Shown here in pieces: positions 1 to 64,000 of a DNA stretch of 64,000 bases (positions are counted from its first letter, which is position 1; each line of letters opens with the position of its first letter). This stretch comes from Paracoccaceae bacterium (lineage in GTDB: Bacteria > Pseudomonadota > Alphaproteobacteria > Rhodobacterales > Rhodobacteraceae). The position numbers were made by a program, and so were the translations under genes. A model generated the notes under the pieces. The model ran no database searches, had not been told where the DNA came from, and worked only from the letters and a program-made list of their open reading frames with translations. The stretch is taken from assembly GCA_014872815.1 (NCBI GenBank), contig WKFK01000014.1, forward strand, positions 1 to 64,000, written 5' to 3'.

Positions 1-171
1 GGTGTTCTTCACCTTGGTGTAAGGCTTGATCCAGTCCACACGCTGGCCATGCTCCCGCCAAAACCCCTCAGGATCAGACACTGAGGCCGCGTACATTTCT
101 TGATACTTATCTGCGGTGATGATGGCGTTTTCGGCCAGCTCTTTGGAGGGGGGAAAGGTGGAGTCAGACAT
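1..171 (-). CDS. acs: Acetyl-CoA synthetase, N-terminal part (runs off the window)
   Basis: The first 57 codons of a minus-strand gene cut by the window edge. The start ATG is at 169-171. The peptide begins [18 protein letters not shown] and contains a [19 protein letters not shown] stretch followed by [12 protein letters not shown], which is the N-terminal capping region of AMP-forming acetyl-CoA synthetases. The enzyme activates acetate to acetyl-CoA with ATP. The adenylation motifs lie outside the window, so only the N-terminal match supports the call. Its position directly downstream of a Liv-type ABC operon, and near an ScfR regulator and an SLC5-type histidine kinase, fits a short-chain-acid gene block. 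Confidence 0.85.
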
Positions 172-264
172 GTTGGACCTCGAATAGGAATTCTTTGGGG
201 GCGAGGTTAGGGGGCTGCGCCGCGAGGTCAACTCGACTTTTGGCGCAACCCCAAATTGTCGGCG

Positions 265-1020
265 TCAGATCGCCAGATATTCGGCGCGCAGCTCTTCGTT
301 TTCGAGAACTTCGTTAGCGGAGCCGTCAAAGACCACCGAGCCGGTGTCCAGGATCACGGCGCGATCTGCCAGTTCCAGCGCGCGCACGGCGTTCTGTTCC
401 ACGATCACGGTGGTGATGCCTTGCTCTTTGATGATGCGCAGGGTTTTTTCGATCTCGTCCACGATCACCGGCGCGAGGCCTTCATACGGCTCGTCCAGCA
501 GCAGCACTTTGATGTCGCGGCTGAGGGCGCGGGCGATGGCGAGCATTTGCTGTTCCCCACCGGAGAGCGTGACGCCTTCTTGCTTGCGGCGTTCCCCAAG
601 GCGCGGGAAGAGTTCGTACAGGCGTTCAATCGACCAGCCGATGGGCGGGGCGATCTGGGCCAGTTGAATGTTCTCTTCCACAGTCAGGCCGGGAATGATC
701 GAGCGATCTTCCGGCACCAGACCGATACCGGCCTGCGCGGCCTCATAGCTTTTCATCAGGTGCAGCGGCTTGTGGTCGAGCCAGATTTCGCCGTGGGTCA
801 CCTGTGGGTCGTCCATGCGGGCGATGGAGCGCAGGGTGGAGGTTTTGCCCGCCCCGTTGCGGCCCAAGAGCGCAAGGATTTCGCCTTCGTGCACGTTGAA
901 GCTGATGTTTTGAACGATGTAGCTCTCGCCGTAGTAGCTCTCCATGTTCCATACGGAGAGGTAGGCGGGGGCGGTTTCGGCCAGATTGTGGCCTTTGGAG
1001 AAGTCGGGTTTGACGTTCAT
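265..1020 (-). CDS. livF: Branched-chain amino acid/amide-type ABC transporter ATP-binding protein (LivF-like)
   Basis: A 251-aa ATPase of the LivF type. Walker A is GRNGAGKT near residue 53, the signature is LSGGEQQ near 152, and Walker B is VLLLDEPYEGLAP near 172, where the E-G-L-A-P extension is typical of LivF. It would energise import together with LivG and the permeases LivH and LivM. The start ATG (1018-1020) follows an A/G-rich stretch, AAGGGGGACAGGA. The gap to livG upstream is 14 nt, so the genes are co-transcribed as the end of a five-gene operon running toward acs. The substrate cannot be read from the ATPase. Confidence 0.9.
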   Translation of the reverse strand: MNVKPDFSKGHNLAETAPAYLSVWNMESYYGESYIVQNISFNVHEGEILALLGRNGAGKTSTLRSIARMDDPQVTHGEIWLDHKPLHLMKSYEAAQAGIGLVPEDRSIIPGLTVEENIQLAQIAPPIGWSIERLYELFPRLGERRKQEGVTLSGGEQQMLAIARALSRDIKVLLLDEPYEGLAPVIVDEIEKTLRIIKEQGITTVIVEQNAVRALELADRAVILDTGSVVFDGSANEVLENEELRAEYLAI

Positions 1021-1034
1021 GTGTCCTGTCCCCC

Positions 1035-1790
1035 TTATGCGGTTTCGCCGAGGTACGCTTCGCGCACTTTCGGGTGACCTTTGATGTTTTCAGGATCGTC
1101 TTCGACTAGCGGTGTACCCTGTGCCAGCACGGTGATGCGCTGAGCCAGAGAGAACACCACGTGCATGTCGTGCTCGATGATGGCGATGGTAATGTCGCGC
1201 TCGTCGCTGATCTGCTTGAGAAGATCGATGGTGTTGTTGGTGTCGGCCCGCGCCATACCGGCGGTGGGTTCATCCAGCAGCAGCAAGCGAGGTTCCTGTG
1301 CCAGACACATGCCGATTTCCAAGCGACGTTTGTCGCCACGGGACATGGAGGCCGCGTGCATGTGATGCTTGTCGGCCATGTTCATGTCCTTGAGCATCGA
1401 CTCGGCTTTTTCCACGATGTCCTTTTCACGCATCATGTCTTCGATAGCGCGCATCCGGAACGCCCCGTCCCGCTTGGCAAAGCAGGGGATCATCATGTTT
1501 TCCAACACGGTCAGGTCCCCAAAGATTTCTGGGGTCTGGAATACGCGGGAAATGCCCATCTGGTTGATCTCATGTGGGGTGCGGCCCAGCACCGACTGGC
1601 CGTCAAACATGACAGAGCCGGTGTCCGGGATGAGCTTACCCACGAGGCAGTTCAGCAGGGTGGATTTCCCGGCCCCGTTGGGGCCGATGATTGCGTGGAC
1701 GCTGTTTTCCTTGACGGAGAGGTTCACGTCACCGAGGGCCTGAAGACCGCCGAACCGCTTGCCTACGTCTTTGACTTCGAGAATTCCCAT
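1035..1790 (-). CDS. livG: Branched-chain amino acid/amide-type ABC transporter ATP-binding protein (LivG-like)
   Basis: A 251-aa ATPase when started at the ATG at 1788-1790 (MGILEVKDVGKRFGG), which has AAGGAG a few bases upstream. A longer open frame extends into livM but would overlap it without reason. Walker A is GPNGAGKS, the signature region is MSRGDKRRLEIG (the canonical LSGG is degenerate: SRGDK), and Walker B is LLLLDEPTAGM. The C-terminal extension after the H-loop (IIEHDMHVVFSLAQRI) matches LivG. It partners LivF in driving the same transporter. The altered signature motif is worth noting but also occurs in other homologues of this LivG class. Confidence 0.9.
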   Translation of the reverse strand: MGILEVKDVGKRFGGLQALGDVNLSVKENSVHAIIGPNGAGKSTLLNCLVGKLIPDTGSVMFDGQSVLGRTPHEINQMGISRVFQTPEIFGDLTVLENMMIPCFAKRDGAFRMRAIEDMMREKDIVEKAESMLKDMNMADKHHMHAASMSRGDKRRLEIGMCLAQEPRLLLLDEPTAGMARADTNNTIDLLKQISDERDITIAIIEHDMHVVFSLAQRITVLAQGTPLVEDDPENIKGHPKVREAYLGETA

Positions 1791-1803
1791 ATCTCTTGTC
1801 TCC

Positions 1804-2997
1804 TTATTCTGCAGGTTCAGTGGAGCCGCCAGTGTCTTTGGCTTTGCCACGGTTTTTGATCCACTTGCCAATGCGCTGACCACCTTCGACCAGGCCACCT
1901 GGCAGGAAGATCACGACCAGCATGAAGAGGATGCCGAGGGTGAGGTGCCAGCCTTTGCCGATGAACGGGTAGACCAGGAAGACGATGAAGTCTTCGAGAC
2001 CGTCCGGCATGAAGGCGAACCACTCGTGCAGAACGTCTTTGTTGATCTTGGAAAGGATGTTTTCCATATACTTGATCACACCGGCGCCCAGCACCGGACC
2101 GATCAGCGTGCCAACACCGCCCAGGATGGTCATCAGAACCACCTCACCGGAGGCTGTCCAGAACATGCGCTCCGGACCCACCTGGGTGTCCATGGCCACC
2201 AGAAGACCACCTGCGAGCCCCGCATACATGCCGGAGATCACAAAGGCTGCCAGCGTGTGCGGACGTGGATTCAGACCGGTGTAGGACATACGGGTCTGGT
2301 TGGATTTGATCGCACGCAGCATCAGGCCAAACGGGCTGCGGAAGATGCGGATCGAGATGTAGAAGGCAATCAGCATCACAACAGCGGCAATGTAGTACCC
2401 CGCGTTGAAGGTGAAGAGCCAGTCGCCGACGTTGAGCTCAAAGCTTTGACGCATATCCATGCCAAAGAGGTTGGCGCGACCGGTTTCGCCTTCTGCCAAG
2501 TTGGACAGCAGCGGACGGTCGGTGGATTTGATCTGCAGGCCGGTTTCACCACCGGTGATTGGGGTGAGCACCGAATAGGCCAGCGCATAAGACATCTGTG
2601 CGAAGGCAAGCGTCAGGATCGAGAAGTAGATGCCCGAGCGGCGCAGACAGATGTAGCCGACGGCCACCGAGAAGATGCCAGCCACGATCACACCCATGAA
2701 GATGGCTGGGATCACGTTAAGTGTGACCAGTTTCATCATCCAGATGGCGCCGTAGGAGCCCACACCTAGGAAGGCGGCGTGACCAAAGCTGAGGTAGCCG
2801 GTGAGGCCGAACAGCAGGTTAAAGCCAATGGCAAAGATGCCGAAGATCACAAAGCGCTGCATCAGGTCGGGGTAGCCCGCGTTGAACTGCGCCATGCCGG
2901 AGCTTTCCGGAAAGGGGTTGAGAATGAAGGGCGCCAACATGGTCAGCCCGGTAACGATCAGCATAAGCTGAAGATCTTTTTTGTTGAGACCGAGCAT
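1804..2997 (-). CDS. livM: Branched-chain amino acid/amide-type ABC transporter permease (LivM-like)
   Basis: A 397-aa multispanning inner-membrane protein. The conserved [18 protein letters not shown] segment near residue 67 and the cytoplasmic loop [21 protein letters not shown] are the LivM hallmarks; the latter is the ATPase-contacting loop. The C-terminus is a charged tail ([14 protein letters not shown]). The gene lies between livH (3-nt gap) and livG (13-nt gap), so it is a middle gene of the operon. About ten membrane segments can be read from the hydrophobic runs. Confidence 0.9.
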
Positions 2998-3000
2998 GAG

Positions 3001-4032
3001 TTAGTCCTCCATGACGCCCTTGCGGCCCATCAGGCCCCGTGGACGGGTCAGCAGAATTACGATGGCGACGAGGTAGATGATGATCTGGTTCAGACCCGGC
3101 AGGATCTCCAGAACCTCGCGCATGGAGGCGAAACTTTCCAAAATGCCGAGCAGGAAGCCTGCCAGCACCGCACCCGGAAGCGAGCCCATGCCGCCCACAA
3201 CCACCACAACAAAGCTAAGCACCAGGAAGTCCATGCCCATATGGTAGTTTGGCGAATTGATCGGCGTGTACATCACCCCGGCCAGACCGGCGACCGCGGC
3301 CGCAAGGCCAAACATGATGGTGAAGCGCTTGTCGATGTTGATGCCCAGGAGGCCAACGGTTTCACGGTCCGCCATACCGGCACGCACAACCATGCCAAAC
3401 GTGGTGTATTGCAGGAAGGCAAACACGGCACCGATGATGACGGCGGCAAACACGAAGTAGATGATCCGCCAGTAGGGGTAGATGATCAGGTTGGGGTCAA
3501 AACCAAGCGCGGCCCCAAAGTCAAACGAGCCTGCAAACGCCTGCGGGGCAGGGGTTGGGATCGGGTTGGCGCCATAGAAATACTTGATCACTTCCTGAAG
3601 CACGATCGCCAGACCAAAGGTCACAAGGATCTGATCGGCGTGCGGGCGGTTGTAGAAGTGTTTGATCAGGCCGCGTTCCATGGCGTAGCCCACGAACATC
3701 ATCACCGGCACGGTGAACAGGATCGACAGGGGGACGGCCCAGTCGATGATCGCGTCGCCGGTGGCCTGGCCAAAGAGGTCATGCAGATAAGGCACATCCA
3801 CTTTCAACGGGTTGCCGAGAAAGTCGGTTTTGGTCTCATCCACAACTGTGTGTGACAGGGTCAAGATGCGGCTGAAGGTCACCGCGCAGAAGGCACCGAT
3901 CATGAACAGCGCACCGTGCGCAAAGTTCACAACACCCAAGGTGCCAAAGATCAGGGTCAAGCCAAGAGCGATCAACGCATATGCGGATCCCTTGTCCAGC
4001 CCGTTCAGAATTTGAAGGATAATTGCTTCCAT
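3001..4032 (-). CDS. livH: Branched-chain amino acid/amide-type ABC transporter permease (LivH-like)
   Basis: A 343-aa membrane permease beginning MEAIILQILNGLDKGSAYALIALGLTLIFG, the classic LivH N-terminus, followed by GVVNFAHGALFMIGA. A LivH-type cytoplasmic loop is seen at TTFGMVVRAGMADRETVGLLGIN. It forms the translocation pore with LivM. An insert of about 30 residues near residues 60-90 (SHTVVDETKTDFLGNPLKVDV) is longer than in the textbook E. coli LivH and may be periplasmic. The gene follows the binding-protein gene after an 83-nt gap that carries a strong hairpin. Confidence 0.9.
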   Translation of the reverse strand: MEAIILQILNGLDKGSAYALIALGLTLIFGTLGVVNFAHGALFMIGAFCAVTFSRILTLSHTVVDETKTDFLGNPLKVDVPYLHDLFGQATGDAIIDWAVPLSILFTVPVMMFVGYAMERGLIKHFYNRPHADQILVTFGLAIVLQEVIKYFYGANPIPTPAPQAFAGSFDFGAALGFDPNLIIYPYWRIIYFVFAAVIIGAVFAFLQYTTFGMVVRAGMADRETVGLLGINIDKRFTIMFGLAAAVAGLAGVMYTPINSPNYHMGMDFLVLSFVVVVVGGMGSLPGAVLAGFLLGILESFASMREVLEILPGLNQIIIYLVAIVILLTRPRGLMGRKGVMED

Positions 4033-4078
4033 CGGTCCGTCCCTATGGTTGTCCGATTTCGCCTATGCTGGCGAAGTG

Positions 4079-4100
4079 GGGCGGGCATGGCTGCCCGCCC
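4079..4100 (-). other. Intercistronic hairpin between the binding-protein gene and livH
   Basis: A perfect 9-bp inverted repeat (GGGCGGGCA / TGCCCGCCC) with a 4-nt loop in the gap between the substrate-binding gene and livH, with no following T-run on the minus strand. Such stem-loops after binding-protein genes often stabilise the upstream mRNA or attenuate readthrough, giving more binding protein than permease. That role is inferred from position only. Confidence 0.6.
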
Positions 4101-4115
4101 GAATTGGGGCGTGAA

Positions 4116-5468
4116 TTACGCGCCGTTGTTGCAGGCACCCAGGGTGGCCTCTGGGCCGCCCATCTGTGGGTGATCAGGTGCGTAGGTCACCTGCTCAACC
4201 GGGGTCACTTCAACGATTTCCAGAAGGTCGAACTCGGAGGTTGGGTTCTCTTTACCCTTCACAACCAGCACGTCCTTGAAGCACTGGTGGTCAGCGCCAC
4301 GATAGAGCGTCTTACCGTTGCCCAGACCGTCGAACTCAAAGTCTTCCAGAGCTTCTGCAACCGCACATGGGGCGAAGGAGCCCGCACGCTGAACGGCGTC
4401 TGCATAGAGCAGGGTCTGCACGTAGGTGGTGTGCGCCGCCTGGGATGGTGGGAAGCCGTATTTGGTGCCGAAGGATTTCACGAAGGCTTTGGAGCCCTCA
4501 TCCTGGAGAGACCAGTGCCAGTTGGTGGAGCCGAAGATGCCTTTCACGTTGGCACCCGCACCCTTCGCCATCAGGCGGGAGTAGAGTGGCACAACGATCT
4601 GGAAGTCTTTGCCGTTTACCTGCTTGTCGCGCAGACCGAACTGAACCGCGTTGGTCAGCGAGTTCACCATGTTGCCGCCGTAGTGGTTCAGAACCAGCGT
4701 GTCGGCGCCGGACTGCAGAACAGGCGCGATGTAGGAGGAGAAGTCGGTCTGTGTCAGCGGTGTTTTCACAGCGGCCACAGTTTCCCAGCCCATCGCTTCG
4801 GTGGAGGCTTTCACCGCTTCTTCGGTGGTGTAACCCCAGTTGTAGTCGGCGGTCAGGTGATAGGCCTTACGGTCGGTGCCGTAAGCGTTTGCCAGAACCG
4901 GCGCCAGTGCGGCACCCGACATGTAGGAGTTGAAGAAGTGACGGAAACCGTTGGCCTTGCGGTCTTTACCGGTTGTGTCGTTGGAGTGGGTCAGACCCGC
5001 CATGAAGATTACGCCGGCCTCTTGGCAGAGCGCCTGTACGGCTACAGCCACACCAGAGGACGAACCGCCGGTGATCATGATGGCGCCGTCTTTCTCGATC
5101 ATGGACTTCGCGGAAGCACGGGCAGCGTCAGACTTGGTCTGTGTGTCGCCGGTGACGTATTCCACTTTCTTGCCCAGGATGCCTGTGCCATCCAGCTCTT
5201 TGGAGCTGAAAGTGTTCAGCATGCCGCCGTCGCCGCCACCGTTGAGGTGCTCAACCGCCAGCTGGTAGGCGCGCAGTTCGTCGGCACCTTCGTCCGCGTA
5301 GGGACCGGTCTGTGGCACGTTGAAGCCCAGAGTTACGGTGCCGCCAGTGGGTTCGTTGGTGAACGCATGCGCGGACTGCGCCGTAAAGATCGTTGGCAGC
5401 GCCAGACCAGCACCGGCGACGGCACTGGTTTTGAGCAAGCCACGACGTGTGAAGTTGCTTTTGGACAT
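4116..5468 (-). CDS. Periplasmic substrate-binding protein of the Liv-type transporter (Tat signal)
   Basis: A 450-aa protein beginning at the ATG at 5466-5468 (MSKSNFTRRGLLKTSAVAGAG), preceded by GGGAGGA; a longer frame exists but lacks a ribosome site. The N-terminus is a twin-arginine signal (T-R-R-G-L-L-K) ending at an AQSAHA cleavage site, so it should be exported folded. The mature part has a Peripla_BP_6-type fold: VTLGFNVPQTGPYADEG near the start and GGSSSGVAVAVQALCQEAGVIF in the first lobe. It captures the substrate for LivHMFG. The neighbourhood (acs, ScfR regulator, SLC5 kinase) suggests a short-chain acid or amide rather than leucine, but this is inference. Confidence 0.85.
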   Translation of the reverse strand: MSKSNFTRRGLLKTSAVAGAGLALPTIFTAQSAHAFTNEPTGGTVTLGFNVPQTGPYADEGADELRAYQLAVEHLNGGGDGGMLNTFSSKELDGTGILGKKVEYVTGDTQTKSDAARASAKSMIEKDGAIMITGGSSSGVAVAVQALCQEAGVIFMAGLTHSNDTTGKDRKANGFRHFFNSYMSGAALAPVLANAYGTDRKAYHLTADYNWGYTTEEAVKASTEAMGWETVAAVKTPLTQTDFSSYIAPVLQSGADTLVLNHYGGNMVNSLTNAVQFGLRDKQVNGKDFQIVVPLYSRLMAKGAGANVKGIFGSTNWHWSLQDEGSKAFVKSFGTKYGFPPSQAAHTTYVQTLLYADAVQRAGSFAPCAVAEALEDFEFDGLGNGKTLYRGADHQCFKDVLVVKGKENPTSEFDLLEIVEVTPVEQVTYAPDHPQMGGPEATLGACNNGA

Positions 5469-5683
5469 ATAATCCTCCCGTTGTGTCATGTGTGGATTGG
5501 GCTCCTCTTCCCGCACCACAGGCACTATTCGTGCAAAACTATTATCGGGTGGCGTTCGAAAATTTCGCAACAACTGCTTTCAAAGACACAATTTTTTTGT
5601 AAAGTAATTCGCATTGCTCTGCAGCAATATGTAAAGAAATTATTTTGCAGTGCAGAAAGTGATTGAAACTGAGGGAAAAGCCA
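5469..5683. promoter_or_regulatory. Divergent control region with TTTGCA/TGCAAA-like half-sites
   Basis: 215 bp between the Liv-type operon (minus) and the ScfR regulator gene (plus), clearly more AT-rich than its neighbours. It holds several half-sites resembling the TTTGCAAA element reported for ScfR regulators such as PccR and RamB: GTGCAAAA at 5531-5538, TTTCGCAA at 5563-5570, ATTGCTCTGCAGCAAT around 5613-5628 (near-palindromic) and TTTTGCAGTGCAGAAA around 5643-5658. The set suggests autoregulation and control of the transporter; which of them are bound cannot be told from sequence. Confidence 0.5.
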
Positions 5684-6985
5684 ATGGTCCAGCAAACCCT
5701 AGCAGGCAGTCGTATCCGAGAGCGCCGGGTGATGGCCGGATTGCGCCAAGCCGAGCTTGCGCGCCAAGTCGGTATCTCTGGCAGCTACCTCAACTTGATT
5801 GAGCACAACCGCCGCAGAATCGGCGGCAAACTCCTAAACGACATTGCGCAGGCCCTCAATGTAGAGCCGTCTTTGTTAAGTGAAGGTGCAGAGGCGGCGC
5901 TTTTGTCGGCCCTGCGCGAAGCGGCGGCAGAGACGGAGGCGGTGGCGCCAGAGTTGGAGCGCGGGGATGAGTTTGCCGGGCGGTTTCCGGGCTGGGCCGG
6001 GTTGATTGCGGAGCAACACAAGCGGTTGCGCAGCTTGGAACATACGGCGGCCACTTTGACGGACCGGCTCACACACGACCCGCATCTGGCGACCTCCGTG
6101 CATGAGATGCTGACCATGGTGACGGCGATCCGGTCAACCGCCGGGATTCTCGCAGACACCAAGGAAATTGAACCCGAGTGGCGCAACCGGTTTCACCGCA
6201 ACCTGAATGAAGACAGTCAGCGGCTTGCGGAAGGGGCGGAGCAGTTGGTGGCCTATCTGGACGACGCGGGCGATGCCTCTGCGGGCATGACGTTGCCCCT
6301 GGAAGAGGTGGAGGCGATGCTGGCGGCGCATAAATTCCGGTTTGACAGCCTCGTGAATGCCACGCCGGATGAATTGTCGGCCTTTGTTGCGGATCAGGCG
6401 CAACTGACCTCTGATGCGGCGCGCGACATGGCGATGACGGTGGTGCGGCAATTGCGGGCGGACGCGCGGTTGTTGTCGTTGGATATGTTGGAACGTCAGG
6501 TGGAAGGCGGCAAGGTCGCGCCTGCGCAGATCGCGTCAGATTATGGGGTGCCGCTCAGCACGGTTTTACGCCGGTTGGCGGCGGTGTCAGATGAAATGCT
6601 GCCGATGCCCTTGGGGTTGGTGATGTGTGACGCGGCAGGTACGTTGATGCTGCGGAAGCCGGTTGAGGGCTTTGCCATTCCGCGCTTCTCTGGAGCCTGT
6701 CCGAAGTGGCCGCTGTTTCAGGCGTTGTCACGTCCGATGCAGGCGCTGCGCCAAACGGTCACCATGACGGGGCGGGAGGCGAAGCGGTTTGATTGCTATG
6801 CGGTGAGCGAGCCGATTGGCACGATCCAAGTCAATGTCGCGCCGCTCTATCACAGTTATATGTTGATTGTTCCGCTGGAAGAATCGGGCGATGCGGAGGC
6901 CGCTGTGGGGTCGTCCTGTCGGGTGTGTCCGTTGGCGCATTGTGAGGGACGTCGGGAGCCATCATTGTTGGCCGATGTGGGGTAA
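5684..6985 (+). CDS. ScfR-family transcriptional regulator (XRE HTH plus short-chain acyl-CoA sensing domains)
   Basis: A 433-aa regulator. Residues 5-60 form an XRE helix-turn-helix (GLRQAELARQVGISGSYLNLIEHNRRR), and the long remainder has the acyl-CoA regulator architecture, ending with a cysteine-containing tail (SSCRVCPLAHCEGR) typical of the ScfR C-terminus. Family members sense propionyl-, acetyl- or related CoA esters and control their assimilation genes. I start at the ATG at 5684 with GAGGGA upstream, rather than the TTG 21 nt earlier. It is divergent from the Liv-type operon and 81 nt upstream of the two-component genes. A helical region around residues 150-190 (PEWRNRFHRNLNEDSQRL) matches homologues. 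Which CoA ester it senses is unknown. Confidence 0.85.
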   Translation: MVQQTLAGSRIRERRVMAGLRQAELARQVGISGSYLNLIEHNRRRIGGKLLNDIAQALNVEPSLLSEGAEAALLSALREAAAETEAVAPELERGDEFAGRFPGWAGLIAEQHKRLRSLEHTAATLTDRLTHDPHLATSVHEMLTMVTAIRSTAGILADTKEIEPEWRNRFHRNLNEDSQRLAEGAEQLVAYLDDAGDASAGMTLPLEEVEAMLAAHKFRFDSLVNATPDELSAFVADQAQLTSDAARDMAMTVVRQLRADARLLSLDMLERQVEGGKVAPAQIASDYGVPLSTVLRRLAAVSDEMLPMPLGLVMCDAAGTLMLRKPVEGFAIPRFSGACPKWPLFQALSRPMQALRQTVTMTGREAKRFDCYAVSEPIGTIQVNVAPLYHSYMLIVPLEESGDAEAAVGSSCRVCPLAHCEGRREPSLLADVG

Positions 6986-7066
6986 GGGCGGAAAATCTCT
7001 TTTCTTTTTGTCGATGCCCGCTAAGAATGGCGCACCGCTTGTGGACTTTCGGGGAGGGGAAGCTGC

Positions 7067-7435
7067 ATGGGCAAAAACGTTCTCGTCATCGAAGATGAGC
7101 CCAACATCATCGAAGCCATCAGCTTCATTCTGTCTCGTGACGGTTGGTCCGTTGCGACCCATTCCAACGGCCATGACGCGGTTGGGGTGGTGCAGGCATC
7201 TATGCCTGATCTGGTTATTCTGGACGTGATGTTGCCGGGCAAAACCGGATATGACATCCTGCGCGAGCTGCGCAGTGAAGACGCCACGCAGGGGCTGCCG
7301 GTGCTGATGCTGACCGCCAAAGGGCAGGTCAAGGACCGTGAGATGGCCGAGCGCGCCGGCGCAAGCCGCTTTATGACCAAGCCGTTTTCCAACGCCGAAG
7401 TGCTGGATGCGGTGCGCGAGTTGGTGGCCGGGTGA
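7067..7435 (+). CDS. Stand-alone receiver-domain response regulator
   Basis: A 122-aa CheY-like receiver with no output domain. The acidic pocket is E9-D10, the phosphoacceptor D53 (in DLVILDVMLPG), the switch threonine in MLTAKG and the lysine in TKPF near residue 104. The ribosome site is GGGGAAG. Its stop codon overlaps the GTG start of the small membrane gene (GTGA), and that gene overlaps the SLC5 histidine kinase gene, so this is the cognate partner of that kinase. Unlike CrbR, it lacks a LuxR-type DNA-binding domain, so it must act through protein contact or pass phosphate on. Confidence 0.9.
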   Translation: MGKNVLVIEDEPNIIEAISFILSRDGWSVATHSNGHDAVGVVQASMPDLVILDVMLPGKTGYDILRELRSEDATQGLPVLMLTAKGQVKDREMAERAGASRFMTKPFSNAEVLDAVRELVAG

Positions 7436-7701
7436 GCGCCAAACACAATATTCCTTTTCTGGAACGGCAGAGTTACCGCCGCCGTCGGCTGATTGACACT
7501 ATCCGCATGTTGCCCGTGATTGGGGCGGTGTTGTGGGCTGTGCCGTTGTTGTGGCGGCAATCTGAGGACAGCGGCACGGTCCTGACCTCGGATGCTATTA
7601 TCTACATCTTTTTGGTCTGGCTGCTGTTGGTTGTGGGCGGGGGCTGGCTCGCGCAAAGTCTCAAACGCAGCAATGCGGAGGAGCGGGAGCGGGGGCGCTG
7701 A
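7432..7701 (+). CDS. Small two-helix membrane protein between response regulator and SLC5 kinase
   Basis: An 89-aa protein started by a GTG that overlaps the previous stop codon. It has a basic N-terminus (ERQSYRRRRLIDTIRML), two hydrophobic helices (about residues 20-40 and 52-75) and a charged tail (LKRSNAEERERGR). I know no functional domain. Its layout resembles the small subunits that accompany SLC5-family acetate permeases, and its fixed overlap with both neighbours (TGATG junction with the kinase) suggests that it assembles with the transporter-like part of the kinase. That role is inferred from context. Confidence 0.75.
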   Translation: MSAKHNIPFLERQSYRRRRLIDTIRMLPVIGAVLWAVPLLWRQSEDSGTVLTSDAIIYIFLVWLLLVVGGGWLAQSLKRSNAEERERGR

Positions 7702-10391
7702 TGGGCACGCTGAATGTTCTGGTTGGCGTGTGCCTGATCTACGTCGTGTTCCTGTTTCTGATCGCCTTTGCGGCAGAGCGCGCGGCGCTGGAAGGCAAAG
7801 GCGGTTGGCTGCGCAGCCCGATGATTTATACGCTGTCGCTGTCGATCTATTGCACGGCGTGGACGTTTTACGGCGCGGTGGGCTACGCGGCGCGCTCCGG
7901 TCTGGAGTATCTGACGATCTATATTGGCCCTTCGTTGGTGATGATCGGTTGGTGGTGGCTCTTGCGCAAGTTGGTGCGGATTGGCCGCAGTCAGCGCATC
8001 ACATCGATTGCGGATTTGATTTCCTCTCGCTACGGCAAATCCAATTTGTTGGCGGTAGGCGTGACCGTTTTGGCGGTGATTGGCACCACGCCGTACATCG
8101 CCCTACAGCTGCAATCTGTAACTGTAAGTTTTGATGTTTTTTCAAGCGCTTACGGTTCGGAGTTGACGGAGGCTGCGCAGGGCAGCAATGCGCTTCTGGT
8201 GGCGGCTGGCCTGACGCTTTTTACTATTGTGTTTGGTACACGCAATCTGGATGTGAATGAGCGCCACCACGGTGTGGTGATGGCTGTGGCCGTGGAAGCG
8301 ATTGTGAAATTGTTTGCGCTGTTGGCGGTGGGGATTTTTGTGGTCTGGGGCTTGGGTGGCGGGGTCAGTGAAACTCTGGCTCGCATTGATGCCAGCGAGA
8401 TTGGGCAGTGGCAGATGCGCGGCGACCGTTGGGCGACGCTGATTTTTCTGTCGGGTGCAGCGTTTTTGTGCTTGCCACGCATGTTTCAAGTCATGGTGGT
8501 CGAGAACGAGAATGAGGACCATTTGCGCACCGCAAGCTGGGCCTTTCCGGCCTATCTGATGATCATGAGCCTGTTTGTGGTGCCGATTGCGGTGGTCGGG
8601 TTGGACCTCATGCCTGCGGGTAGCAACCCGGACTTTTTTGTGCTGACCGTACCGCTGGCGACGGGCAATGATGCGCTGGCGATGCTGAGTTTTATTGGCG
8701 GATTTTCCAGCGCGACATCGATGGTGATTGTGGCGGCGCTGGCGTTGTCGACCATGGTCTCCAACCATATTGTCATGCCGATCTGGCTGAGCACGCAAAG
8801 CGTTGGCGCGTCGGTGTCCGGCGACGTGCGCCACGTGGTCTTGCTGTCGCGGCGGATTTCCATCGGAGCGGTTGTGTTCTTGGGCTACCTCTATTTCCGC
8901 CTGTCGGGCGGGGGCAGTGCGCTGGCCTCGATGGGGCTGATTTCCTTTGCCGGCGTGGCGCAGTTTTTGCCGGTGCTGATTGGCGGGATTTTCTGGCGAG
9001 GGGCGACGCGCACAGGGGCGTTTGCGGGCCTGACTGTGGGCTTTGTGATTTGGGCTTACACGCTCCTGCTGCCCAGCTTTGGCGCGGGCACATTGGTGTC
9101 AGAAACCATGCTGGCGGAGGGGCCCATGGGGGTGGGGTGGCTGCGGCCTCAGGCGTTTTTTGGCATCACCGGCATGGACCCGTTGGTACATGCAGTGTTC
9201 TGGTCCATCCTATTGAATACAATGAGCTTCTTTATTGCGTCACTGGTGGGGTTCCCGTCGCCGCTTGAGCGTTTGCAGGGCGCGCAGTTTGTGAATGTGT
9301 TTGAGCATAGCTCCACACCGCAGAGCTGGGGAGGCAGTCTGGCGCAGACTGAGGATCTGATGGTGATGGCGCAGCGCATCATCGGCGCGCGGGAGGCGCA
9401 AAACCTGTTTGAACGCGAAGCCAAGCGGCAGGGCATGAGTGGACTGTTACCGGAACCGTCGCCCGACTTTTTGCAGCGTTTGGAGCGGGAATTGGCGGGC
9501 TCTGTGGGGGCGGCAACGGCACATGCGATGATTGGGCAGATTGTCGGTGGTGCGTCGGTGTCGGTTGAAGATCTGATGGCGGTGGCGGATGAGACCGCGC
9601 AGATGATGGAATACTCCAGCCGGTTGGAGGCCAAATCAGAAGAACAGGCGCGCACGGCGCGGCAGTTGCGTCAAGCCAACGAGAAGTTGACGCTGATTTC
9701 GGAGCAAAAAGACAGCTTCCTTAGTCAGGTGAGCCATGAGCTGCGCACGCCGATGACCTCCATTCGCGCCTTCTCGGAAATCCTGCGGGACAGTGACCGG
9801 TTGAGCGAAGAGGAGAAGATTAAATACAGCTCGATCATTCATGATGAAGCGCTGCGGCTGACACGGTTGTTGGATGATTTGCTGGATCTGAGTGTGTTGG
9901 AGAGCGGGCGGGTGAACCTGAACCTGCAAAGCGGGTCATTGAAAGGCATTTTAGATCACGCGGTGTCGAGTGCCTTGACTGGGGCAGGAACCAGCAAGGT
10001 GCAGGTCGTGCGCGATAGTCAGCAAGAAGAGGTGATGCTCTACACCGACCTGGATCGGCTGAGCCAAGTGTTCATCAACCTTATTGGAAACGCTCAGAAA
10101 TATTGCGATGCCAGCGTGCCGAAGCTGCGCATTGAAGTGGGGCACAGTACTGGGGCTTTGGTGGTGGATTTCATCGACAATGGCAGTGGTATCCCGAAGG
10201 TGGAGCAGGCGGTTATTTTCGAAAAATTCTCCCGCACGGGGGAGCAGAGGGTCAAAGGCGCGGGGCTTGGTCTGGCGATTTGTCGCGAGATTATGACCCG
10301 TTTGGGAGGGACGGTGGAGTACCTTCCCGGGCAGGGGGGCGCGGCCTTTCGGGTGACCTTACCGGAAGAGGCCGCATTGGCAGCGCAATAG
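7701..10391 (+). CDS. SLC5 transporter-STAC-histidine kinase fusion (CrbS-like acetate sensor)
   Basis: An 896-aa sensor. Residues 1 to about 500 are a sodium:solute symporter (SLC5) with about 13 membrane segments (SIYCTAWTFYGAVGYAARSG near 50). Residues about 545-625 match the STAC linker (GLLPEPSPDFLQRLERELAG...ATAHAMIG). Then come a coiled coil and the kinase: H-box SQVSHELRTP with H679, N-box FINLIGNAQKYCD, G1 DNGSGIP and G2 GAGLGLAI. No PAS domain is visible, unlike CrbS. CrbS-type kinases control acs in response to acetate; the acs gene 7.7 kb away and the ScfR regulator make the same role likely here. It is translationally coupled to the small membrane gene. Confidence 0.88.
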   Translation: MGTLNVLVGVCLIYVVFLFLIAFAAERAALEGKGGWLRSPMIYTLSLSIYCTAWTFYGAVGYAARSGLEYLTIYIGPSLVMIGWWWLLRKLVRIGRSQRITSIADLISSRYGKSNLLAVGVTVLAVIGTTPYIALQLQSVTVSFDVFSSAYGSELTEAAQGSNALLVAAGLTLFTIVFGTRNLDVNERHHGVVMAVAVEAIVKLFALLAVGIFVVWGLGGGVSETLARIDASEIGQWQMRGDRWATLIFLSGAAFLCLPRMFQVMVVENENEDHLRTASWAFPAYLMIMSLFVVPIAVVGLDLMPAGSNPDFFVLTVPLATGNDALAMLSFIGGFSSATSMVIVAALALSTMVSNHIVMPIWLSTQSVGASVSGDVRHVVLLSRRISIGAVVFLGYLYFRLSGGGSALASMGLISFAGVAQFLPVLIGGIFWRGATRTGAFAGLTVGFVIWAYTLLLPSFGAGTLVSETMLAEGPMGVGWLRPQAFFGITGMDPLVHAVFWSILLNTMSFFIASLVGFPSPLERLQGAQFVNVFEHSSTPQSWGGSLAQTEDLMVMAQRIIGAREAQNLFEREAKRQGMSGLLPEPSPDFLQRLERELAGSVGAATAHAMIGQIVGGASVSVEDLMAVADETAQMMEYSSRLEAKSEEQARTARQLRQANEKLTLISEQKDSFLSQVSHELRTPMTSIRAFSEILRDSDRLSEEEKIKYSSIIHDEALRLTRLLDDLLDLSVLESGRVNLNLQSGSLKGILDHAVSSALTGAGTSKVQVVRDSQQEEVMLYTDLDRLSQVFINLIGNAQKYCDASVPKLRIEVGHSTGALVVDFIDNGSGIPKVEQAVIFEKFSRTGEQRVKGAGLGLAICREIMTRLGGTVEYLPGQGGAAFRVTLPEEAALAAQ

Positions 10392-10491
10392 GCGCAATTT
10401 CACTCGGTTTTTGATGGTCTCGTAGAGGCTCTGTTAACCTTATTGCGGCACATCTGTCCTGTAAGGAGCCACAAATAGGGCAGATCCGGAT

Positions 10492-11787
10492 ATGAGTGAA
10501 ACTCAAGCCACCTCTATTCTACGACGTAAAGCAGCGGATGGGCGGACCGAGCACCAGGCGCGCGCGATGACCCCCAACAAGGCCCTGCGCCTTGGCCTCG
10601 CTTTGGCGGCGGAAAAGGGTATGGATCTGGCGCTGGATGTGACCGATGTGCGCCATGTGAAGCTGCCGCACCGGGCCGTTGAGGTGACGCTGGACAATGA
10701 ATCCCTGTTGATCTTGCTTGAAGGGCAGAATGGCGAGCCCGGTGCGCTGGCGATGGATATGCAGGTGATGGCGGGTTTGGTAGAGTTCCAAACACTTGGT
10801 CAGGTTGTGCCAAAGCCGGTGACGGATCGTGTGCCCACCAAGGTGGATGCTGCGCTGATCACGCCGTTTTTGGAAGACGCGCTGATGCGCTATGTGCGCA
10901 TGCTGGCCGAAGAAGGCGAGGCGCCTTACTGGCTGCAGCACTACAAATTTGGCGCGATGATGCAGGACACGCGCACGTTGTCACTGGCGATGACAGCGCA
11001 GGATTATCATATGTTTGTGCTCGACGTGAAACTGGAGCGCGGCAAGAAAACCGGCACTATGGCGTTGCTGTTCCCGGATGTGCAGGTGTTGATTGATGAG
11101 CCTGAGGCGGATGCGGAAACCGACGCCGAGAAATTCCAGAACGGTGTGAAAGAGGCAAGCACGGTGCTGACTGCGGTGGTGGGCAAGATCAGCCTGCCCA
11201 TTGCGCAAATTCAGGCGTTGCAAGCGGGGGATACGTTGCCACTTGGCGAGGATGCCATGCAACATGCCACGCTCGAAGCGCTGACCGGTGAAGAGATTGC
11301 CGAGATCCGGATTGGGCAGCTGAACGGTATGCGCGCAGTTTGTGTTCCGGGGCTGGTCGGGGCGGCTCCTGCTGCGTCCTCGTCTACGGAGTTGGCTGTG
11401 CCGGATATGCCGGACATTGGTATGCCAGATATGGGGGCGCCAGAGATGCCTGCGATGGACATGCCCGCGATGGATATGCCCGCGATGGGCGGCATGGATG
11501 ACCTTGGGGGCGATCTGCCTGGGATGGCGGAGATGCCTGCGCTGGATGGCGGAGAGCTGCCAGATATGGGTGGCGATCTGCCTGATCTTGGCGGTGATTT
11601 GCCGGATCTGGGTGGTGGCGGCCTACCGGACCTTGAGCCAATGGGCGAGATGGGGGTTGGTCTGGATGCGGACAACGGCATGGAAGATCTTGCCGGGTTG
11701 GATGATATCGACGATCTGATTCAGTTGGGAAGCGACGATATTGGAGATCCGGCGGCGCTGGCTGATTTGGATTTAACGGGCACGTAA
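10492..11787 (+). CDS. Orphan FliM/FliN-family (SpoA) protein with repetitive acidic tail
   Basis: A 431-aa protein. An N-terminal FliM-like helical part (KALRLGLALAAEKGMDLALDV) leads to a SpoA domain at about residues 222-288 (VVGKISLPIAQIQALQAGDTLPL...IRIGQLNGMRAV), as in the flagellar switch proteins FliM/FliN. The last 130 residues are a low-complexity run of PDM, PAMDM, GDLPDLG and similar units, rich in Met, Pro, Gly and Asp. No flagellar gene is nearby. Role unknown; it may bind switch-complex or secretion-type partners. The ribosome site directly upstream is weak; AAGGAG occurs about 25 nt upstream. An intrinsic terminator follows. Confidence 0.75.
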   Translation: MSETQATSILRRKAADGRTEHQARAMTPNKALRLGLALAAEKGMDLALDVTDVRHVKLPHRAVEVTLDNESLLILLEGQNGEPGALAMDMQVMAGLVEFQTLGQVVPKPVTDRVPTKVDAALITPFLEDALMRYVRMLAEEGEAPYWLQHYKFGAMMQDTRTLSLAMTAQDYHMFVLDVKLERGKKTGTMALLFPDVQVLIDEPEADAETDAEKFQNGVKEASTVLTAVVGKISLPIAQIQALQAGDTLPLGEDAMQHATLEALTGEEIAEIRIGQLNGMRAVCVPGLVGAAPAASSSTELAVPDMPDIGMPDMGAPEMPAMDMPAMDMPAMGGMDDLGGDLPGMAEMPALDGGELPDMGGDLPDLGGDLPDLGGGGLPDLEPMGEMGVGLDADNGMEDLAGLDDIDDLIQLGSDDIGDPAALADLDLTGT

Positions 11788-11817
11788 GACTTTCGAGCAG
11801 TCTTAACGAGCAGACAC

Positions 11818-11850
11818 AAAAAAGCCCCGCCGGAAGAGCGGGGCTTTTTG
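11818..11850. terminator. Bidirectional intrinsic terminator
   Basis: A GC-rich stem (GCCCCGC / GCGGGGC) with a 7-nt loop, flanked by A6 on the left and T5 on the right, so it can stop transcription from both sides. It sits between the SpoA-protein gene (plus) and the sulfur cassette (minus). A second small hairpin (AAGACT / AGTCTT) overlaps the stop codon at 11786-11804. Confidence 0.85.
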
Positions 11851-11869
11851 TATTAACGGGGGCAAGTGA

Positions 11870-12298
11870 TTAGCCCTCAGATTTGATCGCGTCCAGATGG
11901 GGAGCCAAGCCGGAAATATCGTAGCCGCCATTGGCTGCAGCATTTACGATATCGGCCGAGTCCATGTCTTTGGCCTGAGACAGCGCCCAGCAGATGGTGG
12001 AGCGTGTGCCAGAGCGGCAATAGGCCAGAACCTTGCCTTCCGCATTTGCCAAGCTGTCGCGTTGCAGAGCTTGGCGGTCCGGTGTCATCGTGTCCATGGT
12101 CAGCGGATTGACCACATATTGCAGGCCCGCGGCTTCGGCGGCGGCGCGCATGGTTTCGGAATGCTGATCCGGGCCCACCTCGTTGTCGGGGCGGTTGTTG
12201 ATGACAAGCCCAAAGCCAGCTTCGGCAAGGGCGGCAAAATCTGCAGCGTCAATCTGTGGCGCGGCAAAGAAGCGGTCGGTGATCTGACGAATATCCAT
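11870..12298 (-). CDS. DUF442/TIGR01244-type sulfurtransferase (rhodanese-like)
   Basis: A 142-aa protein of the DUF442 family, the same fold as the N-terminal half of the Blh protein. The six-residue active loop C94-R-S-G-T-R99 is of the rhodanese CxxGxR type and would carry a persulfide on C94. Conserved NNRPDNE near residue 34 also fits. Last gene of a four-gene cassette with two YeeE/YedE membrane proteins and an ETHE1-like hydrolase, i.e. sulfide/persulfide detoxification. In many bacteria this domain is fused to the hydrolase; here the two are separate. Confidence 0.88.
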   Translation of the reverse strand: MDIRQITDRFFAAPQIDAADFAALAEAGFGLVINNRPDNEVGPDQHSETMRAAAEAAGLQYVVNPLTMDTMTPDRQALQRDSLANAEGKVLAYCRSGTRSTICWALSQAKDMDSADIVNAAANGGYDISGLAPHLDAIKSEG

Positions 12299-12307
12299 GG
12301 CGATTGC

Positions 12308-12742
12308 TTACTCGGCGGGAACGGCGCTGTCCAGTTGCGCGCGCGCCAGAGGGGCCAGTACCATGCCAGCGAGCATTGCCGCGAAGAACACCCAATGCGG
12401 CCAGCCGCCGTAGCTGAGCGAGGCAACCGCTGGACCGGGGCAGAGACCGGCGAGCCCCCAGCCGATGCCAAACAGGATCGAGCCCAGGACCAAATTGCGA
12501 CCCAGCTTTGGTTCTGGTGGGGCAGGGAATTCGCCGCCTACAATAGGTTTGCGCCCGTTGGTCAGCAGCCAGGCAATGGCCATTGGAATGATTGCGCCGC
12601 CCATGACAAAGGCCAGAGTTGGGTCCCAGTTGCCAAAGACGTCCAGCCAGCCTTGCACCTTGGAGGTGTCGGTCATGCCAGAAATGAACAGGCCTGCGCC
12701 AAACAGGCCGCCTGCGATCAGGGCAAGAAACATGCGGGTCAT
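12308..12742 (-). CDS. YeeE/YedE-family sulfur-compound transporter half (PmpB-like)
   Basis: A 144-aa protein with four hydrophobic segments. The motif GWGLAGLCPGPAVA near residue 100, with its conserved cysteine, is the mark of the second half of the YeeE/YedE fold. Together with the preceding gene (1-nt overlap) it should form the two-part membrane channel for sulfur species such as thiosulfate or (poly)sulfide. The first residues ([23 protein letters not shown]) match homologues, supporting the start. Confidence 0.88.
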   Translation of the reverse strand: MTRMFLALIAGGLFGAGLFISGMTDTSKVQGWLDVFGNWDPTLAFVMGGAIIPMAIAWLLTNGRKPIVGGEFPAPPEPKLGRNLVLGSILFGIGWGLAGLCPGPAVASLSYGGWPHWVFFAAMLAGMVLAPLARAQLDSAVPAE

Positions 12743-13179
12743 CAGATCACTCCCAGAAGGTGGCGGAAGAGCACAACGGTCAGGCCGCCGGCCATGATGT
12801 AGAACACGGTGGCCACAATCCCGCGCAAGGACAGGCGGGAGATGCCACAGACGCCGTGGCCGGAGGTGCAGCCATTGGCGAGGCGGGTGCCGACGCCGAC
12901 ACAGAGGCCGGCCGCAATCAGCACAGCAATGTTGGTGGTGGCGTGGGTGTCCACGTCAGAGAACATGGGGTAGAGCAATACGGGCATCAGAAAGACACCG
13001 GCCAAAAAGGCGAGACGTTCGGCCATATTGCTTTTGCCGGAGCCGTCCACCAAGCCGCCGAGAATGCCGCTGGCGCCCATCACGCGCCCGTTGCCCAGCA
13101 GAAAGACGGCGCCGCCAAGGCCGATGAGAAGGCCGCCGCCCAGCCCATAGAGCCAGTCGGTAGGTATAGTGTTTAGCAT
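12742..13179 (-). CDS. YeeE/YedE-family sulfur-compound transporter half (PmpA-like)
   Basis: A 145-aa membrane protein whose motif [19 protein letters not shown] near residues 97-115 carries the conserved cysteines of the YeeE/YedE family. An earlier stretch, [18 protein letters not shown], is also family-typical. It lies between the ETHE1-like gene (31-nt gap) and the second YeeE gene (overlap), so all four genes are one operon. Direction and substrate of transport are not shown by the sequence. Confidence 0.88.
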
Positions 13180-13210
13180 ATTTTTTCCTTTGGTGTTCGC
13201 GCGTTAAGGG

Positions 13211-14074
13211 TCAAAGTTTATTTACTGGAACCTTGAGGAAGACGTCGCCTTCTTCATCAGCTTCCGGCATTTGCCCGGCGCGCATGTTCACTTGCAGCGA
13301 TGGGATGATGAGTTTGGGCATCGCCAAAGTGGCGTCTCGGCTGTCGCGCATTTTGACAAAGCTGTCTTTGTCTGCGCCGTCACCGACATGTACGTTGTTG
13401 GCCTTTTGCTCCCCCACCGTGGTTTCCCAGGCGTATTCATCGCGACCCGGTGCCTTGTAGTCATGACCGACAAAAATGCGGGTCTCGTCAGGCAGGGCGA
13501 GGATTTTCTGGATCGACTGATACAGCGTTTCCGATGAGCCGCCCGGGAAGTCACAGCGGGCGGTGCCGAAGTCCGGCATGAACAGGGTGTCGCCAACAAA
13601 GGCGGCGTCGCCAATCACATAGGTCATGCAGGCCGGAGTGTGGCCGGGGGTATGCAATACGTCGCCGCGCAGTTGCCCAATCATGAAGCTGTCGCCTTCT
13701 TCGAACAGTTTGTCGAATTGGCTGCCGTCTCTTTGGAACTCGGTGCCTTCGTTGAAGACCTTGCCAAAGGTGTCCTGCACAATGGTGATGTTTTTACCGA
13801 TGCCAATTTTGCCGCCGATCTTTTCTTGCAAGTAAGGCGCGGCGGAGAGGTGGTCTGCGTGTACGTGGCTCTCGAGAATCCATTCCACCTTCAAATTATG
13901 CTTTTCAACGTGGGCGATGATCTCATCGGCGGATTTGGTATCGGTGCGACCGGAGCTGTAGTCAAAGTCCAGAACGCTGTCGATAATGGCGCACGATGCC
14001 CCGGCGGGGTCTTTCACAACAAATGAAATTGTGTTCGTCGCATTGTCAAAAAAGGCTGTTACGTCGGGGGTCAT
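13211..14074 (-). CDS. ETHE1/Blh-like metallo-beta-lactamase-fold persulfide dioxygenase
   Basis: A 287-aa protein from the ATG at 14072-14074 (MTPDVTAFFDNATNTISFVV). The frame is open 192 nt further upstream, but that part has no family similarity. Metal motif: H70-V-H72-A-D74-H75, then HTPGHTP, FVGDTLF and FVGHDY. These are the persulfide-dioxygenase-like residues, which use iron to oxidise glutathione persulfide to sulfite. First gene of the sulfide cassette. No ArsR-type sulfide sensor (BigR/SqrR) is adjacent, so regulation would be from elsewhere. Confidence 0.88.
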   Translation of the reverse strand: MTPDVTAFFDNATNTISFVVKDPAGASCAIIDSVLDFDYSSGRTDTKSADEIIAHVEKHNLKVEWILESHVHADHLSAAPYLQEKIGGKIGIGKNITIVQDTFGKVFNEGTEFQRDGSQFDKLFEEGDSFMIGQLRGDVLHTPGHTPACMTYVIGDAAFVGDTLFMPDFGTARCDFPGGSSETLYQSIQKILALPDETRIFVGHDYKAPGRDEYAWETTVGEQKANNVHVGDGADKDSFVKMRDSRDATLAMPKLIIPSLQVNMRAGQMPEADEEGDVFLKVPVNKL

Positions 14075-14283
14075 GGCGATTCCTCTATTTGCTGAGAAAC
14101 ATATATTAAAGATTGCATGTGTTTCAAGGTGCGGGTGCATTTTGTGATGAAAACCGCCGCGGTGCGACGTGTTTTTGGGCGGTGCTTGATGTGAATCAAG
14201 GCGCAACTTGGGCGCTACTGTCAAGGTGCGTGCGGGATTTGAGATCGCAGGTTTCGGCGGTGTCATGACAAATGGAGACGACG

Positions 14284-14604
14284 ATGACAGACCATAGCAA
14301 ATACAAGGCAGCCTTGCTTAAGCGCTTGTCAGAACTGGATAAACGTCTGCACGCCATCGAAGCGGAGCTGGATGCGCCGCATTCCAAAGATTGGGATGAA
14401 GCCGCCGTGGAGCACGAGGGCGACGAGGTGCTTGAGGGGCTCGGTACCAGCGGGCAGGAAGAAATTCGTCGCATTCAGGCCGCACTGGAGCGGATGCGTG
14501 CCGGTGAGTATGGTTTTTGCGTAAAGTGTGGCGAGGCTATCGCTGTTGCGCGATTGGATGTGGTGCCGGATGCGCCGCTATGTAGCGGCTGTGCTGCGGG
14601 CTAG
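14284..14604 (+). CDS. DksA/TraR-family zinc-finger protein
   Basis: A 106-aa protein. I use the ATG at 14284, preceded by GGAGA; another ATG lies 12 nt upstream. An N-terminal coiled coil (residues 5-32) with the acidic region DWDEAAVEHEGDEVLEGLG is followed by a four-cysteine zinc finger: C79, C82, C100, C103. DksA-like factors bind the RNA polymerase secondary channel. It is shorter than DksA itself (about 150 aa), so a small TraR/DksA-like regulator is the better label. It is divergent from the persulfide cassette with a 209-bp spacer. Confidence 0.85.
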   Translation: MTDHSKYKAALLKRLSELDKRLHAIEAELDAPHSKDWDEAAVEHEGDEVLEGLGTSGQEEIRRIQAALERMRAGEYGFCVKCGEAIAVARLDVVPDAPLCSGCAAG

Positions 14605-14652
14605 CCCGCGCCGGCACACTCAGACTTGGAATTTGCGTAGGGAGGACGTGAG

Positions 14653-14868
14653 ATGACTGTGGACCAACTGTTGAACCGTGCAGAGGCGCTGGAAACTAAG
14701 ATTCACAAGGCGGACACTGGGGACCGTTATGAACTGCATCAGCAGCTGCATCGGACTTTGATGAATATTGAGCAGAGCGGCGGCCGTGTGCCTGCGCGTT
14801 TGCGGCGGCTGGACCTGGATCTGCTGGATCAGGAAATCGAAGACAGTTTTGACAACATGCCTGTGTGA
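14653..14868 (+). CDS. Small conserved-looking protein of unknown function
   Basis: 71 aa, charged and helical throughout (TVDQLLNRAEALETKIHKADTGDRYELHQQLHRTL), ending with a run of acidic residues. A ribosome site, GGGAGG, lies 7 nt before the ATG. It is 48 nt downstream of the DksA-like gene and probably in the same transcript. No domain recognised. GC-skewed codon use matches the neighbours, which supports a real gene. Confidence 0.7.
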   Translation: MTVDQLLNRAEALETKIHKADTGDRYELHQQLHRTLMNIEQSGGRVPARLRRLDLDLLDQEIEDSFDNMPV

Positions 14869-14980
14869 CAGATGTGCCGATCTGAGTGCGGCCTGTGGAT
14901 AACTGGGCTTGCGCAGCGGCCTTCTGCGGTTAAACTCTGAAAACACAAGGGCTTGCGCCCGTGTTTGTCGGGGTTGAGGC

Positions 14981-17050
14981 ATGACGCAGTTGCTAGAATA
15001 TTCGGTAGAGGGCGGGGTTGCGATCCTGTCTATGAACCATCCGCCCACCAATGCGTTGACCGCGGAGTTGCGGACGGCGGTGTATGACGCACTGCAGGAT
15101 GCGTTGGCAGATAAGATGGTGGGCGCGATTGCGTTGGTTGGCAGCGGGGCCGAGTTCTCCGCTGGGCGCGATTATTCCGAACTGGGCAAACCGATTGCAC
15201 ATCCCAATCTGGCGGAGCTGTGCGCGGCGATTGAGGCGGCAGAGAAACCGGTCGTGGCTGGGTTGTCTGGCACAGTGATGGGCGGCGGGCTGGAGCTGGC
15301 CTGGGCCTGTCATTATCGCGTGGCGCATAGCAGCGCCAAGGTTGCGATGCCGGAGGTGGCGCTAGGCGTGATGCCCGGAGCGGGGGGCACGCAGCGGGCG
15401 CCGCGTCTGCTCGGGGCGGATACAGCGTTGAATATCCTCTTGTCCGGTGTGTTGATGCCGATCACCTCCGCCGAGGTGGCGGGCATGGTGGACGACATTA
15501 CAGACGGTGATCTGCGTGAGGCGACCGTGCTTTTTGGACTCACATGTATTGCCAAATACCACCCCGCGCGGCGGACGTCTGACGCGACCCAAGGGATTGC
15601 AGATTTTGACGCCTTTCAGGCGGGGGTGCGCAAGTGGGAAGCCCGCATTGAACCCCGGGGGCAGGATGCGGCCTTGGCCATTTTGGAATGCGTGAAGGCG
15701 GTGCCTTTGTTGCCGTTTGAGGTTGGGTTGGAATTTGAGCGCGAACGGTTTGAGACGTTGGTTACGTCCGATCAAAGCCGAGCTTTGCGTCATGTGGCGC
15801 TGGCTGAGCGACGGGCGGCGCGCTTGCCGGAGTTGCATCAGGCCGAGGCGCGTCCTGTAAAGAGCCTTGGCGTGGTTGTGGGCGCTGATCGTGTGGGCGC
15901 GGATTTGGCGCTGGCAGCGCTGCAGCACGGTTCGAACGTGGTTTTGACGGCACAGGTGCCGGCGGCGCTGGAACTGGCGCAGCGTCGGATTGAGGCCGCC
16001 CTACAGCGCATGGTGAGTGGCGGTCATTTCGCAGATGCGACCGGTCGTGAGGTGCGGGCGCGGCTGCGGGTGGAATCCGATTTTGTGGCGCTCTCTGGCG
16101 CGGATGTGGTGATAGAGGCCGTGGGGCAGGGGCGAGAGATATCACGCCAGATTGCGGCGCAGCTTGATGCCATCGTCAAAGAGGAGGCGGTGATTGCAGT
16201 GCATGATCCAGCAGCCCAGATTGGACCGGTGGCACAGGCCACAGGCAGCCCACAGGATGTGGTCGGTCTCTATGTGCCAAACCTGCATTTGCGCACGTCA
16301 GGTGCGGAAGTTGCGGTGGGCAAAAGCACAGGGCCAGAGGCCGTTGCAACGCTGTTTATCATGCTGGGTGAGATTGGTTTCCTGCCGGTGCGGGCGAAGA
16401 CCTACAATGGCCTCATCGGGCAGAACGTGTTGGGCGCTTGTGTGCGGGCGGCTGAGGATTTGGTTCGGATTGGGGCCGACCCTTACGAGATCGATCGGGT
16501 GATGCATACTTGGGGCTTCACGATAGGGCCGTTTCAAATTGCCGATGCGCTTGGGCTCAATGCGCCGGGGTTGCGCACGGCGCAGGCAGGGATCAGCACC
16601 GTGCTTTACCGGATGGGACGTGAGGGGCGCGGCGCGCAGCGCGGGTGGTACCAGTATTCTCAAGAGCATCCTTTTGGTGCGTCGGATGCAGATGCGCTGC
16701 GTATTGCGCAGGCGACCATTGAGGATGAGGCCAAGTCTGTGAGCAAGGTCGGCCTGCGCGGTGTCGATATTCAAAAAACCTGCCTGGCGGCGATGGCCAA
16801 TGCTGGGGCGCGGTTGTTGCGCATGGGCGTGGCGTCCAAACCGTCCGACATCGATGTGGCGATGATCCACGGGTTTGGCTTCCCGCGTTGGCGCGGCGGG
16901 CCGATGCTGGCCGCCGATGATCACGGGTTGGTGGATCTGCGCAATCACCTGCGCACGATGGCGGCGCAGGGGGATGCGTTTTGGAAACCCGAGCCGTTGT
17001 TTGACACGCTGATTAAGAACGGGCGCGGCTTTGGCGCCTTAAACGGGTAA
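14981..17050 (+). CDS. FadJ/FadB-like bifunctional beta-oxidation protein with altered dehydrogenase residues
   Basis: 689 aa. Residues 1-185 are an enoyl-CoA hydratase domain: oxyanion segments SAGRDYSEL and GTVMGGGLELA, and the glutamate in MPEVALGVMPGAGGTQR. Residues about 290-460 correspond to the NAD domain of 3-hydroxyacyl-CoA dehydrogenase and 465-689 to its C-terminal domain (GFTIGPFQIADALGLN, GFPRWRGGP). In the NAD domain the usual GAGxMG reads GADRVG, and the usual S-N-T-S-S segment reads H-D-P-A-A. The hydratase should act on trans-2-enoyl-CoA; the dehydrogenase activity is doubtful. It is a single gene without a thiolase beside it. Confidence 0.8.
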   Translation: MTQLLEYSVEGGVAILSMNHPPTNALTAELRTAVYDALQDALADKMVGAIALVGSGAEFSAGRDYSELGKPIAHPNLAELCAAIEAAEKPVVAGLSGTVMGGGLELAWACHYRVAHSSAKVAMPEVALGVMPGAGGTQRAPRLLGADTALNILLSGVLMPITSAEVAGMVDDITDGDLREATVLFGLTCIAKYHPARRTSDATQGIADFDAFQAGVRKWEARIEPRGQDAALAILECVKAVPLLPFEVGLEFERERFETLVTSDQSRALRHVALAERRAARLPELHQAEARPVKSLGVVVGADRVGADLALAALQHGSNVVLTAQVPAALELAQRRIEAALQRMVSGGHFADATGREVRARLRVESDFVALSGADVVIEAVGQGREISRQIAAQLDAIVKEEAVIAVHDPAAQIGPVAQATGSPQDVVGLYVPNLHLRTSGAEVAVGKSTGPEAVATLFIMLGEIGFLPVRAKTYNGLIGQNVLGACVRAAEDLVRIGADPYEIDRVMHTWGFTIGPFQIADALGLNAPGLRTAQAGISTVLYRMGREGRGAQRGWYQYSQEHPFGASDADALRIAQATIEDEAKSVSKVGLRGVDIQKTCLAAMANAGARLLRMGVASKPSDIDVAMIHGFGFPRWRGGPMLAADDHGLVDLRNHLRTMAAQGDAFWKPEPLFDTLIKNGRGFGALNG

Positions 17051-17052
17051 GG

Positions 17053-17268
17053 TCAGGACAGGGAAATCCCGACCATCACCACCATCAGGCCAATCACAGA
17101 CAGGAACAGTGCGCCCATGTTGAGTGGCACGACTTTCTGAACCGCGATACGCAGCTCGTCGTCTGAGAGACCGGCACGGCGGGCTTTGGCCACTTTCACG
17201 ATGGAGAGGATCAGGCCTAAGAGGCCAATCATCGACATCAGGGCGCCGCCCCAGATCATCCATTGCAT
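17053..17268 (-). CDS. Small two-helix inner-membrane protein, unknown function
   Basis: 71 aa from the ATG at 17266-17268 (MQWMIWGGALMSMIGLLGLILS), with AAGGGAAA upstream. Two hydrophobic helices (residues 3-23 and 48-69) flank a basic/acidic loop (VKAKARRAGLSDDELRIAVQK), a common pattern in Rhodobacterales small membrane proteins. It ends 2 bp from the end of the convergent FadJ-like gene. No functional domain is recognised. Confidence 0.75.
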   Translation of the reverse strand: MQWMIWGGALMSMIGLLGLILSIVKVAKARRAGLSDDELRIAVQKVVPLNMGALFLSVIGLMVVMVGISLS

Positions 17269-17492
17269 CGCGGATTTCCCTTTGTTGCGGGCGCCAGAGG
17301 TCTGGCGCCATGTCTGGGACAGGCTGCTATCGGATTGTGGTGAGGCGTGCAAGGTTGGGGACGCGCGGCATTTGGCACAGATCACAGGAAATGGCTTTGC
17401 GGGCCTTGCATGGCACGGCGGTTTGCGGTCTATAGCTGCGTTAATCTTGGCGCCCGCGCGGCGCGCATAATCGGCACAAAATGAGGTCAGAC

Positions 17493-17756
17493 ATGAGCGA
17501 AGGCACATCTTCGGACGCGCAATACGGCGTCACCGGTCAGGAACTGAAACAGTTCATCGAGCGCGTCGAGCGTTTGGAACTTGAGAAAGCCGAAGTGGCT
17601 GAGCAGATCAAAGAGGTCTTTGCAGAGATGAAAGGCCGCGGCTTTGACGTGAAGGCAATCCGCACAATAATCCGCGAGCGCAAGCAGGACCCCAATGATG
17701 TGGCAGAGCAGGAAGCGGTGATTGACATGTATAAGTCTGCGTTGGGCATGGCGTAA
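17493..17756 (+). CDS. gapR: GapR-like DUF2312 DNA-binding protein
   Basis: 87 aa from the ATG at 17493 (an in-frame ATG lies 12 nt upstream). The sequence LKQFIERVERLELEKAEVAEQ, then KEVFAEMKGRGFDVKAIRTIIR and a RKQDPND stretch, is the DUF2312 family, whose Caulobacter member GapR binds overtwisted DNA ahead of replication and transcription and aids topoisomerases. Coiled-coil N-terminus and basic helix are both visible. An intrinsic terminator follows directly. Identity rests on family-wide sequence memory and is strong. Confidence 0.9.
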   Translation: MSEGTSSDAQYGVTGQELKQFIERVERLELEKAEVAEQIKEVFAEMKGRGFDVKAIRTIIRERKQDPNDVAEQEAVIDMYKSALGMA

Positions 17757-17782
17757 CCTTCCGGCACACCAAGTGCTTGAGA

Positions 17783-17808
17783 GGCTCTCCTTTGGGGAGC
17801 CTTTTTTG
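17783..17808 (+). terminator. Intrinsic terminator after the DUF2312 gene
   Basis: Stem GGCTCTCC / GGGGAGCC (one G-U pair) with a three-base loop, followed by T6. It lies 27 nt after the stop codon of the GapR-like gene and reads on the plus strand. Confidence 0.85.
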
Positions 17809-17921
17809 TTTGGCAAGACACGCAGCATTGACGCAAAGAAATGAGGCGATACCCTGTTACCGATGGCCGGGGAATACGTTGGGCTGGCTGTGATCCCAAT
17901 TTGTGTTGAGGGAATTGGTCT

Positions 17922-18713
17922 ATGCGGTTTTTGAGATTTGCCACTCTTTATGCGCTGTTGTCCGCGGTTGGCTTGCTGCCAAATGTCGCGGCTGCGGAAG
18001 GTGCAGCGGATGCGAACAACCCGCTTGCCGATGTGCGGGCTTTCAATATTCAAGGGTATTATTTGGGTGACTTCAGTGGCATGCCAGATAGCACGGACGG
18101 CTACCAGGCAATCTTGCGCTATGCGCAGCCATTGACCTTTGGCGACACCAATTGGCTCATGCGCGCATCGGTGCCTTACAACTCGCTTCCTGTTGGCGGT
18201 GGCGGCACGACACTCAGCGGTATCGGCGACATTGATGTATTCTTGGCCTATCAGTTTGACACCAAACCCGGCATCAGCTTTGGGATTGGACCGCAGGTGG
18301 TTGCGCCGACGGCATCCGACGACAGGTTGGGGGCGGATCAGTGGCAGCTTGGGGTGGCCAATGTCTATTTCAACGGTACATCGCCGAAGTTCCAATGGGG
18401 CTATTTGTTGATCTACCGCACCGGTATTGGCAGCACGCCAGCGGGGCGCACGCGGCCTGAAGTGGGGGCATTTCAGCCATTCTGGTTCTATCAGTTGGGC
18501 CAAGGTTGGTACACCGGGGGCGCACCCATCTGGACCTATGATTTTGCGACCGACAATTACAATGTGCCCTTTGGGCTGCGCCTGGGCAAAGTCCAACAGC
18601 ACGGCAAGGTCACGGCCAATTATTTCATTGAGCCACAGTGGTCTTTGGCCAGTCGTGGTGACGGACAGCCAGAGTTCCAGCTCTACGCTGCAGTGAATTT
18701 GCAGTTTCGCTGA
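17922..18713 (+). CDS. Outer-membrane beta-barrel protein (transporter-like, phenol-degradation MetA type)
   Basis: 263 aa with a Sec signal peptide (MRFLRFATLYALLSAVGLLPNVAAAEG). The rest alternates hydrophobic and polar residues as in transmembrane beta-strands and ends in ...YAAVNLQFR, a typical barrel C-terminus with terminal aromatic residue near the end. Segments GIGDIDVFLAYQF and FGIGPQVVAPT resemble the PF13557-type outer-membrane proteins. Ribosome site GAGGGA. Transcribed alone. The substrate is unknown. Confidence 0.7.
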   Translation: MRFLRFATLYALLSAVGLLPNVAAAEGAADANNPLADVRAFNIQGYYLGDFSGMPDSTDGYQAILRYAQPLTFGDTNWLMRASVPYNSLPVGGGGTTLSGIGDIDVFLAYQFDTKPGISFGIGPQVVAPTASDDRLGADQWQLGVANVYFNGTSPKFQWGYLLIYRTGIGSTPAGRTRPEVGAFQPFWFYQLGQGWYTGGAPIWTYDFATDNYNVPFGLRLGKVQQHGKVTANYFIEPQWSLASRGDGQPEFQLYAAVNLQFR

Positions 18714-18716
18714 GGT

Positions 18717-19592
18717 TTAGGGCGTTAGGACAGTGACGCCGGGGATGCGTTCGATAAGGTAGACATCCTCGTCATAGGCCTGGGTCATCTGTTCGACCAT
18801 TTGGTCCGTCCACCCTGGCAGATCGAGTTCTTCTTCGATCGCGTCTTCAATGGCGAACTTGTCCAGAAAGGCCGCGTAAATCCGGCGCTTTTGAATTTCA
18901 GTCACGCCGGGGTGTTCGGCCAGAAAGGCCTCCAGCCGGGTCATACCTTCGTCGCTCATGATGGTGCGTAGCAGATCCGTGGCGCCCGCAACCTCCGTGG
19001 CGGGGTCCAGACCGGCCATCTCGCGCATGATTTCCTCCCATATGATTGGGGTGTCCTCGTTGCACCAGACGGTGACCGGAATATGCGGGACGGCATTGCG
19101 AATGCGAATGATCAGTTCGGACCAGCGCAGGGCGGTCGGGTCACAATTGTCGGTGACCTCTTCAATAGGATGGTTCGGCGAGGCCGCCACCAATGCAGGG
19201 ACAAAAGTGGCCGGATTGCGAATGGCCAGAAAGATCTCCAACTCTTCACCGTAAAACAGCGCCGAAGCTCCACGTAGGCGGTCCTCTGCGTGGGGAAAGA
19301 GGGTGTTATCCCGGATGGCACGGCGCGGCACGCCAAAGAAATTGTCGTTGGACAGGATCATCCGGTCCGGTCGCGCATCGCCAATCATTCCGCCCATCAC
19401 CGCCCCTTTAAAATCGGTGGCCATGATGGAATGGGACATTTGCCCAAGCGTGTCGCGGATCTGTCGGCGGTAGGTGGACGGCGGGGGCAGGGCGATGCCG
19501 TTCTGCGCCAACAGGTCCTGATTTTTGGTCAGGCTGCCGAGCAGTTTGCCCTCATCTGTAAAGTGCGCGCCCGCGTGAAGTACAATCTGCAT
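18717..19592 (-). CDS. Conserved-type hypothetical protein (sulfotransferase-like layout not proven)
   Basis: 291 aa starting at the ATG at 19590-19592 (MQIVLHAGAHFTDEGKLLGSL). The beginning, IVLHAGAHFTDEGKLLGSLTKNQDLLAQNGI, and later FLAIRNPATFVPALVAA give it the look of roseobacterial proteins that handle a sulfotransferase-like fold, but I see no clear PAPS motif. No membrane segments. It is divergent from the iron-type permease gene, with 100 nt between starts. Function not recognised. Confidence 0.65.
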   Translation of the reverse strand: MQIVLHAGAHFTDEGKLLGSLTKNQDLLAQNGIALPPPSTYRRQIRDTLGQMSHSIMATDFKGAVMGGMIGDARPDRMILSNDNFFGVPRRAIRDNTLFPHAEDRLRGASALFYGEELEIFLAIRNPATFVPALVAASPNHPIEEVTDNCDPTALRWSELIIRIRNAVPHIPVTVWCNEDTPIIWEEIMREMAGLDPATEVAGATDLLRTIMSDEGMTRLEAFLAEHPGVTEIQKRRIYAAFLDKFAIEDAIEEELDLPGWTDQMVEQMTQAYDEDVYLIERIPGVTVLTP

Positions 19593-19692
19593 GTTCTTTT
19601 CGTTGTTGGATTGTGCCGTAACAAGTATAGCCTCGTTTCTGGACAGTAAAACCAGATTCAGGCAACACAAGGGCGCGATAAAGGAATCCCCT

Positions 19693-21372
19693 GTGCAATC
19701 ACATGTGACAACACCGCCCGTCGATCAAGCTTCACCCGCTAAGCGGTTGAAAAAACTCTTGTCGTTTGATCCATGGTCATTGGGAGCGTTGTTTGTTGCC
19801 ATTGTTGTATTGGCGCCGATATTGGCGGTGGTCTGGATTGCGTTCCATCCGGTGGAGAACATTTGGCCGCATTTGCTCTCCACAACCTTGCCGCGCTACA
19901 TGCGCAACACACTGGTGTTGATGGCCTCTGTGGGCGTTTTGGCCGCCTCCATGGGAGCGACCACCGCTTGGTTGGTGACGCGCTATCGGTTTCCTGGCGT
20001 AAAGTGGATTCAGTGGGCGCTGCTGCTGCCACTGGCGATCCCGGCCTATGTTGGCGCTTACGCCTTGGTGGATTTTCTGGAATACGCGGGGCCGGTTCAA
20101 ACTGGGTTGCGCGAGCTGTTTGGTTGGAAGACCAGCCGTGACTATTGGTTCCCGGAAATCCGCTCCATGGGCGCGGCGATCCTTGTGCTGTCTGCGGCGT
20201 TGTTCCCCTATGTTTATATCCTTGCGCGCGCGGCCTACCGGGAACAATCCGGTGCCAGCGAGGAGGTGGCGCGGTCGCTCGGGGCGGGGCCATTGGCCCG
20301 GTTCTGGCGCGTGGGCCTGCCGATGGCACGTCCGGCGATTGCCGCCGGCACAGCGATCGTCATGATGGAAACCGTGAATGATTTTGGCACGGTGGATTAT
20401 TTTGCGGTGCAGACGCTCACCACCGGCATTTTCAGCGTATGGCTGGAAAGCAATAACGCGGGGGGCGCGGCGCAGATTTCCAGCGTGGTGCTGATGCTGG
20501 TCATTCTGCTGGTCACCATGGAGAAGATCAGCCGCCGAAAGGTGCAATTTTTCAGTTTGAGCAATCGCAACCGCCCGGCCGAGCCGGTACAGCTCACGGG
20601 GCCTTGGGGCTGGCTGGCGATGCTGGCCTGTTTGATGCCGTTTCTGATTGGGTTTGTGATGCCGTTCACGGTCATCGCGCACAACGCTGCCGGAAGCCTG
20701 GACCAATGGCGCGATCCGGCGCTGCTGACGGCGCTGTGGAACACGTTGCGGGTGTGCGGCATTGCGGCGGTGGTGACGGTGATCGCTGGCGTCTTGATGG
20801 TCTATGGCGTGCGATTGTCCGGGCGCAGCCTGCCGCGGCTGCTCTTGCCGATCACCACTATTGGATACGCGGCGCCGGGGGCGGTTTTGGCGGTGGGAAT
20901 CCTGATCCCGCTCGCCGTGCTCGACCATAAGCTGGCGGATGTGATTGAGGCGGCAACTGGCTCCCCGACGGGATTGATTCTCACCGGCTCTTCCTTTGCG
21001 TTGATTCTGGCGTACTGCGTGCGATTCTTTGCCATCGCACAGGGCGCAGCCGATGGCGCCATGGGACGTGTGCCGCCCAGTCTGCCGATGGCTGCCCGAT
21101 CGCTGGGACGCACAAAGGGGCAGGTGCTGCGCGAGGTCTATATGCCATTGGTGCGCGCCTCGGTAGGCTCTGCACTGCTTTTGGTCTTTGTCGATTGTGT
21201 GAAAGAACTGCCGGCGACCATGCTGCTGCGCCCATTTAACTTTGATACATTGGCCACGCGCGTGCATGAGCAGGCCAGTTTGGAGAACCTGCCGGACGCC
21301 AGCCCTGGCGCGATTATGATTGTTTTGGTGGGGCTGGTGGCGGTTGGATTGCTTGCTCGTGCAAATCGCTAA
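19693..21372 (+). CDS. Iron(III)-type ABC transporter permease (FbpB/SfuB-like)
   Basis: 559 aa from a GTG at 19693 with AAGGA 8 nt upstream; the longer open frame to 19591 overlaps the divergent gene and is rejected. Two homologous permease halves, each with about six membrane helices and an EAA-type loop: EEVARSLGAGPLARFWRVGLP and MAARSLGRTKGQVLREVYMP. This fused double permease is the hallmark of the ferric-iron uptake family. No binding-protein or ATPase gene is adjacent, so the rest of the transporter must lie elsewhere. It ends 48 nt before the tRNA-Thr gene. Confidence 0.85.
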   Translation: MQSHVTTPPVDQASPAKRLKKLLSFDPWSLGALFVAIVVLAPILAVVWIAFHPVENIWPHLLSTTLPRYMRNTLVLMASVGVLAASMGATTAWLVTRYRFPGVKWIQWALLLPLAIPAYVGAYALVDFLEYAGPVQTGLRELFGWKTSRDYWFPEIRSMGAAILVLSAALFPYVYILARAAYREQSGASEEVARSLGAGPLARFWRVGLPMARPAIAAGTAIVMMETVNDFGTVDYFAVQTLTTGIFSVWLESNNAGGAAQISSVVLMLVILLVTMEKISRRKVQFFSLSNRNRPAEPVQLTGPWGWLAMLACLMPFLIGFVMPFTVIAHNAAGSLDQWRDPALLTALWNTLRVCGIAAVVTVIAGVLMVYGVRLSGRSLPRLLLPITTIGYAAPGAVLAVGILIPLAVLDHKLADVIEAATGSPTGLILTGSSFALILAYCVRFFAIAQGAADGAMGRVPPSLPMAARSLGRTKGQVLREVYMPLVRASVGSALLLVFVDCVKELPATMLLRPFNFDTLATRVHEQASLENLPDASPGAIMIVLVGLVAVGLLARANR

Positions 21373-21405
21373 AAAAGCCTCTTGCAGGTTCTGAGCGAAG
21401 GCCTT

Positions 21406-21496
21406 AAACGAAGCTCCAGTGCCCCTATAGCTCAGCTGGTAGAGCAACTGATTTGTAATCAGTAGGTCCGCGGTTCGAGTCCGTGTGGGGGCACCA
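21406..21496 (+). repeat. 91-bp direct repeat, left copy (tRNA-Thr plus 15 bp upstream)
   Basis: Identical base for base to 27325-27415. It includes the whole tRNA-Thr gene and AAACGAAGCTCCAGT in front of it; the base before and the base after differ between the copies, so the repeat ends exactly there. Its 3' end (TCCGTGTGGGGGCACCA) recurs alone at 33817-33833. These are the boundaries of the accessory segments. Confidence 0.95.
21421..21496 (+). tRNA. tRNA-Thr (anticodon TGT), copy 1
   Basis: A full 76-nt cloverleaf with encoded CCA. Acceptor GCCCCTA pairs with TGGGGGC, the anticodon stem ACTGA/TCAGT encloses loop TTTGTAA, and the T-arm is CGCGG-TTCGAGT-CCGTG. Anticodon TGT reads ACA (and other ACN) threonine codons. 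The gene and the 15 bp before it (21406-21420) are repeated exactly at 27325-27415. Confidence 0.97.
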
Positions 21497-21547
21497 TTTT
21501 TCATGTTTTTCAATAGGTTATCCTCGAATATGTGAGGGTAAAAACCT

Positions 21548-23245
21548 ATGGGAATGAAGCTACCTCAAGGCGTCTTTAAGCGTGGCAAGGGATACTCTGT
21601 CCGCGTCACCGTCCCGACAAAGCTTGTCGATTCTTTTGGTAAGAAAGAGATCATCCGTGGTCTTGGGACGCGCGACAAACTTGAAGCCGCACTCAAAGCG
21701 CCCGATGTGATCCTAGAGATCAAAAAGGGATTTTCCGAGGTGGGTAGGGGGCAACCTGTCCGTGAAAGACAGCAGGACATCTCCGTTCGCGCTATGGCGC
21801 ATCGCTGGTTGTCCTTCTATCAGGTCGTCATCGGCTGTCACGCGTGGCTCTTAGACCCCAAGGACAATCCATCAGGATGTGTCGGTGATCGCGATCTCAT
21901 AATCATCGATGAAGTGCCAAGTCAGAGTCAGGTTGCAAGCCTTAGCGTTGGTACATTTAACCTTGCGCGAGAGTTTTCTGAAACCAACGTCACGGAGGGG
22001 CACGAAGCAATCGTCGCGCTTGAAGCTTGGGCGGAGAAGTTTCGCGAGCAGACGCCTTCTAACTCTTTTGACCAGCCTGAATTTCCCGATCCACTGAGTG
22101 TGCTCCGAGTGCGTAATCAGAGAGGCTTGGTGATTGAACCTGACAGTCCCCTAGACCTCGTATTGAGGTTTGCCCAAGCTATGTACCAAAATCGTGCTTT
22201 CGTCCGCTGTAAGGCCGTTGCGGTTGATGGCCGCCAAGCCAACCAACCTAGATTCGTCTCGTTTGAGAAATGGACACCTTTCTTCCCGGATGCACAGTTC
22301 GCCGTGTTCTCGGCCACAGTCCACCTCGACGGGTTTCAAGTCAGCCCATACGCGGATCGTTTGGATGTCGTGCAAGGTTCGCTTGCCAACTACCCGTACA
22401 TGGTCATCAGGGAGGTACCTTGGGTATTGTCCTCCTCTTGCACATCGGACATCGTTTGCAACAGGGATCAAAGAAACAAGGCCGTCGCACAAATCATGTC
22501 GCTGATCCGGCATACAGAGGAAGGCTCGAGTGTTTTGATCGTCGTGCCCAAGAAAATCGAGTCCGATGTCATCCATGCTGTTTCAAAGACGTATGGTTCG
22601 CGGGACATGCCGAAGACAAGCAAGACCGTATTTATTACGCACTATGGCTGCGACGTAGGCTCTAACGCATACCGCGAGTGTACTGAGGTTATCCTCTGGT
22701 CTAACTATTATGTCCCTGCGGAAGCCTCCCTTGGAGAGATGTTGCACTTTGCTGAAGAGCTGGTCTCAACTTGCAGTCTGTCGGAAGCAAACAGCCGTGA
22801 AGGACGTTTGACCGATTTCAAGCAAGACAAGCTCTATGCCAACATCAAGCAAATGGGCGCAAGGGGATCATGCCGGTATATTGACGACAATGGCAATGCC
22901 CTGCCTATGCGACTTTGGGTGTGCTGGAAGCAACTGGATGTAGGGCGCTTGGATGACTTGTTTCCGGGACATAAGTTGGAGCGGCATGTTGACCCAGAGT
23001 ACGCAAAACCCACCAGCTACAAGGTAACTGATCGAGTGCTGGATTACCTAGTCGACCGACAGTCAGAACAAGGTCCTATCACTTTGAACGCCATTGCAGA
23101 TGCTATGGGCATGGACAAAGCAAACTTGCGCAAACAAACAGGAAATCTTCTGAAGGAAAACCAGCGTTTCGCTGCCTATGGCTGGAAGTATGTCAAAGGT
23201 GTTGCTCGAAGCAGGACCGACATGAATCGATTTGAGCAGGTTTGA
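21548..23245 (+). pseudogene. Integrase N-terminus fused in frame to the C-terminal part of a helicase-like protein
   Basis: 565 codons, open throughout. Residues 1-60 (MGMKLPQGVFKRGKGYSVRV, then LGTRDKLEAALKAPDVI) look like the arm-binding N-terminus of tRNA-targeting tyrosine integrases, placed 51 bp after the tRNA as expected. From about residue 90 the sequence is helicase-like: VVIGCHAWLLD, Walker B-like DLIIIDEVP (D121, E122), motif III-like FSATVHLDGF near 253, and SSVLIVVPKKIESDVI. No Walker A and no recombinase R-H-R-Y residues are present. A winged-helix-like tail (ITLNAIADAMGMDKANLRKQ) ends it. I read it as the product of a deletion joining two genes; whether it is still expressed is unknown. 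GAGGG precedes the start. Confidence 0.65.
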
Positions 23246-23633
23246 CTTAGAGCTTTGACATGAAACTCTTCAATTGAGGCTGCTGTGAAAAAAACTGAGA
23301 CCCTCCGCCATCTGGTGGGGGGCTTCATACCAACTGCTTTCTCTACTGGAGCTGAGTTCCCACGTTTTTTGGTTCTGTGCATGAAGGTTAAGGCAATCTA
23401 GTGAGCATGTTTTGCCCGACAAGGATGCCTTCCAACCGATGCTGGGGCGTTCAGAATGCACGTCAAAAGAGAAAAACCCATCACGTTTTGTGGTCGGCGC
23501 TTTCCTTAGTGCAAGAGTAGCTCTGATGTGGTTACAATCTACGCGAGCATATGTGTTGCTCATAGCGGATTTGAGTCGTCTTCCCTGAAGTCATCTACGT
23601 CCCCTACAACCGCAATTTTTAGGCACTAACTAA
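23246..23633. other. Gene-free stretch in segment A
   Basis: 388 bp between the fusion gene and the ATPase gene. No open frame with a ribosome site, no hairpin terminator and no known repeat seen. It probably holds the promoter of the ATPase/DUF2130 pair; a clear -35/-10 pair could not be assigned. Confidence 0.5.
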
Positions 23634-25901
23634 ATGATCCAGTATTTTGAAAAGATTGAAAATCTTGGTGTTTTTGCAAATTATAAAAAGCCGAAAGATG
23701 TAGAATCATTCCAACGCTTCAACTTGATTTATGGGCTGAACGGATCTGGCAAGACTACCTTGTCTCGATTCTTTTCTGACTTGAATGAGGGGGTCGCAGA
23801 AGGCTTTCCCGACCTGAAATACAAGATCAACACCGAAGATGGTGACTTCAAGCAAGGTACGCCTTACTCGCGTAAAATACGAGTGTTCAATGCAGAGTAT
23901 GTTGAGGCAAACATCGGACAACTCGAAGGGACGCTCAACCCAATTTACGTAATTGGTGCAGAGAACAAAACACTGGCGAATACTGTCAAGGCCGACGAAG
24001 ACCGTCTAGAGGCATTACAGCAGCAACTTTCAGAACAACAGACTGAGTTAGGAAGGTTGAAGAAAAAGAAAGGCAGGATCTTCACCGACATTGCTCCAAA
24101 AATCACTGAGGCCGCGAAAGGCGCCGTAACCCGGAATTACAACAAGAGAAATGCGGAGAAGGCATACGAGGGATTGGCTACTTTCAAACAGCTCGAGTTA
24201 GAGGAACTTTCCGAGGCCTCTAGAGCTATGAGACAGTCTCCAATGGACAAACTGACACAGTTCACAGGGCCACAAATTCGACTGGGGGAGACAGAAAAAC
24301 CACTGTTTGACGCGATAGATCTTCAGATAGCTGCAATCACTAACATACTGCAGAAGAGCGCAACATCTTCGGCGATCGAACGGTTGACAAGCAATCCAGC
24401 GCTTGCAGCTTGGGTCGAGGCTGGTAGGGCACTTCATGCTCATTCAGCTGATGTCAAATGTGAATATTGCCAACAAAAAGTTCCGGAGGCACGTGAAGCT
24501 GAGCTAGCAGCACACTTCAACACTTCTGATGCTAACTTGAAATCCGAAATTGAACGGGCGATCGAGGACAATCAAGCAATCTACGAGGGAGTTGAACGGA
24601 TTTCTGTCTTAAGTGATCAGGCTTTCTATCCTGAGTTTAGGAAAGAATACGCAGTTCAGGCTAAAGTCCTCCTTTCGCAGAAATCTGATATCATTGAGCT
24701 TTTAGAACGACTTGAAAAGGCGTTAAACGAAAAGCTGACTAGACGAACCGAGAGTTATGATTTGACGTTCCCTCTGGTGACTAGTGGCGCTTGGGGTGAC
24801 GCCTTGTCCTCTATTAATGATCTAATCAAAGGTCACAACACTGAAACCGATAGCTTTGAACAGCGACTAGAAGCGAACTTTGAGAAGATTGAAACACACT
24901 TCCTCAGTACGATCGAAAAAGAAGTCAAGGACGTCTCTGCGTCGATTTCAGCAGTGGAGAAAACGATCGGAATTTGTACTGATGGCGACCCTGACAGTAC
25001 GGCGCTTGGTGTAGACGATTTGACAAAACGCATTGCGGAAAACCGAGCAAAACTCTCAAATTCACAACAAGCTGCTGCCGAACTATCAGAAAAACTGGCT
25101 GCCTTCCTGGGGCGTGATGACTTAAAGTTTGAACCAGAGGGGGAAGGCTATCGGATCATGCGTTTCGGTCGCGCTGCCAAAAGGCTGAGTGAAGGTGAGA
25201 AAACGGCGATAACCTTCCTATATTTCGTTGTCAGCCTAGGGGATCGAGATTTCGACCTTACGGAAGGGATCGTGGTGATAGATGACCCGATTTCAAGCTT
25301 GGATTCTAGTTCGGTTTACCAAGCCTTCGCGTATTTAAAAAACGCTGTTAAAAATGCTAAACAGATCTTCCTTTTGACTCACAATTTCGAGTTCTTGAAG
25401 CTTCTCCTAAACTGGTTCCAGAACATTCCAAGCCCTAAGAAAAATGGTAAATCTACTTATTGGATGCTCCATTGCTCTTTGACGCCGGGAGGAGCTAGAG
25501 AAACTGAGATCAGGCCCCTTGATAAAGTCCTCCTTCAAAATAAAAATGAGTTTGCCTACTTGCTGAAGGAACTAATGAAGTTTGAGTCAGATGGGACTAT
25601 TCAGACGGCTTACCCCATTCCAAACATAATCCGGAAAGTTCTTGAAACGTTTCTAGAACAACATTCAACTGGGCAAAGTCTGTACTCCAAGCTTGAAAAC
25701 CTCAACTTCGAAGAGGCGAAAAAGACGGCGCTCTATAAATTTGCAAACGATCTGTCGCATCCAACATACTCTGGGCTTGATCCTGCCCTTGTCGGGGAAA
25801 CCCAAACTAACATTAAGCATCTATTGGAAATGATTGAGGAAGTAGCCCCGATTCATTTCAAAGCGCTCACTGAAACTATAGGTTCCATAGAGGAGACATG
25901 A
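23634..25901 (+). CDS. AAA_13-family ATPase, PrrC/RloC-like (candidate tRNA anticodon nuclease)
   Basis: 755 aa. Walker A G34-L-N-G-S-G-K-T; long coiled coil (residues 110-480) interrupted by C276-x2-C279, like a Rad50/RloC zinc hook; signature LSEGEK at 518-523; Walker B IVVIDDP ending at P552; H-loop H583. This is the PrrC-type ABC ATPase layout. The C-terminal part has R667-x3-E671 and, 38 residues on, N705-x3-H709, which fits the R-E-H triad of PrrC (R320, E324, H356 in E. coli). PrrC/RloC nucleases cut tRNA anticodon loops when phage disable restriction. No type I restriction genes are adjacent, as in many RloC loci. An alternative is a different AAA_13 defence ATPase without RNase activity. 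Confidence 0.75.
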   Translation: MIQYFEKIENLGVFANYKKPKDVESFQRFNLIYGLNGSGKTTLSRFFSDLNEGVAEGFPDLKYKINTEDGDFKQGTPYSRKIRVFNAEYVEANIGQLEGTLNPIYVIGAENKTLANTVKADEDRLEALQQQLSEQQTELGRLKKKKGRIFTDIAPKITEAAKGAVTRNYNKRNAEKAYEGLATFKQLELEELSEASRAMRQSPMDKLTQFTGPQIRLGETEKPLFDAIDLQIAAITNILQKSATSSAIERLTSNPALAAWVEAGRALHAHSADVKCEYCQQKVPEAREAELAAHFNTSDANLKSEIERAIEDNQAIYEGVERISVLSDQAFYPEFRKEYAVQAKVLLSQKSDIIELLERLEKALNEKLTRRTESYDLTFPLVTSGAWGDALSSINDLIKGHNTETDSFEQRLEANFEKIETHFLSTIEKEVKDVSASISAVEKTIGICTDGDPDSTALGVDDLTKRIAENRAKLSNSQQAAAELSEKLAAFLGRDDLKFEPEGEGYRIMRFGRAAKRLSEGEKTAITFLYFVVSLGDRDFDLTEGIVVIDDPISSLDSSSVYQAFAYLKNAVKNAKQIFLLTHNFEFLKLLLNWFQNIPSPKKNGKSTYWMLHCSLTPGGARETEIRPLDKVLLQNKNEFAYLLKELMKFESDGTIQTAYPIPNIIRKVLETFLEQHSTGQSLYSKLENLNFEEAKKTALYKFANDLSHPTYSGLDPALVGETQTNIKHLLEMIEEVAPIHFKALTETIGSIEET

Positions 25902-25988
25902 GTTCCAATTTGAAAGCGACCAATCTAGCGCGGTAGCCATTATGTTGCCATCGTACGGTAACGAACTACGTTTTGTTGAGGTGAACAC

Positions 25989-27140
25989 ATGTCCGAGTTG
26001 AAAATCCAGTGCCCAAAATGTTCCAATGAATTTGAACTGACGGAGCAATTAGCTGGTCCAATGTTGGCTGAGCTCCGGGCGTCTTTCAATGATCAATTGG
26101 CCCAAAAAGAAGCGCAAGCGGCAGACGCGCTGGCAGCTGCTCAGGCGGAAGCAAAGGAAGCGGCTAAAACCGAAATGGTGGCAGAACAGACTGCGCTCAG
26201 AGAACGTATCAAGGCGCAGGATGCAAAGCTTCGTGAAGCTCAAGTGGCTCAAGCTTCTGCGCTAAAGCGTGAACAAGAGCTGAAAGACAAAGAAGCTGAG
26301 ATGGAGTTGACGTTGCAGAAGATGCTTGCAGCTGAACGCCCGGCACTGGCTGAAAGGCTGACACGGGAGGCTAATGAAAAGGCCGAGCTGAAGTTGGCAG
26401 AACAAGAACAAGTAATGCAGGGCATGAAACGTCAAATTGAAGCGCTGAAACAAAAATCCGAACAAGGCTCAATGCAGACCCAAGGGGAAGCCGCTGAGAT
26501 TGTGTTGGAGGAAACACTAAGTGCAGCCTTTGCTATGGATGCTTTTCTACCCGTTGCTAAAGGTGTTAGTGGCGCGGATGTCCGCCAAGACGTATCTACG
26601 CCCAATGGGATCGCTGGCAGCATCCTTTGGGAAAGCAAACGTACAAAGAATTGGAGTGCCGGGTGGCTTGCAAAACTACGCAACGACCAGAGAGAAGCAG
26701 GCTGCGAATTGGCGGTACTAACCTCTCAAGCTCTGCCTGACGGTATTGATAGTTTCGGCATGATTGACGGTATCTGGGTTTGTGCGCCGAGGTATGCAGT
26801 ACCGCTTGCCCAATCTTTACGTCAGACCTTGATCGACGTAGCAAACGCCAAGGAACGGGCGATAGGGCAAGAAACCAAGATGGAAATGATTTATGACTAT
26901 TTGACCGGAAACCAGTTCAAACAACGCGTTGACGCGATTGTCGAACGTTTTGAAGATATGCAAGAAAACCTGCGCAAGGAACGTGTCTTCATGGAAAAAC
27001 AATGGGCGCTACGGGCCAAACAAATCGATCTAGTGATCGCATCAACGGTTGGAATGCACGGTGATTTGCAGGGAATCGCAGGACGGTCGATGCCTGAAAT
27101 TGAAAGCGTCGCGACACTACAAATTGGTAAAGAGGACTAA
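25989..27140 (+). CDS. DUF2130 protein with coiled coil and nuclease-like ExK motif
   Basis: 383 aa. A short N-terminal CxxC (C8, C11; IQCPKCSNEFEL), then an Ala/Glu-rich coiled coil (residues 30-160), then the DUF2130 region with DVRQDV at 197-202 and SILWESKRTKNW at 211-222. The E215-x-K217 with the preceding aspartates resembles a PD-(D/E)xK nuclease core; this is a motif reading, not proof. A ribosome site TGAGG precedes the ATG. The gene is 87 nt downstream of the PrrC-like gene and probably co-transcribed with it. Function of the family is not established to my knowledge. Confidence 0.75.
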   Translation: MSELKIQCPKCSNEFELTEQLAGPMLAELRASFNDQLAQKEAQAADALAAAQAEAKEAAKTEMVAEQTALRERIKAQDAKLREAQVAQASALKREQELKDKEAEMELTLQKMLAAERPALAERLTREANEKAELKLAEQEQVMQGMKRQIEALKQKSEQGSMQTQGEAAEIVLEETLSAAFAMDAFLPVAKGVSGADVRQDVSTPNGIAGSILWESKRTKNWSAGWLAKLRNDQREAGCELAVLTSQALPDGIDSFGMIDGIWVCAPRYAVPLAQSLRQTLIDVANAKERAIGQETKMEMIYDYLTGNQFKQRVDAIVERFEDMQENLRKERVFMEKQWALRAKQIDLVIASTVGMHGDLQGIAGRSMPEIESVATLQIGKED

Positions 27141-27324
27141 GTGGCACACAAACCGTTCTTGAGGACTGCGCGACGATTTTTTGCTGAATGCACTTTAGAC
27201 ATCGAAAAGAAAGAGCCGAGCTCGGTCAAGAAGAACCGAATTCTACCTCAAAAACATGTACGGTATTGCGCTCAGATTCCCGTACATCTAACCTCAAGGT
27301 TCCGAAACTGGATAACTTTGAGAA

Positions 27325-27415
27325 AAACGAAGCTCCAGTGCCCCTATAGCTCAGCTGGTAGAGCAACTGATTTGTAATCAGTAGGTCCGCGGTTCGAGTC
27401 CGTGTGGGGGCACCA
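27325..27415 (+). repeat. 91-bp direct repeat, right copy
   Basis: Identical to 21406-21496, i.e. tRNA-Thr plus AAACGAAGCTCCAGT upstream. Confidence 0.95.
27340..27415 (+). tRNA. tRNA-Thr (anticodon TGT), copy 2
   Basis: Base-for-base identical to the copy at 21421-21496, complete with CCA, so it can fold and be charged in the same way. It ends segment A and begins segment B. A complete second copy is unusual at an attachment site, where normally only the 3' part of the tRNA is duplicated. Confidence 0.97.
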
Positions 27416-27907
27416 CTTTTATCACGCAAGATACTGTTAAATAGAGAAAAAAGGCGAAGTCTTTCGACTTCACCCCACAATTTACCCCACACTGGTCGCT
27501 TGCTAGGATCACGCTTTTTCAAACAAACCTTTCGGCCCCGCAATCCTCGAATAGGTGGTTGAATGCTCCTTGCCGCCCAATTTGTAGGTCGTGAGCTTGC
27601 CCACATTTCTCAAACGAGGCACCCTTTCACTGCTGCAGTTGTTTTCTTCGCTAGTTTGTCGTTGCTGCTAGGTTTTTGAGTTTACCGCTCGGACGGCATT
27701 AACGTGGCAAGTTGGGCGGAGAGCCGACCTTCACTGCGGTTCGCGCCAAGGTTTGCTATGCGCAGATAGTGACCTTTGCAAACTCACATGAGGCGGCCAA
27801 TTGCGAACCTTAGGAGTTATATTGGCGTATTCAGTAACCAGTTTTTTGAACTGTTCGCGCATTTCGTTGGATCTAAGTATAAAATTACACCCTCCAAGGA
27901 GTGTGTA
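27416..27907. other. Gene-poor left end of segment B with a possible gene tail
   Basis: 492 bp. On the minus strand a short open stretch ending at a TGA at 27509-27511 reads ...NVGKLTTYKLGGKEHSTTYSR and ends GPKGLFEKA; it looks like the C-terminus of a real protein, without a start or an N-terminal part. The rest, up to the ribosome site of the gene at 27908, shows nothing recognisable. Confidence 0.4.
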
Positions 27908-28633
27908 ATGGTTTTTAGTATACTGTTGTTATTGGGGGGAGCAGCCCTTGCAGGCTCTCTCATGATCGGAAACGAAGGTTCAGAACCTGTGGAATGCGAC
28001 GGTACTTCTGAAGACTCTGAAAATAGCGAAAACACGGTCGGCGATTCTGACGATCCTTCCGGTGAAGGTACTGGGATTTGGGACGTGGTATTTCCGGAGG
28101 ATCCGGGAGCTACAAATCCTGATGATGACGGGGGCTTGGTGGAGTTTGAATTGACCACTTCTGATGTAGCGAGTCTGCCTGGACCTCTTTCGGATTGGGT
28201 TGCGGAGGCAGAGGTTGAAAACATCACTGCCGGAGAAGATGATCTCGTTTACTTCGGCTTTTCGGAAGATACTCAAGGTGAACTCCTCATCATGCCTGCA
28301 GACTATGTTGAAGCCGGTTCCGATCAAGAAACTGACGAGGAAACTACCCACACCGGCTTGAATGTCTATTTTGTTCCGGAAGGTGAAGACTGGCCTGAAG
28401 ACTACGAGTGGCTTGAAGACGCCGCCACCCTACAAAATACTTCGGGCGGTGGTGAAGTGGATGAAGACTTTGGAACGATTAGACTTGTTGCGCGAATCAG
28501 TACTGGTTCTTTTGGGACCGTCATTGATGCTGAGGGCAATGTGCAATCCACCTTTGACGCAACGTTGGGCAACCCTGAGATCGAAAGCAATCTCGAAATG
28601 GAGAGCCTGGAGCCTATGCAATTGGCCAGCTAG
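27908..28633 (+). CDS. Acidic protein with N-terminal membrane/signal segment, unknown function
   Basis: 241 aa from the ATG at 27908, preceded by AAGGAG. N-terminal hydrophobic segment MVFSILLLLGGAALAGSLMIG, then a long Glu/Asp/Ser-rich stretch (EDSENSENTVGDSDDPSGEG) and an acidic globular part with GLNVYFVPEGEDW. The N-terminal design (short hydrophobic segment, then acidic linker) is the same as in the RTX proteins at 41.7 and 54.3 kb, but no RTX repeats are present here. It lies 157 nt upstream of the RTX glycosidase-like gene and may be made with it. Confidence 0.6.
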   Translation: MVFSILLLLGGAALAGSLMIGNEGSEPVECDGTSEDSENSENTVGDSDDPSGEGTGIWDVVFPEDPGATNPDDDGGLVEFELTTSDVASLPGPLSDWVAEAEVENITAGEDDLVYFGFSEDTQGELLIMPADYVEAGSDQETDEETTHTGLNVYFVPEGEDWPEDYEWLEDAATLQNTSGGGEVDEDFGTIRLVARISTGSFGTVIDAEGNVQSTFDATLGNPEIESNLEMESLEPMQLAS

Positions 28634-28790
28634 AATTGTCGGTTGACGCGAGCTGGAAAAGTTGCCTAGGAACACTAAATGAAATTTTCAATAAAACTTC
28701 TATAAGCTCCTCTATTCTAACACAATTACACCCCATCAAGGCAATGGCCGTGCCGGATAATCATACGCGTGTTTGTGTGAGGTGCTCGGT

Positions 28791-31412
28791 ATGCCCCGTT
28801 ATGTTATTGCGGACTCCAATATCTATTCTTCTGAGACGATTGAAACTGAAATGTTTGGTGCGAACTTCGTAACCAGCCATGATTTCGCGTTTTCTCAACA
28901 AGACGAACTGAATACGGTTTTGGAAACCCTAGGCGTAAGCTCGTTTCGTTTTCCGGGTGGTGGCGTAACCGAAGGCGAGTTTGCGGAAGCCTCCTTCATG
29001 ACGGGCAACTGGTCGGCGGACTCGATTTTGTGGAACGACGAGATAAAATCCCTCACTCCGCTTTCTGCCTTTTTCGAAACCGCTGCCGAGGTCAGTGCAA
29101 ACGTTCAATTGGTCATTCCAACCCGAGTGGCCTTCGACCTTTCTGCTGGTCAAGCGCTGGCAACAGGACAGTATGGGCATCGCGAAACAATCGACCCACA
29201 GTACTTTGATCTCTTACGTAACTATGTCGAAGAGGCGCTCGCGCAGGCGAATGCAAACGGGATTGAAATATCTCGGTTTGAAATTGGGAACGAGTTCTGG
29301 CTGGGCGGTGAAATGTCTGCTGCAGAGTATGGATTCGTTTCGGCCGAAATTGCCAATTTCCTGAACGATGAATTTCCGGGGATCGACATTATCACCCAAC
29401 TGGTTGCGACAACCGGCAGATTTAGCCCAGTAGAAGCGAGGGAAGTGTATCTCGAGCCCGATGGAGCAGGTGACTATATAATTCACTTTGCAAATGCATT
29501 CGACGGACTGCCACCTTCTGATTGGCCTGCTGCGATCATGCCGGCCAATGGGAATACCAATACCCAAACCAACTCAATTGCAGACGCCCTTTTAAGCAAC
29601 CCTCCAGCTGCTCAGATCATTGATGGTGTGGTCGAGCACGTTTACTTTAGTGATGGGTTTGAAGGGGTGGATAACGAACGGGATTTTGCGCTTCGGTCAA
29701 TTTTCGACACTTTCAGCAATGCGATAAACCGGTCGGATTTGGACTACTTCATTACAGAGTGGTCTCCGAGAAATCCTCGAAATTCCGATGTGTCCGACAA
29801 CCTCGGCAACGCCAATGGTCTGCAGTACGCACACATGACCGTCGAGGCCTTTTTTGAGTTGTCCTCAAATGGCGTCGATGGCGCCAACTTTTGGCCAATG
29901 ACCTTTGCCAACCCAAACACAGAGTATCGAACCCTAATCGATATTGTGGACCGGGAGCTAACTTTCGGTGGCGTTGCCTTCTCCTGGCTCTCGACCGCGA
30001 CTGTAGGCATGACAGCGAGAGCAGATTTCGAAGTCATCGGTGAGATTTCAGTTCATGCCTTTGGGAGCGAGACCGAAATCGCTCTATTTGTTGGAGACCG
30101 GGACGGACACGAAAATACTGGGACAAATGCAGTTGTTTTGAACATGGATGAACTAGGTGTCAGCGAGGATTATTTTGTCGTGATTTCTGGGCTGACATCT
30201 GAAAACGGCGAGTTTGACGACATTTCCGGAAATGCGGTCGTTGCCACTTCTGGAGGTACTATAGTGAGCGGTGACTTGTCATTTGAGTTGCTGGCTTGGG
30301 AGCTTGCACTCGTGGAAATCCAGATTGTTACGGCAGGAGATGATCGTCTTCACGGTTCAAATTTAAGTGATTTCATGCGTGGGGAAGGGGGAGACGACTG
30401 GATAAATGGGTTTGAGGGGAATGACACTCTCAAAGGACAACTTGGCCATGATACGCTCCGTGGGGATGACGGCGAGGATGTACTGAAAGGTGGATGGGGG
30501 GATGATCTTTTATTCGGCGGAACCGGAGACGATCTCTTAGAGGGAGGGCATGGAGCTGATGAGCTGCACGGAGGGCGCGGCAACGACGTAATTTGGGGAC
30601 AGGATGGCAACGACACTATCTTCTCGGGCCCGGGAACGGATTTAGCTTTTGGTGGAGCAGGAAACGACATTATCTACCTTCAAACCAATGAAGTGCACGA
30701 GGGTGGTCTGGGAGGTTTGAACGTTTCGGGGAATGGCCAGGTTGGAACTGGCGTCTTCATCGCTGCCACCGGCATGAACCGATACAGCGATGTGGTCTAC
30801 GGGGGAGTGGGAACAGATACCGTTGTTCTAAGTAATCAGGATGATGCTTACTTTCTTCACGACGGTTACTCAGAACTTCATCAAGAGGTAGAAACCTTGC
30901 CGACTTCATGGGGCGATGACACCGCAGCGCGTTTTCAAGAAATCGAAATCCTGGATGCCGGGGCTGGCAATGACTTAGTTGATCTTACCAGCGACACTTT
31001 CACGAGCGGTGGAGTAACGATACTGGGCGGAGAAGGTAACGATACCATTTGGGGGTCTTCCTCCGGTGAAAGGATCGAAGGTGGGGCTGGGGCTGACGTC
31101 CTATTTGGAGGTGCGGGTGCTGACACACTTCTGGGAGGAACCGGCTCTGACGTGTTTGAATTCACCTGTACATCCACCGAAAGCCGTCTCGAAGACTTTT
31201 CGATTGTTGAGAATGATAGGCTCGCTTTCTATGGCGGATCTCTCGTCGTTTTTGACGAAGGTTCTTTGAGGCTAAATGGTAGCTTCCTAGAAATAGATTA
31301 TGTCGATTCATTCGAGGTTGATGGCACTGTTAGGATCGAACTTTCAGCGGCATCTTTAGCGGCAATACAGGCCGTTGGCATCGCTTCCATTGAGTTTGAT
31401 TTATTCGCATAG
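28791..31412 (+). CDS. RTX protein with clan GH-A-like glycosidase domain (island copy)
   Basis: 873 aa from the ATG at 28791 with GAGG upstream. Residues 1-410: TIM-barrel glycosidase-like, with MFGANFV (21-27), FRFPGGG (52-58), putative acid/base E168 in FEIGNEFW, DGVVEHVYF (278-286) and putative nucleophile E323 in FITEW. Then a beta-sandwich, and from about 515 calcium-binding GGxGxDxLx repeats in two blocks (about 525-630 and 740-800) separated by a spacer. It ends in a serralysin-like C-terminus, as expected for type I secretion. It lacks the hydrophobic N-terminal segment of its two relatives. Substrate is probably a polysaccharide, but the family cannot be fixed. Confidence 0.75.
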   Translation: MPRYVIADSNIYSSETIETEMFGANFVTSHDFAFSQQDELNTVLETLGVSSFRFPGGGVTEGEFAEASFMTGNWSADSILWNDEIKSLTPLSAFFETAAEVSANVQLVIPTRVAFDLSAGQALATGQYGHRETIDPQYFDLLRNYVEEALAQANANGIEISRFEIGNEFWLGGEMSAAEYGFVSAEIANFLNDEFPGIDIITQLVATTGRFSPVEAREVYLEPDGAGDYIIHFANAFDGLPPSDWPAAIMPANGNTNTQTNSIADALLSNPPAAQIIDGVVEHVYFSDGFEGVDNERDFALRSIFDTFSNAINRSDLDYFITEWSPRNPRNSDVSDNLGNANGLQYAHMTVEAFFELSSNGVDGANFWPMTFANPNTEYRTLIDIVDRELTFGGVAFSWLSTATVGMTARADFEVIGEISVHAFGSETEIALFVGDRDGHENTGTNAVVLNMDELGVSEDYFVVISGLTSENGEFDDISGNAVVATSGGTIVSGDLSFELLAWELALVEIQIVTAGDDRLHGSNLSDFMRGEGGDDWINGFEGNDTLKGQLGHDTLRGDDGEDVLKGGWGDDLLFGGTGDDLLEGGHGADELHGGRGNDVIWGQDGNDTIFSGPGTDLAFGGAGNDIIYLQTNEVHEGGLGGLNVSGNGQVGTGVFIAATGMNRYSDVVYGGVGTDTVVLSNQDDAYFLHDGYSELHQEVETLPTSWGDDTAARFQEIEILDAGAGNDLVDLTSDTFTSGGVTILGGEGNDTIWGSSSGERIEGGAGADVLFGGAGADTLLGGTGSDVFEFTCTSTESRLEDFSIVENDRLAFYGGSLVVFDEGSLRLNGSFLEIDYVDSFEVDGTVRIELSAASLAAIQAVGIASIEFDLFA

Positions 31413-31827
31413 ACTGTTTGCTCACAGCTAAGCAAGTTGAGGCGCTGAAATTCGTTTTTCTCAACCCTTAGGGTGCTACCCTTTTATGCGGTTTTGCGTT
31501 TCAGGCGCTTTTGCCAATCCCCTGAATTGGAGAAAATGGTTGGCCCAAGGCTTGGCCTCCTATGCAGCTTAGGCGCACTTCCCCGATGTCCCAAAACTGT
31601 CTTTCTTCTTTGCCATTGTATGGTTTTCCAGGATATGAGTCGCAGGTGCACTTGAGAACAAAGTGCGCACATTTAATGGTTTGTTAAGGTCAGTCCTCTA
31701 AAACTTTAATCGTCGAGCGGCACTAAACTTATCAAGCCAGTAAAACCAGAACTAAAGTCAATACCAGTACCAGTATCTTAAGAGTAGTTTTGTTTAACGC
31801 CGCGTTGGCGGCGGGAGGTAAAGACCT
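31413..31827. other. Gene-free stretch after the island RTX gene
   Basis: 415 bp, AT-rich, with no convincing open frame. A run of alternating AGTA/CAGT-like bases lies near 31750-31790. A ribosome site GGGAGGT at its right end belongs to the next small gene. Confidence 0.5.
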
Positions 31828-32040
31828 ATGTTGCAAGGTAAGGCGAACAATTTCGTTGTTCTTAGTAAGGATGATGTGGAGAGGTGGATCATGCGATTGC
31901 AGGAGATCCCTGATTTCATCCAAAGCGACGAGCTAGTTTTATTGTTTATCGACATCCTTTCGACAACAGAAGATGCTCAGAATGTTGAGCCTATTGAAGG
32001 TTCAGATCAAAGCATCCCGGCACCACGTCTTGTGCATTGA
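31828..32040 (+). CDS. Small protein of unknown function in segment B
   Basis: 70 aa (MLQGKANNFVVLSKDDVERW), acidic, predicted helical, with a good ribosome site (GGGAGGT). No domain recognised. Its clear ribosome site and distinct amphipathic pattern (RLQEIPDFIQSDELVLLFIDIL) favour a real gene. Confidence 0.5.
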   Translation: MLQGKANNFVVLSKDDVERWIMRLQEIPDFIQSDELVLLFIDILSTTEDAQNVEPIEGSDQSIPAPRLVH

Positions 32041-32160
32041 AGACTGTAGCTAAAACATGCGGCGCCTACTTCCGCCGCATGGCTAAGATGCAGGTTCCCT
32101 TAATGTTCTTTTAGAAGTTCCGGCGCATAATGGTTGTGAGTACAAAAACTGGTAAGCGTT

Positions 32161-32712
32161 ATGAGTTATTTTGGTGTAGAATCCTCTTTCATTGAGTTCG
32201 TTTCCGGCTACCGCGGCGCGCCGATGGCGAGAGGGGAAGGGTGCCCGCTTTTTCTTACGAGCAAAGGAAACGATGAGGATTGGACTTGGGATCAGTTTTC
32301 AGCAGACAACCACTACGATTTCGGTTTCTCAATCGAATTTGAATTTCCTTGGGCATCATCTCGAGTCTTTTCTGGACGGATAGAGGCGCTTGCCCACTTG
32401 GAACTCGCGGGGCTTCCAGATGTTGATCCCTCGCCGAAAGATCCGCCCATTGACGATGGTCTAGTTTGCGTTATGCCGGAAAGGAACGTCCTGTTATCCG
32501 TTTTCACGCTGGATCCGGCGTCCGAACACTTTGAGTTTAATGGAGACACCGAACCACAATCCGATTTGCTCGAGGAAATCGCAGATCTTACGGATAAATG
32601 GCGCCCATCGGAAGTGGATGAAGGAAGCATCCCGGAGGTTGATCTTTTGGCATCAACAGCCTTTGCCGATCACATGAACACCGATGGTGAGCTCGCAGAA
32701 ATCATTTTTTGA
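32161..32712 (+). CDS. Hypothetical acidic protein in segment B
   Basis: 183 aa beginning MSYFGVESSFIEFVSGYRGA, rich in Asp, Glu, Phe and Pro, without signal peptide or membrane segment. A ribosome site is weak (GGTAAG). The patchy hydrophobicity (FDFGFSIEFEF-like stretches) looks like a folded beta-rich domain. No family recognised. Confidence 0.5.
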   Translation: MSYFGVESSFIEFVSGYRGAPMARGEGCPLFLTSKGNDEDWTWDQFSADNHYDFGFSIEFEFPWASSRVFSGRIEALAHLELAGLPDVDPSPKDPPIDDGLVCVMPERNVLLSVFTLDPASEHFEFNGDTEPQSDLLEEIADLTDKWRPSEVDEGSIPEVDLLASTAFADHMNTDGELAEIIF

Positions 32713-32940
32713 TCTGTGCCTGCCTGCAAAGCAACTTAGAACGGTTCTGGAATGCGTCACGTATGACCTGGACCGGTTACAGTGGTCACAATGCATTTCT
32801 ACGGTGTTAAAATGGCAAGTCGTGCACTTTCATTTAGTTCCGCTCCGAGTTTTGTTTACGCGCAAACAAAACTCCCCATACGACACTCCCTCAACACAGT
32901 AAGAAGCGGCATGAAACGGGAACGCATCGTGAATATGTGC

Positions 32941-32995
32941 ACTGCCTCAGCCCTCCGAAAGCAGAGGCCAGAGGTTCGAAACCTCTCAGGCGCGC
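32941..32995 (+). pseudogene. tRNA-Arg(CCG)-like 3' half
   Basis: The order anticodon-loop-like CTCCGAA, AGCAG, variable AGGCC, T-arm AGAGG-TTCGAAA-CCTCT and acceptor strand CAGGCGC matches the 3' half of an alphaproteobacterial tRNA-Arg(CCG). The T-stem pairs perfectly. The 5' half is absent: no D-arm is seen upstream and the anticodon stem is disrupted. It could be an attachment-site relic of another element. Confidence 0.45.
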
Positions 32996-33198
32996 GCTTT
33001 GTTCTCTTGGAGTTCTCGAAACGTAGTCACGAGCGCTGAATCAATGCAACAATCAAAACGAATGCTAGCGTCCACCCTTACAGGGCACACCCGTACTGGC
33101 TTGCGAAAAAAGTACCATAGCAAACGTAAGACTAGCTAACTTGGTCGCGAACGGGCGCGGATGTCGATCACGAGCTCGACTTCCTACCTTGCTGTACT

Positions 33199-33613
33199 CT
33201 AACAACTAAGACAGATCGTGTGGCTATTCGAGAAAAATTTCTCGTCGGGGTGGGCTGATAAAGCTTTTGGATGGGCTTCACCCAACTCTTGGGCGATTTT
33301 CCACATCATCTCAAGATGATCGAAAGCTGGCTTCCAGCACCTAAAGATACGATTTTCAGACCGCTTGGTCTCTATGCGAATTTTATGCAGTGTTTTTTCC
33401 AGCAGTTGTGCGGTTACTTCGCAAGCTGCGAGACACGCATTCTTCTATAGTTTCTTGAACTTGAATGTCCGCAAAGAGGGCTGCAGATGCAGCAATCCAA
33501 AACGGGCTAGTGTCCTCTTTGGGCCGATAGCAACCAGGCGTCGCAATTGCCTCGGATCTCGGCGATGGCCCGTTTTCTAAGTTCGCATTTCTGCTTTTGG
33601 AAGAGAGACTCAC
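33199..33613 (-). pseudogene. Possible degraded gene, frameshifted
   Basis: Two overlapping minus-strand open stretches in different frames together read like one protein. The first (from an ATG at 33613) contains SPFWIAASAALFADIQVQETIEE. The second, entered by a frame change near 33440, continues TAQLLEKTLHKI and then FDHLEMMWKIAQELGEAHPKA, to a TAG at 33199. No single frame covers the region. Family unknown; coding nature is an inference from amino-acid composition. Confidence 0.25.
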
Positions 33614-33816
33614 GAGAGCATAAACGCGCTGAGAAAGCTATTTTCTCTTGATCTGAAAACCTTATGAAGAGCGAAACTTACCCCACATTCTGCCCCACAC
33701 TCCCAAGGCGCTATGTTGCAACGTGATGCCACGATTTACGACCTGTTTCCAATGCAATGAGCAGCAAACAAAAGGGTAGAAGTGCGATTTGCAACAAGTT
33801 GCAATAAGAAGCAGGT

Positions 33817-33833
33817 TCCGTGTGGGGGCACCA
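33817..33833 (+). repeat. 17-bp copy of the tRNA-Thr 3' end (attachment-site relic)
   Basis: TCCGTGTGGGGGCACCA is identical to the last 17 bases of both tRNA-Thr genes; upstream of it the match stops. This is what is left on the far side when an element inserts into the 3' end of a tRNA gene, so it marks the right boundary of the island. Confidence 0.85.
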
Positions 33834-34211
33834 ATTTCAAGAAATATCATGCAATGTTTTTCGGGTTAGGCCGAATGCATTGGTTTGCATTCAATCCGGT
33901 GGCCGGTGGCCCGTAGTTGTTGGTCCCGTTTGAGGTTGCGGATGTGAAACTTTGAAGTTTCCATCGTATGTGGGGGCGTGCAGGCTTGTTGCTTCTAGGA
34001 CTCTACTTCCTAACAGTATCCCCCCAAGTTTTTGCCCGTTTAACTGCCCGCGGGTGGCTTTCCAGACGGCGGATAGATGGGTTTTGACCGCTGTATGGTT
34101 TTAACAACGTGCCGATGTCTGTCGGTGCGGGCCATCAAGAAATTGGCGGCAAAAATACACTGGTTGCGGTTTGTCGGAATAGTGAATTCTACCACTTGTC
34201 GCGGATGTCAT
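33834..34211. other. Intergenic region between the island and the zinc operon
   Basis: 378 bp without a gene, probably the original chromosome downstream of tRNA-Thr. It contains a 7-bp inverted repeat, GAATGCA-TTGGTT-TGCATTC (33873-33892), and near its end the promoter region of zrgA. Confidence 0.5.
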
Positions 34212-34229
34212 GAAATGGAATAACATAAC
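34212..34229 (+). promoter_or_regulatory. Candidate Zur box upstream of the zinc operon
   Basis: GAAATGGAATAACATAAC is close to the alphaproteobacterial Zur consensus as I recall it (GAAATGTTATAACATTTC), an AT-rich near-palindrome. It lies 35 bp before the ATG of a ZrgA-type zinc-uptake gene, exactly where a zinc repressor would block transcription. Its presence also argues against the longer reading that starts at 34210, because the box would then be coding. Confidence 0.65.
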
Positions 34230-34263
34230 AGAATTCTTCCACTTTGTTTTCTGGAGCCCCGCT

Positions 34264-34986
34264 ATGACCCTCAGAACCGTTCTTCTTTGTTCCACCTTGG
34301 CCGCCACAGCACATCCCTTGTTGGCGGAAGAAAAACGCGCGTTGGGAGCGCATGCGCATGGTCATGGCGCTTTGAATATCGCGGTGGAAGGCGCAACGCT
34401 TGCGATGGAGTTGGAAGTTCCGGGATTTGACATCGTTGGCTTTGAGCACGCTGCTGAGAGCGATGCGGACAAAATGGCCGTTAAAAAAGGTGTGACGCAG
34501 CTTTTGGCGGCTGCTGATCTGTTCATTTTGCCTGAAGCCGCGGGCTGTGAGGTGACGTCCGCCGAGGCTGAATTGCACGGAGACGACAGCCATGGCGAAC
34601 ACGGTCATGACGATCATGGGGAACACAAAGAGCATGATAACCATGCAGATCATGATGACGACAAGCATGATCACGATGACCACGAAGATCATAAAGACGA
34701 GCACGCGCACGATGATCATGACGATCACAAAGATGAACACGGCCATGATGATCATGCCCATGACGATCATGATGGGCATGACGACCATGAGGGTGGGGAA
34801 AGCCATTCCGAATTTCATGCGGAATATGCCTTTGCCTGTGCTGACCCCGACAAATTGACCCAAATCGAATTGGCTTACTTTGGTGTTTTCCCCAACGCGG
34901 AAGAGCTGGAGGTGCAGGTTGTGAGTGACGCCGGTGCCAAAAAGGTTGAAGCCAGCGGTGAGGCACCTATCGTACCCTTGAACTGA
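34264..34986 (+). CDS. zrgA: ZrgA-type periplasmic zinc-binding protein (DUF2796, His-rich)
   Basis: 240 aa from the ATG at 34264 (GGAG upstream), with signal peptide MTLRTVLLCSTLAATAHPLLA. The mature part starts EEKRALGAHAHGHGALNIAVEG, the DUF2796 hallmark. Between about residues 108 and 180 there is a long His/Asp/Glu tract (HGEHGHDDHGEH and similar units) made of CAT/GAT codons, suited to bind many zinc ions. C-terminal CADPDKLTQIELAYFGVFPNAEEL is also family-typical. First gene of zrgABCD, behind a Zur-box candidate. In Vibrio this family belongs to the ZrgABCDE zinc importer. Confidence 0.9.
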   Translation: MTLRTVLLCSTLAATAHPLLAEEKRALGAHAHGHGALNIAVEGATLAMELEVPGFDIVGFEHAAESDADKMAVKKGVTQLLAAADLFILPEAAGCEVTSAEAELHGDDSHGEHGHDDHGEHKEHDNHADHDDDKHDHDDHEDHKDEHAHDDHDDHKDEHGHDDHAHDDHDGHDDHEGGESHSEFHAEYAFACADPDKLTQIELAYFGVFPNAEELEVQVVSDAGAKKVEASGEAPIVPLN

Positions 34987-35010
34987 CCTAAAAAGGACGC
35001 GCCTTGGCCG

Positions 35011-35706
35011 ATGACTGCCGCTGTTGAAATCAAAGATGTGGCATTTTCCTGGCGTGGGCGAACGGCGTTTTCCCTTGCGGTGCCAGAGTTTTCGGTGGCC
35101 GCGGGGGACAGGGTCTTCCTGCTTGGGGAAAGTGGTAGCGGGAAATCCACTTTCTTAAGCCTGATCTGCGGGATCAACCTGCCGGACAGGGGCGATGTTG
35201 CCATTGCTGGAACGTCTCTGTCGGACCTCAAGCCCGCTGCGCGCGACAGGTTTCGGGCAGAAAACATCGGCGTGATTTTTCAAATGTTCAATCTGCTGCC
35301 TTACGCCTCGCCACTGGAAAATATCCTGCTTCCGCTGTCCTTTGCGCCAAACCTGCGCCGGCGCATCAAAGAGCCCACTTCCGAAGCCTTGCGCCTTACA
35401 CGGGCGCTTGGCCTTCCGGACGCGCTGGTTTTGCGCGCAGGCACGACGGAATTGAGCATCGGTCAGCAGCAAAGGGTTGCCGCGGCGCGCGCTCTGATTG
35501 GACAGCCCAAGCTGATTTTGGCGGATGAGCCCACGTCATCGCTGGACGCGTCTGCGCAAGAGGCGTTTGTGGCGTTGTTGATGGAACAAGCGGCCGCGGT
35601 CGGCGCGACGCTGATTATGGTGTCACATGATCAACGGCTGGCAGCGCAGTTTGACCGTCAGGTGGATTTGTCCGACATCGCCCAAGTCACGCGGGGGGAT
35701 AGGTGA
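35011..35706 (+). CDS. zrgB: ABC transporter ATP-binding protein of the Zrg zinc system
   Basis: 231 aa, LolD/MacB-type ATPase. Walker A GESGSGKS, Q-loop FQMFNLLPYASPLENI, signature LSIGQQQRVAAARAL, Walker B LILADEPTSSLD, H-loop VSHDQ. Follows zrgA after 24 nt and overlaps the permease gene by one base (TGATG), so translation is coupled. It powers the ZrgC permease. Confidence 0.88.
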   Translation: MTAAVEIKDVAFSWRGRTAFSLAVPEFSVAAGDRVFLLGESGSGKSTFLSLICGINLPDRGDVAIAGTSLSDLKPAARDRFRAENIGVIFQMFNLLPYASPLENILLPLSFAPNLRRRIKEPTSEALRLTRALGLPDALVLRAGTTELSIGQQQRVAAARALIGQPKLILADEPTSSLDASAQEAFVALLMEQAAAVGATLIMVSHDQRLAAQFDRQVDLSDIAQVTRGDR

Positions 35707-36953
35707 TGCTGTTGCGTCTGGCGTTCAAATCCCTGGTGAGTCGTCTGCTGACGGTGAGTTTGACGGTGTTTGCGATTGCTTTGTCGGTGGCTCTGTTTCT
35801 GGGCGTCGAGAAGGTGCGCACCGGTGCCAAGACCAGTTTCGCGGACACCATTTCCGGCGCGGACTTGATTGTGGGCGCGCGGTCGGGTGGGGTGCAGCTT
35901 TTGCTGTACTCGGTGTTCCGGGTGGGCAACGCGACAAACAATGTCACGTGGCAGAGCTATCAGGACATTGCGGCCCACAAAGACGTTGATTGGATTGTGC
36001 CCTTGTCGCTGGGCGACAGTCACAAGGGATTTCGTGTACTGGGTACCACTGCCGCGTTTTTTGACCGCTATAAATATCGTGGCGGGCGCGACGTGTCCTT
36101 TGCCGAAGGGCAGGCTTTTGACGATCTGTTTGACGCGGTGGTCGGGGCCGATGTGGCCGCGGAGCTTGGCTATGCACTGGGCGACGAGATTGTCGTGGCC
36201 CATGGCGTGGCTTCTTTCACGGAGCATGACGACAAGCCGTTTACGATCTCCGGTGTGCTGCAGAAAACCGGGACGCCAGTGGATCGCACGGTGTTTGTCA
36301 GCCTGGAGGCGATTGAGGCGATCCATATCGACTGGCAGGGCGGTGGGCGGTCGCAAAACACCATCAGCGCGGATGAAGTTCGCCAGATGGAGTTGACCCC
36401 CAAAGCCGTCACAGCGGCTTTGGTTGGGGTGTCTTCACGGCTCAAGATATTCGGGGTGCAGCGTTGGGTGAATGACTACGCTGAGGAGCCGTTATTGGCG
36501 ATCCTACCCGGTGTGGCGCTAAGCGAATTGTGGAGCCTGATTGGCGTGGCGGAGACCGCGCTTGTTGGGGTGTCGGTCATGGTGGTTGTGACGGCGCTTT
36601 TGGGCATGGTGGCGATGATCTTCTCCGGGTTAAATGAAAGGCGACGGGAAATGGCGCTGTTGCGGGCGATTGGTGCGCGACCGCGGACCATTTTTGGGCT
36701 TTTGACCTTGGAAGCGGCATTGATGAGTTTGGTGGCGGTCTTCCTGGGCGTGGCCCTGCTTTACACGGGATTGTTTGTTGCGCGTTCCTATGTTGATGCG
36801 GCATTTGGTCTGTATCTGGAGATCACATGGCCTTCGGCGCGTGAATATCTTGTGTTGGCGGTGGTGGTCGCGGCTGGAACTCTGGTGAGCCTGATACCGG
36901 CCTTGCGGGCCTATTTCATGTCGCTTGCAGATGGGATGCAAGTGCGCAGCTGA
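35706..36953 (+). CDS. zrgC: FtsX-family permease of the Zrg zinc system
   Basis: 415 aa from the ATG at 35706, overlapping the zrgB stop. One N-terminal helix (LTVSLTVFAIALSVALFLGV), a large periplasmic domain (about residues 40-270) and three C-terminal helices with LNERRREMALLRAIGARPRTIFGLL, the FtsX/MacB signature loop. Such permeases usually work mechanically from the periplasm; here the partners are the zinc protein ZrgA and a DUF3299 protein. Confidence 0.88.
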   Translation: MLLRLAFKSLVSRLLTVSLTVFAIALSVALFLGVEKVRTGAKTSFADTISGADLIVGARSGGVQLLLYSVFRVGNATNNVTWQSYQDIAAHKDVDWIVPLSLGDSHKGFRVLGTTAAFFDRYKYRGGRDVSFAEGQAFDDLFDAVVGADVAAELGYALGDEIVVAHGVASFTEHDDKPFTISGVLQKTGTPVDRTVFVSLEAIEAIHIDWQGGGRSQNTISADEVRQMELTPKAVTAALVGVSSRLKIFGVQRWVNDYAEEPLLAILPGVALSELWSLIGVAETALVGVSVMVVVTALLGMVAMIFSGLNERRREMALLRAIGARPRTIFGLLTLEAALMSLVAVFLGVALLYTGLFVARSYVDAAFGLYLEITWPSAREYLVLAVVVAAGTLVSLIPALRAYFMSLADGMQVRS

Positions 36954-36976
36954 TGCAGGCAAAAGGGGAGATCGAC

Positions 36977-37489
36977 ATGCTAACTCGCCGAGGTTTTATG
37001 GGGGCAAGCGCAGCAGCATTTGCCACTGTGACTGCGACGCCGGTCTTTGCGCGTGGTATTGTCGATCTGGATTGGGCGGACCTCATCCCAGAGGGAGACA
37101 CCGGTACGCTGATGGAGCAGCTGCGCGGAATTGGCGTGGTGGAGCACGGTCAGTTGACCACCGGATTTGAGCAGGTTGCAGCCAGCGGCGTGACCGAAAG
37201 CTACAACGGCAAAACTGTGCGCCTGCCGGGATTTGTCGTGCCTTTGGATTTCAGCTCTACTGGTGTCACAGAGTTCATTCTTGCGCCTTTTGTGGGCGCC
37301 TGTATCCACGTTCCGCCACCGCCAGCCAACCAGCTTGTCTTGGTCACCGCCAAGAAACCCTACATGATGGGCGATCTGTTCGACCCGGTGGAGGTGACGG
37401 GCACTTTTGGGACAGCGGCGACCAGCACGGATCTTGCGGAAATCGGTTACACGCTGAGTGAAGCCAAGGTGCGCGCCTATACAGGCTAG
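36977..37489 (+). CDS. zrgD: DUF3299 protein of the Zrg zinc system (Tat signal)
   Basis: 170 aa from the ATG at 36977 with GGGGAGA upstream; an ATG at 36953 overlaps the zrgC stop and is an alternative. N-terminus LTRRGFMGASAAAFATV is a twin-arginine signal ending near VFARG. The mature part has KTVRLPGFVVPLDF and VGACIHVPPPPANQ, the DUF3299 core with a Cys-x-His pair that may bind metal. Last gene of the operon. A fifth gene (ZrgE-like) is not present. Confidence 0.85.
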   Translation: MLTRRGFMGASAAAFATVTATPVFARGIVDLDWADLIPEGDTGTLMEQLRGIGVVEHGQLTTGFEQVAASGVTESYNGKTVRLPGFVVPLDFSSTGVTEFILAPFVGACIHVPPPPANQLVLVTAKKPYMMGDLFDPVEVTGTFGTAATSTDLAEIGYTLSEAKVRAYTG

Positions 37490-37652
37490 CCGCCAAGAGA
37501 CCTCTTTGGCGCGTAGCCTCTGAACGGTTCCACATTGAGTTCAAAAATATGCTCGTGACGGCATGAAGCAAAGAACAACGCGCGAGTGTCTTTGTGTCTA
37601 GGTCGGGAGAGCGGCGCTTTGCGTGGCTGAAAGACGCCTCACCCCTGCACGG

Positions 37653-38552
37653 TCAGGTCGCAGTTGCTGCCAATGGCACGTTACCCGGCCGCTGCATACT
37701 GGGTGGGATGCCAAATTTACGGGAATACTCGCGGCTGAATTGGGTGGGGCTTTCGTAGCCAACACCATAGGCCGCCGCGGCGACCGAAGCGTTTTCCGAC
37801 ACCAATAGTCTCCGCGCCTCTAACAGGCGGAGCTCTTTTTGATATTGCAGCGGGGTTGTCGCGGTGACGGAGCGGAAATGCTCGTGAAACGCGGACAGGC
37901 TCATGCCGCATTCCGAGGCGAGATCCGCGACGGGAAGGTTTGTTTTGTAGTTGGCGCGCATGGTTGCGATGGCTTGCGCAATGCGGCTCGCTGGGCTTTC
38001 TTGATTGAGCAGTTGGCGCAACATGCCGCCATGGTGCGCGCGCAGCAGGCGGAAGTGGATTTCACGCAAGACCAAGGGCGCAAGCGAACGGGCCTCAATT
38101 GGGTCTTTGGATAGATTGAACAGGCGGTGGATGGCGTCAATCAACGCCGCGTCGGAGGCTGCGGCGTTGAGGGCGTGGGCGCTTTCGGAGCCCTCGAAGT
38201 CAGCCAGTTCGTCCTGCATGCTGCGTGCCATGGCGAGGTCCAACCGCAAGGCCAGTGCCGTGTAGGGCGCATCCGGACTGGCCTGCATCACAGCGGCTTC
38301 AACGGGAATGGCGTGGCTGACGATGAGCGTGTCTCCGGCGCTGTAGCGGACAACGCGCCCGTTTACATGCGCTTCTTTGGCGCCTTGCAGTACGAGACAC
38401 ATGATGGGTTCATAAAATGAGGCGGCGCACTCTGTGGTTTGGGTTTGGGCAAAAGCAAATAGACCGTCCACACCGGTGGCACATCCAGTGCCCAGTGTTC
38501 CAGTTTTCTCGACCAGATCAGACACGTCTGAGATCAGAGTTTTGGGTATCAT
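37653..38552 (-). CDS. AraC-family transcriptional regulator (AraC_N type)
   Basis: 299 aa. The N-terminal cupin-like part contains YEPIMCLVLQGAKEAHVNG and SHAIPVEAAV, typical of PF06719. The C-terminus has two helix-turn-helix units: VADLASECGMSLSAFHEHFRSV and AAYGVGYESPTQFSREYSRKFG. It is divergent from the molybdenum hydroxylase genes with a 388-bp spacer and likely controls them in response to an aldehyde or aromatic substrate; this is inference from position. Confidence 0.88.
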   Translation of the reverse strand: MIPKTLISDVSDLVEKTGTLGTGCATGVDGLFAFAQTQTTECAASFYEPIMCLVLQGAKEAHVNGRVVRYSAGDTLIVSHAIPVEAAVMQASPDAPYTALALRLDLAMARSMQDELADFEGSESAHALNAAASDAALIDAIHRLFNLSKDPIEARSLAPLVLREIHFRLLRAHHGGMLRQLLNQESPASRIAQAIATMRANYKTNLPVADLASECGMSLSAFHEHFRSVTATTPLQYQKELRLLEARRLLVSENASVAAAAYGVGYESPTQFSREYSRKFGIPPSMQRPGNVPLAATAT

Positions 38553-38940
38553 GTCGCGGCCTCCTTTGCCTTGAGAACATAGTGGTTTGGCCGGGGGCTG
38601 GCATTCACAAAGATGTCAGTCTGGAGGATTGGGCAGATCATTTGGAGGATCGGGCACGGCGGTTGAGTACCGGTGGGCTAGATTGGGGGCAGAAGGACGG
38701 AGAGGCCCCATCATGTCACACACCCGGATTGTTGTTTGCACCAAACAAGGTGGTCGAGCGCTTGAAGCCGCGAAGCTTCTGTCCGGCACAATAGGGAGCA
38801 GCCGCGCTTGGAGGCGCGGAGTGGTCCGAGCGGTACCTTCAGCCGTAATCGATCCATCGGATCGGAAATAGAACAAGGGCAGCCGCAAGACACAGGCTGC
38901 CATAACGCGTTTTTCGTAGCGAACAGGGAGACCTAGAGCC
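38553..38940. promoter_or_regulatory. Divergent control region between the AraC gene and iorAB
   Basis: 388 bp. Contains a small possible gene (38713-38871) and a short inverted repeat GATCC-ATC-GGATC at 38852-38864. Promoters for both divergent units must lie here; I cannot assign them with confidence. Confidence 0.4.
38713..38871 (+). CDS. Possible small protein, unknown
   Basis: 52 codons starting MSHTRIVVCTKQGGRALEAA with GGAGAGG 8 nt upstream. The beginning, with its single cysteine, looks loosely like the start of small metal-binding proteins, but the second half (SSRAWRRGVVRAVPSAVI) does not look conserved. It may be a truncated gene. Confidence 0.25.
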   Translation: MSHTRIVVCTKQGGRALEAAKLLSGTIGSSRAWRRGVVRAVPSAVIDPSDRK

Positions 38941-39405
38941 ATGGCAATTTCACTTAAGTTGAACGGGGAGACCCATACGGTTGAGGCCGAACCGGGCACA
39001 CCGCTGTTGTGGGTGATCCGGGATGAGTTGAAGCTCACCGGGACAAAATTCGGGTGCGGGGTTGCGTCCTGCGGGGCCTGCACGGTGCATATGGATGGTG
39101 AGCCGGTGCGGTCCTGTCAGACGTATATTGAAGACGTCGAGGACGCCGAAATCACCACCATCGAGAAAATGGAAGAAGACAAAGTGGGCGCGGCAGTGCA
39201 GCAGGCCTGGCGTGAACTGGATGTGGTGCAGTGCGGATATTGCCAGTCCGGCCAAATCATGAGCGCGGTTGGTCTGTTGCGCGAAAATGCGACCCCGACC
39301 GCCGAGGAGGTTGACGACTACATGTACGGCAACGCCTGCCGCTGTGCCACTTATCAACGTATTCGAGCAGGCGTATTGCGCGCGTCTGAAATTCTGGAGG
39401 CTTGA
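38941..39405 (+). CDS. iorA: 2Fe-2S subunit of a molybdenum hydroxylase (isoquinoline 1-oxidoreductase alpha-like)
   Basis: 154 aa. Plant-type 2Fe-2S ligands C39, C44, C47, C59 and a second cluster with C98, C101, C133, C135 (QCGYCQSGQ, ACRCATYQR). It passes electrons from the molybdenum subunit encoded next, probably to a membrane acceptor, because no FAD subunit is encoded here. The stop overlaps the leader of the large-subunit gene (5-nt gap). The substrate is unknown; aldehydes or N-heteroaromatics are typical. Confidence 0.9.
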   Translation: MAISLKLNGETHTVEAEPGTPLLWVIRDELKLTGTKFGCGVASCGACTVHMDGEPVRSCQTYIEDVEDAEITTIEKMEEDKVGAAVQQAWRELDVVQCGYCQSGQIMSAVGLLRENATPTAEEVDDYMYGNACRCATYQRIRAGVLRASEILEA

Positions 39406-39410
39406 GAGAT

Positions 39411-41588
39411 ATGACAGCCAATATTTCCCGTCGTGGATTTTTGAAATCTGCCGCTGCCGCCGCTGCTGTATTGTATGTGGGGGCGACGCCGGATGGTGCT
39501 GCCGCTGCCGGGTCATCAGATGCGATGCTCAACCCGTTTGTGAAGATCGACAGTGATGGCAATGTCATTGCGATCATTAAACATTTCGAGAAAGGGCAGG
39601 GGCCAGCCACCGGCCTTTCAACGTTGATTGCGGAAGAGCTTGGCGTGACCATGGAGCAGATTGGCTATGAGTTCGCGCCCTCTGATCCGCAGGTCTATAA
39701 CAACCTGTTTTTTGGACCGTTCCAGGGCACAGGTGGCTCGACCGCCATGGCCAACTCCTGGATGCAATACCGCACCGCTGGCGCAAATGCGCGTGAGATG
39801 CTGATCAAGGCGGCGGCGCAAGCCTGGGGCATGGATGCTGCGGGCTTGGACATTCAGAAAGGCATGGTCACTGGCGGCGGTAAATCCGCGCCACTTGGTG
39901 AGTTCGTTGCCGCGGCAGCTGAGATTGCGCCGTCGGAAACGCCGCGTTTGCGGGATCAATCCGAGTGGAAAATCATCGGCAATGAAGCCACGCGGCGTCT
40001 GGACAGCTCGATCAAAGTCAATGGTCAGGCCAAGTTTGGCATGGACGTGCATTTGCCCAATCAGATGGTGGTGATGATCAAACGCACACCCCAACGCGGC
40101 GGCGTGGTCGCTGGATTTGATGACAGCGCAGCCAAGGACGTCAAAGGCTATATCATGGCGATGCCGCTGCCAACCAAACACGGTGTGGCGGTTTATGCGG
40201 AGAACACCTGGGCGGCGATGCAGGCGCGTGCGGTGATTGAGGTGGACTGGGATATGTCCGCTGCTGAGACCCGCTCTTCGCAGGAAATTCGGGATGAGAT
40301 CATGGCCGCGTTGGACGCGACGCCGGTTTATAATGTGAATAAGGCGGATGCGATGGCTGTTACGTCGGCGGTCGATGCGGCGGCGCAGGTGGTCGAGAAG
40401 ACCTTTTACTTCCCACTACTGGCCCATGCGCCAATGGAGCCGATGAACTGCACCATTGAGCAGACCGCGGAAGGCGATATTGTTCTGCATGACGGCGCGC
40501 AAATGCCAACCGGGCCGCATATGGCGTATCAGCAGATCTTTGACCTTCCTGCAGAGAAAATTCACATCAAAACGATGCTGACCGGTGGGTCCTTTGGTCG
40601 TCGGGCGACACCGGATGCGGATTACCAGGTGGAGGCCGGCTTGGCCTTTGTGATGACCGACCGGTCTCGTCCGGTGAAACTTGTCTGGGACCGTGAAGAC
40701 GACATTCGTGGCGGCTATTACCGTCCAGCGACCGGGCACAAGGTGCGTGTTGGTCTGGATGCAGATGGCAAGATTGCCGCCTGGGAACATCAAGTTGCCG
40801 GGCAATCGATCATGAAAGGCACGGCGTTTGAGGCGTTTTCGGTCAAAGATGGCGTGGACCATTCCACGGTCGAAGGCCTGGCTGATAGCCCGTATGTCAT
40901 TCCGAACATGGCGGTTGGCTTGACCGACACGGAGAAAGCCACGTCGGTGTTGTGGTGGCGCTCTGTGGGGCACACGCACACCGCCTATGTGATGGAAGTC
41001 ATGATGGATATGGCCGCAAAGGCCGCCGGTCGTGATCCGGTGGAGTTCCGCCTGGCTTACCTGGAAGGTGGTGACAAAGACGCGCAACGCAAGGCGGGCG
41101 TGTTGAAACTCGCGGCAGAGAAAGGCAACTGGGGCAACCCGGCGGCGGGGAACGTTCAGGGCGTCGCGGTGCACAAGTCCTTTGGGTCTTTTGTGGCCGA
41201 GGTCGTTGAAGTCTCAGGCACCCCTGACGATGGCATCCAGATCGAGAAAGTCACGGCAGCGGTGGATTGCGGCATTGCGGTGAACCCGGATGTGATCCGG
41301 GCGCAGACCGAGGGCGCGATTGGCTATGGCATTGGGCACGCAATGCGGGACCAGATCACGCTGGACGGCGGGGCGGTGGAGCAATCCAATTTCCCCGATT
41401 ACGAGCCGCTGCGGATTTCTGACATCAAGTCAATCGAAACGCATATTGTTCCGTCCGCAGAAGCACCAACTGGCATCGGCGAGCCGGGCACGCCGCCATC
41501 AGCACCTGCGCTCGCCAATGCGATTGCACAGTTGGATGTACAGGTCGCGGAACTGCCCATGAGTGAAAACGGCGTGGCTTTCGCCTAA
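39411..41588 (+). CDS. iorB: Molybdopterin subunit of an isoquinoline 1-oxidoreductase-like enzyme (Tat signal)
   Basis: 725 aa from the ATG at 39411 with GGAGG upstream. Tat signal SRRGFLKSAAAAAAVL; mature enzyme periplasmic and co-exported with the small subunit. Family motifs: GGSTAMANSW, HAPMEPMNC, GGSFGRRATPD, WWRSVGHTHTAYVMEV and GIGEPGTPPSAPALANAI, in which the glutamate is the catalytic base of the xanthine oxidase family. No maturation gene (XdhC-like) is adjacent. Confidence 0.9.
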   Translation: MTANISRRGFLKSAAAAAAVLYVGATPDGAAAAGSSDAMLNPFVKIDSDGNVIAIIKHFEKGQGPATGLSTLIAEELGVTMEQIGYEFAPSDPQVYNNLFFGPFQGTGGSTAMANSWMQYRTAGANAREMLIKAAAQAWGMDAAGLDIQKGMVTGGGKSAPLGEFVAAAAEIAPSETPRLRDQSEWKIIGNEATRRLDSSIKVNGQAKFGMDVHLPNQMVVMIKRTPQRGGVVAGFDDSAAKDVKGYIMAMPLPTKHGVAVYAENTWAAMQARAVIEVDWDMSAAETRSSQEIRDEIMAALDATPVYNVNKADAMAVTSAVDAAAQVVEKTFYFPLLAHAPMEPMNCTIEQTAEGDIVLHDGAQMPTGPHMAYQQIFDLPAEKIHIKTMLTGGSFGRRATPDADYQVEAGLAFVMTDRSRPVKLVWDREDDIRGGYYRPATGHKVRVGLDADGKIAAWEHQVAGQSIMKGTAFEAFSVKDGVDHSTVEGLADSPYVIPNMAVGLTDTEKATSVLWWRSVGHTHTAYVMEVMMDMAAKAAGRDPVEFRLAYLEGGDKDAQRKAGVLKLAAEKGNWGNPAAGNVQGVAVHKSFGSFVAEVVEVSGTPDDGIQIEKVTAAVDCGIAVNPDVIRAQTEGAIGYGIGHAMRDQITLDGGAVEQSNFPDYEPLRISDIKSIETHIVPSAEAPTGIGEPGTPPSAPALANAIAQLDVQVAELPMSENGVAFA

Positions 41589-41596
41589 AATAATGC

Positions 41597-41622
41597 GCGC
41601 CGCGAGCTTTCGTTCGCGGCGC
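41597..41622. terminator. Hairpin between convergent iorB and the RTX gene
   Basis: 9-bp perfect stem GCGCCGCGA / TCGCGGCGC with an 8-nt loop, 8 bp after the iorB stop. No T-run follows, so it may slow or protect rather than terminate efficiently. Confidence 0.5.
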
Positions 41623-41662
41623 CTTACTCCAAATGCACAAGGCCTTGGGCGTCTTGTACCGT

Positions 41663-44038
41663 TCAAACAACCCGAATGCTGCCAGTGGATTGCAAGTCAG
41701 CGATATCGCTCACACCCAAAAGCATCACGCGGGGCTGGTTGTCGACCAATAGAACCACGCCTGCCGGTTCTTCTGAGTTCTGGAACTGAATGTCCGACAG
41801 GTCGTTCACATTGGCCATGTCAAACTCCAAAACATCTTGTCCTGATGTGAAATCCGTCACCACGTCCACGGCATCATCATCACCAAAGCGGAACACGTCC
41901 GCGCCGGACCAGCCGATCAGGGTGTCAGCTCCGGTGCCGCCTGATAGCGTGTCCAAGCCCCGACCGCCGTTCAGGAGGTCATCGCCAGAACCACCTTCCA
42001 GAAGATCGTTACCCACACTTCCGGCCAGGGTGTCGTCGCCGTGCTGGCCGATAAGTGTGTCATTACCCCAGTTGCCTTTCAGAGAGTCGTTGCCGCCCGC
42101 TCCCGATAGGCTGTCATTGCCAGCTCCACCAAGGAGGCGGTCATCGCCTTGGCCACCGGAGAGGCGATCATTGCCACCGTCACCGGAAAGTCGGTCATCG
42201 CCGCCCTCACCGGAGATGAGGTCATTTCCAGCCCCCCCGGATAACGTGTCGTTGCCATTGCGGCCAGTTAGGGTGTCGTCAGACTGGGTGCCGGTCTCCA
42301 CTACGCTTTGCACAGAGGAACCAGCCTCCGGCGCGATGACGCTTGTGAAGGTGACTTGAGCCACTTCAAAGGGCTTCAAAGTGACCTGCACTGTGGTCGA
42401 AGTGACGTCAAACGGCGTAAGCTGTGCCTGAACGTCGTGCTCGTTGTAGTAATGTGGCGTGCCGTCTACCAACACAAAGCTGGCGTCTTGACGTCCTTCG
42501 CCGGGCACGTAGTGGGTCCCGTCCGCACCGCGCGCCTCTGTGTTGATCCCGAGAATTTGGGCGTCGGCTTCGCCATAGCTCTCGATCAGAGGCGCCAGAT
42601 CCAGCTCATATGTTTCTTCGTCCAAAGAGCGGGAGGATATAAAGGCGACCAGCGTGTCATCAGAGCGGTATATGTCGATTTCAAAGGAGCCGTCATCGTT
42701 GCTGACCGTCGTTTCCAGCAGCTCGAGCCCGACGAGGTCTGTCGACATCATGTCAAACATCGCCCCTCGGATTGTGTTCAATAGTTGGCCGTCGGTGTCC
42801 AGAATTGGCGTGTCAGTGGGCGCGCCGGCAAGATCGGTGGTGGTGTTGTGTTGCACCGCCCAAATGTGGGCGCTGTCTGCTCCCATTTCGAGCATGTTTT
42901 CAAACTGTTCCAGATACACAGAGGCCGCACGCAGGCCATTTTCTTCGATGGCCTTGAGGCGGATGTTCCATTCTGTGATGTGCAAATCTAGGTCTTTGTC
43001 GAAAGCAGTTTGCCACACGGCGAAGTCTCTATTGATGTATGAACTGGCGCTTTCGTCGTCGACAAAGGTCTGCTCCAGAGTGCGGTAGTAGTAATGCTCG
43101 ACCACGCCGTCGATCGCGTCTCTGGCGGTTTCACTCAGACCGTCAATGATTTGTTGGTTGGCGTCTACAAGACGCTCTGTGAAGCCGCGATCATCCACGC
43201 TGCTGTGAAACTCAGAGCCCGCATTGGGGGTGGCCATTTGCACCAGAATGTCGGGTTGGGCGTCCTCTGCAATGCCGGCGTACTCCATGCCCTGCGCCAA
43301 AGCGCGGGCGGCGATGTCGGCTTTGGCCGCGTAGGCGGATTCTCCCATGGCCCAGTATTCATTGCCAATTTCAAAGGCGCTCACCACGTCACCGTAGTCG
43401 CGGGTCACGGTTTCGGCGAATTGGGAGATGTCATTGGCAAAGTCGCTGTAGTCGTCTTCGGACAGAAACTTGGTGGGAATGACCAAAGTCACTTGCAAAG
43501 GATCGCCATCGGCCTCTGCGCCGCCTTGCGCTGCCCAATCCAGGAACTCGACAAGTTCCTGACGGAGTTCTGGCGTGCCGTCTGCGCTGGTGTCCATGGC
43601 AACGACATTCAGCCAATCGACGCCATCAATGTCGGCTGGATTACCGTCGCCTTGACCGGCAGGGAAGCGGATGTGGTTTACATCGAGCGCATCGGTTGCA
43701 TGCGAAAAGCTGTTTGTCGGCGTGCCGTTTTCTGTGTTGACCGAGTAAACCGCGTTTGCCCCGAAATGGGTGTCTTGCACCACAGTGCCGGTCTCTGCCC
43801 AGCTTTGCAGCGACAGCTCTGTTGTGTTGTCGGACGGCGGGCCGCTGGTTGGCTCAGGCTCAGGCTCTGGGGGTGGAGGTGTTGGGTCCGTGGGGGGATC
43901 GTCGAGCACCGATGGCCCGCCTTCATCGGGTGGAGCTGGAACCTCAGGTGTGTCTTCATCATCGGTGTTTGATCCCGATCCCGGTGCGCCGATAACTGCA
44001 CCGCCCGCCAAAGTGGCGATCAATACCCAAAAAAACAT
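41663..44038 (-). CDS. RTX protein with clan GH-A-like glycosidase domain (copy 2)
   Basis: 791 aa. Hydrophobic N-terminal segment (MFFWVLIATLAGGAVIGAPG), acidic/proline linker to about residue 70, catalytic-type domain with HFGANAVYSVN (91-101), IRFPAGQGD (123-131), putative acid/base E227 in FEIGNEYW, DGVVEHYYY (310-318) and putative nucleophile E356 in LHITEW, then a beta-sandwich to about 590. From about 595 to 710 a dozen GGxGxDxLx calcium-binding repeats, then a serralysin-like end (DVFRFG, VVTDFTSGQDVLEF). The RTX block implies type I secretion. Close paralogue of the protein at 54251-57949. The RTX transporter genes are not in the window. Confidence 0.8.
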   Translation of the reverse strand: MFFWVLIATLAGGAVIGAPGSGSNTDDEDTPEVPAPPDEGGPSVLDDPPTDPTPPPPEPEPEPTSGPPSDNTTELSLQSWAETGTVVQDTHFGANAVYSVNTENGTPTNSFSHATDALDVNHIRFPAGQGDGNPADIDGVDWLNVVAMDTSADGTPELRQELVEFLDWAAQGGAEADGDPLQVTLVIPTKFLSEDDYSDFANDISQFAETVTRDYGDVVSAFEIGNEYWAMGESAYAAKADIAARALAQGMEYAGIAEDAQPDILVQMATPNAGSEFHSSVDDRGFTERLVDANQQIIDGLSETARDAIDGVVEHYYYRTLEQTFVDDESASSYINRDFAVWQTAFDKDLDLHITEWNIRLKAIEENGLRAASVYLEQFENMLEMGADSAHIWAVQHNTTTDLAGAPTDTPILDTDGQLLNTIRGAMFDMMSTDLVGLELLETTVSNDDGSFEIDIYRSDDTLVAFISSRSLDEETYELDLAPLIESYGEADAQILGINTEARGADGTHYVPGEGRQDASFVLVDGTPHYYNEHDVQAQLTPFDVTSTTVQVTLKPFEVAQVTFTSVIAPEAGSSVQSVVETGTQSDDTLTGRNGNDTLSGGAGNDLISGEGGDDRLSGDGGNDRLSGGQGDDRLLGGAGNDSLSGAGGNDSLKGNWGNDTLIGQHGDDTLAGSVGNDLLEGGSGDDLLNGGRGLDTLSGGTGADTLIGWSGADVFRFGDDDAVDVVTDFTSGQDVLEFDMANVNDLSDIQFQNSEEPAGVVLLVDNQPRVMLLGVSDIADLQSTGSIRVV

Positions 44039-44193
44039 CTATATATCCAATCTTCACGGTAATCCGAGAAGCGTAGACAAAAAGCGGGCCGTTAGGCAAA
44101 GTTTTCCGAAAATTTGAGAAAAAATGGGTGTTTTGGTGAACAAAACATCCGTTGGCTTCGCATTGTTTCAGAGGTGGCGTGCGGCTTGGTCGA

Positions 44194-44814
44194 TCAATAG
44201 GAGTCCAAGAAAGCGAGGACAACCTGAGTTAAATCGCCGCTTGGCACCGGGGTTGGGGACAGGTCGAACCTCGCCATGCGGCCAATAACCTCTACAGGTT
44301 CAGCGTAACGTTCAATCCAGTGATAGCTGTCGCGGTTGGTGTAATCGTCAAAAAGGACAGTCACCGGGCGCTGCGTGCGCATCATTGCAGCGAGGAAGCA
44401 GGCAGGGCGAAAACGCCCATCAATGAGAATGAGGTCTGGCTGTTTGAAGTAGGGCTGATCCCAGATGTTGAGCGCATAGTTGGGGTAGTTTTTCCAGGAC
44501 TCGCCACGCTGTTTGGGGCGGGGGCGCCCCCACATCATGGTTGGGCCGGTGTCGACCCAATGCACTTTTACTGGGGCATCGGGGTGCTGGCGTCTGAGGG
44601 CCTCTTTCACGCTGCGGGCCCATTTGCGATCATTTTCCACGGACATGACGAGGGAGTGGGGTTGTGACGCCGCCAACATGGTGGAGCCGCCACAGCCATA
44701 CTCCAATATCACGTCATGTTTGGCGTATTGGTTCGCCAAATACGCTTGCTCGCGATCTGGAAATGCCTGACGAGGCGTTTCAAACGCCTCTTTCACTGCC
44801 AAATTGTGCCTCAT
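44194..44814 (-). CDS. SAM-dependent methyltransferase-like protein
   Basis: 206 aa. ILEYGCGGSTMLAAS (36-50) is a class I motif I and SVENDRKWARSV a motif II-like acidic end of strand 2; PDLILIDGRFRPACF fits motif IV. Similar proteins are annotated as methyltransferases in Rhodobacterales, often near polysaccharide genes. No target is evident. It is 155 bp upstream of the RTX gene, same strand; whether the two are linked is open. Confidence 0.65.
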   Translation of the reverse strand: MRHNLAVKEAFETPRQAFPDREQAYLANQYAKHDVILEYGCGGSTMLAASQPHSLVMSVENDRKWARSVKEALRRQHPDAPVKVHWVDTGPTMMWGRPRPKQRGESWKNYPNYALNIWDQPYFKQPDLILIDGRFRPACFLAAMMRTQRPVTVLFDDYTNRDSYHWIERYAEPVEVIGRMARFDLSPTPVPSGDLTQVVLAFLDSY

Positions 44815-44960
44815 CTAAGAGCTCCGCTCTTTTATGCTTTGTGCAAGTCTAACGCGAAGGAGGTGTTTTGAGAATCCCTTTTATTCATCAAGTTTGACAG
44901 GTTCGCATAGGCGACTTTAAACAACGTCAAAAAAGCCTTCCCGTAAAGCCGAGGATGCAG

Positions 44961-44976
44961 TACTAATTTCCTAGTA
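44961..44976 (+). promoter_or_regulatory. Palindromic operator candidate for the BlaI-type repressor
   Basis: TACTA-ATTTCC-TAGTA, a perfect 5-bp inverted repeat with a 6-nt spacer, 21 bp upstream of the proposed repressor start. BlaI/MecI repressors bind TACA/TGTA-type dyads close to their own start, so autoregulation is likely. Confidence 0.55.
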
Positions 44977-44997
44977 AATAAATACGGAGTGGCCACG

Positions 44998-45390
44998 TTG
45001 GCACGTCGACGCAGCGAGATGCTCACAGATGTTGAGCTGGAATTCATGATTGCCCTTTGGGAGATCGGCACAGGATCTGTGCGCGATATCATGGGGGCGC
45101 TTAAAGAAGATCAGCAGCGCGCTTACACGTCGGTGGCCACTGTGATGAAAATTCTGGACGACAAGGGATTTGTAACCTCGGACCGCAAGGACCGGGCACT
45201 GGTCTATACCCCTGCCGTTCAGAAACGCGACTATGAAGGTCGCAGCCTGAAAAATCTGTCTAAAACCTTGTTTGGAGGAACCCCGACAGCGCTGGTGGCG
45301 CGACTGGTGGATAATGAGGACCTGACGGACGAAATGATCCAGGAAATCAAAGAGATCATCGACACAAGGATCAGAAAGGATGACGGTTGA
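44998..45390 (+). CDS. BlaI/MecI/CopY-family transcriptional repressor
   Basis: 130 aa from a TTG at 44998 (GGAG 8 nt upstream); a GTG at 44989 and an ATG at 45019 are alternatives. Winged helix: LTDVELEFMIALWEIG and YTSVATVMKILDDKGFVT, as in BlaI. C-terminal dimerisation helices follow. The overlap of 11 nt with the M56 peptidase gene shows that they act together: the peptidase signals and the repressor is released or cleaved. No beta-lactamase is adjacent. Confidence 0.88.
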   Translation: MARRRSEMLTDVELEFMIALWEIGTGSVRDIMGALKEDQQRAYTSVATVMKILDDKGFVTSDRKDRALVYTPAVQKRDYEGRSLKNLSKTLFGGTPTALVARLVDNEDLTDEMIQEIKEIIDTRIRKDDG

Positions 45391-46495
45391 TCAAATCGTA
45401 GGGGGGGCGATCTGGGTTCAGCTACTGATCCTGTTAGCCGCGATTGTTTTTGCCATCTTTGAGGGCTTGTTTGTGCTGACCGGCGGGCGGCGCAGTTTTT
45501 CGACGCGACGACGTTTGGGTATGGCCGCCATTGCCAGTTTGGCGGTGGTGCCTTTGGTGACGCCGTATCTGATGACGACGTCTTATGCGGCTTCTGTGAA
45601 CGCCACAGATGTTGTGGTTTCTCAGGTGCTTAACGGCAATATTGCCTTGTCAGCACAGGAGATGTCAGCGCTGCTCGCGATGAAAACACAGTGGCTGGAT
45701 CAGATGTCCACTGGCGGCTCGATTGTGGCGCAGGTTTTGATCGCGGCCTTTGCCGCCGGATTTGTGGTGCGCAGTATTTACCTGACTATCAACATCGGGC
45801 GTATCCGCCGAGCCATCACGGCAGGGCGCGTTGTGCAGCGCACGAAATGGGTGTCCGTGATGGTCTCACCAGCGGTAAACGTGCCGTTTTCGACGCGCGG
45901 TTTGCTGCGGTACTATGTGGTGCTGCCGACGTCTCTGTTCCGCGATGGCGCCGGGGTGGAGATGGCCTTAGGCCATGAGATGCAGCACATTCGGCAAGGG
46001 GACGTGGATGCAGAGGTGTTGCTGTCTTTGATTTCTCCTCTTGCCGTGCTCAATCCCGGTTTTTGGTTTCTTTCCAGTCGCTTGCGCAAGTTGGGTGAGC
46101 TGGCCTGTGACCGGGCCTATCTGGCACGCAAGGGCTTTGATGCGCACGGCTATGCGCTGCGGTTGCTGGAGATCGCACGGTTTTCGCAAGCGCAGGCCAA
46201 GGCACAGCCTGCGGCCTTTGGGGTGCCTTTGGTGGGACGCAAAGTGCCGTTCCTGTCACGTCGCTCCATGCTGAAGGATCGGATTGTCGAGATCGCAAGG
46301 GATCAGGAAGCTCCGGCCAAAGAAGCTCTGGCATTGGGCGCTGGGATGTCGGTTTTGATGGCCAGTGTGGTGCTGCTTGGGGCGGTGTCTTTGACCGAGC
46401 CAGAAGATTGGAGCCATGAGCGAATTATGCTCAGCACGGTGGCCAATCTGGATCGCCTGAACGAGCTCAACACGCTGGCGCAGCGCAGCTGGTAA
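45380..46495 (+). CDS. BlaR1/MecR1-like M56 membrane metallopeptidase without penicillin-sensor domain
   Basis: 371 aa. Four hydrophobic segments (about 10-33, 47-68, 115-137 and 320-345) and the zinc motif H199-E-M-Q-H203 with ELACDRAY downstream. This is the BlaR1-type peptidase that inactivates its BlaI partner. The extracellular beta-lactam-binding domain of BlaR1 is missing, so another signal is sensed. Followed by a strong hairpin. Confidence 0.85.
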   Translation: MTVDQIVGGAIWVQLLILLAAIVFAIFEGLFVLTGGRRSFSTRRRLGMAAIASLAVVPLVTPYLMTTSYAASVNATDVVVSQVLNGNIALSAQEMSALLAMKTQWLDQMSTGGSIVAQVLIAAFAAGFVVRSIYLTINIGRIRRAITAGRVVQRTKWVSVMVSPAVNVPFSTRGLLRYYVVLPTSLFRDGAGVEMALGHEMQHIRQGDVDAEVLLSLISPLAVLNPGFWFLSSRLRKLGELACDRAYLARKGFDAHGYALRLLEIARFSQAQAKAQPAAFGVPLVGRKVPFLSRRSMLKDRIVEIARDQEAPAKEALALGAGMSVLMASVVLLGAVSLTEPEDWSHERIMLSTVANLDRLNELNTLAQRSW

Positions 46496-46516
46496 TACCC
46501 CTCAGATTTTCAAACA

Positions 46517-46552
46517 AACAGTCCCGTCACTGAGCTAAGTGGCGGGGCTGTT
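46517..46552 (+). terminator. Hairpin after the M56 peptidase gene
   Basis: 15-bp stem AACAGTCCCGTCACT / AGTGGCGGGGCTGTT (two G-U pairs), 6-nt loop. Stable, but only a weak T-tract follows. Confidence 0.6.
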
Positions 46553-46566
46553 ATCGTTTGAAAACC

Positions 46567-46611
46567 ACGTCGGTATTACGTCGGTATCACGTCTGTTTTG
46601 CGGAGGTGTGC
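46567..46611 (+). repeat. 45-bp dispersed repeat, copy 1
   Basis: Matches 62056-62100 at 43 of 45 positions in the same orientation. It contains two tandem ACGTCGGTATT/C units and a third ACGTC, then CTGTTTTGCGGAGGTG. Non-coding, downstream of a gene end in both places. I know no element with this sequence. Confidence 0.85.
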
Positions 46612-46698
46612 AGTTGGCTTCGGTTGAGTTTGGTAAACACACTGTGCGGCGATCTTGCGGGGTGCAAAATTCGGGCTTTTGGGACCGCAGAAAGAGCC

Positions 46699-47397
46699 TC
46701 ATGTCGGGGCGTCAAAATCATAAGGAAACAGCTCTACCTGTTCGCTGCCGAACAATTGCCAGTCATCATATCCGAGACTGAAGTCTAAATTTTTGGTGCC
46801 CTGCCGGAATGGGAAGTAATATTGCTTCGGCATGGTTGCGGGGTTTTCAGGATCGTCGGACTGCGGGATAAAGGCCACTGCGGTCGTCCATTGCCACAAT
46901 ATCAGGCGGCGGACCTTGCCCTCTGGCACGGTGAACGTGACTTTGCTTTCTTCGTAGGTTGTAACTTCGTAATTGGTGGAGACTTGAACGGAGCCACCGC
47001 CGCCCCAAGTGCCTCCATCAAACATGCCGCTGACGGACCCATGGATTTGGGTGTCTGTCGCGGTTGTGGATTTTGTAAGTCGCGTGGAGATTTGCTTGTA
47101 GGTGCCCGCCGCATAGGGTTGTTGCAGGGCTGGAACCGGGACGCTGCGCCAATAGGACAAAAGGCAGAAGTTGAGGGGCGGCACCTGGCCTTGATTGCCG
47201 GACAGGTCCAGCATCATTTGCATAGATTGGTGGTCGAAGTTGTCCATGACTGTAGGGTGGATTTGGGACAAATCGACTGGCGTCACCTTTGACACAAATG
47301 TGGTGGCTTGCGGCTTGGTGTTGGGCGGCATCGAGTTCACAGAACCGACGTTTGGAATGTCCGGAATGTTAGAAATCGAATCCTTTAATGTTGTCAT
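46699..47397 (-). CDS. Unknown beta-rich protein, possible aerolysin/ETX-like pore former
   Basis: 232 aa from the ATG at 47395-47397 with GAAGGGGA upstream. No signal peptide. A central Ser/Thr-rich stretch (residues about 112-130, KQISTRLTKSTTATDTQ) runs into a Gly-rich hydrophobic tongue (GMFDGGTWGGGG) and a second Ser/Thr strand (STNYEVTTYEESKVTFTVPEG): the amphipathic hairpin pattern of aerolysin-type pore formers. This is a pattern reading without a family match, so function is open. Single gene, no partners. Confidence 0.5.
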   Translation of the reverse strand: MTTLKDSISNIPDIPNVGSVNSMPPNTKPQATTFVSKVTPVDLSQIHPTVMDNFDHQSMQMMLDLSGNQGQVPPLNFCLLSYWRSVPVPALQQPYAAGTYKQISTRLTKSTTATDTQIHGSVSGMFDGGTWGGGGSVQVSTNYEVTTYEESKVTFTVPEGKVRRLILWQWTTAVAFIPQSDDPENPATMPKQYYFPFRQGTKNLDFSLGYDDWQLFGSEQVELFPYDFDAPT

Positions 47398-47703
47398 GTG
47401 TTCCCCTTCAAGCGTTTTTTGCACTGGTGCCGCCAAATCCACTCGTCGATGAGTTGAGTGTGCCGGTAGCGACTACCCTACGGTACGTTTTGATGCTTGC
47501 GCTACATAATTTTGTCGATCTGGCTTGGGCAGGGGATGCCTTTTAGTGCGTTTGGGGGATGCTACCGTGGTTGCCATTGCCGAAACCGAGGGGGATTTTG
47601 TGAATGAGAAGCGAAAGGCACAAAGCGCCTTCAGTTCCCAATTACTCCCGCCAGAGGTTCCTGAAGCTGTAGCAGACTGAATAGAGTGCGGTTCTTGTGA
47701 ACA
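47398..47703. other. Gene-free stretch upstream of the 232-aa protein gene
   Basis: 306 bp. Holds the promoter side of the minus-strand gene at 46699-47397; no open frame with a ribosome site and no repeat seen. Confidence 0.45.
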
Positions 47704-47736
47704 CAAAAAAGGGCAGCGCTTGGTCCGGCGCTGCCC
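47704..47736 (-). terminator. Intrinsic terminator of the glycerol ABC operon
   Basis: 9-bp stem GGGCAGCGC / GCGCTGCCC with an 8-nt loop, followed on the minus strand by T6 (plus-strand A6 at 47705-47710). It lies 24 bp after glpU. Confidence 0.9.
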
Positions 47737-47759
47737 TTTGCTCATTCTTAATTTAAGGG

Positions 47760-48038
47760 TCAGACCTTCCAAAAGCAGAAGGTGCCCCAACCAATCGCCA
47801 GCCCTAGTGGCCACCAGAGCGGTTCGCCCATCAGGCCCAGCCACGCCAGGAAGATGAAGCTGCCACCCAGGCAAGTGAGGAACAAACGGTCGCCTCGGGT
47901 GGTGGTGAGGCCAAGCGCGCCTTTACGTTCGGCTCCGCCGGGGTATTTGATCTCCAGCACAATCAGCAGGCCAATTGTGGAGAACAGGCAGATGAAAATT
48001 GCGGCTGTGGGCCAGGTCCATGCCATCCAGCTTAGCAT
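47760..48038 (-). CDS. glpU: GlpU-like small membrane protein (DUF2160)
   Basis: 92 aa from the ATG at 48036-48038 (MLSWMAWTWPTAAIFICLF), with GGGGAGAG upstream. Three hydrophobic helices and the segment EIKYPGGAERKGALGLTTTRGDRLFL are typical of DUF2160, the small protein of unknown role in glycerol ABC operons of Rhizobium type. The start is 1 nt from the end of glpQ, so it is the last gene of the operon. Confidence 0.85.
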   Translation of the reverse strand: MLSWMAWTWPTAAIFICLFSTIGLLIVLEIKYPGGAERKGALGLTTTRGDRLFLTCLGGSFIFLAWLGLMGEPLWWPLGLAIGWGTFCFWKV

Positions 48039-48039
48039 A

Positions 48040-48837
<798 letters not shown>

Positions 48838-48848
48838 GATCGCTCTCC

Positions 48849-49708
48849 TTAGTTCAGGTCGTCTTTGGTCATGAGCGTGTAGAACAGCCAGGACACAAAG
48901 AGGGTGATTGCGAAGTAGATGAGGCTCATCGCGGCGGCGGGGCCGAGGTCAAACTGACCCAAAGCGATTTTTACCAGATCGATGGACAGGAGCGTGGTCG
49001 AGTTGCCGGGGCCACCGCCCGTGAGCACGAAAGGTTCGGTGTAGATGTTGAAGCTGTCCATGAAGCGCAAAAGGATGGCGATGGTCAGCACGTTTTTCAT
49101 CTTGGGCAGTTGGATGTAGCGGAACACCGACCAGTTGGAGGCGCCGTCGATTTTGGCCGCCTGATAGTAGGCGTCGGGGATCGAAACGAGACCAGCGTAG
49201 GCCAAGAGCACAACCAGTGAAGTCCAGTGCCACACATCCATGGTGATGATGGTGATCCAGGCCGCCACAGGGTCCTGTGTCATGTCATAGTTGATGCCCA
49301 GCACGTGGTTCAGGAAGTAGCCCAGCAGGCCAATGTCTGGCAGGGCAAAGATGTTCCACATGGCACCCACAACGTTCCACGGGATCAACATGGGCAGGGC
49401 CATGAGCACGAGGCAGACCGGCACCCAGAAGCCTTTGCGCGGCATGGCAAGAGCGATGGCGATGCCCAGTGGCACTTCGATGATCAGGATCATGAAGGTG
49501 AAGAAGAACTGACGTCCCAAGGCGGCGTGGAAACGCTCTGAGCGCAGGATCTGTTCAAACCAGGTGAGGCCTTCCCAGAAGAAGAGGTTGTCGCCGAAGG
49601 TTTCTTGGACGGAGTAGTTGACCACCGTCATCATCGGGATGATGGCGTTGAAGGCCACGAGGATCAGCACCGGGAGCACAAAGAACCAGGCTTTTTGGTT
49701 TTCGGTTT

Positions 49709-49712
<4 letters not shown>
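48849..49712 (-). CDS. glpP: Glycerol ABC transporter permease (GlpP-like)
   Basis: 287 aa, MalF-type permease (KAWFFVLPVLILVAFNAIIPMMTV at the N-terminus). EAA-type loop: AYYQAAKIDGASNWSVFRYIQLP. Four-base overlap with the glpT stop (ATGA), 11-nt gap to glpQ. Confidence 0.85.
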
Positions 49713-50800
<1,088 letters not shown>

Positions 50801-50813
50801 TGATCTGTGCCCT

Positions 50814-51875
50814 TTAGCCGACGCGGGCGCCGTCGGGTGCGAAGTAGAAACAGGTGGTGGGATCAAGGAAGAAATCGTGATCTTCGCCAATCCGGTAAGG
50901 GTGGGTGCCATGGGCGAGGCTGACCCAGCTGTTGCCAGCAAACTCAAAGTGGGCCGAGCTTTCGGAGCCGGAGAGTTCGGTCACGCCGACATGGCCGGTC
51001 AGCGCCACGTCAGAGCCGACATGTGCGTGGGGTAGAACGTGGTGCGGGCGCACGGCCATGATGTAGTCGCCATCGGTCAGGCCAGCAGCGTCGCCAGATG
51101 CGGTCCAGCTGAGAGTGCCGAGATGCATGGCGTCGCCGCGTTTGGTGACGGGGGCGTGGTTGATGGGCGGGTCGGAGAACACGCGTGCGGCAGTGAGCGA
51201 CGCGGGGGCGCGGTAGATGTCGGCGGTGGGGCCAAACTGGGCCACGCTGCCGTCCACCATCAGGGCGGTTTCGCCGCCCAGAAGCAGCGCTTCTTCGGGC
51301 TCGGATGTCGCATAAACCACCACGGCGCCGCGACCGGCAAAAAGCTCGGGCAGTTGCTCGCGCAGTTCTTCGCGCAGTTTGTAGTCGAGGTTGGCCAGCG
51401 GCTCGTCCAGAAACACCGCACGGCTTTCCTTGGCGATGGCGCGGGCGAGGGCGCAGCGCTGCTGCTGACCACCAGAAAGTTCGTGCGGGCGGCGGTGCAG
51501 CATCGGGCCGAGTTGCAGGATGTCTGCAGCCTCCGCGACGCGGTCGTTGATCTCGGATTTGGCCATGCCTGCGACCTTCAGTGGCGAGGCGATGTTTTCA
51601 AACACGGTCATGTGCGGGTAGTTCACAAAGAACTGGTGCACGAGGCTGATCTTGCGTTTTTGGGTGGTGAGGGCGGTGACGTCTTCGCCCTCCATGAGGA
51701 TCTGACCGGAGGCGATTGGGTCAAGCCCGGCCATCATCTTGATCAGAGAGGTTTTGCCAGCGCCGGTTTCGCCCAGCAGCACGTTGAAGTGGCCTTTTCT
51801 CAACGTGAGGGTCGTGGGTTTGATGTGTGTCACACCCTGCACGACCTTTGTAATATTCTTTATTTCCAGTGCCAT
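50814..51875 (-). CDS. glpS: Glycerol ABC transporter ATP-binding protein (GlpS-like)
   Basis: 353 aa, MalK-type. Walker A GETGAGKT, signature LSGGQQQR intact, Walker B AVFLDEPLANLD. In place of the usual H-loop histidine (THD) it has ATSEPEEAL, i.e. the switch histidine is replaced. Paired with GlpT, whose H-loop is intact but signature altered, this gives two complementary, unequal ATP sites. Confidence 0.85.
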   Translation of the reverse strand: MALEIKNITKVVQGVTHIKPTTLTLRKGHFNVLLGETGAGKTSLIKMMAGLDPIASGQILMEGEDVTALTTQKRKISLVHQFFVNYPHMTVFENIASPLKVAGMAKSEINDRVAEAADILQLGPMLHRRPHELSGGQQQRCALARAIAKESRAVFLDEPLANLDYKLREELREQLPELFAGRGAVVVYATSEPEEALLLGGETALMVDGSVAQFGPTADIYRAPASLTAARVFSDPPINHAPVTKRGDAMHLGTLSWTASGDAAGLTDGDYIMAVRPHHVLPHAHVGSDVALTGHVGVTELSGSESSAHFEFAGNSWVSLAHGTHPYRIGEDHDFFLDPTTCFYFAPDGARVG

Positions 51876-51944
51876 GGATGCACCTTTTGATCCTTGTTTC
51901 GCCCTGTGGAGGAGGGACCCGAGTGGGTGGGGAGTTGGGCAGGT

Positions 51945-51975
51945 TGGCCGGGGCTTAGAGGGTAAGCCCCGGCCA
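51945..51975 (-). other. Intercistronic hairpin glpV-glpS, 1
   Basis: Perfect 13-bp stem TGGCCGGGGCTTA / TAAGCCCCGGCCA with a 5-nt loop in the 199-bp gap between glpV and glpS. Probably an mRNA stabiliser/attenuator that raises binding-protein output relative to the ATPases and permeases. Confidence 0.65.
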
Positions 51976-52033
51976 GTTCGACCAAATTCACGGGGAGTGA
52001 ATGGTCTGGAGGAACCTTAAGTTGCCGCTTGTT

Positions 52034-52057
52034 CGGGGAGCGATAAGCCGCTCCCCG
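52034..52057 (-). other. Intercistronic hairpin glpV-glpS, 2
   Basis: 9-bp stem CGGGGAGCG / CGCTCCCCG with a 6-nt loop, 18 bp after the glpV stop. On the minus strand no T-run follows, which supports attenuation or stabilisation over full termination. Confidence 0.6.
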
Positions 52058-52074
52058 CTTTTGCGCGACAGCTC

Positions 52075-53811
52075 TTAGTTAGAGCTCCAGCGGGCAACCA
52101 GATCGTCGTAGTTGACGGTCTCACCCTGTGGCTTTTCGTTGTCCAGCTTTGCCTTTGCGCCGCCGTTGGCAAACCACCACTCTGCGTCTTTCTCTTCGTT
52201 CAGACGTGGGCCACAGCCGCCATAGACATTCTGAGCTTCGTCTGCGCGCTGCATACGGGCCATGGTGATGTCCATTTCTTCGGCCAGACGGTCCATCGCT
52301 TCCTGCGGTGTGAAGGCACCGGAGTTCACGTCACCGATCTGCTGCCACCAGATTTGGGCCAGCTTCGGATAGTCCGGCACGTTGATGCCGGTTGGGGACC
52401 ATGCCACACGATCAGGCGAGCGGTAGAATTCCACCAGACCACCCAGTTTTGGGGCGCGCTCAGTGAAGCTTTCGTGGTTCACAGAGCTGTCACGGATGAA
52501 GGTCAGACCCACGTGGGATTTCTTCACGTCAACCGTTTTGGAGGTCACGAACTGAGCGTAGAGCCATGCGGCCTGCGCGCGGTCCGATGGGGTGGACTTC
52601 AGGAAGGTCCAGGAGCCTACGTCCTGATAGCCAACCTTCTGACCTTCTTCCCAGTATGGGCCGTGTGGGCTAGGTGCCATACGCCACAGTGGGTTGCCGT
52701 CGGCGTCCACGGTGTTGTTGCCTTCAGACTGTGGCTTCACCATGTCTGCGGTAAAGGCGGTGTACCAGAAGATTTGCTGGGCCACGTTGCCTTGTGCCAG
52801 AGCTGGCAGCGACTGGTAGAAGTCATAAGACGCCGCGCCGGGAGGGGCGTAGTTGCGCAGCCATTCGTCCCATTTGCGGATCGCGTAGACCGCGGCTGGA
52901 CCGTTGGCAGCACCACCGCGGGTGACAGATGCGCCAGCCGGGTTACAGGAGCCTTCTTCCATGCGGATGCCCCATTCGTCGATGGGCACACCGTTTGGTT
53001 CGCCCTTGGAGCCTGCGCCCGCCATGGAGAGCCATGCATCAGTCATACGCCAGCCAAGGTCAGGGGCGCGTTTGCCGTAGTCCATGTGGCCGTAGATGTC
53101 GATGCCGTCGATGGTTTTCACGTCTTTGGAGAAGAACTCAGCGATGTCTTCATAGGCGGACCAGTTTACAGGCACGCCAAGGTCATAGCCGTATTTGGCT
53201 TTGAAGGCCTCTTGCAGGTCTTCGCGGTCAAACCAGTCTTTGCGGAACCAGTAGAGGTTTGCGAACTGCTGGTCTGGCAGCTGGTACAGATCACCGTCCG
53301 GGCCGGTGGTGAACTGGGTGCCCATGAAGTCATCCAGATCCAGGGTCGGCGAGGTGGTGGCGGACCATTCGCCTGCCATCATGTCGGTCAGGTTGTAGGC
53401 CAACTGCAGACGGGAGTGGGTGCCGATCAGGTCGGAGTCGTTGACGTAGCCGTCATAGAGATTCCGCTTGGTCTGCATCTGCGTCTGCACCGCCTGAACC
53501 ACTTCGCCTTCGCCGAGGATCTGGTGGTTGACCTTGATGCCAGTGATTTCTTCAAAGGCCTTGGTCAGAACTTCGGCCTCATAGCCGTGGGTCGGAATGC
53601 CTTCCGACAGCACGTTGATTTCCATGCCCGCATAGGGCTGTGCAGCGGAGATGAACCACTGCATTTCGCTCATCTGCTCGTCTTTGGACAGCGAAGACGG
53701 CTGGAACTCTGCGTCGATCCAGCGCTTGGCTGCCGCTTCGTCGGCGTAAAGCGATTGTGTACCCGCAATCACGGCAGACGCCGCAACGGCGGAGATAAGA
53801 TACTTCCGCAT
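52075..53811 (-). CDS. glpV: Glycerol ABC transporter substrate-binding protein (GlpV-like)
   Basis: 578 aa from the ATG at 53809-53811 with GAGGAC upstream. Sec signal MRKYLISAVAASAVIAGTQSLYA. Family 1 binding-protein fold of unusual length, with EITGIKVNHQILGEGEVVQAVQ early and GGAANGPAAVYAIRKWDEWL later, as in GlpV. First gene of the operon. Its promoter region contains a 14-bp palindrome. Confidence 0.85.
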   Translation of the reverse strand: MRKYLISAVAASAVIAGTQSLYADEAAAKRWIDAEFQPSSLSKDEQMSEMQWFISAAQPYAGMEINVLSEGIPTHGYEAEVLTKAFEEITGIKVNHQILGEGEVVQAVQTQMQTKRNLYDGYVNDSDLIGTHSRLQLAYNLTDMMAGEWSATTSPTLDLDDFMGTQFTTGPDGDLYQLPDQQFANLYWFRKDWFDREDLQEAFKAKYGYDLGVPVNWSAYEDIAEFFSKDVKTIDGIDIYGHMDYGKRAPDLGWRMTDAWLSMAGAGSKGEPNGVPIDEWGIRMEEGSCNPAGASVTRGGAANGPAAVYAIRKWDEWLRNYAPPGAASYDFYQSLPALAQGNVAQQIFWYTAFTADMVKPQSEGNNTVDADGNPLWRMAPSPHGPYWEEGQKVGYQDVGSWTFLKSTPSDRAQAAWLYAQFVTSKTVDVKKSHVGLTFIRDSSVNHESFTERAPKLGGLVEFYRSPDRVAWSPTGINVPDYPKLAQIWWQQIGDVNSGAFTPQEAMDRLAEEMDITMARMQRADEAQNVYGGCGPRLNEEKDAEWWFANGGAKAKLDNEKPQGETVNYDDLVARWSSN

Positions 53812-54250
53812 CTTGTCCTCCCAATGTTTGTAGACCAGCCCGAGGGCCGGATGCCTAAAGGTGTCAAATGCGCTTTTTTCAGTCAACTAATAAATTAGTA
53901 GATTGAATATTTCGCGATGATGTTCGTGTCTAACTCATTGCAAAGTAGTGTGAAATTTAAAATGATTACTTTGCGGAAAAGCCCAGATTTCACAAAAGTG
54001 ACGTAGAATTTTCGATTCTGTCAATGTTCGTAATATTCGAAATTGCGCGCAAATGTGCGGGCGCGGGCTTGCGTCAGGGGTGGTGTTCTGCCCGCTCAGA
54101 GGGAACGGCACCGCGTGTATTGTCTCAAAAATGGAAACAGTTCGTCGAAAATTTTTGTTAACTGCTGCACAGTTTTGGCGCTAGGCTGAACCCACTGGCA
54201 CTATCCCCGACTACTTTTTGAGCTTTTGAAGATTCCTAAGGGAGCGGTTT
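53812..54250. promoter_or_regulatory. Divergent control region of glpV and the large RTX gene
   Basis: 439 bp, AT-rich. ACTAAT-AA-ATTAGT (53886-53899) is a perfect inverted repeat 75 bp upstream of the glpV start and could bind a repressor. GGGAG at 54240-54244 is the ribosome site of the RTX gene. No gene seen. Confidence 0.5.
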
Positions 54251-57200
54251 ATGCTGTTTTTAACTGTGTTGTTGCCACTATTGGCGGGCATGGCGGTTGT
54301 TAGTCTGGACGGGTCTTCCGGTGGTACGGAAGATGAGACGGACAGCCCGACGCCTGAAACCAGTGACGATCCAGTAAGTGATGATCCAGTATCTGACGAT
54401 GTCCCAGTCGCGGAGGATGATACGCCAACGGGAGACACTCCAGTCTCAGAGGTCGCAGGGGAGCTGATTGTTGGCACCGAGGGCGACGACACGCTTTTGG
54501 GCACAGAAGGCGGTGACACCATCGAAGGCGGGGCGGGAGAAGACCGTTTGGATGGGGGTGACGGCGACGACCTGATCGACGGTGAGGCTGGCAATGATGT
54601 CATCTTTGGTCGTCATGGGGTGGATGTACTCAACGGTAATGATGGCGATGACCTGATCAAGGGAGGGAAGGGCAACGATTTCCTGTTTGGGGATGCAGGA
54701 GATGACACGCTGATTGGCTCTCCAGGCGTTGATGTCCTCGTCGCGGGAAGTGGCGCAGACTATTTGCGGGGTGACCAAGGGGATGATGTCTTACTGGCGC
54801 TGGATGATTTGTCGTTGGAAAGCGCGCCGGACACGTTGCTGGGCGGCCTTGGCAACGACCGGCTTGTCGGGGATGACGGGGATGTGTTGACAGGTGGGGA
54901 AGGCGTGTCCCGTTTCGGAGTGGTGGTTGGTGGCGGTGCCCCCGTGACCATCACTGATTTCCAGCTTTTCCATCCACCGGGTTCTGAACTGGCGACAGAT
55001 CTTTTGTCTTTGTTGGATGAAAATGGCGATCTGATCCCAAGCTATGAGATATTGGCGAACGGCGGTCGGCTTGAAGACAGTGCGGACGGCAGCGGGGTCA
55101 ACCTTTTTTACAACGATCAATTGGTGGTGATCATAGAAGGTTATGAGGCGCAGGATTTCCGCGCGGACTCCAATTGGCTTGGCAACTTTTCACCGGAACT
55201 GACGGGGCGTTTGGATGGCAATGATCTGCTGACTGGTGATGCCGGGGGCGCTGTGCGCAATGACGACATGAATGGGGGGATTGGGGACGATACCCTGATC
55301 GGTGGTCTGGGTGCGGATACTTTGGACGGCGATGCCGGTGATGACGTGATCAACACGGTCGACAGTGTCGCCAGCCCAGATGGGCAGGATATTGCGCTGG
55401 GCGGTGCCGGGAATGATCAGTTCATTGCGGACTCAGGCGACAGTCTGGCGGGGCAGGAGGGGCGTGATGCCTTCGATATATATGTGCCCACAGATGACGG
55501 CATGGCACCGGTTGAAATCTATGGCTACGAGTTTTCGACGGAAAACCAAGAGGTGGAGTTCCTTACGCTTCTGGGGCCGGACGGCACGCCCTTGAGTGCG
55601 GAGGACGTGGCAGAGAACCTTGTGATTTATCAGGATGAGAACGGCACTGACGCAATCCTGGAGTATGACGGCCGCATGATGGCTGTGATGCACGGTATTG
55701 ATGCCGACCTGATCCTGGATCAGACTCTGTGGATCGGAAACTTCAACCCATCGCCAACCACTTCATTGGAGCCAACAAGCGGTGGTAGCGATGCTACGCC
55801 GATATCCATGACGCTGCAGAGTTCTTCGGGCACAGGGATGGTGGTGTCTCAAGAAATGTTTGGTGCCAACGCGGTGTTCAGTGTGAACACGGATATGGGC
55901 GTGCCGCTTGAGAACTATGTTGAAGGCGCACGGGCGCTTGATGTTGCGAACTTCCGCTTCCCGGCAGGTCAGGGCGACTCGTTGGATGGGGAGAATGAGG
56001 GCATCGACTGGCTCAATGTGATTGAGTTGGAAGAAAACGAAAACGGCGAGATGGTCTTGCGCGAAGAGGTGCGCAACGCGTTGGATGCGGCGATTGCCGC
56101 CCATGATACGGGCAACGATGTGAAGGTCACGATGGTGATCGCGACCAAGCTCTATTCCATTGAGGAGTACGAAGCCAAGTATGATGATATCGCCCGTTTT
56201 GCCGAGATCATGGTCACGGATTATGCGGATCAGGTTGAGGCGATCGAGATTGGCAACGAGTATTGGGCGATTGGAGAGACCGCCTATGGCACCAAAGCTG
56301 ATATTGCAGCGCGGGCCTTGGCGGAAGGCATGGAGCGGGCTGGCGTGTCCGAGGACGATCAGCCGAGCATCATCGTTCAGATGGCGACGCCGAATGACGG
56401 TAGTGAGTATCACACCTCAGTAGATGATCGCCCCTTTGGCGAGCGCAGGGATGATGCCAACCAGCACATTATTGACCTGCTGTCTCAGGAAGCGCGTGAT
56501 GCAATCGATGGCGTGGTGGAGCATTACTACTACCGCCGCGACTATGATGAGTTCACCGGCGATGGCAATGAGCAGGGCTTTATTCCAAATGACTACGCCA
56601 TTTGGGAGGCGAACTTTGACAAAGAGCTCGACTTGCATATCACCGAATGGAACATCCGGACGACCAACCTGGAGCAAAACGGTATTCGCTCTGCCGGTAT
56701 TCTGCCTGAGATGATGGAGTATATGGTCAGCTGGGGCGCGGATGCGGCGCATGGATGGCCTGTCGTGCATAACACCACTTCGATGCTGGCCGGTACACGC
56801 TCCGATATGCCGATCCTTAATGAGGATGGCTGGGTGGTGAACTCCGTACGTGGCGCGACATTTGATGTGATGTCGTCCGAGTTGGTTGGTATGCAACTGC
56901 TGGAGACCACCTTCTCCAATGATGATGGGCGTATGGAGATACAAGCCTATCAAGAGGATGGGAAAGTTGTTGTGCAGGTGGCCTCTCGCACAGGGGAAGC
57001 TGTGGATCTGGATCTGGATTTGTCGAGTTTGGTCTCTGGGTTTGAAAACGCCTATGGGGTGAAGGTGGGGTATGATCGTTCTGCGGATAGCTCTGACGGG
57101 GTGTACCGTGATGACGGCGAATACATACAGGCCGAGAGCACCATCATTGATGGGGAACCCTACTACTTCAACGAATATGACGTGCGAGCGACTGTGACCG

Positions 57201-57949
57201 ATGTGGCCGTAGATAGCGCGGATGTGAACTTGTCGCTGAACCCCTACGAAATGGTGCAGCTGGTCTTTGAGTTTGGAGAAACACCGCCACCACCCGCAGA
57301 AGAGGGGCGGCAAATCGTTGGCACGTCTGGGGATGACGAGATCGTGACCGAAGGGGGGAACGACTCCATTCTCGGGATAGAAGGCAACGACAACATCATC
57401 GCGAATGGTGGCTTTGACACTGTGCGTGGGGGGGAAGGAAATGACCGTATCGAAGGGGGCAAGCAGGACGACTTCATCTATGGGGATGAAGGGGATGATG
57501 CTCTTTACGGTCACGCGGGCGATGACAGTCTGAAGGCGGGGGAAGGAAACGACAGTCTCTCCGGGAACCAAGGGGCGGACACGCTTCTTGGTAAGGAGGG
57601 CAATGACTTGCTCCGTGGCGGAGATGACAATGACACCATGAATGGTGGACAGGGCAATGACACGCTTAAAGGGGGCTCTGGACGTGATACCCTGACCGGG
57701 TACAATGGGGCGGATACCTTTGCTTTTGAGCTTGAGGACATGATGGATGGGGATATCATCACCGACTTCGAGCCAGGCAAAGATGTGATCTCACTGGATT
57801 ATGACGACATCACTTCAATAGACGACTTGACCATTTCCCAAGTGGAGCAAGGCATTGTGATTTATGTTGGGGATTATGGCGGGATGTTGTTGCAAGGCGA
57901 ACTGACGGTGGCGCAGGTGGCGGACCCGCGCAATTTCCTCTTTACCTGA
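54251..57949 (+). CDS. Large RTX protein with clan GH-A-like glycosidase domain (copy 3)
   Basis: 1232 aa. Hydrophobic N-terminus (MLFLTVLLPLLAGMAVVSLDG), acidic linker with PVSDD repeats, a first RTX block (about 75-210), a middle part with RTX-like pieces (about 320-400) and hydrophobic beta segments, then the glycosidase-like domain: MFGANAVFSVN (536-546), FRFPAGQGD (568-576), putative acid/base E670 in IEIGNEYW, DGVVEHYYY (753-761) and putative nucleophile E799 in LHITEW. The 129-residue spacing of the two glutamates is the same as in the 41663-44038 protein. A second RTX block follows near 1050-1170. Ribosome site GGGAG. It has an extra N-terminal RTX half compared with its paralogues. 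Confidence 0.8.
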   Translation: MLFLTVLLPLLAGMAVVSLDGSSGGTEDETDSPTPETSDDPVSDDPVSDDVPVAEDDTPTGDTPVSEVAGELIVGTEGDDTLLGTEGGDTIEGGAGEDRLDGGDGDDLIDGEAGNDVIFGRHGVDVLNGNDGDDLIKGGKGNDFLFGDAGDDTLIGSPGVDVLVAGSGADYLRGDQGDDVLLALDDLSLESAPDTLLGGLGNDRLVGDDGDVLTGGEGVSRFGVVVGGGAPVTITDFQLFHPPGSELATDLLSLLDENGDLIPSYEILANGGRLEDSADGSGVNLFYNDQLVVIIEGYEAQDFRADSNWLGNFSPELTGRLDGNDLLTGDAGGAVRNDDMNGGIGDDTLIGGLGADTLDGDAGDDVINTVDSVASPDGQDIALGGAGNDQFIADSGDSLAGQEGRDAFDIYVPTDDGMAPVEIYGYEFSTENQEVEFLTLLGPDGTPLSAEDVAENLVIYQDENGTDAILEYDGRMMAVMHGIDADLILDQTLWIGNFNPSPTTSLEPTSGGSDATPISMTLQSSSGTGMVVSQEMFGANAVFSVNTDMGVPLENYVEGARALDVANFRFPAGQGDSLDGENEGIDWLNVIELEENENGEMVLREEVRNALDAAIAAHDTGNDVKVTMVIATKLYSIEEYEAKYDDIARFAEIMVTDYADQVEAIEIGNEYWAIGETAYGTKADIAARALAEGMERAGVSEDDQPSIIVQMATPNDGSEYHTSVDDRPFGERRDDANQHIIDLLSQEARDAIDGVVEHYYYRRDYDEFTGDGNEQGFIPNDYAIWEANFDKELDLHITEWNIRTTNLEQNGIRSAGILPEMMEYMVSWGADAAHGWPVVHNTTSMLAGTRSDMPILNEDGWVVNSVRGATFDVMSSELVGMQLLETTFSNDDGRMEIQAYQEDGKVVVQVASRTGEAVDLDLDLSSLVSGFENAYGVKVGYDRSADSSDGVYRDDGEYIQAESTIIDGEPYYFNEYDVRATVTDVAVDSADVNLSLNPYEMVQLVFEFGETPPPPAEEGRQIVGTSGDDEIVTEGGNDSILGIEGNDNIIANGGFDTVRGGEGNDRIEGGKQDDFIYGDEGDDALYGHAGDDSLKAGEGNDSLSGNQGADTLLGKEGNDLLRGGDDNDTMNGGQGNDTLKGGSGRDTLTGYNGADTFAFELEDMMDGDIITDFEPGKDVISLDYDDITSIDDLTISQVEQGIVIYVGDYGGMLLQGELTVAQVADPRNFLFT

Positions 57950-58040
57950 CAGGTGTGTGAGGCGGCTTTCAAGTTGTAAATGACAGCGCTAAACACTTGT
58001 GAGGCCGCCCTACAAGGGGCAGCGCTGACAAGGAGCGATC

Positions 58041-58739
58041 ATGTCATATCTGTTTCCTCCCACCGAGGTGTTTGGACTTCCTGTAGCTGGCGAAACCGCA
58101 ACCTACCCGGTGCGTCGCATCTTTTGTGTCGGGCGCAACTATGTTGCGCATGCGGCGGAGATGGGCGGCGAAGTTGACCGAGAGGCGCCGTGGTATTTCA
58201 CCAAGTCCGTGGCCCATGCGGTTATGAGTGGCGCGGAGCTGCCGTACCCCTCTGGCACAGCGAACTATCACCATGAGATGGAATTGGCCTTTGCGCTGGG
58301 CGCGGACGTGTTTGAAGCCACTGAGCCGGAAGCTGCAGAGGCGATCTATGCCTATGGCTGTGCCTTGGATATGACGCGGCGCGATCGCCAGCAGGATGGC
58401 AAGGACAATCGGCGGCCCTGGTCGCTGGGCAAAGATGTGGAAGGCTCGGCCGTGTTTGCCGAGATGACCCGAGCCAAGGATTTTGGTGCTTTGGCGGCGC
58501 AACGCATTGCGCTGGGCGTGAATGGGGACAGGCGACAGGACGGGCGTCTGAGCGATATGGTGTGGTCTCCGGTCGAGATCGTGATGCACCTGTCGAAGTT
58601 CTATCACTTGGGGCCCGGTGATGTTGTGATGACTGGCACGCCGTCTGGAGTGGGGCCGGTGGTTGCCGGGGACGAAATTATTGGCACAATTGATGGGCTT
58701 GCACCGGTGAAACTGGCGTTGATGGTTACAAAAAGCTGA
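58041..58739 (+). CDS. Fumarylacetoacetate hydrolase (FAH)-family protein
   Basis: 232 aa, full length for the short FAH class. RRIFCVGRNYVAHAAEMG is the start of the FAH domain; metal-binding acids lie in HHEMELAFALG and YGCALDMTRRD, and TGTPSGVGPV is the family C-terminal motif. Such enzymes hydrolyse or decarboxylate 2-oxo acids or split maleylpyruvate-type compounds. Ribosome site AGGAG. It precedes the dehalogenase gene by 66 nt on the same strand, so a joint role in aromatic degradation is possible. Confidence 0.88.
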   Translation: MSYLFPPTEVFGLPVAGETATYPVRRIFCVGRNYVAHAAEMGGEVDREAPWYFTKSVAHAVMSGAELPYPSGTANYHHEMELAFALGADVFEATEPEAAEAIYAYGCALDMTRRDRQQDGKDNRRPWSLGKDVEGSAVFAEMTRAKDFGALAAQRIALGVNGDRRQDGRLSDMVWSPVEIVMHLSKFYHLGPGDVVMTGTPSGVGPVVAGDEIIGTIDGLAPVKLALMVTKS

Positions 58740-58805
58740 CGTACTGAACGTGTTAAGAACTGCCGCGTCGGGGATGGCGCAGGCAGGCAAGCGCGAAGGA
58801 ACAGC

Positions 58806-61800
58806 ATGGGACTTAAGTTTTTCTCCGACAAGGCGCGGCCGGTTCACCTTGGCCCGTACCCATTGGAACGACTGAAGCGGCAGGACACTGCTGCCTGGCG
58901 GAATGTGCCAGATGACCCTGTGTTGACCTTCCATCGTCCAGAGCGGCCTGAAAGCATCGTAAACGCCATGGGTGAGTTTCAGGCGATGATGGATGCGCTG
59001 CGCGACGGGATGGTGAACGGGGTGCAATCCGACATTCCCAGCGATCCCGTGGAGCGGGCCAACCACCTGAAGTCCTTTGGCTATTTCAACGATGCCTCGA
59101 TGGTGGGGGTTGGGCCGCTGACGGATGCGGCGCGGTTGGATGTGCCGCGGCGCAACCCGGATATCGACCGGCTGGCCGAGGCGCTGCGCACGCGCCAGAT
59201 CAAATCGCTGGCGGCGGGGATCGACCTGATCATGGCCGATCTTAAGGATTCTATGGAGATGCCGCCGAGCTCGATTGACGGCCACAAACATGCGCTGGTA
59301 TTTTTGATTGAACACCACCGGGATCCGGAGCGGGGCGAGCCGGGCAGTGACTGGATTTTGGACGCGCAGGACCATCGGGCCTGTTTGCGGGCCACCGAAG
59401 TGGCGGTGGTTATTGCCAATTATATCAGGCTGTTGGGCTTCGGCGCCAAGGCGCATACGGCGACGTCGTCAGATGTTGATCTGGGCAAAGTGGCGCTGTC
59501 GGCGGGGCTGGTGTCTTGTGAAGACGGCACGCTGGTGGCGCCGTGGTTGGGCACGCGGTATGGCTTGGCGGTGATCACCACCGACATGGAGCTGGCGCAT
59601 GATGGCGCGTTGGCACCAATGGCGGAACAGCCTTGGTTCAAGACGCAAGGGCCAGCGTGGTGGCTGGGCAAAGGCTTTGCCAAATCGGCGATGAACCAGG
59701 ACCCGTACCGCAACCGGGACTATGTAAAAGGCGCGCAACCGTTTGAGCGCCTGAAGCGGGTGGAGACACCGACCACCTACATTGACGAGGCCAATGTGGC
59801 GCGGGTGCCCAAGCGCGCGGATATGTTTGCGCGGGTGCAGTTTGGCGACATGGGCAAGTCGTTACAGGATGCGGCCAAAGGCGGCTACTACGTGCGTAAA
59901 GCCGCGCCAAGCATGGCGCAGCGGCGCGCCTTGGGGGCCTTCGTACTGTTGCAGGATGGCGCGAGCGCTGAGGTTAAAAAGTCAACGGATTCAGAGCGTA
60001 ACGCGGCGAACTTGAAAGCGACAACGTATTTCCTCGGCGTGGATGCGGTGGGCTTGAGCCGTTGTCCGGAGTGGGCGTGGTACAGCCATGATGCCACCGG
60101 CACGCCCATCAATCCGATACATGACAATGCGATCAGCATGATTGTGGATCAGGGCTATGAAACCATGGAAGGCGCCAGCGGGGATGACTGGATCAGCGTG
60201 GCGCAGTCGATGCGGGCCTATTTGCGGTTTTCGTTGCTGGGCGGGGTGATCGCGCAGCAGATCCGCAATCTGGGCTATAAGGCCAAAGCGCATACGGTGA
60301 TGGACGGTGAGGTGCTGCAGCCGCCGCTGTTGTTGTTGTCGGGATTGGGCGAGGTCAGCCGGATTGGGGAAGTGATCCTGAACCCCTATCTGGGGCCGCG
60401 GTTGAAGTCCGGGGTGGTGACCACGGATATGCCGATGGATCACGATCAACCGATTGATTTTGGGCTGCAAGACTTCTGTGAGAACTGCAACAAATGTGCG
60501 CGGGAATGCCCGTCTGGCGCAATCACAGCGGGTCCAAAGTTGATGTTCAACGGCTATGAGATCTGGAAGTCGGACAGCCAGAAGTGTGCGACTTACCGGA
60601 TTTCGACGCCGGGGGGCTCGATGTGCGGTCGGTGCATGAAAACCTGCCCGTGGAACCTTGAGGGTCTGTTTGCCGAGGCGCCGTTCCGCTGGGCGGCGAG
60701 CAATTTCCCGAGCCTTGCAAAGCCTTTGGCTAAGCTGGACGATGCGGTCGGCAATGGCGGGCTTAACGACACTAAGAAATGGTGGTGGGACATTGAGCTG
60801 GAGGAAGATGGGGCCTATCGACCGACGCAGCATCCGCTCAACCGTCGGGATTTGCAGAAAGATCTGGACCTGAAATACGAGGACCAGACGTTGGCGGTCT
60901 ATCCGGCGGCGCTGGCCCCACATCCGTGGCCCTATCCGTTCCCGATGGATCGGGAGGCGGGGATTCAGGCCTACGAATCAATGGTTTCTGCGGATGAGTA
61001 TAAGGCGCGTGTGGCCTCCGGCGATGACAGTGTGATCGATCGGTATGTGGTGCCGGATGCAGAGGATGCGCCGGTGTTGCAGGTGCAGATTTCGCATGTG
61101 GAACCGATGACGGCGGATGTGACCAAGTATGAATTCCAGACCTTGGACGGCACGCCGTTGCCAGAATGGACGGCAGGTGGGCATTTGGATGTGCTCGTTG
61201 CGCCGGAATTTTTGCGTCAGTACAGCATGTCTGGAGATCCTAAAGATCGGTCAAAGTATCAGATCGGTGTGTTGCGTGAAGACGAAGGGCGGGGCGGAAG
61301 TGCTTTCCTACACAGGATTTTCCGAGAAGGGCGCAAGGTGTTTGTGTCCAAGCCGATCAACCATTTTGAGCTGGTCGAGGACGCCTCAAAGAGCTTCCTG
61401 ATGGGCGGCGGGATCGGGATTACGCCGATGATCGCCTTTGCCCACCGCCTGCATGATCTGGGCAGGGATTTTGCGTTGCATTATTCGGCAAGCCGCGAAG
61501 ACGGGGCCGGATATGTCAATGATCTCAAGGCGATGCCTTGGGCGGACAAGGTGGTGTTCCACTTCTCCGACAAAGGCACACGGGCGGATTTGGATGCGGT
61601 GCTGAGTGGCTATCAAGAGGGGTGGCATGTCTACACCTGTGGGCCCGATCGCTTCATGGATGGTGTGATGGCCGCAGCAGAGCGCCAGGGCTTCCCGGAA
61701 GAGGCGCGGCATTTGGAGTATTTCAATGTGCCGGAGCAGCCGGAGTATGAGAACTTCGCGTTCACATTACGACTTAAGGACGGGCGGGAACTGATTGTTC

Positions 61801-62018
61801 CCGAAGATAAAATTGCCACTGACGTCTTGCTTGAGAATGGTGTGCATATTGATGTGAAATGTGCCGACGGGATTTGTGGTGTTTGCAAATGCGGGCTTGT
61901 CTCTGGTGAGGTGGAACACCGCGATTTTGTGCTGTCCAACAAGCAGCGCGAGACCTCTGTGATCCTCTGTCAGAGCCGCGCGAAAGAGGCCGGCGGGGTG
62001 ATTGAAATCGACCTGTAG
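58806..62018 (+). CDS. Self-sufficient reductive dehalogenase: corrinoid/2x4Fe-4S dehalogenase fused to flavin/2Fe-2S reductase
   Basis: 1070 aa, no signal peptide. Residues about 180-290 and 460-555 are two related corrinoid-fold repeats (AKAHTATSSDVDL and AKAHTVMDGEVL in equivalent places), the first probably vestigial. Two 4Fe-4S motifs: C558, C561, C564, C568 and C594, C607, C610, C614. From about 755: a ferredoxin-reductase module with flavin motif RQYSMSGDP, nucleotide motif GGGIGITPM and a C-terminal plant-type 2Fe-2S cluster (C1019, C1024, C1027, C1055). This is the layout of catabolic, oxygen-tolerant RdhA enzymes (BhbA type) that remove halogen from halogenated phenols using NAD(P)H. 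No membrane anchor protein gene is adjacent, as expected for the cytoplasmic class. Ribosome site GAAGGA. Confidence 0.9.
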   Translation: MGLKFFSDKARPVHLGPYPLERLKRQDTAAWRNVPDDPVLTFHRPERPESIVNAMGEFQAMMDALRDGMVNGVQSDIPSDPVERANHLKSFGYFNDASMVGVGPLTDAARLDVPRRNPDIDRLAEALRTRQIKSLAAGIDLIMADLKDSMEMPPSSIDGHKHALVFLIEHHRDPERGEPGSDWILDAQDHRACLRATEVAVVIANYIRLLGFGAKAHTATSSDVDLGKVALSAGLVSCEDGTLVAPWLGTRYGLAVITTDMELAHDGALAPMAEQPWFKTQGPAWWLGKGFAKSAMNQDPYRNRDYVKGAQPFERLKRVETPTTYIDEANVARVPKRADMFARVQFGDMGKSLQDAAKGGYYVRKAAPSMAQRRALGAFVLLQDGASAEVKKSTDSERNAANLKATTYFLGVDAVGLSRCPEWAWYSHDATGTPINPIHDNAISMIVDQGYETMEGASGDDWISVAQSMRAYLRFSLLGGVIAQQIRNLGYKAKAHTVMDGEVLQPPLLLLSGLGEVSRIGEVILNPYLGPRLKSGVVTTDMPMDHDQPIDFGLQDFCENCNKCARECPSGAITAGPKLMFNGYEIWKSDSQKCATYRISTPGGSMCGRCMKTCPWNLEGLFAEAPFRWAASNFPSLAKPLAKLDDAVGNGGLNDTKKWWWDIELEEDGAYRPTQHPLNRRDLQKDLDLKYEDQTLAVYPAALAPHPWPYPFPMDREAGIQAYESMVSADEYKARVASGDDSVIDRYVVPDAEDAPVLQVQISHVEPMTADVTKYEFQTLDGTPLPEWTAGGHLDVLVAPEFLRQYSMSGDPKDRSKYQIGVLREDEGRGGSAFLHRIFREGRKVFVSKPINHFELVEDASKSFLMGGGIGITPMIAFAHRLHDLGRDFALHYSASREDGAGYVNDLKAMPWADKVVFHFSDKGTRADLDAVLSGYQEGWHVYTCGPDRFMDGVMAAAERQGFPEEARHLEYFNVPEQPEYENFAFTLRLKDGRELIVPEDKIATDVLLENGVHIDVKCADGICGVCKCGLVSGEVEHRDFVLSNKQRETSVILCQSRAKEAGGVIEIDL

Positions 62019-62055
62019 GGCGGTGCATTAACCGGCGAGGATACCGGCGTTTGGA

Positions 62056-62100
62056 ACGTCGGTATTACGTCGGTATCGCGTCTGTTTTGCGGAGGTGCGC
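62056..62100 (+). repeat. 45-bp dispersed repeat, copy 2
   Basis: Matches 46567-46611 at 43 of 45 positions, same orientation, here 38 bp after the stop of the dehalogenase gene. Same internal tandem ACGTCGGTAT units. Confidence 0.85.
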
Positions 62101-62138
62101 TTTTTTGAGCGCTATGGGTTAACGCGCGCGTGCGTCTC

Positions 62139-62771
62139 TTAAAGTGATCCCGTTTTGGCAATCTCAAGCGCCGCGCCGATGACCAGATCAGCGGCCACGG
62201 ACGCGAGGATCATGCCCATGACGCGGCTGACAATGGCTGCGCCGGAGTTGCCGATCACACGGATGATAGGACCAGCGGCCAGCATGCAGAGATAGGCAAA
62301 CACCAGAACGACCAGCATGACCACCGCAGTGATGGCCTGATCCGGGATCGCGACGGTGTTGTTGTCGGTCAGAAGGACAATTGCGAGCATGGCGCCGGGG
62401 CTTGCGAGGGACGGTACCGCTAGCGGGAATACGGCCGGTGAGGGTTTCTCCTCCAGTTCGGCGTCCACGTCAGCGGCGTGTTTGTCGCTTTCTGGTTTGC
62501 TTTCGCCAAAGATCATGGTGAGGGCAAAGAGGAAGAGCACGATGCCACCCGCGACCTGAAACGACAGCAGGCTGATGCCGAGGCCGTCGATCAACAGTTG
62601 GCCGAAGATCAGGAAGAACATCAGAACGCCAGCGGAGACCGCCGCCGCCAGCAGGGCGGTCTTGCGGCGTTCCGGCGCAGTCATGGCGGCGGTCACGGCG
62701 ATAAATACGGGGATCGTACCAATGGGGTCGATCACAACCCAGAGGGTGACAAAGCGTTCAAACAAATCCAT
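62139..62771 (-). CDS. MarC/YchE-family membrane protein
   Basis: 210 aa, six hydrophobic helices. FVTLWVVIDPIGTIPVFIAVT at the start and VPSLASPGAMLAIVLL in the middle are MarC family motifs. A charged insert of about 20 residues (SKPESDKHAADVDAELEEK) lies between helices 3 and 4. Despite the name, no clear role in drug resistance is known. Convergent with the dehalogenase gene. Confidence 0.88.
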   Translation of the reverse strand: MDLFERFVTLWVVIDPIGTIPVFIAVTAAMTAPERRKTALLAAAVSAGVLMFFLIFGQLLIDGLGISLLSFQVAGGIVLFLFALTMIFGESKPESDKHAADVDAELEEKPSPAVFPLAVPSLASPGAMLAIVLLTDNNTVAIPDQAITAVVMLVVLVFAYLCMLAAGPIIRVIGNSGAAIVSRVMGMILASVAADLVIGAALEIAKTGSL

Positions 62772-62913
62772 GGGGGCAGGCTAGGGAATAGACTTTTGGT
62801 TGTCACGAGTTTGTTGTTGGAACTGACCAATAGGGCGGCGTTCTGATGCTTTGTTTCAGTGGGATCGCGTTTCGGGGCTTGACCTCGGGACGGCTTAATT
62901 ATTGCATGTTCTT

Positions 62914-63339
62914 ATGGGCTTTGAAGTGATTGTATCTAAAGAACTCAAACTGGTTTACACCAAGTACTTCGGTTTTGTTGAGCGCCAAGAGATGGAGCAA
63001 GCATTGTTTGCGACCCTTGAGCATCCCGAGTATGTGCCTGGAATGTCGGAGTTGACCGATCTTTCATTGGTTGAGGGAGCTGAGCTCTCCCTAAAGACGA
63101 TAGACGACCACACTTCTCAAGTGGCCGCCCACTATGAGATGCAGGCAAAGTTTACGGCTCACTACGTTTTTGCACCCACAGATCTCGGGTTCGAGTTGGT
63201 GCAAGCACATCGTAAGCTTTCTCAGCAGCGTATTGATAATCTGACTCTCTACATTTTTCGGAGTGAGGCGGAAACTTTGAAAGCCATGGGGCGCAGCGAG
63301 ACCTCTATTGCTGAGCTGTTGACCACCTTATCGCGCTAA
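62914..63339 (+). CDS. Hypothetical protein, STAS-like/alpha-beta fold
   Basis: 141 aa from the ATG at 62914 (a TTG 12 nt upstream is an alternative; neither has a strong ribosome site). No signal or membrane segment. It begins MGFEVIVSKELKLVYTKYFG, then EHPEYVPGMSELTDLS; the arrangement of alternating strands and helices recalls proteins annotated as STAS-like in Roseobacters. Function not recognised. Confidence 0.6.
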   Translation: MGFEVIVSKELKLVYTKYFGFVERQEMEQALFATLEHPEYVPGMSELTDLSLVEGAELSLKTIDDHTSQVAAHYEMQAKFTAHYVFAPTDLGFELVQAHRKLSQQRIDNLTLYIFRSEAETLKAMGRSETSIAELLTTLSR

Positions 63340-63496
63340 ATCCTCGCATCCCACGCCTGCGCCCCGATGGTTTGCGCCCTCACGATCGAGAGGCTGTCCT
63401 GACAGAGTGTGGTGCCAACGGCGCAACTACCGTGCGATTGCGCCGCTGATTTTTTGCACACCGGAGACCGGCCGGTTCGAAACGACCCTTTGACAC

Positions 63497-64000
63497 TCAA
63501 ACACTCACCAAGCATTGGGTTTCGCCTGCGATGATGCCTTCTTCGTCGGTGGGAATGACAAAAGCGGCGAGGCGGCTGTCTGTGGTGGTGATACGGGCGT
63601 TGCCCGCCGTATTGGCTGTGTCGTCGATGTCTGCGCCGAGCCAGGCGCATCCTTGAAGGATACGGGCGCGAATGGCGGCAGCGTTTTCGCCGATGCCGCC
63701 GGTGAAAACCAGCGAGTCGACGCCGCCCATGGATGCGGCCAAGGCGCCGATTTTCTTGCAGGCCTGATAGACAAAGAGGTCCACGGCTTCGGCGGCAGCT
63801 GGGCTGTCAGAGGCGAGCAGGTCGCGCATGTCAGAACTGATGTCAGATACCCCCAAGAGGCCGGATTTGGTGCCCAGCGTGTCTTCGATTTCCGCCACGG
63901 ACATGCCGCGGTCGCGCAGCATGTGGAAGATCACACCGGGGTCAAGCTCGCCACAGCGGCGGCCCATGACCAAACCGTCCAGCGCGGTGTAGCCCATGGT
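63497..64000 (-). CDS. ackA: Acetate kinase, C-terminal part (runs off the window)
   Basis: 167 codons up to the stop at 63497-63499. TMGYTALDGLVMGRRCGELDPG is the conserved acetate kinase segment, with DLFVYQACKKIGALAASMGGVDSLVFTGGIGENAAAIR and DEEGIIAGET near the end. It interconverts acetate plus ATP and acetyl phosphate. The N-terminal half lies outside the window. Whether pta follows upstream cannot be seen. Confidence 0.93.
   Translation of the reverse strand, partial: TMGYTALDGLVMGRRCGELDPGVIFHMLRDRGMSVAEIEDTLGTKSGLLGVSDISSDMRDLLASDSPAAAEAVDLFVYQACKKIGALAASMGGVDSLVFTGGIGENAAAIRARILQGCAWLGADIDDTANTAGNARITTTDSRLAAFVIPTDEEGIIAGETQCLVSV

Follow-up and report, generated by a model that had tools for sequence, protein, structure and literature searches.

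The 64,000-nt stretch of DNA analysed here, referred to below as the window, carries an ATPase gene resembling those for RloC and, immediately behind it, a gene for a protein of the DUF2130 family. The question raised by this locus is whether the two products act together in phage defence. If the association is real, a nuclease encoded beside an RloC-like ATPase would offer a direct and testable answer to what triggers RloC-type anticodon nucleases and to how they contact DNA.

The island and its contents

Both genes are enclosed by two copies of a 96-nt direct repeat that share 99% identity. The left copy (21406..21501, + strand), which forms the island boundary, contains a tRNA-Thr(TGT) gene at 21421-21496, and the right copy (27325..27420, + strand) a second complete tRNA-Thr(TGT) gene at 27340-27415, an arrangement that bears out the tRNA-borne island of the preliminary description. 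Judged by synteny, the left tRNA is the native one; the left flank and the tRNA were present in all nine genomes of the genus that were searched (the window's own genome counted), the tRNA match in G636 being a separate piece 180 nt further along than that of the flank. The island interior gave no match in the five genus genomes in which the downstream side was examined (L165-L169; only 1.1 kb in L167). The G+C content is 48% for the island and 45% for the ATPase gene, as compared with 59% to the left of the island and 53% to its right.

At the start of a 565-aa ORF (21548..23245, + strand) lies a DUF6538 domain of integrase type (45.9 bits; residues 9-64). No other Pfam family was found in this ORF, and tblastn of the remainder against plasmids returned nothing. 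Because DUF6538 stands at its start with no further Pfam family, the ORF is probably a truncated integrase fused into other coding sequence. Inspection by eye of the ORFs of 19.6-31.4 kb revealed no restriction-modification gene, in agreement with the preliminary description. This absence was rejected as a sign of novelty, since it is usual for RloC, for which the original account links 8 of 72 genes to a type I or III restriction locus (PMC2610378).

Sequence features of the two proteins

The ATPase (755 aa; 23634..25901, + strand) was identified with Pfam and PADLOC profiles, scoring 437 bits against AAA_13 (PF13166; cut-off 36), 845 bits over the full length of PADLOC model PDLC04894 (PDC-S06) and 53 bits against the PADLOC PrrC model, with the best stretch at residues 536-736. 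Alignment placed a Walker A motif, GLNGSGKT, at residues 34-41 (23733..23756, + strand) and an ABC signature, LSEGEK, at residues 518-523 (25185..25202, + strand); a Walker B/D-loop (546-557) and a switch His (583) are also present. The insert that separates the two ATPase halves contains the CxxC of a putative zinc hook, C276-C279 (24459..24470, + strand). At the C-terminus lies the putative anticodon-nuclease triad, R667-x3-E671-x37-H709, with S708 before the His (25632..25760, + strand), as delimited by the RloC definition in PMC2610378. C276, C279, R667, E671 and H709 are as originally named. In an alignment of AAA_13 proteins, from which the L054 homologue was left out for its inner stop, R667 and H709 were kept in 16 of 16 sequences, down to 16% identity, E671 in 15, with Asp in its place in L053, and the CxxC in all 15 that span that region. 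Conservation at such distances places the triad and the CxxC beyond chance. By the published sequence definition the ATPase fits RloC, and its C-terminal site would be expected to cleave tRNA. The genome of the window yielded one AAA_13 match and one DUF2130 match.

The DUF2130 gene (383 aa; 25989..27140, + strand) lies on the ATPase strand, 87 nt downstream; a simple scan of the gap detected no promoter- or terminator-like site beyond those in shuffled sequences. Its product scored 221 bits against Pfam DUF2130 (PF09903; cut-off 26.7). An N-terminal, zinc-ribbon-like CxxC, C8-C11 (26010..26021, + strand), stands out by its conservation, being invariant in 20 of 20 DUF2130 proteins and present in all 28 members of a 29-sequence set that cover the region. 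In the AlphaFold2 model, a long helix, predicted to form a coiled coil (residues 19-158; 26043..26462, + strand), precedes residues 161-284 (26469..26840, + strand), which form a core resembling PD-(D/E)XK nucleases; structure alignment recovered the alpha-beta3-alpha-beta arrangement in it. The acidic residue and the (D/E)-x-K of such nucleases are supplied by D197, E215 and K217. All 29 relatives in one alignment keep these three; the separate set of 20 shows no change at E215 or K217 but has Tyr in place of D197 in L061. The ExK motif (E215/K217), CxxC and coiled coil proposed beforehand were thereby recovered, together with a nuclease-like fold. The protein is predicted to be a DNA nuclease, and the invariance of its nuclease residues suggests catalysis rather than binding.

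Searches of solved structures, by sequence and profile, returned only apparent chance matches to coiled coils and zinc fingers. Foldseek against viral models gave five matches (E up to 0.001), of which four bear no function name and one is a Mrr-type restriction endonuclease. No paper connecting DUF2130 with defence was found in a literature search.

Adjacency and exchange of partners

AAA_13 genes directly adjoin DUF2130 genes at nine loci (the window, L003, L124, L129, L130, L126, L139, L241 and L268), representing five AAA_13 subfamilies and two phyla; the hosts are Pseudomonadota, one viral contig and one Lactococcus plasmid. The PADLOC subfamilies are PDLC04894 (the window, and L003 solely via its 75% identity to the window), 04898 (L124, L129, L130), 04891 (L126 and L139, the latter tied with 04893), 04890 (L241) and 04886 (L268). 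The two ORFs share 14 nt in L241; in L124 a gap of 14 nt separates them. The aligned triad His is absent in two of the nine paired AAA_13 proteins, being Val in L241 and Lys, with a His nearby, in L139.

In the order sample of 390 genomes, an AAA_13 gene was situated directly beside 5 of 24 over-cut-off DUF2130 loci, or 4 of 23 if the window is set aside. Random placement predicts 0.006 such pairs (calculated with 55 over-cut-off AAA_13 loci, the table holding 53), and the adjacency far exceeds that expectation. Across whole genomes, AAA_13 was found in 5 of 23 DUF2130 genomes versus 45 of 367 others, counts that are lower bounds given the two candidates scored per genome; no clear excess is apparent, so the association signal sits in adjacency. 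The lack of co-occurrence named as a refutation in the preliminary description is thus not what gene neighbourhoods show, although whole genomes give no clear excess.

Nor is the pairing exclusive. DUF2130 proteins of L124, L129 and L130 are 82-84% identical to that of the window, yet their neighbouring AAA_13 proteins share only 16-19% identity with the window ATPase; partners are swapped while DUF2130 itself stays nearly unchanged. When the AAA_13 label is mapped onto a tree of 69 DUF2130 rows, six gains or losses are required, the two being treated equally, and at least five of these changes are forced by well-supported branches. A single clade of AAA_13-paired DUF2130 was rejected (p-AU 3.5e-5), with five of the nine paired rows in one clade. 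The same partner kinds reappear in both main branches, the other of which is 23-24% identical to the window protein.

DUF2130 genes also adjoin OLD/Gabija, SIR2-HerA, DUF4297-HerA and TrlF genes. Most of the neighbours found are ATPase systems of the ABC or HerA type, and often these overlap DUF2130 or lie no more than 25 nt from it on one strand. A defence-partner match was found within 6 kb at 18 of 58 DUF2130 loci, falling to 16 of 58 once two UvrD-only matches are dropped, versus 0 of 20 control regions, with queries drawn from DUF2130 neighbourhoods and control positions chosen by hand. Distances in this survey are approximate because a frame other than DUF2130 was picked at some loci (e.g. 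L131, L133, L137, L142, L203 and L067). AAA_13 was absent within 6 kb at 52 of the 58 loci. DUF2130 stands alone beside chromosomal genes in L121-L123, L128 and L136, and in phage contigs it adjoins a DNA polymerase A gene and one for an ssDNA-binding protein of phage type; such settings indicate that it is able to serve without the ATPase. The possibility that DUF2130 is a mere conserved flank of one island type was rejected: nucleotide similarity to its relatives barely extends beyond the coding sequence (at its widest 25949-27143, L138), and ARAGORN detected no tRNA in L124, L126, L129 or L130.

The ATPase likewise occurs mostly without this neighbour. Among 385 genomes of the class, seven strong members of its subfamily were counted, and only the one in the genome of the window is accompanied by DUF2130 in its genome. 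It was not found beside ATPase relatives in L001, L002, L177, L050, L051, L075, L076 or L077, and the closest of these (L001, L002 and L177; 63-64% identity) have an SbcD-like nuclease and AAA_27 in its place. The AAA_13-DUF2130 pairing of the preliminary description is therefore recurrent, at nine loci, but the idea of a fixed two-gene unit is not supported.

Taken as a whole, the data are read, with a probability of roughly 45%, as an abortive-infection system in which the RloC-like ATPase and DUF2130, a portable DNA-nuclease accessory, act together. Sensing of a phage-made state of DNA, such as ends or damage, would fall to the ABC head, which resembles that of Rad50, and to the coiled coil that bears the zinc hook. 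This would free the RNase site R667/E671/H709 to cut tRNA anticodon loops, and translation would halt. DUF2130, as a PD-(D/E)XK nuclease that also bears a long coiled coil and a zinc ribbon, could cut, process or hold the DNA end read by the ATPase, as Mre11/SbcD does for Rad50/SbcC, and would be used elsewhere beside OLD/Gabija, HerA and TrlF systems. Both DNA as the trigger and the joint action of the two proteins are inferred. Counted for a joint system are the RloC signature, the nine adjacencies, the partner swaps, the tree changes, the defence-partner matches near DUF2130, the predicted nuclease fold with its invariant residues and the SbcD-like substitute module; counted against it are the 87-nt gap, the many relatives of either protein that occur without the other, the whole-genome counts with no clear excess, the two paired AAA_13 proteins that lack the aligned His, the grouping of five of the nine paired rows in one clade, and the query choice and small control set of the partner survey.

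That the two are independent defence genes sharing an island, a single-gene RloC/PDC-S06 and a separate single-gene DNA nuclease serving defence or repair, is a serious possibility. PADLOC lists PDC-S06 as a candidate kind of its own, and none of its models matched the DUF2130 of the window at E 0.1; the frequent separation of the ATPase from DUF2130, as well as the solitary DUF2130 genes and the many unrelated kinds of neighbour, would be expected under this explanation. Defence genes cluster in any case, but clustering predicts only about 0.3 adjacent pairs at 50-fold and 0.6 at 100-fold (P 0.003), versus the four observed without the window. The often tight, same-strand spacing to neighbours that are mostly ABC-type or HerA ATPases, and the recurrence of the same partner kinds in both main DUF2130 branches, also argue against independence.

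An unlikely alternative gives DUF2130 a part in control or rescue and not in attack: it would silence a toxic ATPase in uninfected cells or repair DNA after its activation. RloC-type toxins are thought to require silencing (PMC2610378), DUF2130 adjoins several suicide-type systems, and its solitary chromosomal copies and phage copies near replication genes fit repair or recombination. An obligate antitoxin was nevertheless rejected because the ATPase lacks DUF2130 in most genomes examined, and the invariant nuclease residues speak for catalysis over binding. Very improbable is a decayed island in which both genes are functionless passengers of a dead integrative element, since, although the integrase looks truncated, both frames are full length with active-site residues kept, and relatives of the DUF2130 protein from other genera share 82-87% identity with it.

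Genome context suggests a link of DUF2130 to defence for the joint abortive-infection system and beyond it. Listed just as a domain of unknown function, DUF2130 recurs beside several phage-defence classes with swapped partners, and because these defence genes are quite different it may be a general accessory of bacterial immunity. The bolder proposal, that it is a plug-in nuclease subunit of unrelated immune systems and here an Mre11-like partner presenting phage DNA to the RloC-like ATPase, is tentative and somewhat doubtful.

Comparison with known systems

RloC is defined by a C-terminal Arg-X3-Glu-X36-52-His, often with Ser before the His, and by an ABC ATPase head into which a coiled coil bearing a CX2C zinc hook is inserted, in proteins of 658-897 aa (PMC2610378, in the part available). 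The window ATPase agrees in triad spacing (x3, x37) and S708, in its split ABC ATPase with a CX2C insert (coiled coil and hook being read from sequence only), in length and, like most RloC, in having no restriction system seen beside it; it differs in being followed by a DUF2130 gene, which does not figure in that part of the account.

With PrrC, the ATPase shares ABC motifs, the Arg-Glu-His triad and the 53-bit model match. The PrrC gene belongs to a type I restriction locus; none was seen by eye among the ORFs of 19.6-31.4 kb, a span that includes the island. PrrC proteins are also only 341-416 aa and lack the RloC insert (PMC2610378), in contrast to the 755 aa and zinc-hook CxxC found here. 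RloC and PrrC have been assigned to HEPN via profile comparison (PMC3710099); the window ATPase departs from the classical Rx4-6H, having no Arg 5-7 residues ahead of H709. It matches PDC-S06 over its full length, but PDC-S06 is listed as its own kind and the window ATPase adjoins DUF2130.

Gabija, OLD, SIR2-HerA and DUF4297-HerA systems adjoin DUF2130 relatives (L127, L056, L141, L147, L119, L120, L145, L146 and L262), although their ATPases and effectors are unlike those of the window. The DUF2130 protein of L127, a Gabija locus, shares 87% identity with the one in the window. Rad50-Mre11 and SbcC-SbcD differ in that their nuclease is a metallophosphoesterase, whereas the DUF2130 fold is PD-(D/E)XK-like, and in that the window ATPase carries a putative RNase triad of its own. 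The likeness to these pairs would be one of logic, a Rad50-like hooked ATPase next to a DNA nuclease, and it extends to the SbcD-like neighbour of the ATPase relatives in L001, L002 and L177.

Structure and distribution of the tRNA-Thr island

The preliminary description placed two genes, for a PrrC/RloC-like ATPase and a DUF2130 protein, on a tRNA-borne island. Both ORFs are present as described, encoding a 755-residue AAA_13/PDC-S06 ATPase (23634-25901, forward strand) and a 383-residue DUF2130 protein (25989-27140, forward strand). The island was confirmed as well: a 96-nt repeat flanks the genes on either side (21406-21501 and 27325-27420), each copy containing a complete tRNA-Thr(TGT). 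The whole tRNA-Thr gene and 15 nt upstream are duplicated, not just the 3' end, and the island of this likely tRNA-cutting ATPase therefore supplies a second intact tRNA-Thr(TGT). G+C contents are 48% for the island, 59% for its left side and 53% for its right side. At the start of the ORF adjoining the left tRNA lies a DUF6538 domain of integrase type; no further Pfam family was matched. To the right lies an 879-residue ORF (28773-31412), the second half of which contains glycine/aspartate-rich repeats that resemble RTX calcium-binding sequences by eye.

All nine same-genus genomes searched, among them that of the window, have the left flank with its tRNA-Thr, although the tRNA match of G636 is a separate piece, 180 nt further along than the flank match. 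No match to the island interior was observed downstream of the tRNA in five same-genus loci (L165-L169, with only 1.1 kb in L167). One of these, L168, contains a 46-nt partial copy of the tRNA-Thr 3' end (G473:C2, 9994-10039), approximately 8.1 kb past the syntenic tRNA, a hint of another island at the same hotspot and of reuse of the site.

Neighbours of DUF2130 in genomes, viral contigs and plasmids

The second window gene matches DUF2130 at 221 bits (Pfam), a family that Pfam may place in the PD-(D/E)XK clan. RloC-like proteins are already known; nothing linking DUF2130 to defence was found in the titles and abstract openings of mainly open-access papers, bioRxiv excepted. It is the broader neighbourhood pattern of DUF2130, beyond the window locus, that is worth following.

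DUF2130 exceeded the cut-off in 13 of 385 genomes of the class sample, 23 of 390 of the order sample and 26 of 349 of the phylum sample, some genomes being common to samples. Surroundings were surveyed at 58 loci from these samples, the window included; loci of G794, G790, G389, G339 and G346 were excluded as weak or at a contig end. Ten query proteins, drawn from DUF2130 neighbourhoods so that partner kinds were not picked blind, matched within 6 kb at 18 of the 58 loci (16 without L062 and L064, which matched UvrD only) and at none of 20 controls taken from set positions within genomes that carry DUF2130. Partners identified by this search or by PADLOC were AAA_13/PDC-S06 (the window, L124, L126, L129, L130 and L139, all PADLOC-checked), OLD or Gabija (L127, L141, L147 and L150, PADLOC-checked; L056 and L149), SIR2-HerA (L119 and L120, PADLOC-checked, with SIR2 only in L120; L145 and L146) and a SIR2 fragment (L206). 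The OLD of L147 (229 bits) was overlooked by the ten queries and detected by PADLOC, and at L138, in the order sample, a contig end puts the partner outside the visible sequence. At L003, outside these samples, the gene order is AAA_13, a DUF2130 of the other branch, and a GmrSD-type gene. Three alphaproteobacterial genomes (L064, L065 and L152) have a separate DUF2130 subfamily of about 540-570 residues, followed directly by a conserved ORF of 315-319 residues that appears ParB-like by eye.

Of the 24 above-cut-off DUF2130 loci in the order sample, 5 touch an AAA_13 gene; leaving the window aside, the count is 4 of 23. Random placement, assuming 55 AAA_13 loci in 390 genomes (53 on recount), predicts 0.006 adjacent pairs (P = 5e-11); 50-fold clustering predicts 0.3 (P = 3e-4) and 100-fold clustering 0.6 (P = 3e-3). 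Across whole genomes no clear excess of co-occurrence was seen (5 of 23 DUF2130 genomes vs 45 of 367 others). The signal is thus one of adjacency.

DUF2130 is found in many viral contigs (L212-L240). AAA_13 and DUF2130 overlap by 14 nt in viral contig L241, and OLD adjoins DUF2130 in L237, L247, L249 and L252; the remainder of the 43 viral contigs examined gave no match with the partner queries. A second scan returned 15 loci, 12 of them newly named and only four (L278-L281) on contigs new to the analysis, with no new OLD, which was limited to three contigs counted before. Pfam identifies a DNA polymerase A beside DUF2130 in phage contig L218, together with an ssDNA-binding protein of Enc34 type, and a PDDEXK_1 nuclease in L224; L214, L215, L223, L227 and L229 look alike by eye. 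Such neighbours suggest that DUF2130 takes part in the replication or recombination of phage DNA.

Among plasmids, surroundings were opened in 15 records, out of 42 and 58 matching records. DUF2130 lies beside AAA_13 in Lactococcus cremoris pC42 (L268; PADLOC, 814 bits), TrlF in pCV56A (L267; so annotated, though unmatched by PADLOC), OLD in L265 and L073, DUF4297 and a DUF87 protein in L262 (by annotation), and a methyltransferase and S subunit in L072. None of these kinds of system is directly adjacent in the other nine, of which L069 has an AAA-family ATPase.

Partner exchange and possible joint action

The two-gene module suggested in the preliminary description is not supported as a fixed unit. 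In the class sample, genomes of six of the seven strong members (>400 bits) of the window ATPase subfamily lack a DUF2130 match, ATPase relatives have other neighbours, and DUF2130 also occurs alone, as in five g310 genomes (L121, L122, L123, L128 and L136), where it lies amid chromosomal genes by eye. Among relatives at 40-64% identity, SbcD-like nuclease and AAA_27 genes lie downstream of the ATPase in L001 (8001-14882, Pfam), L002 (with identical gene coordinates, and perhaps one strain with L001) and L177 (6603-13558, by likeness to L001), and divergently in L075 (annotation); McrBC-type genes are convergent in L076 and L077 (annotation), and nothing obvious was seen in L050 and L051. In close relatives the SbcD-like metallophosphoesterase and AAA_27 (SbcC/YhaN-like) ATPase follow within 31-132 nt, and the three genes possibly form an RloC-like system.

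A DUF2130 tree was built from 69 rows, chosen and labelled by the authors and including some long branches, L241 foremost. Explaining the AAA_13 neighbour label takes 6 gains or losses, of which starred branches force no fewer than 5; the corresponding figures are 10 and at least 9 for OLD, and 5 and at least 5 for HerA. One clade holds five of the nine AAA_13-labelled rows, and a single clade for all nine was rejected (p-AU 3.5e-5). The nearest relatives of the window DUF2130 (L124, L126, L127, L129 and L130; 82-87% identical) are partnered with two PDC-S06 subfamilies other than the window's, or with Gabija, and their DNA-level similarity to the window is mainly confined to the DUF2130 gene itself. 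The Lactococcus plasmids represent a natural cassette swap: pCV56A and pC42 are 95% identical across the upstream gene and DUF2130, and split 10-22 nt ahead of the DUF2130 gene end, beyond which pCV56A carries TrlF and pC42 carries AAA_13.

Joint action of the ATPase and DUF2130 is proposed tentatively, at a probability of roughly 45%. The ATPase would most likely both sense and kill: its Rad50-like head would change in a DNA-dependent manner and release the tRNA-cutting site, which would then halt translation. DUF2130, as a DNA nuclease, would supply or hold the DNA signal. That the ATPase uses an exchangeable DNA nuclease is an idea strengthened by the SbcD-like neighbour of its closest relatives. 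It is also quite possible that the two proteins are independent and merely co-located. A control or repair role for DUF2130 is unlikely, and decay of the island genes is very improbable.

The ATPase compared with RloC

The window ATPase matches AAA_13 at 437 bits (Pfam) and PDC-S06, a candidate name within PADLOC, at 845 bits (PDLC04894); a PDC-S06 locus appears in a predicted-systems table in PMC11514479. In an alignment of 16 AAA_13 proteins (L054 excluded), with identities down to 16%, R667 and H709 are conserved in 16 of 16 and E671 in 15 of 16, and the CxxC of the zinc hook (C276-C279) is found in all 15 covering that stretch. The aligned His is missing in two of nine AAA_13 proteins paired with DUF2130. 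RloC has been assigned to HEPN by profile (PMC3710099); the classical HEPN motif, Rx4-6H, is absent from the window ATPase.

As described in PMC2610378, RloC is an ABC ATPase of 658-897 residues, split by a coiled-coil insert bearing a CX2C zinc hook, with an Arg-X3-Glu-X36-52-His triad, the His often preceded by Ser; linkage to a restriction locus is rare, at 8 of 72. The sequence points of that description fit the window protein, and its assignment as a putative RloC-like anticodon nuclease is therefore a good one by sequence.
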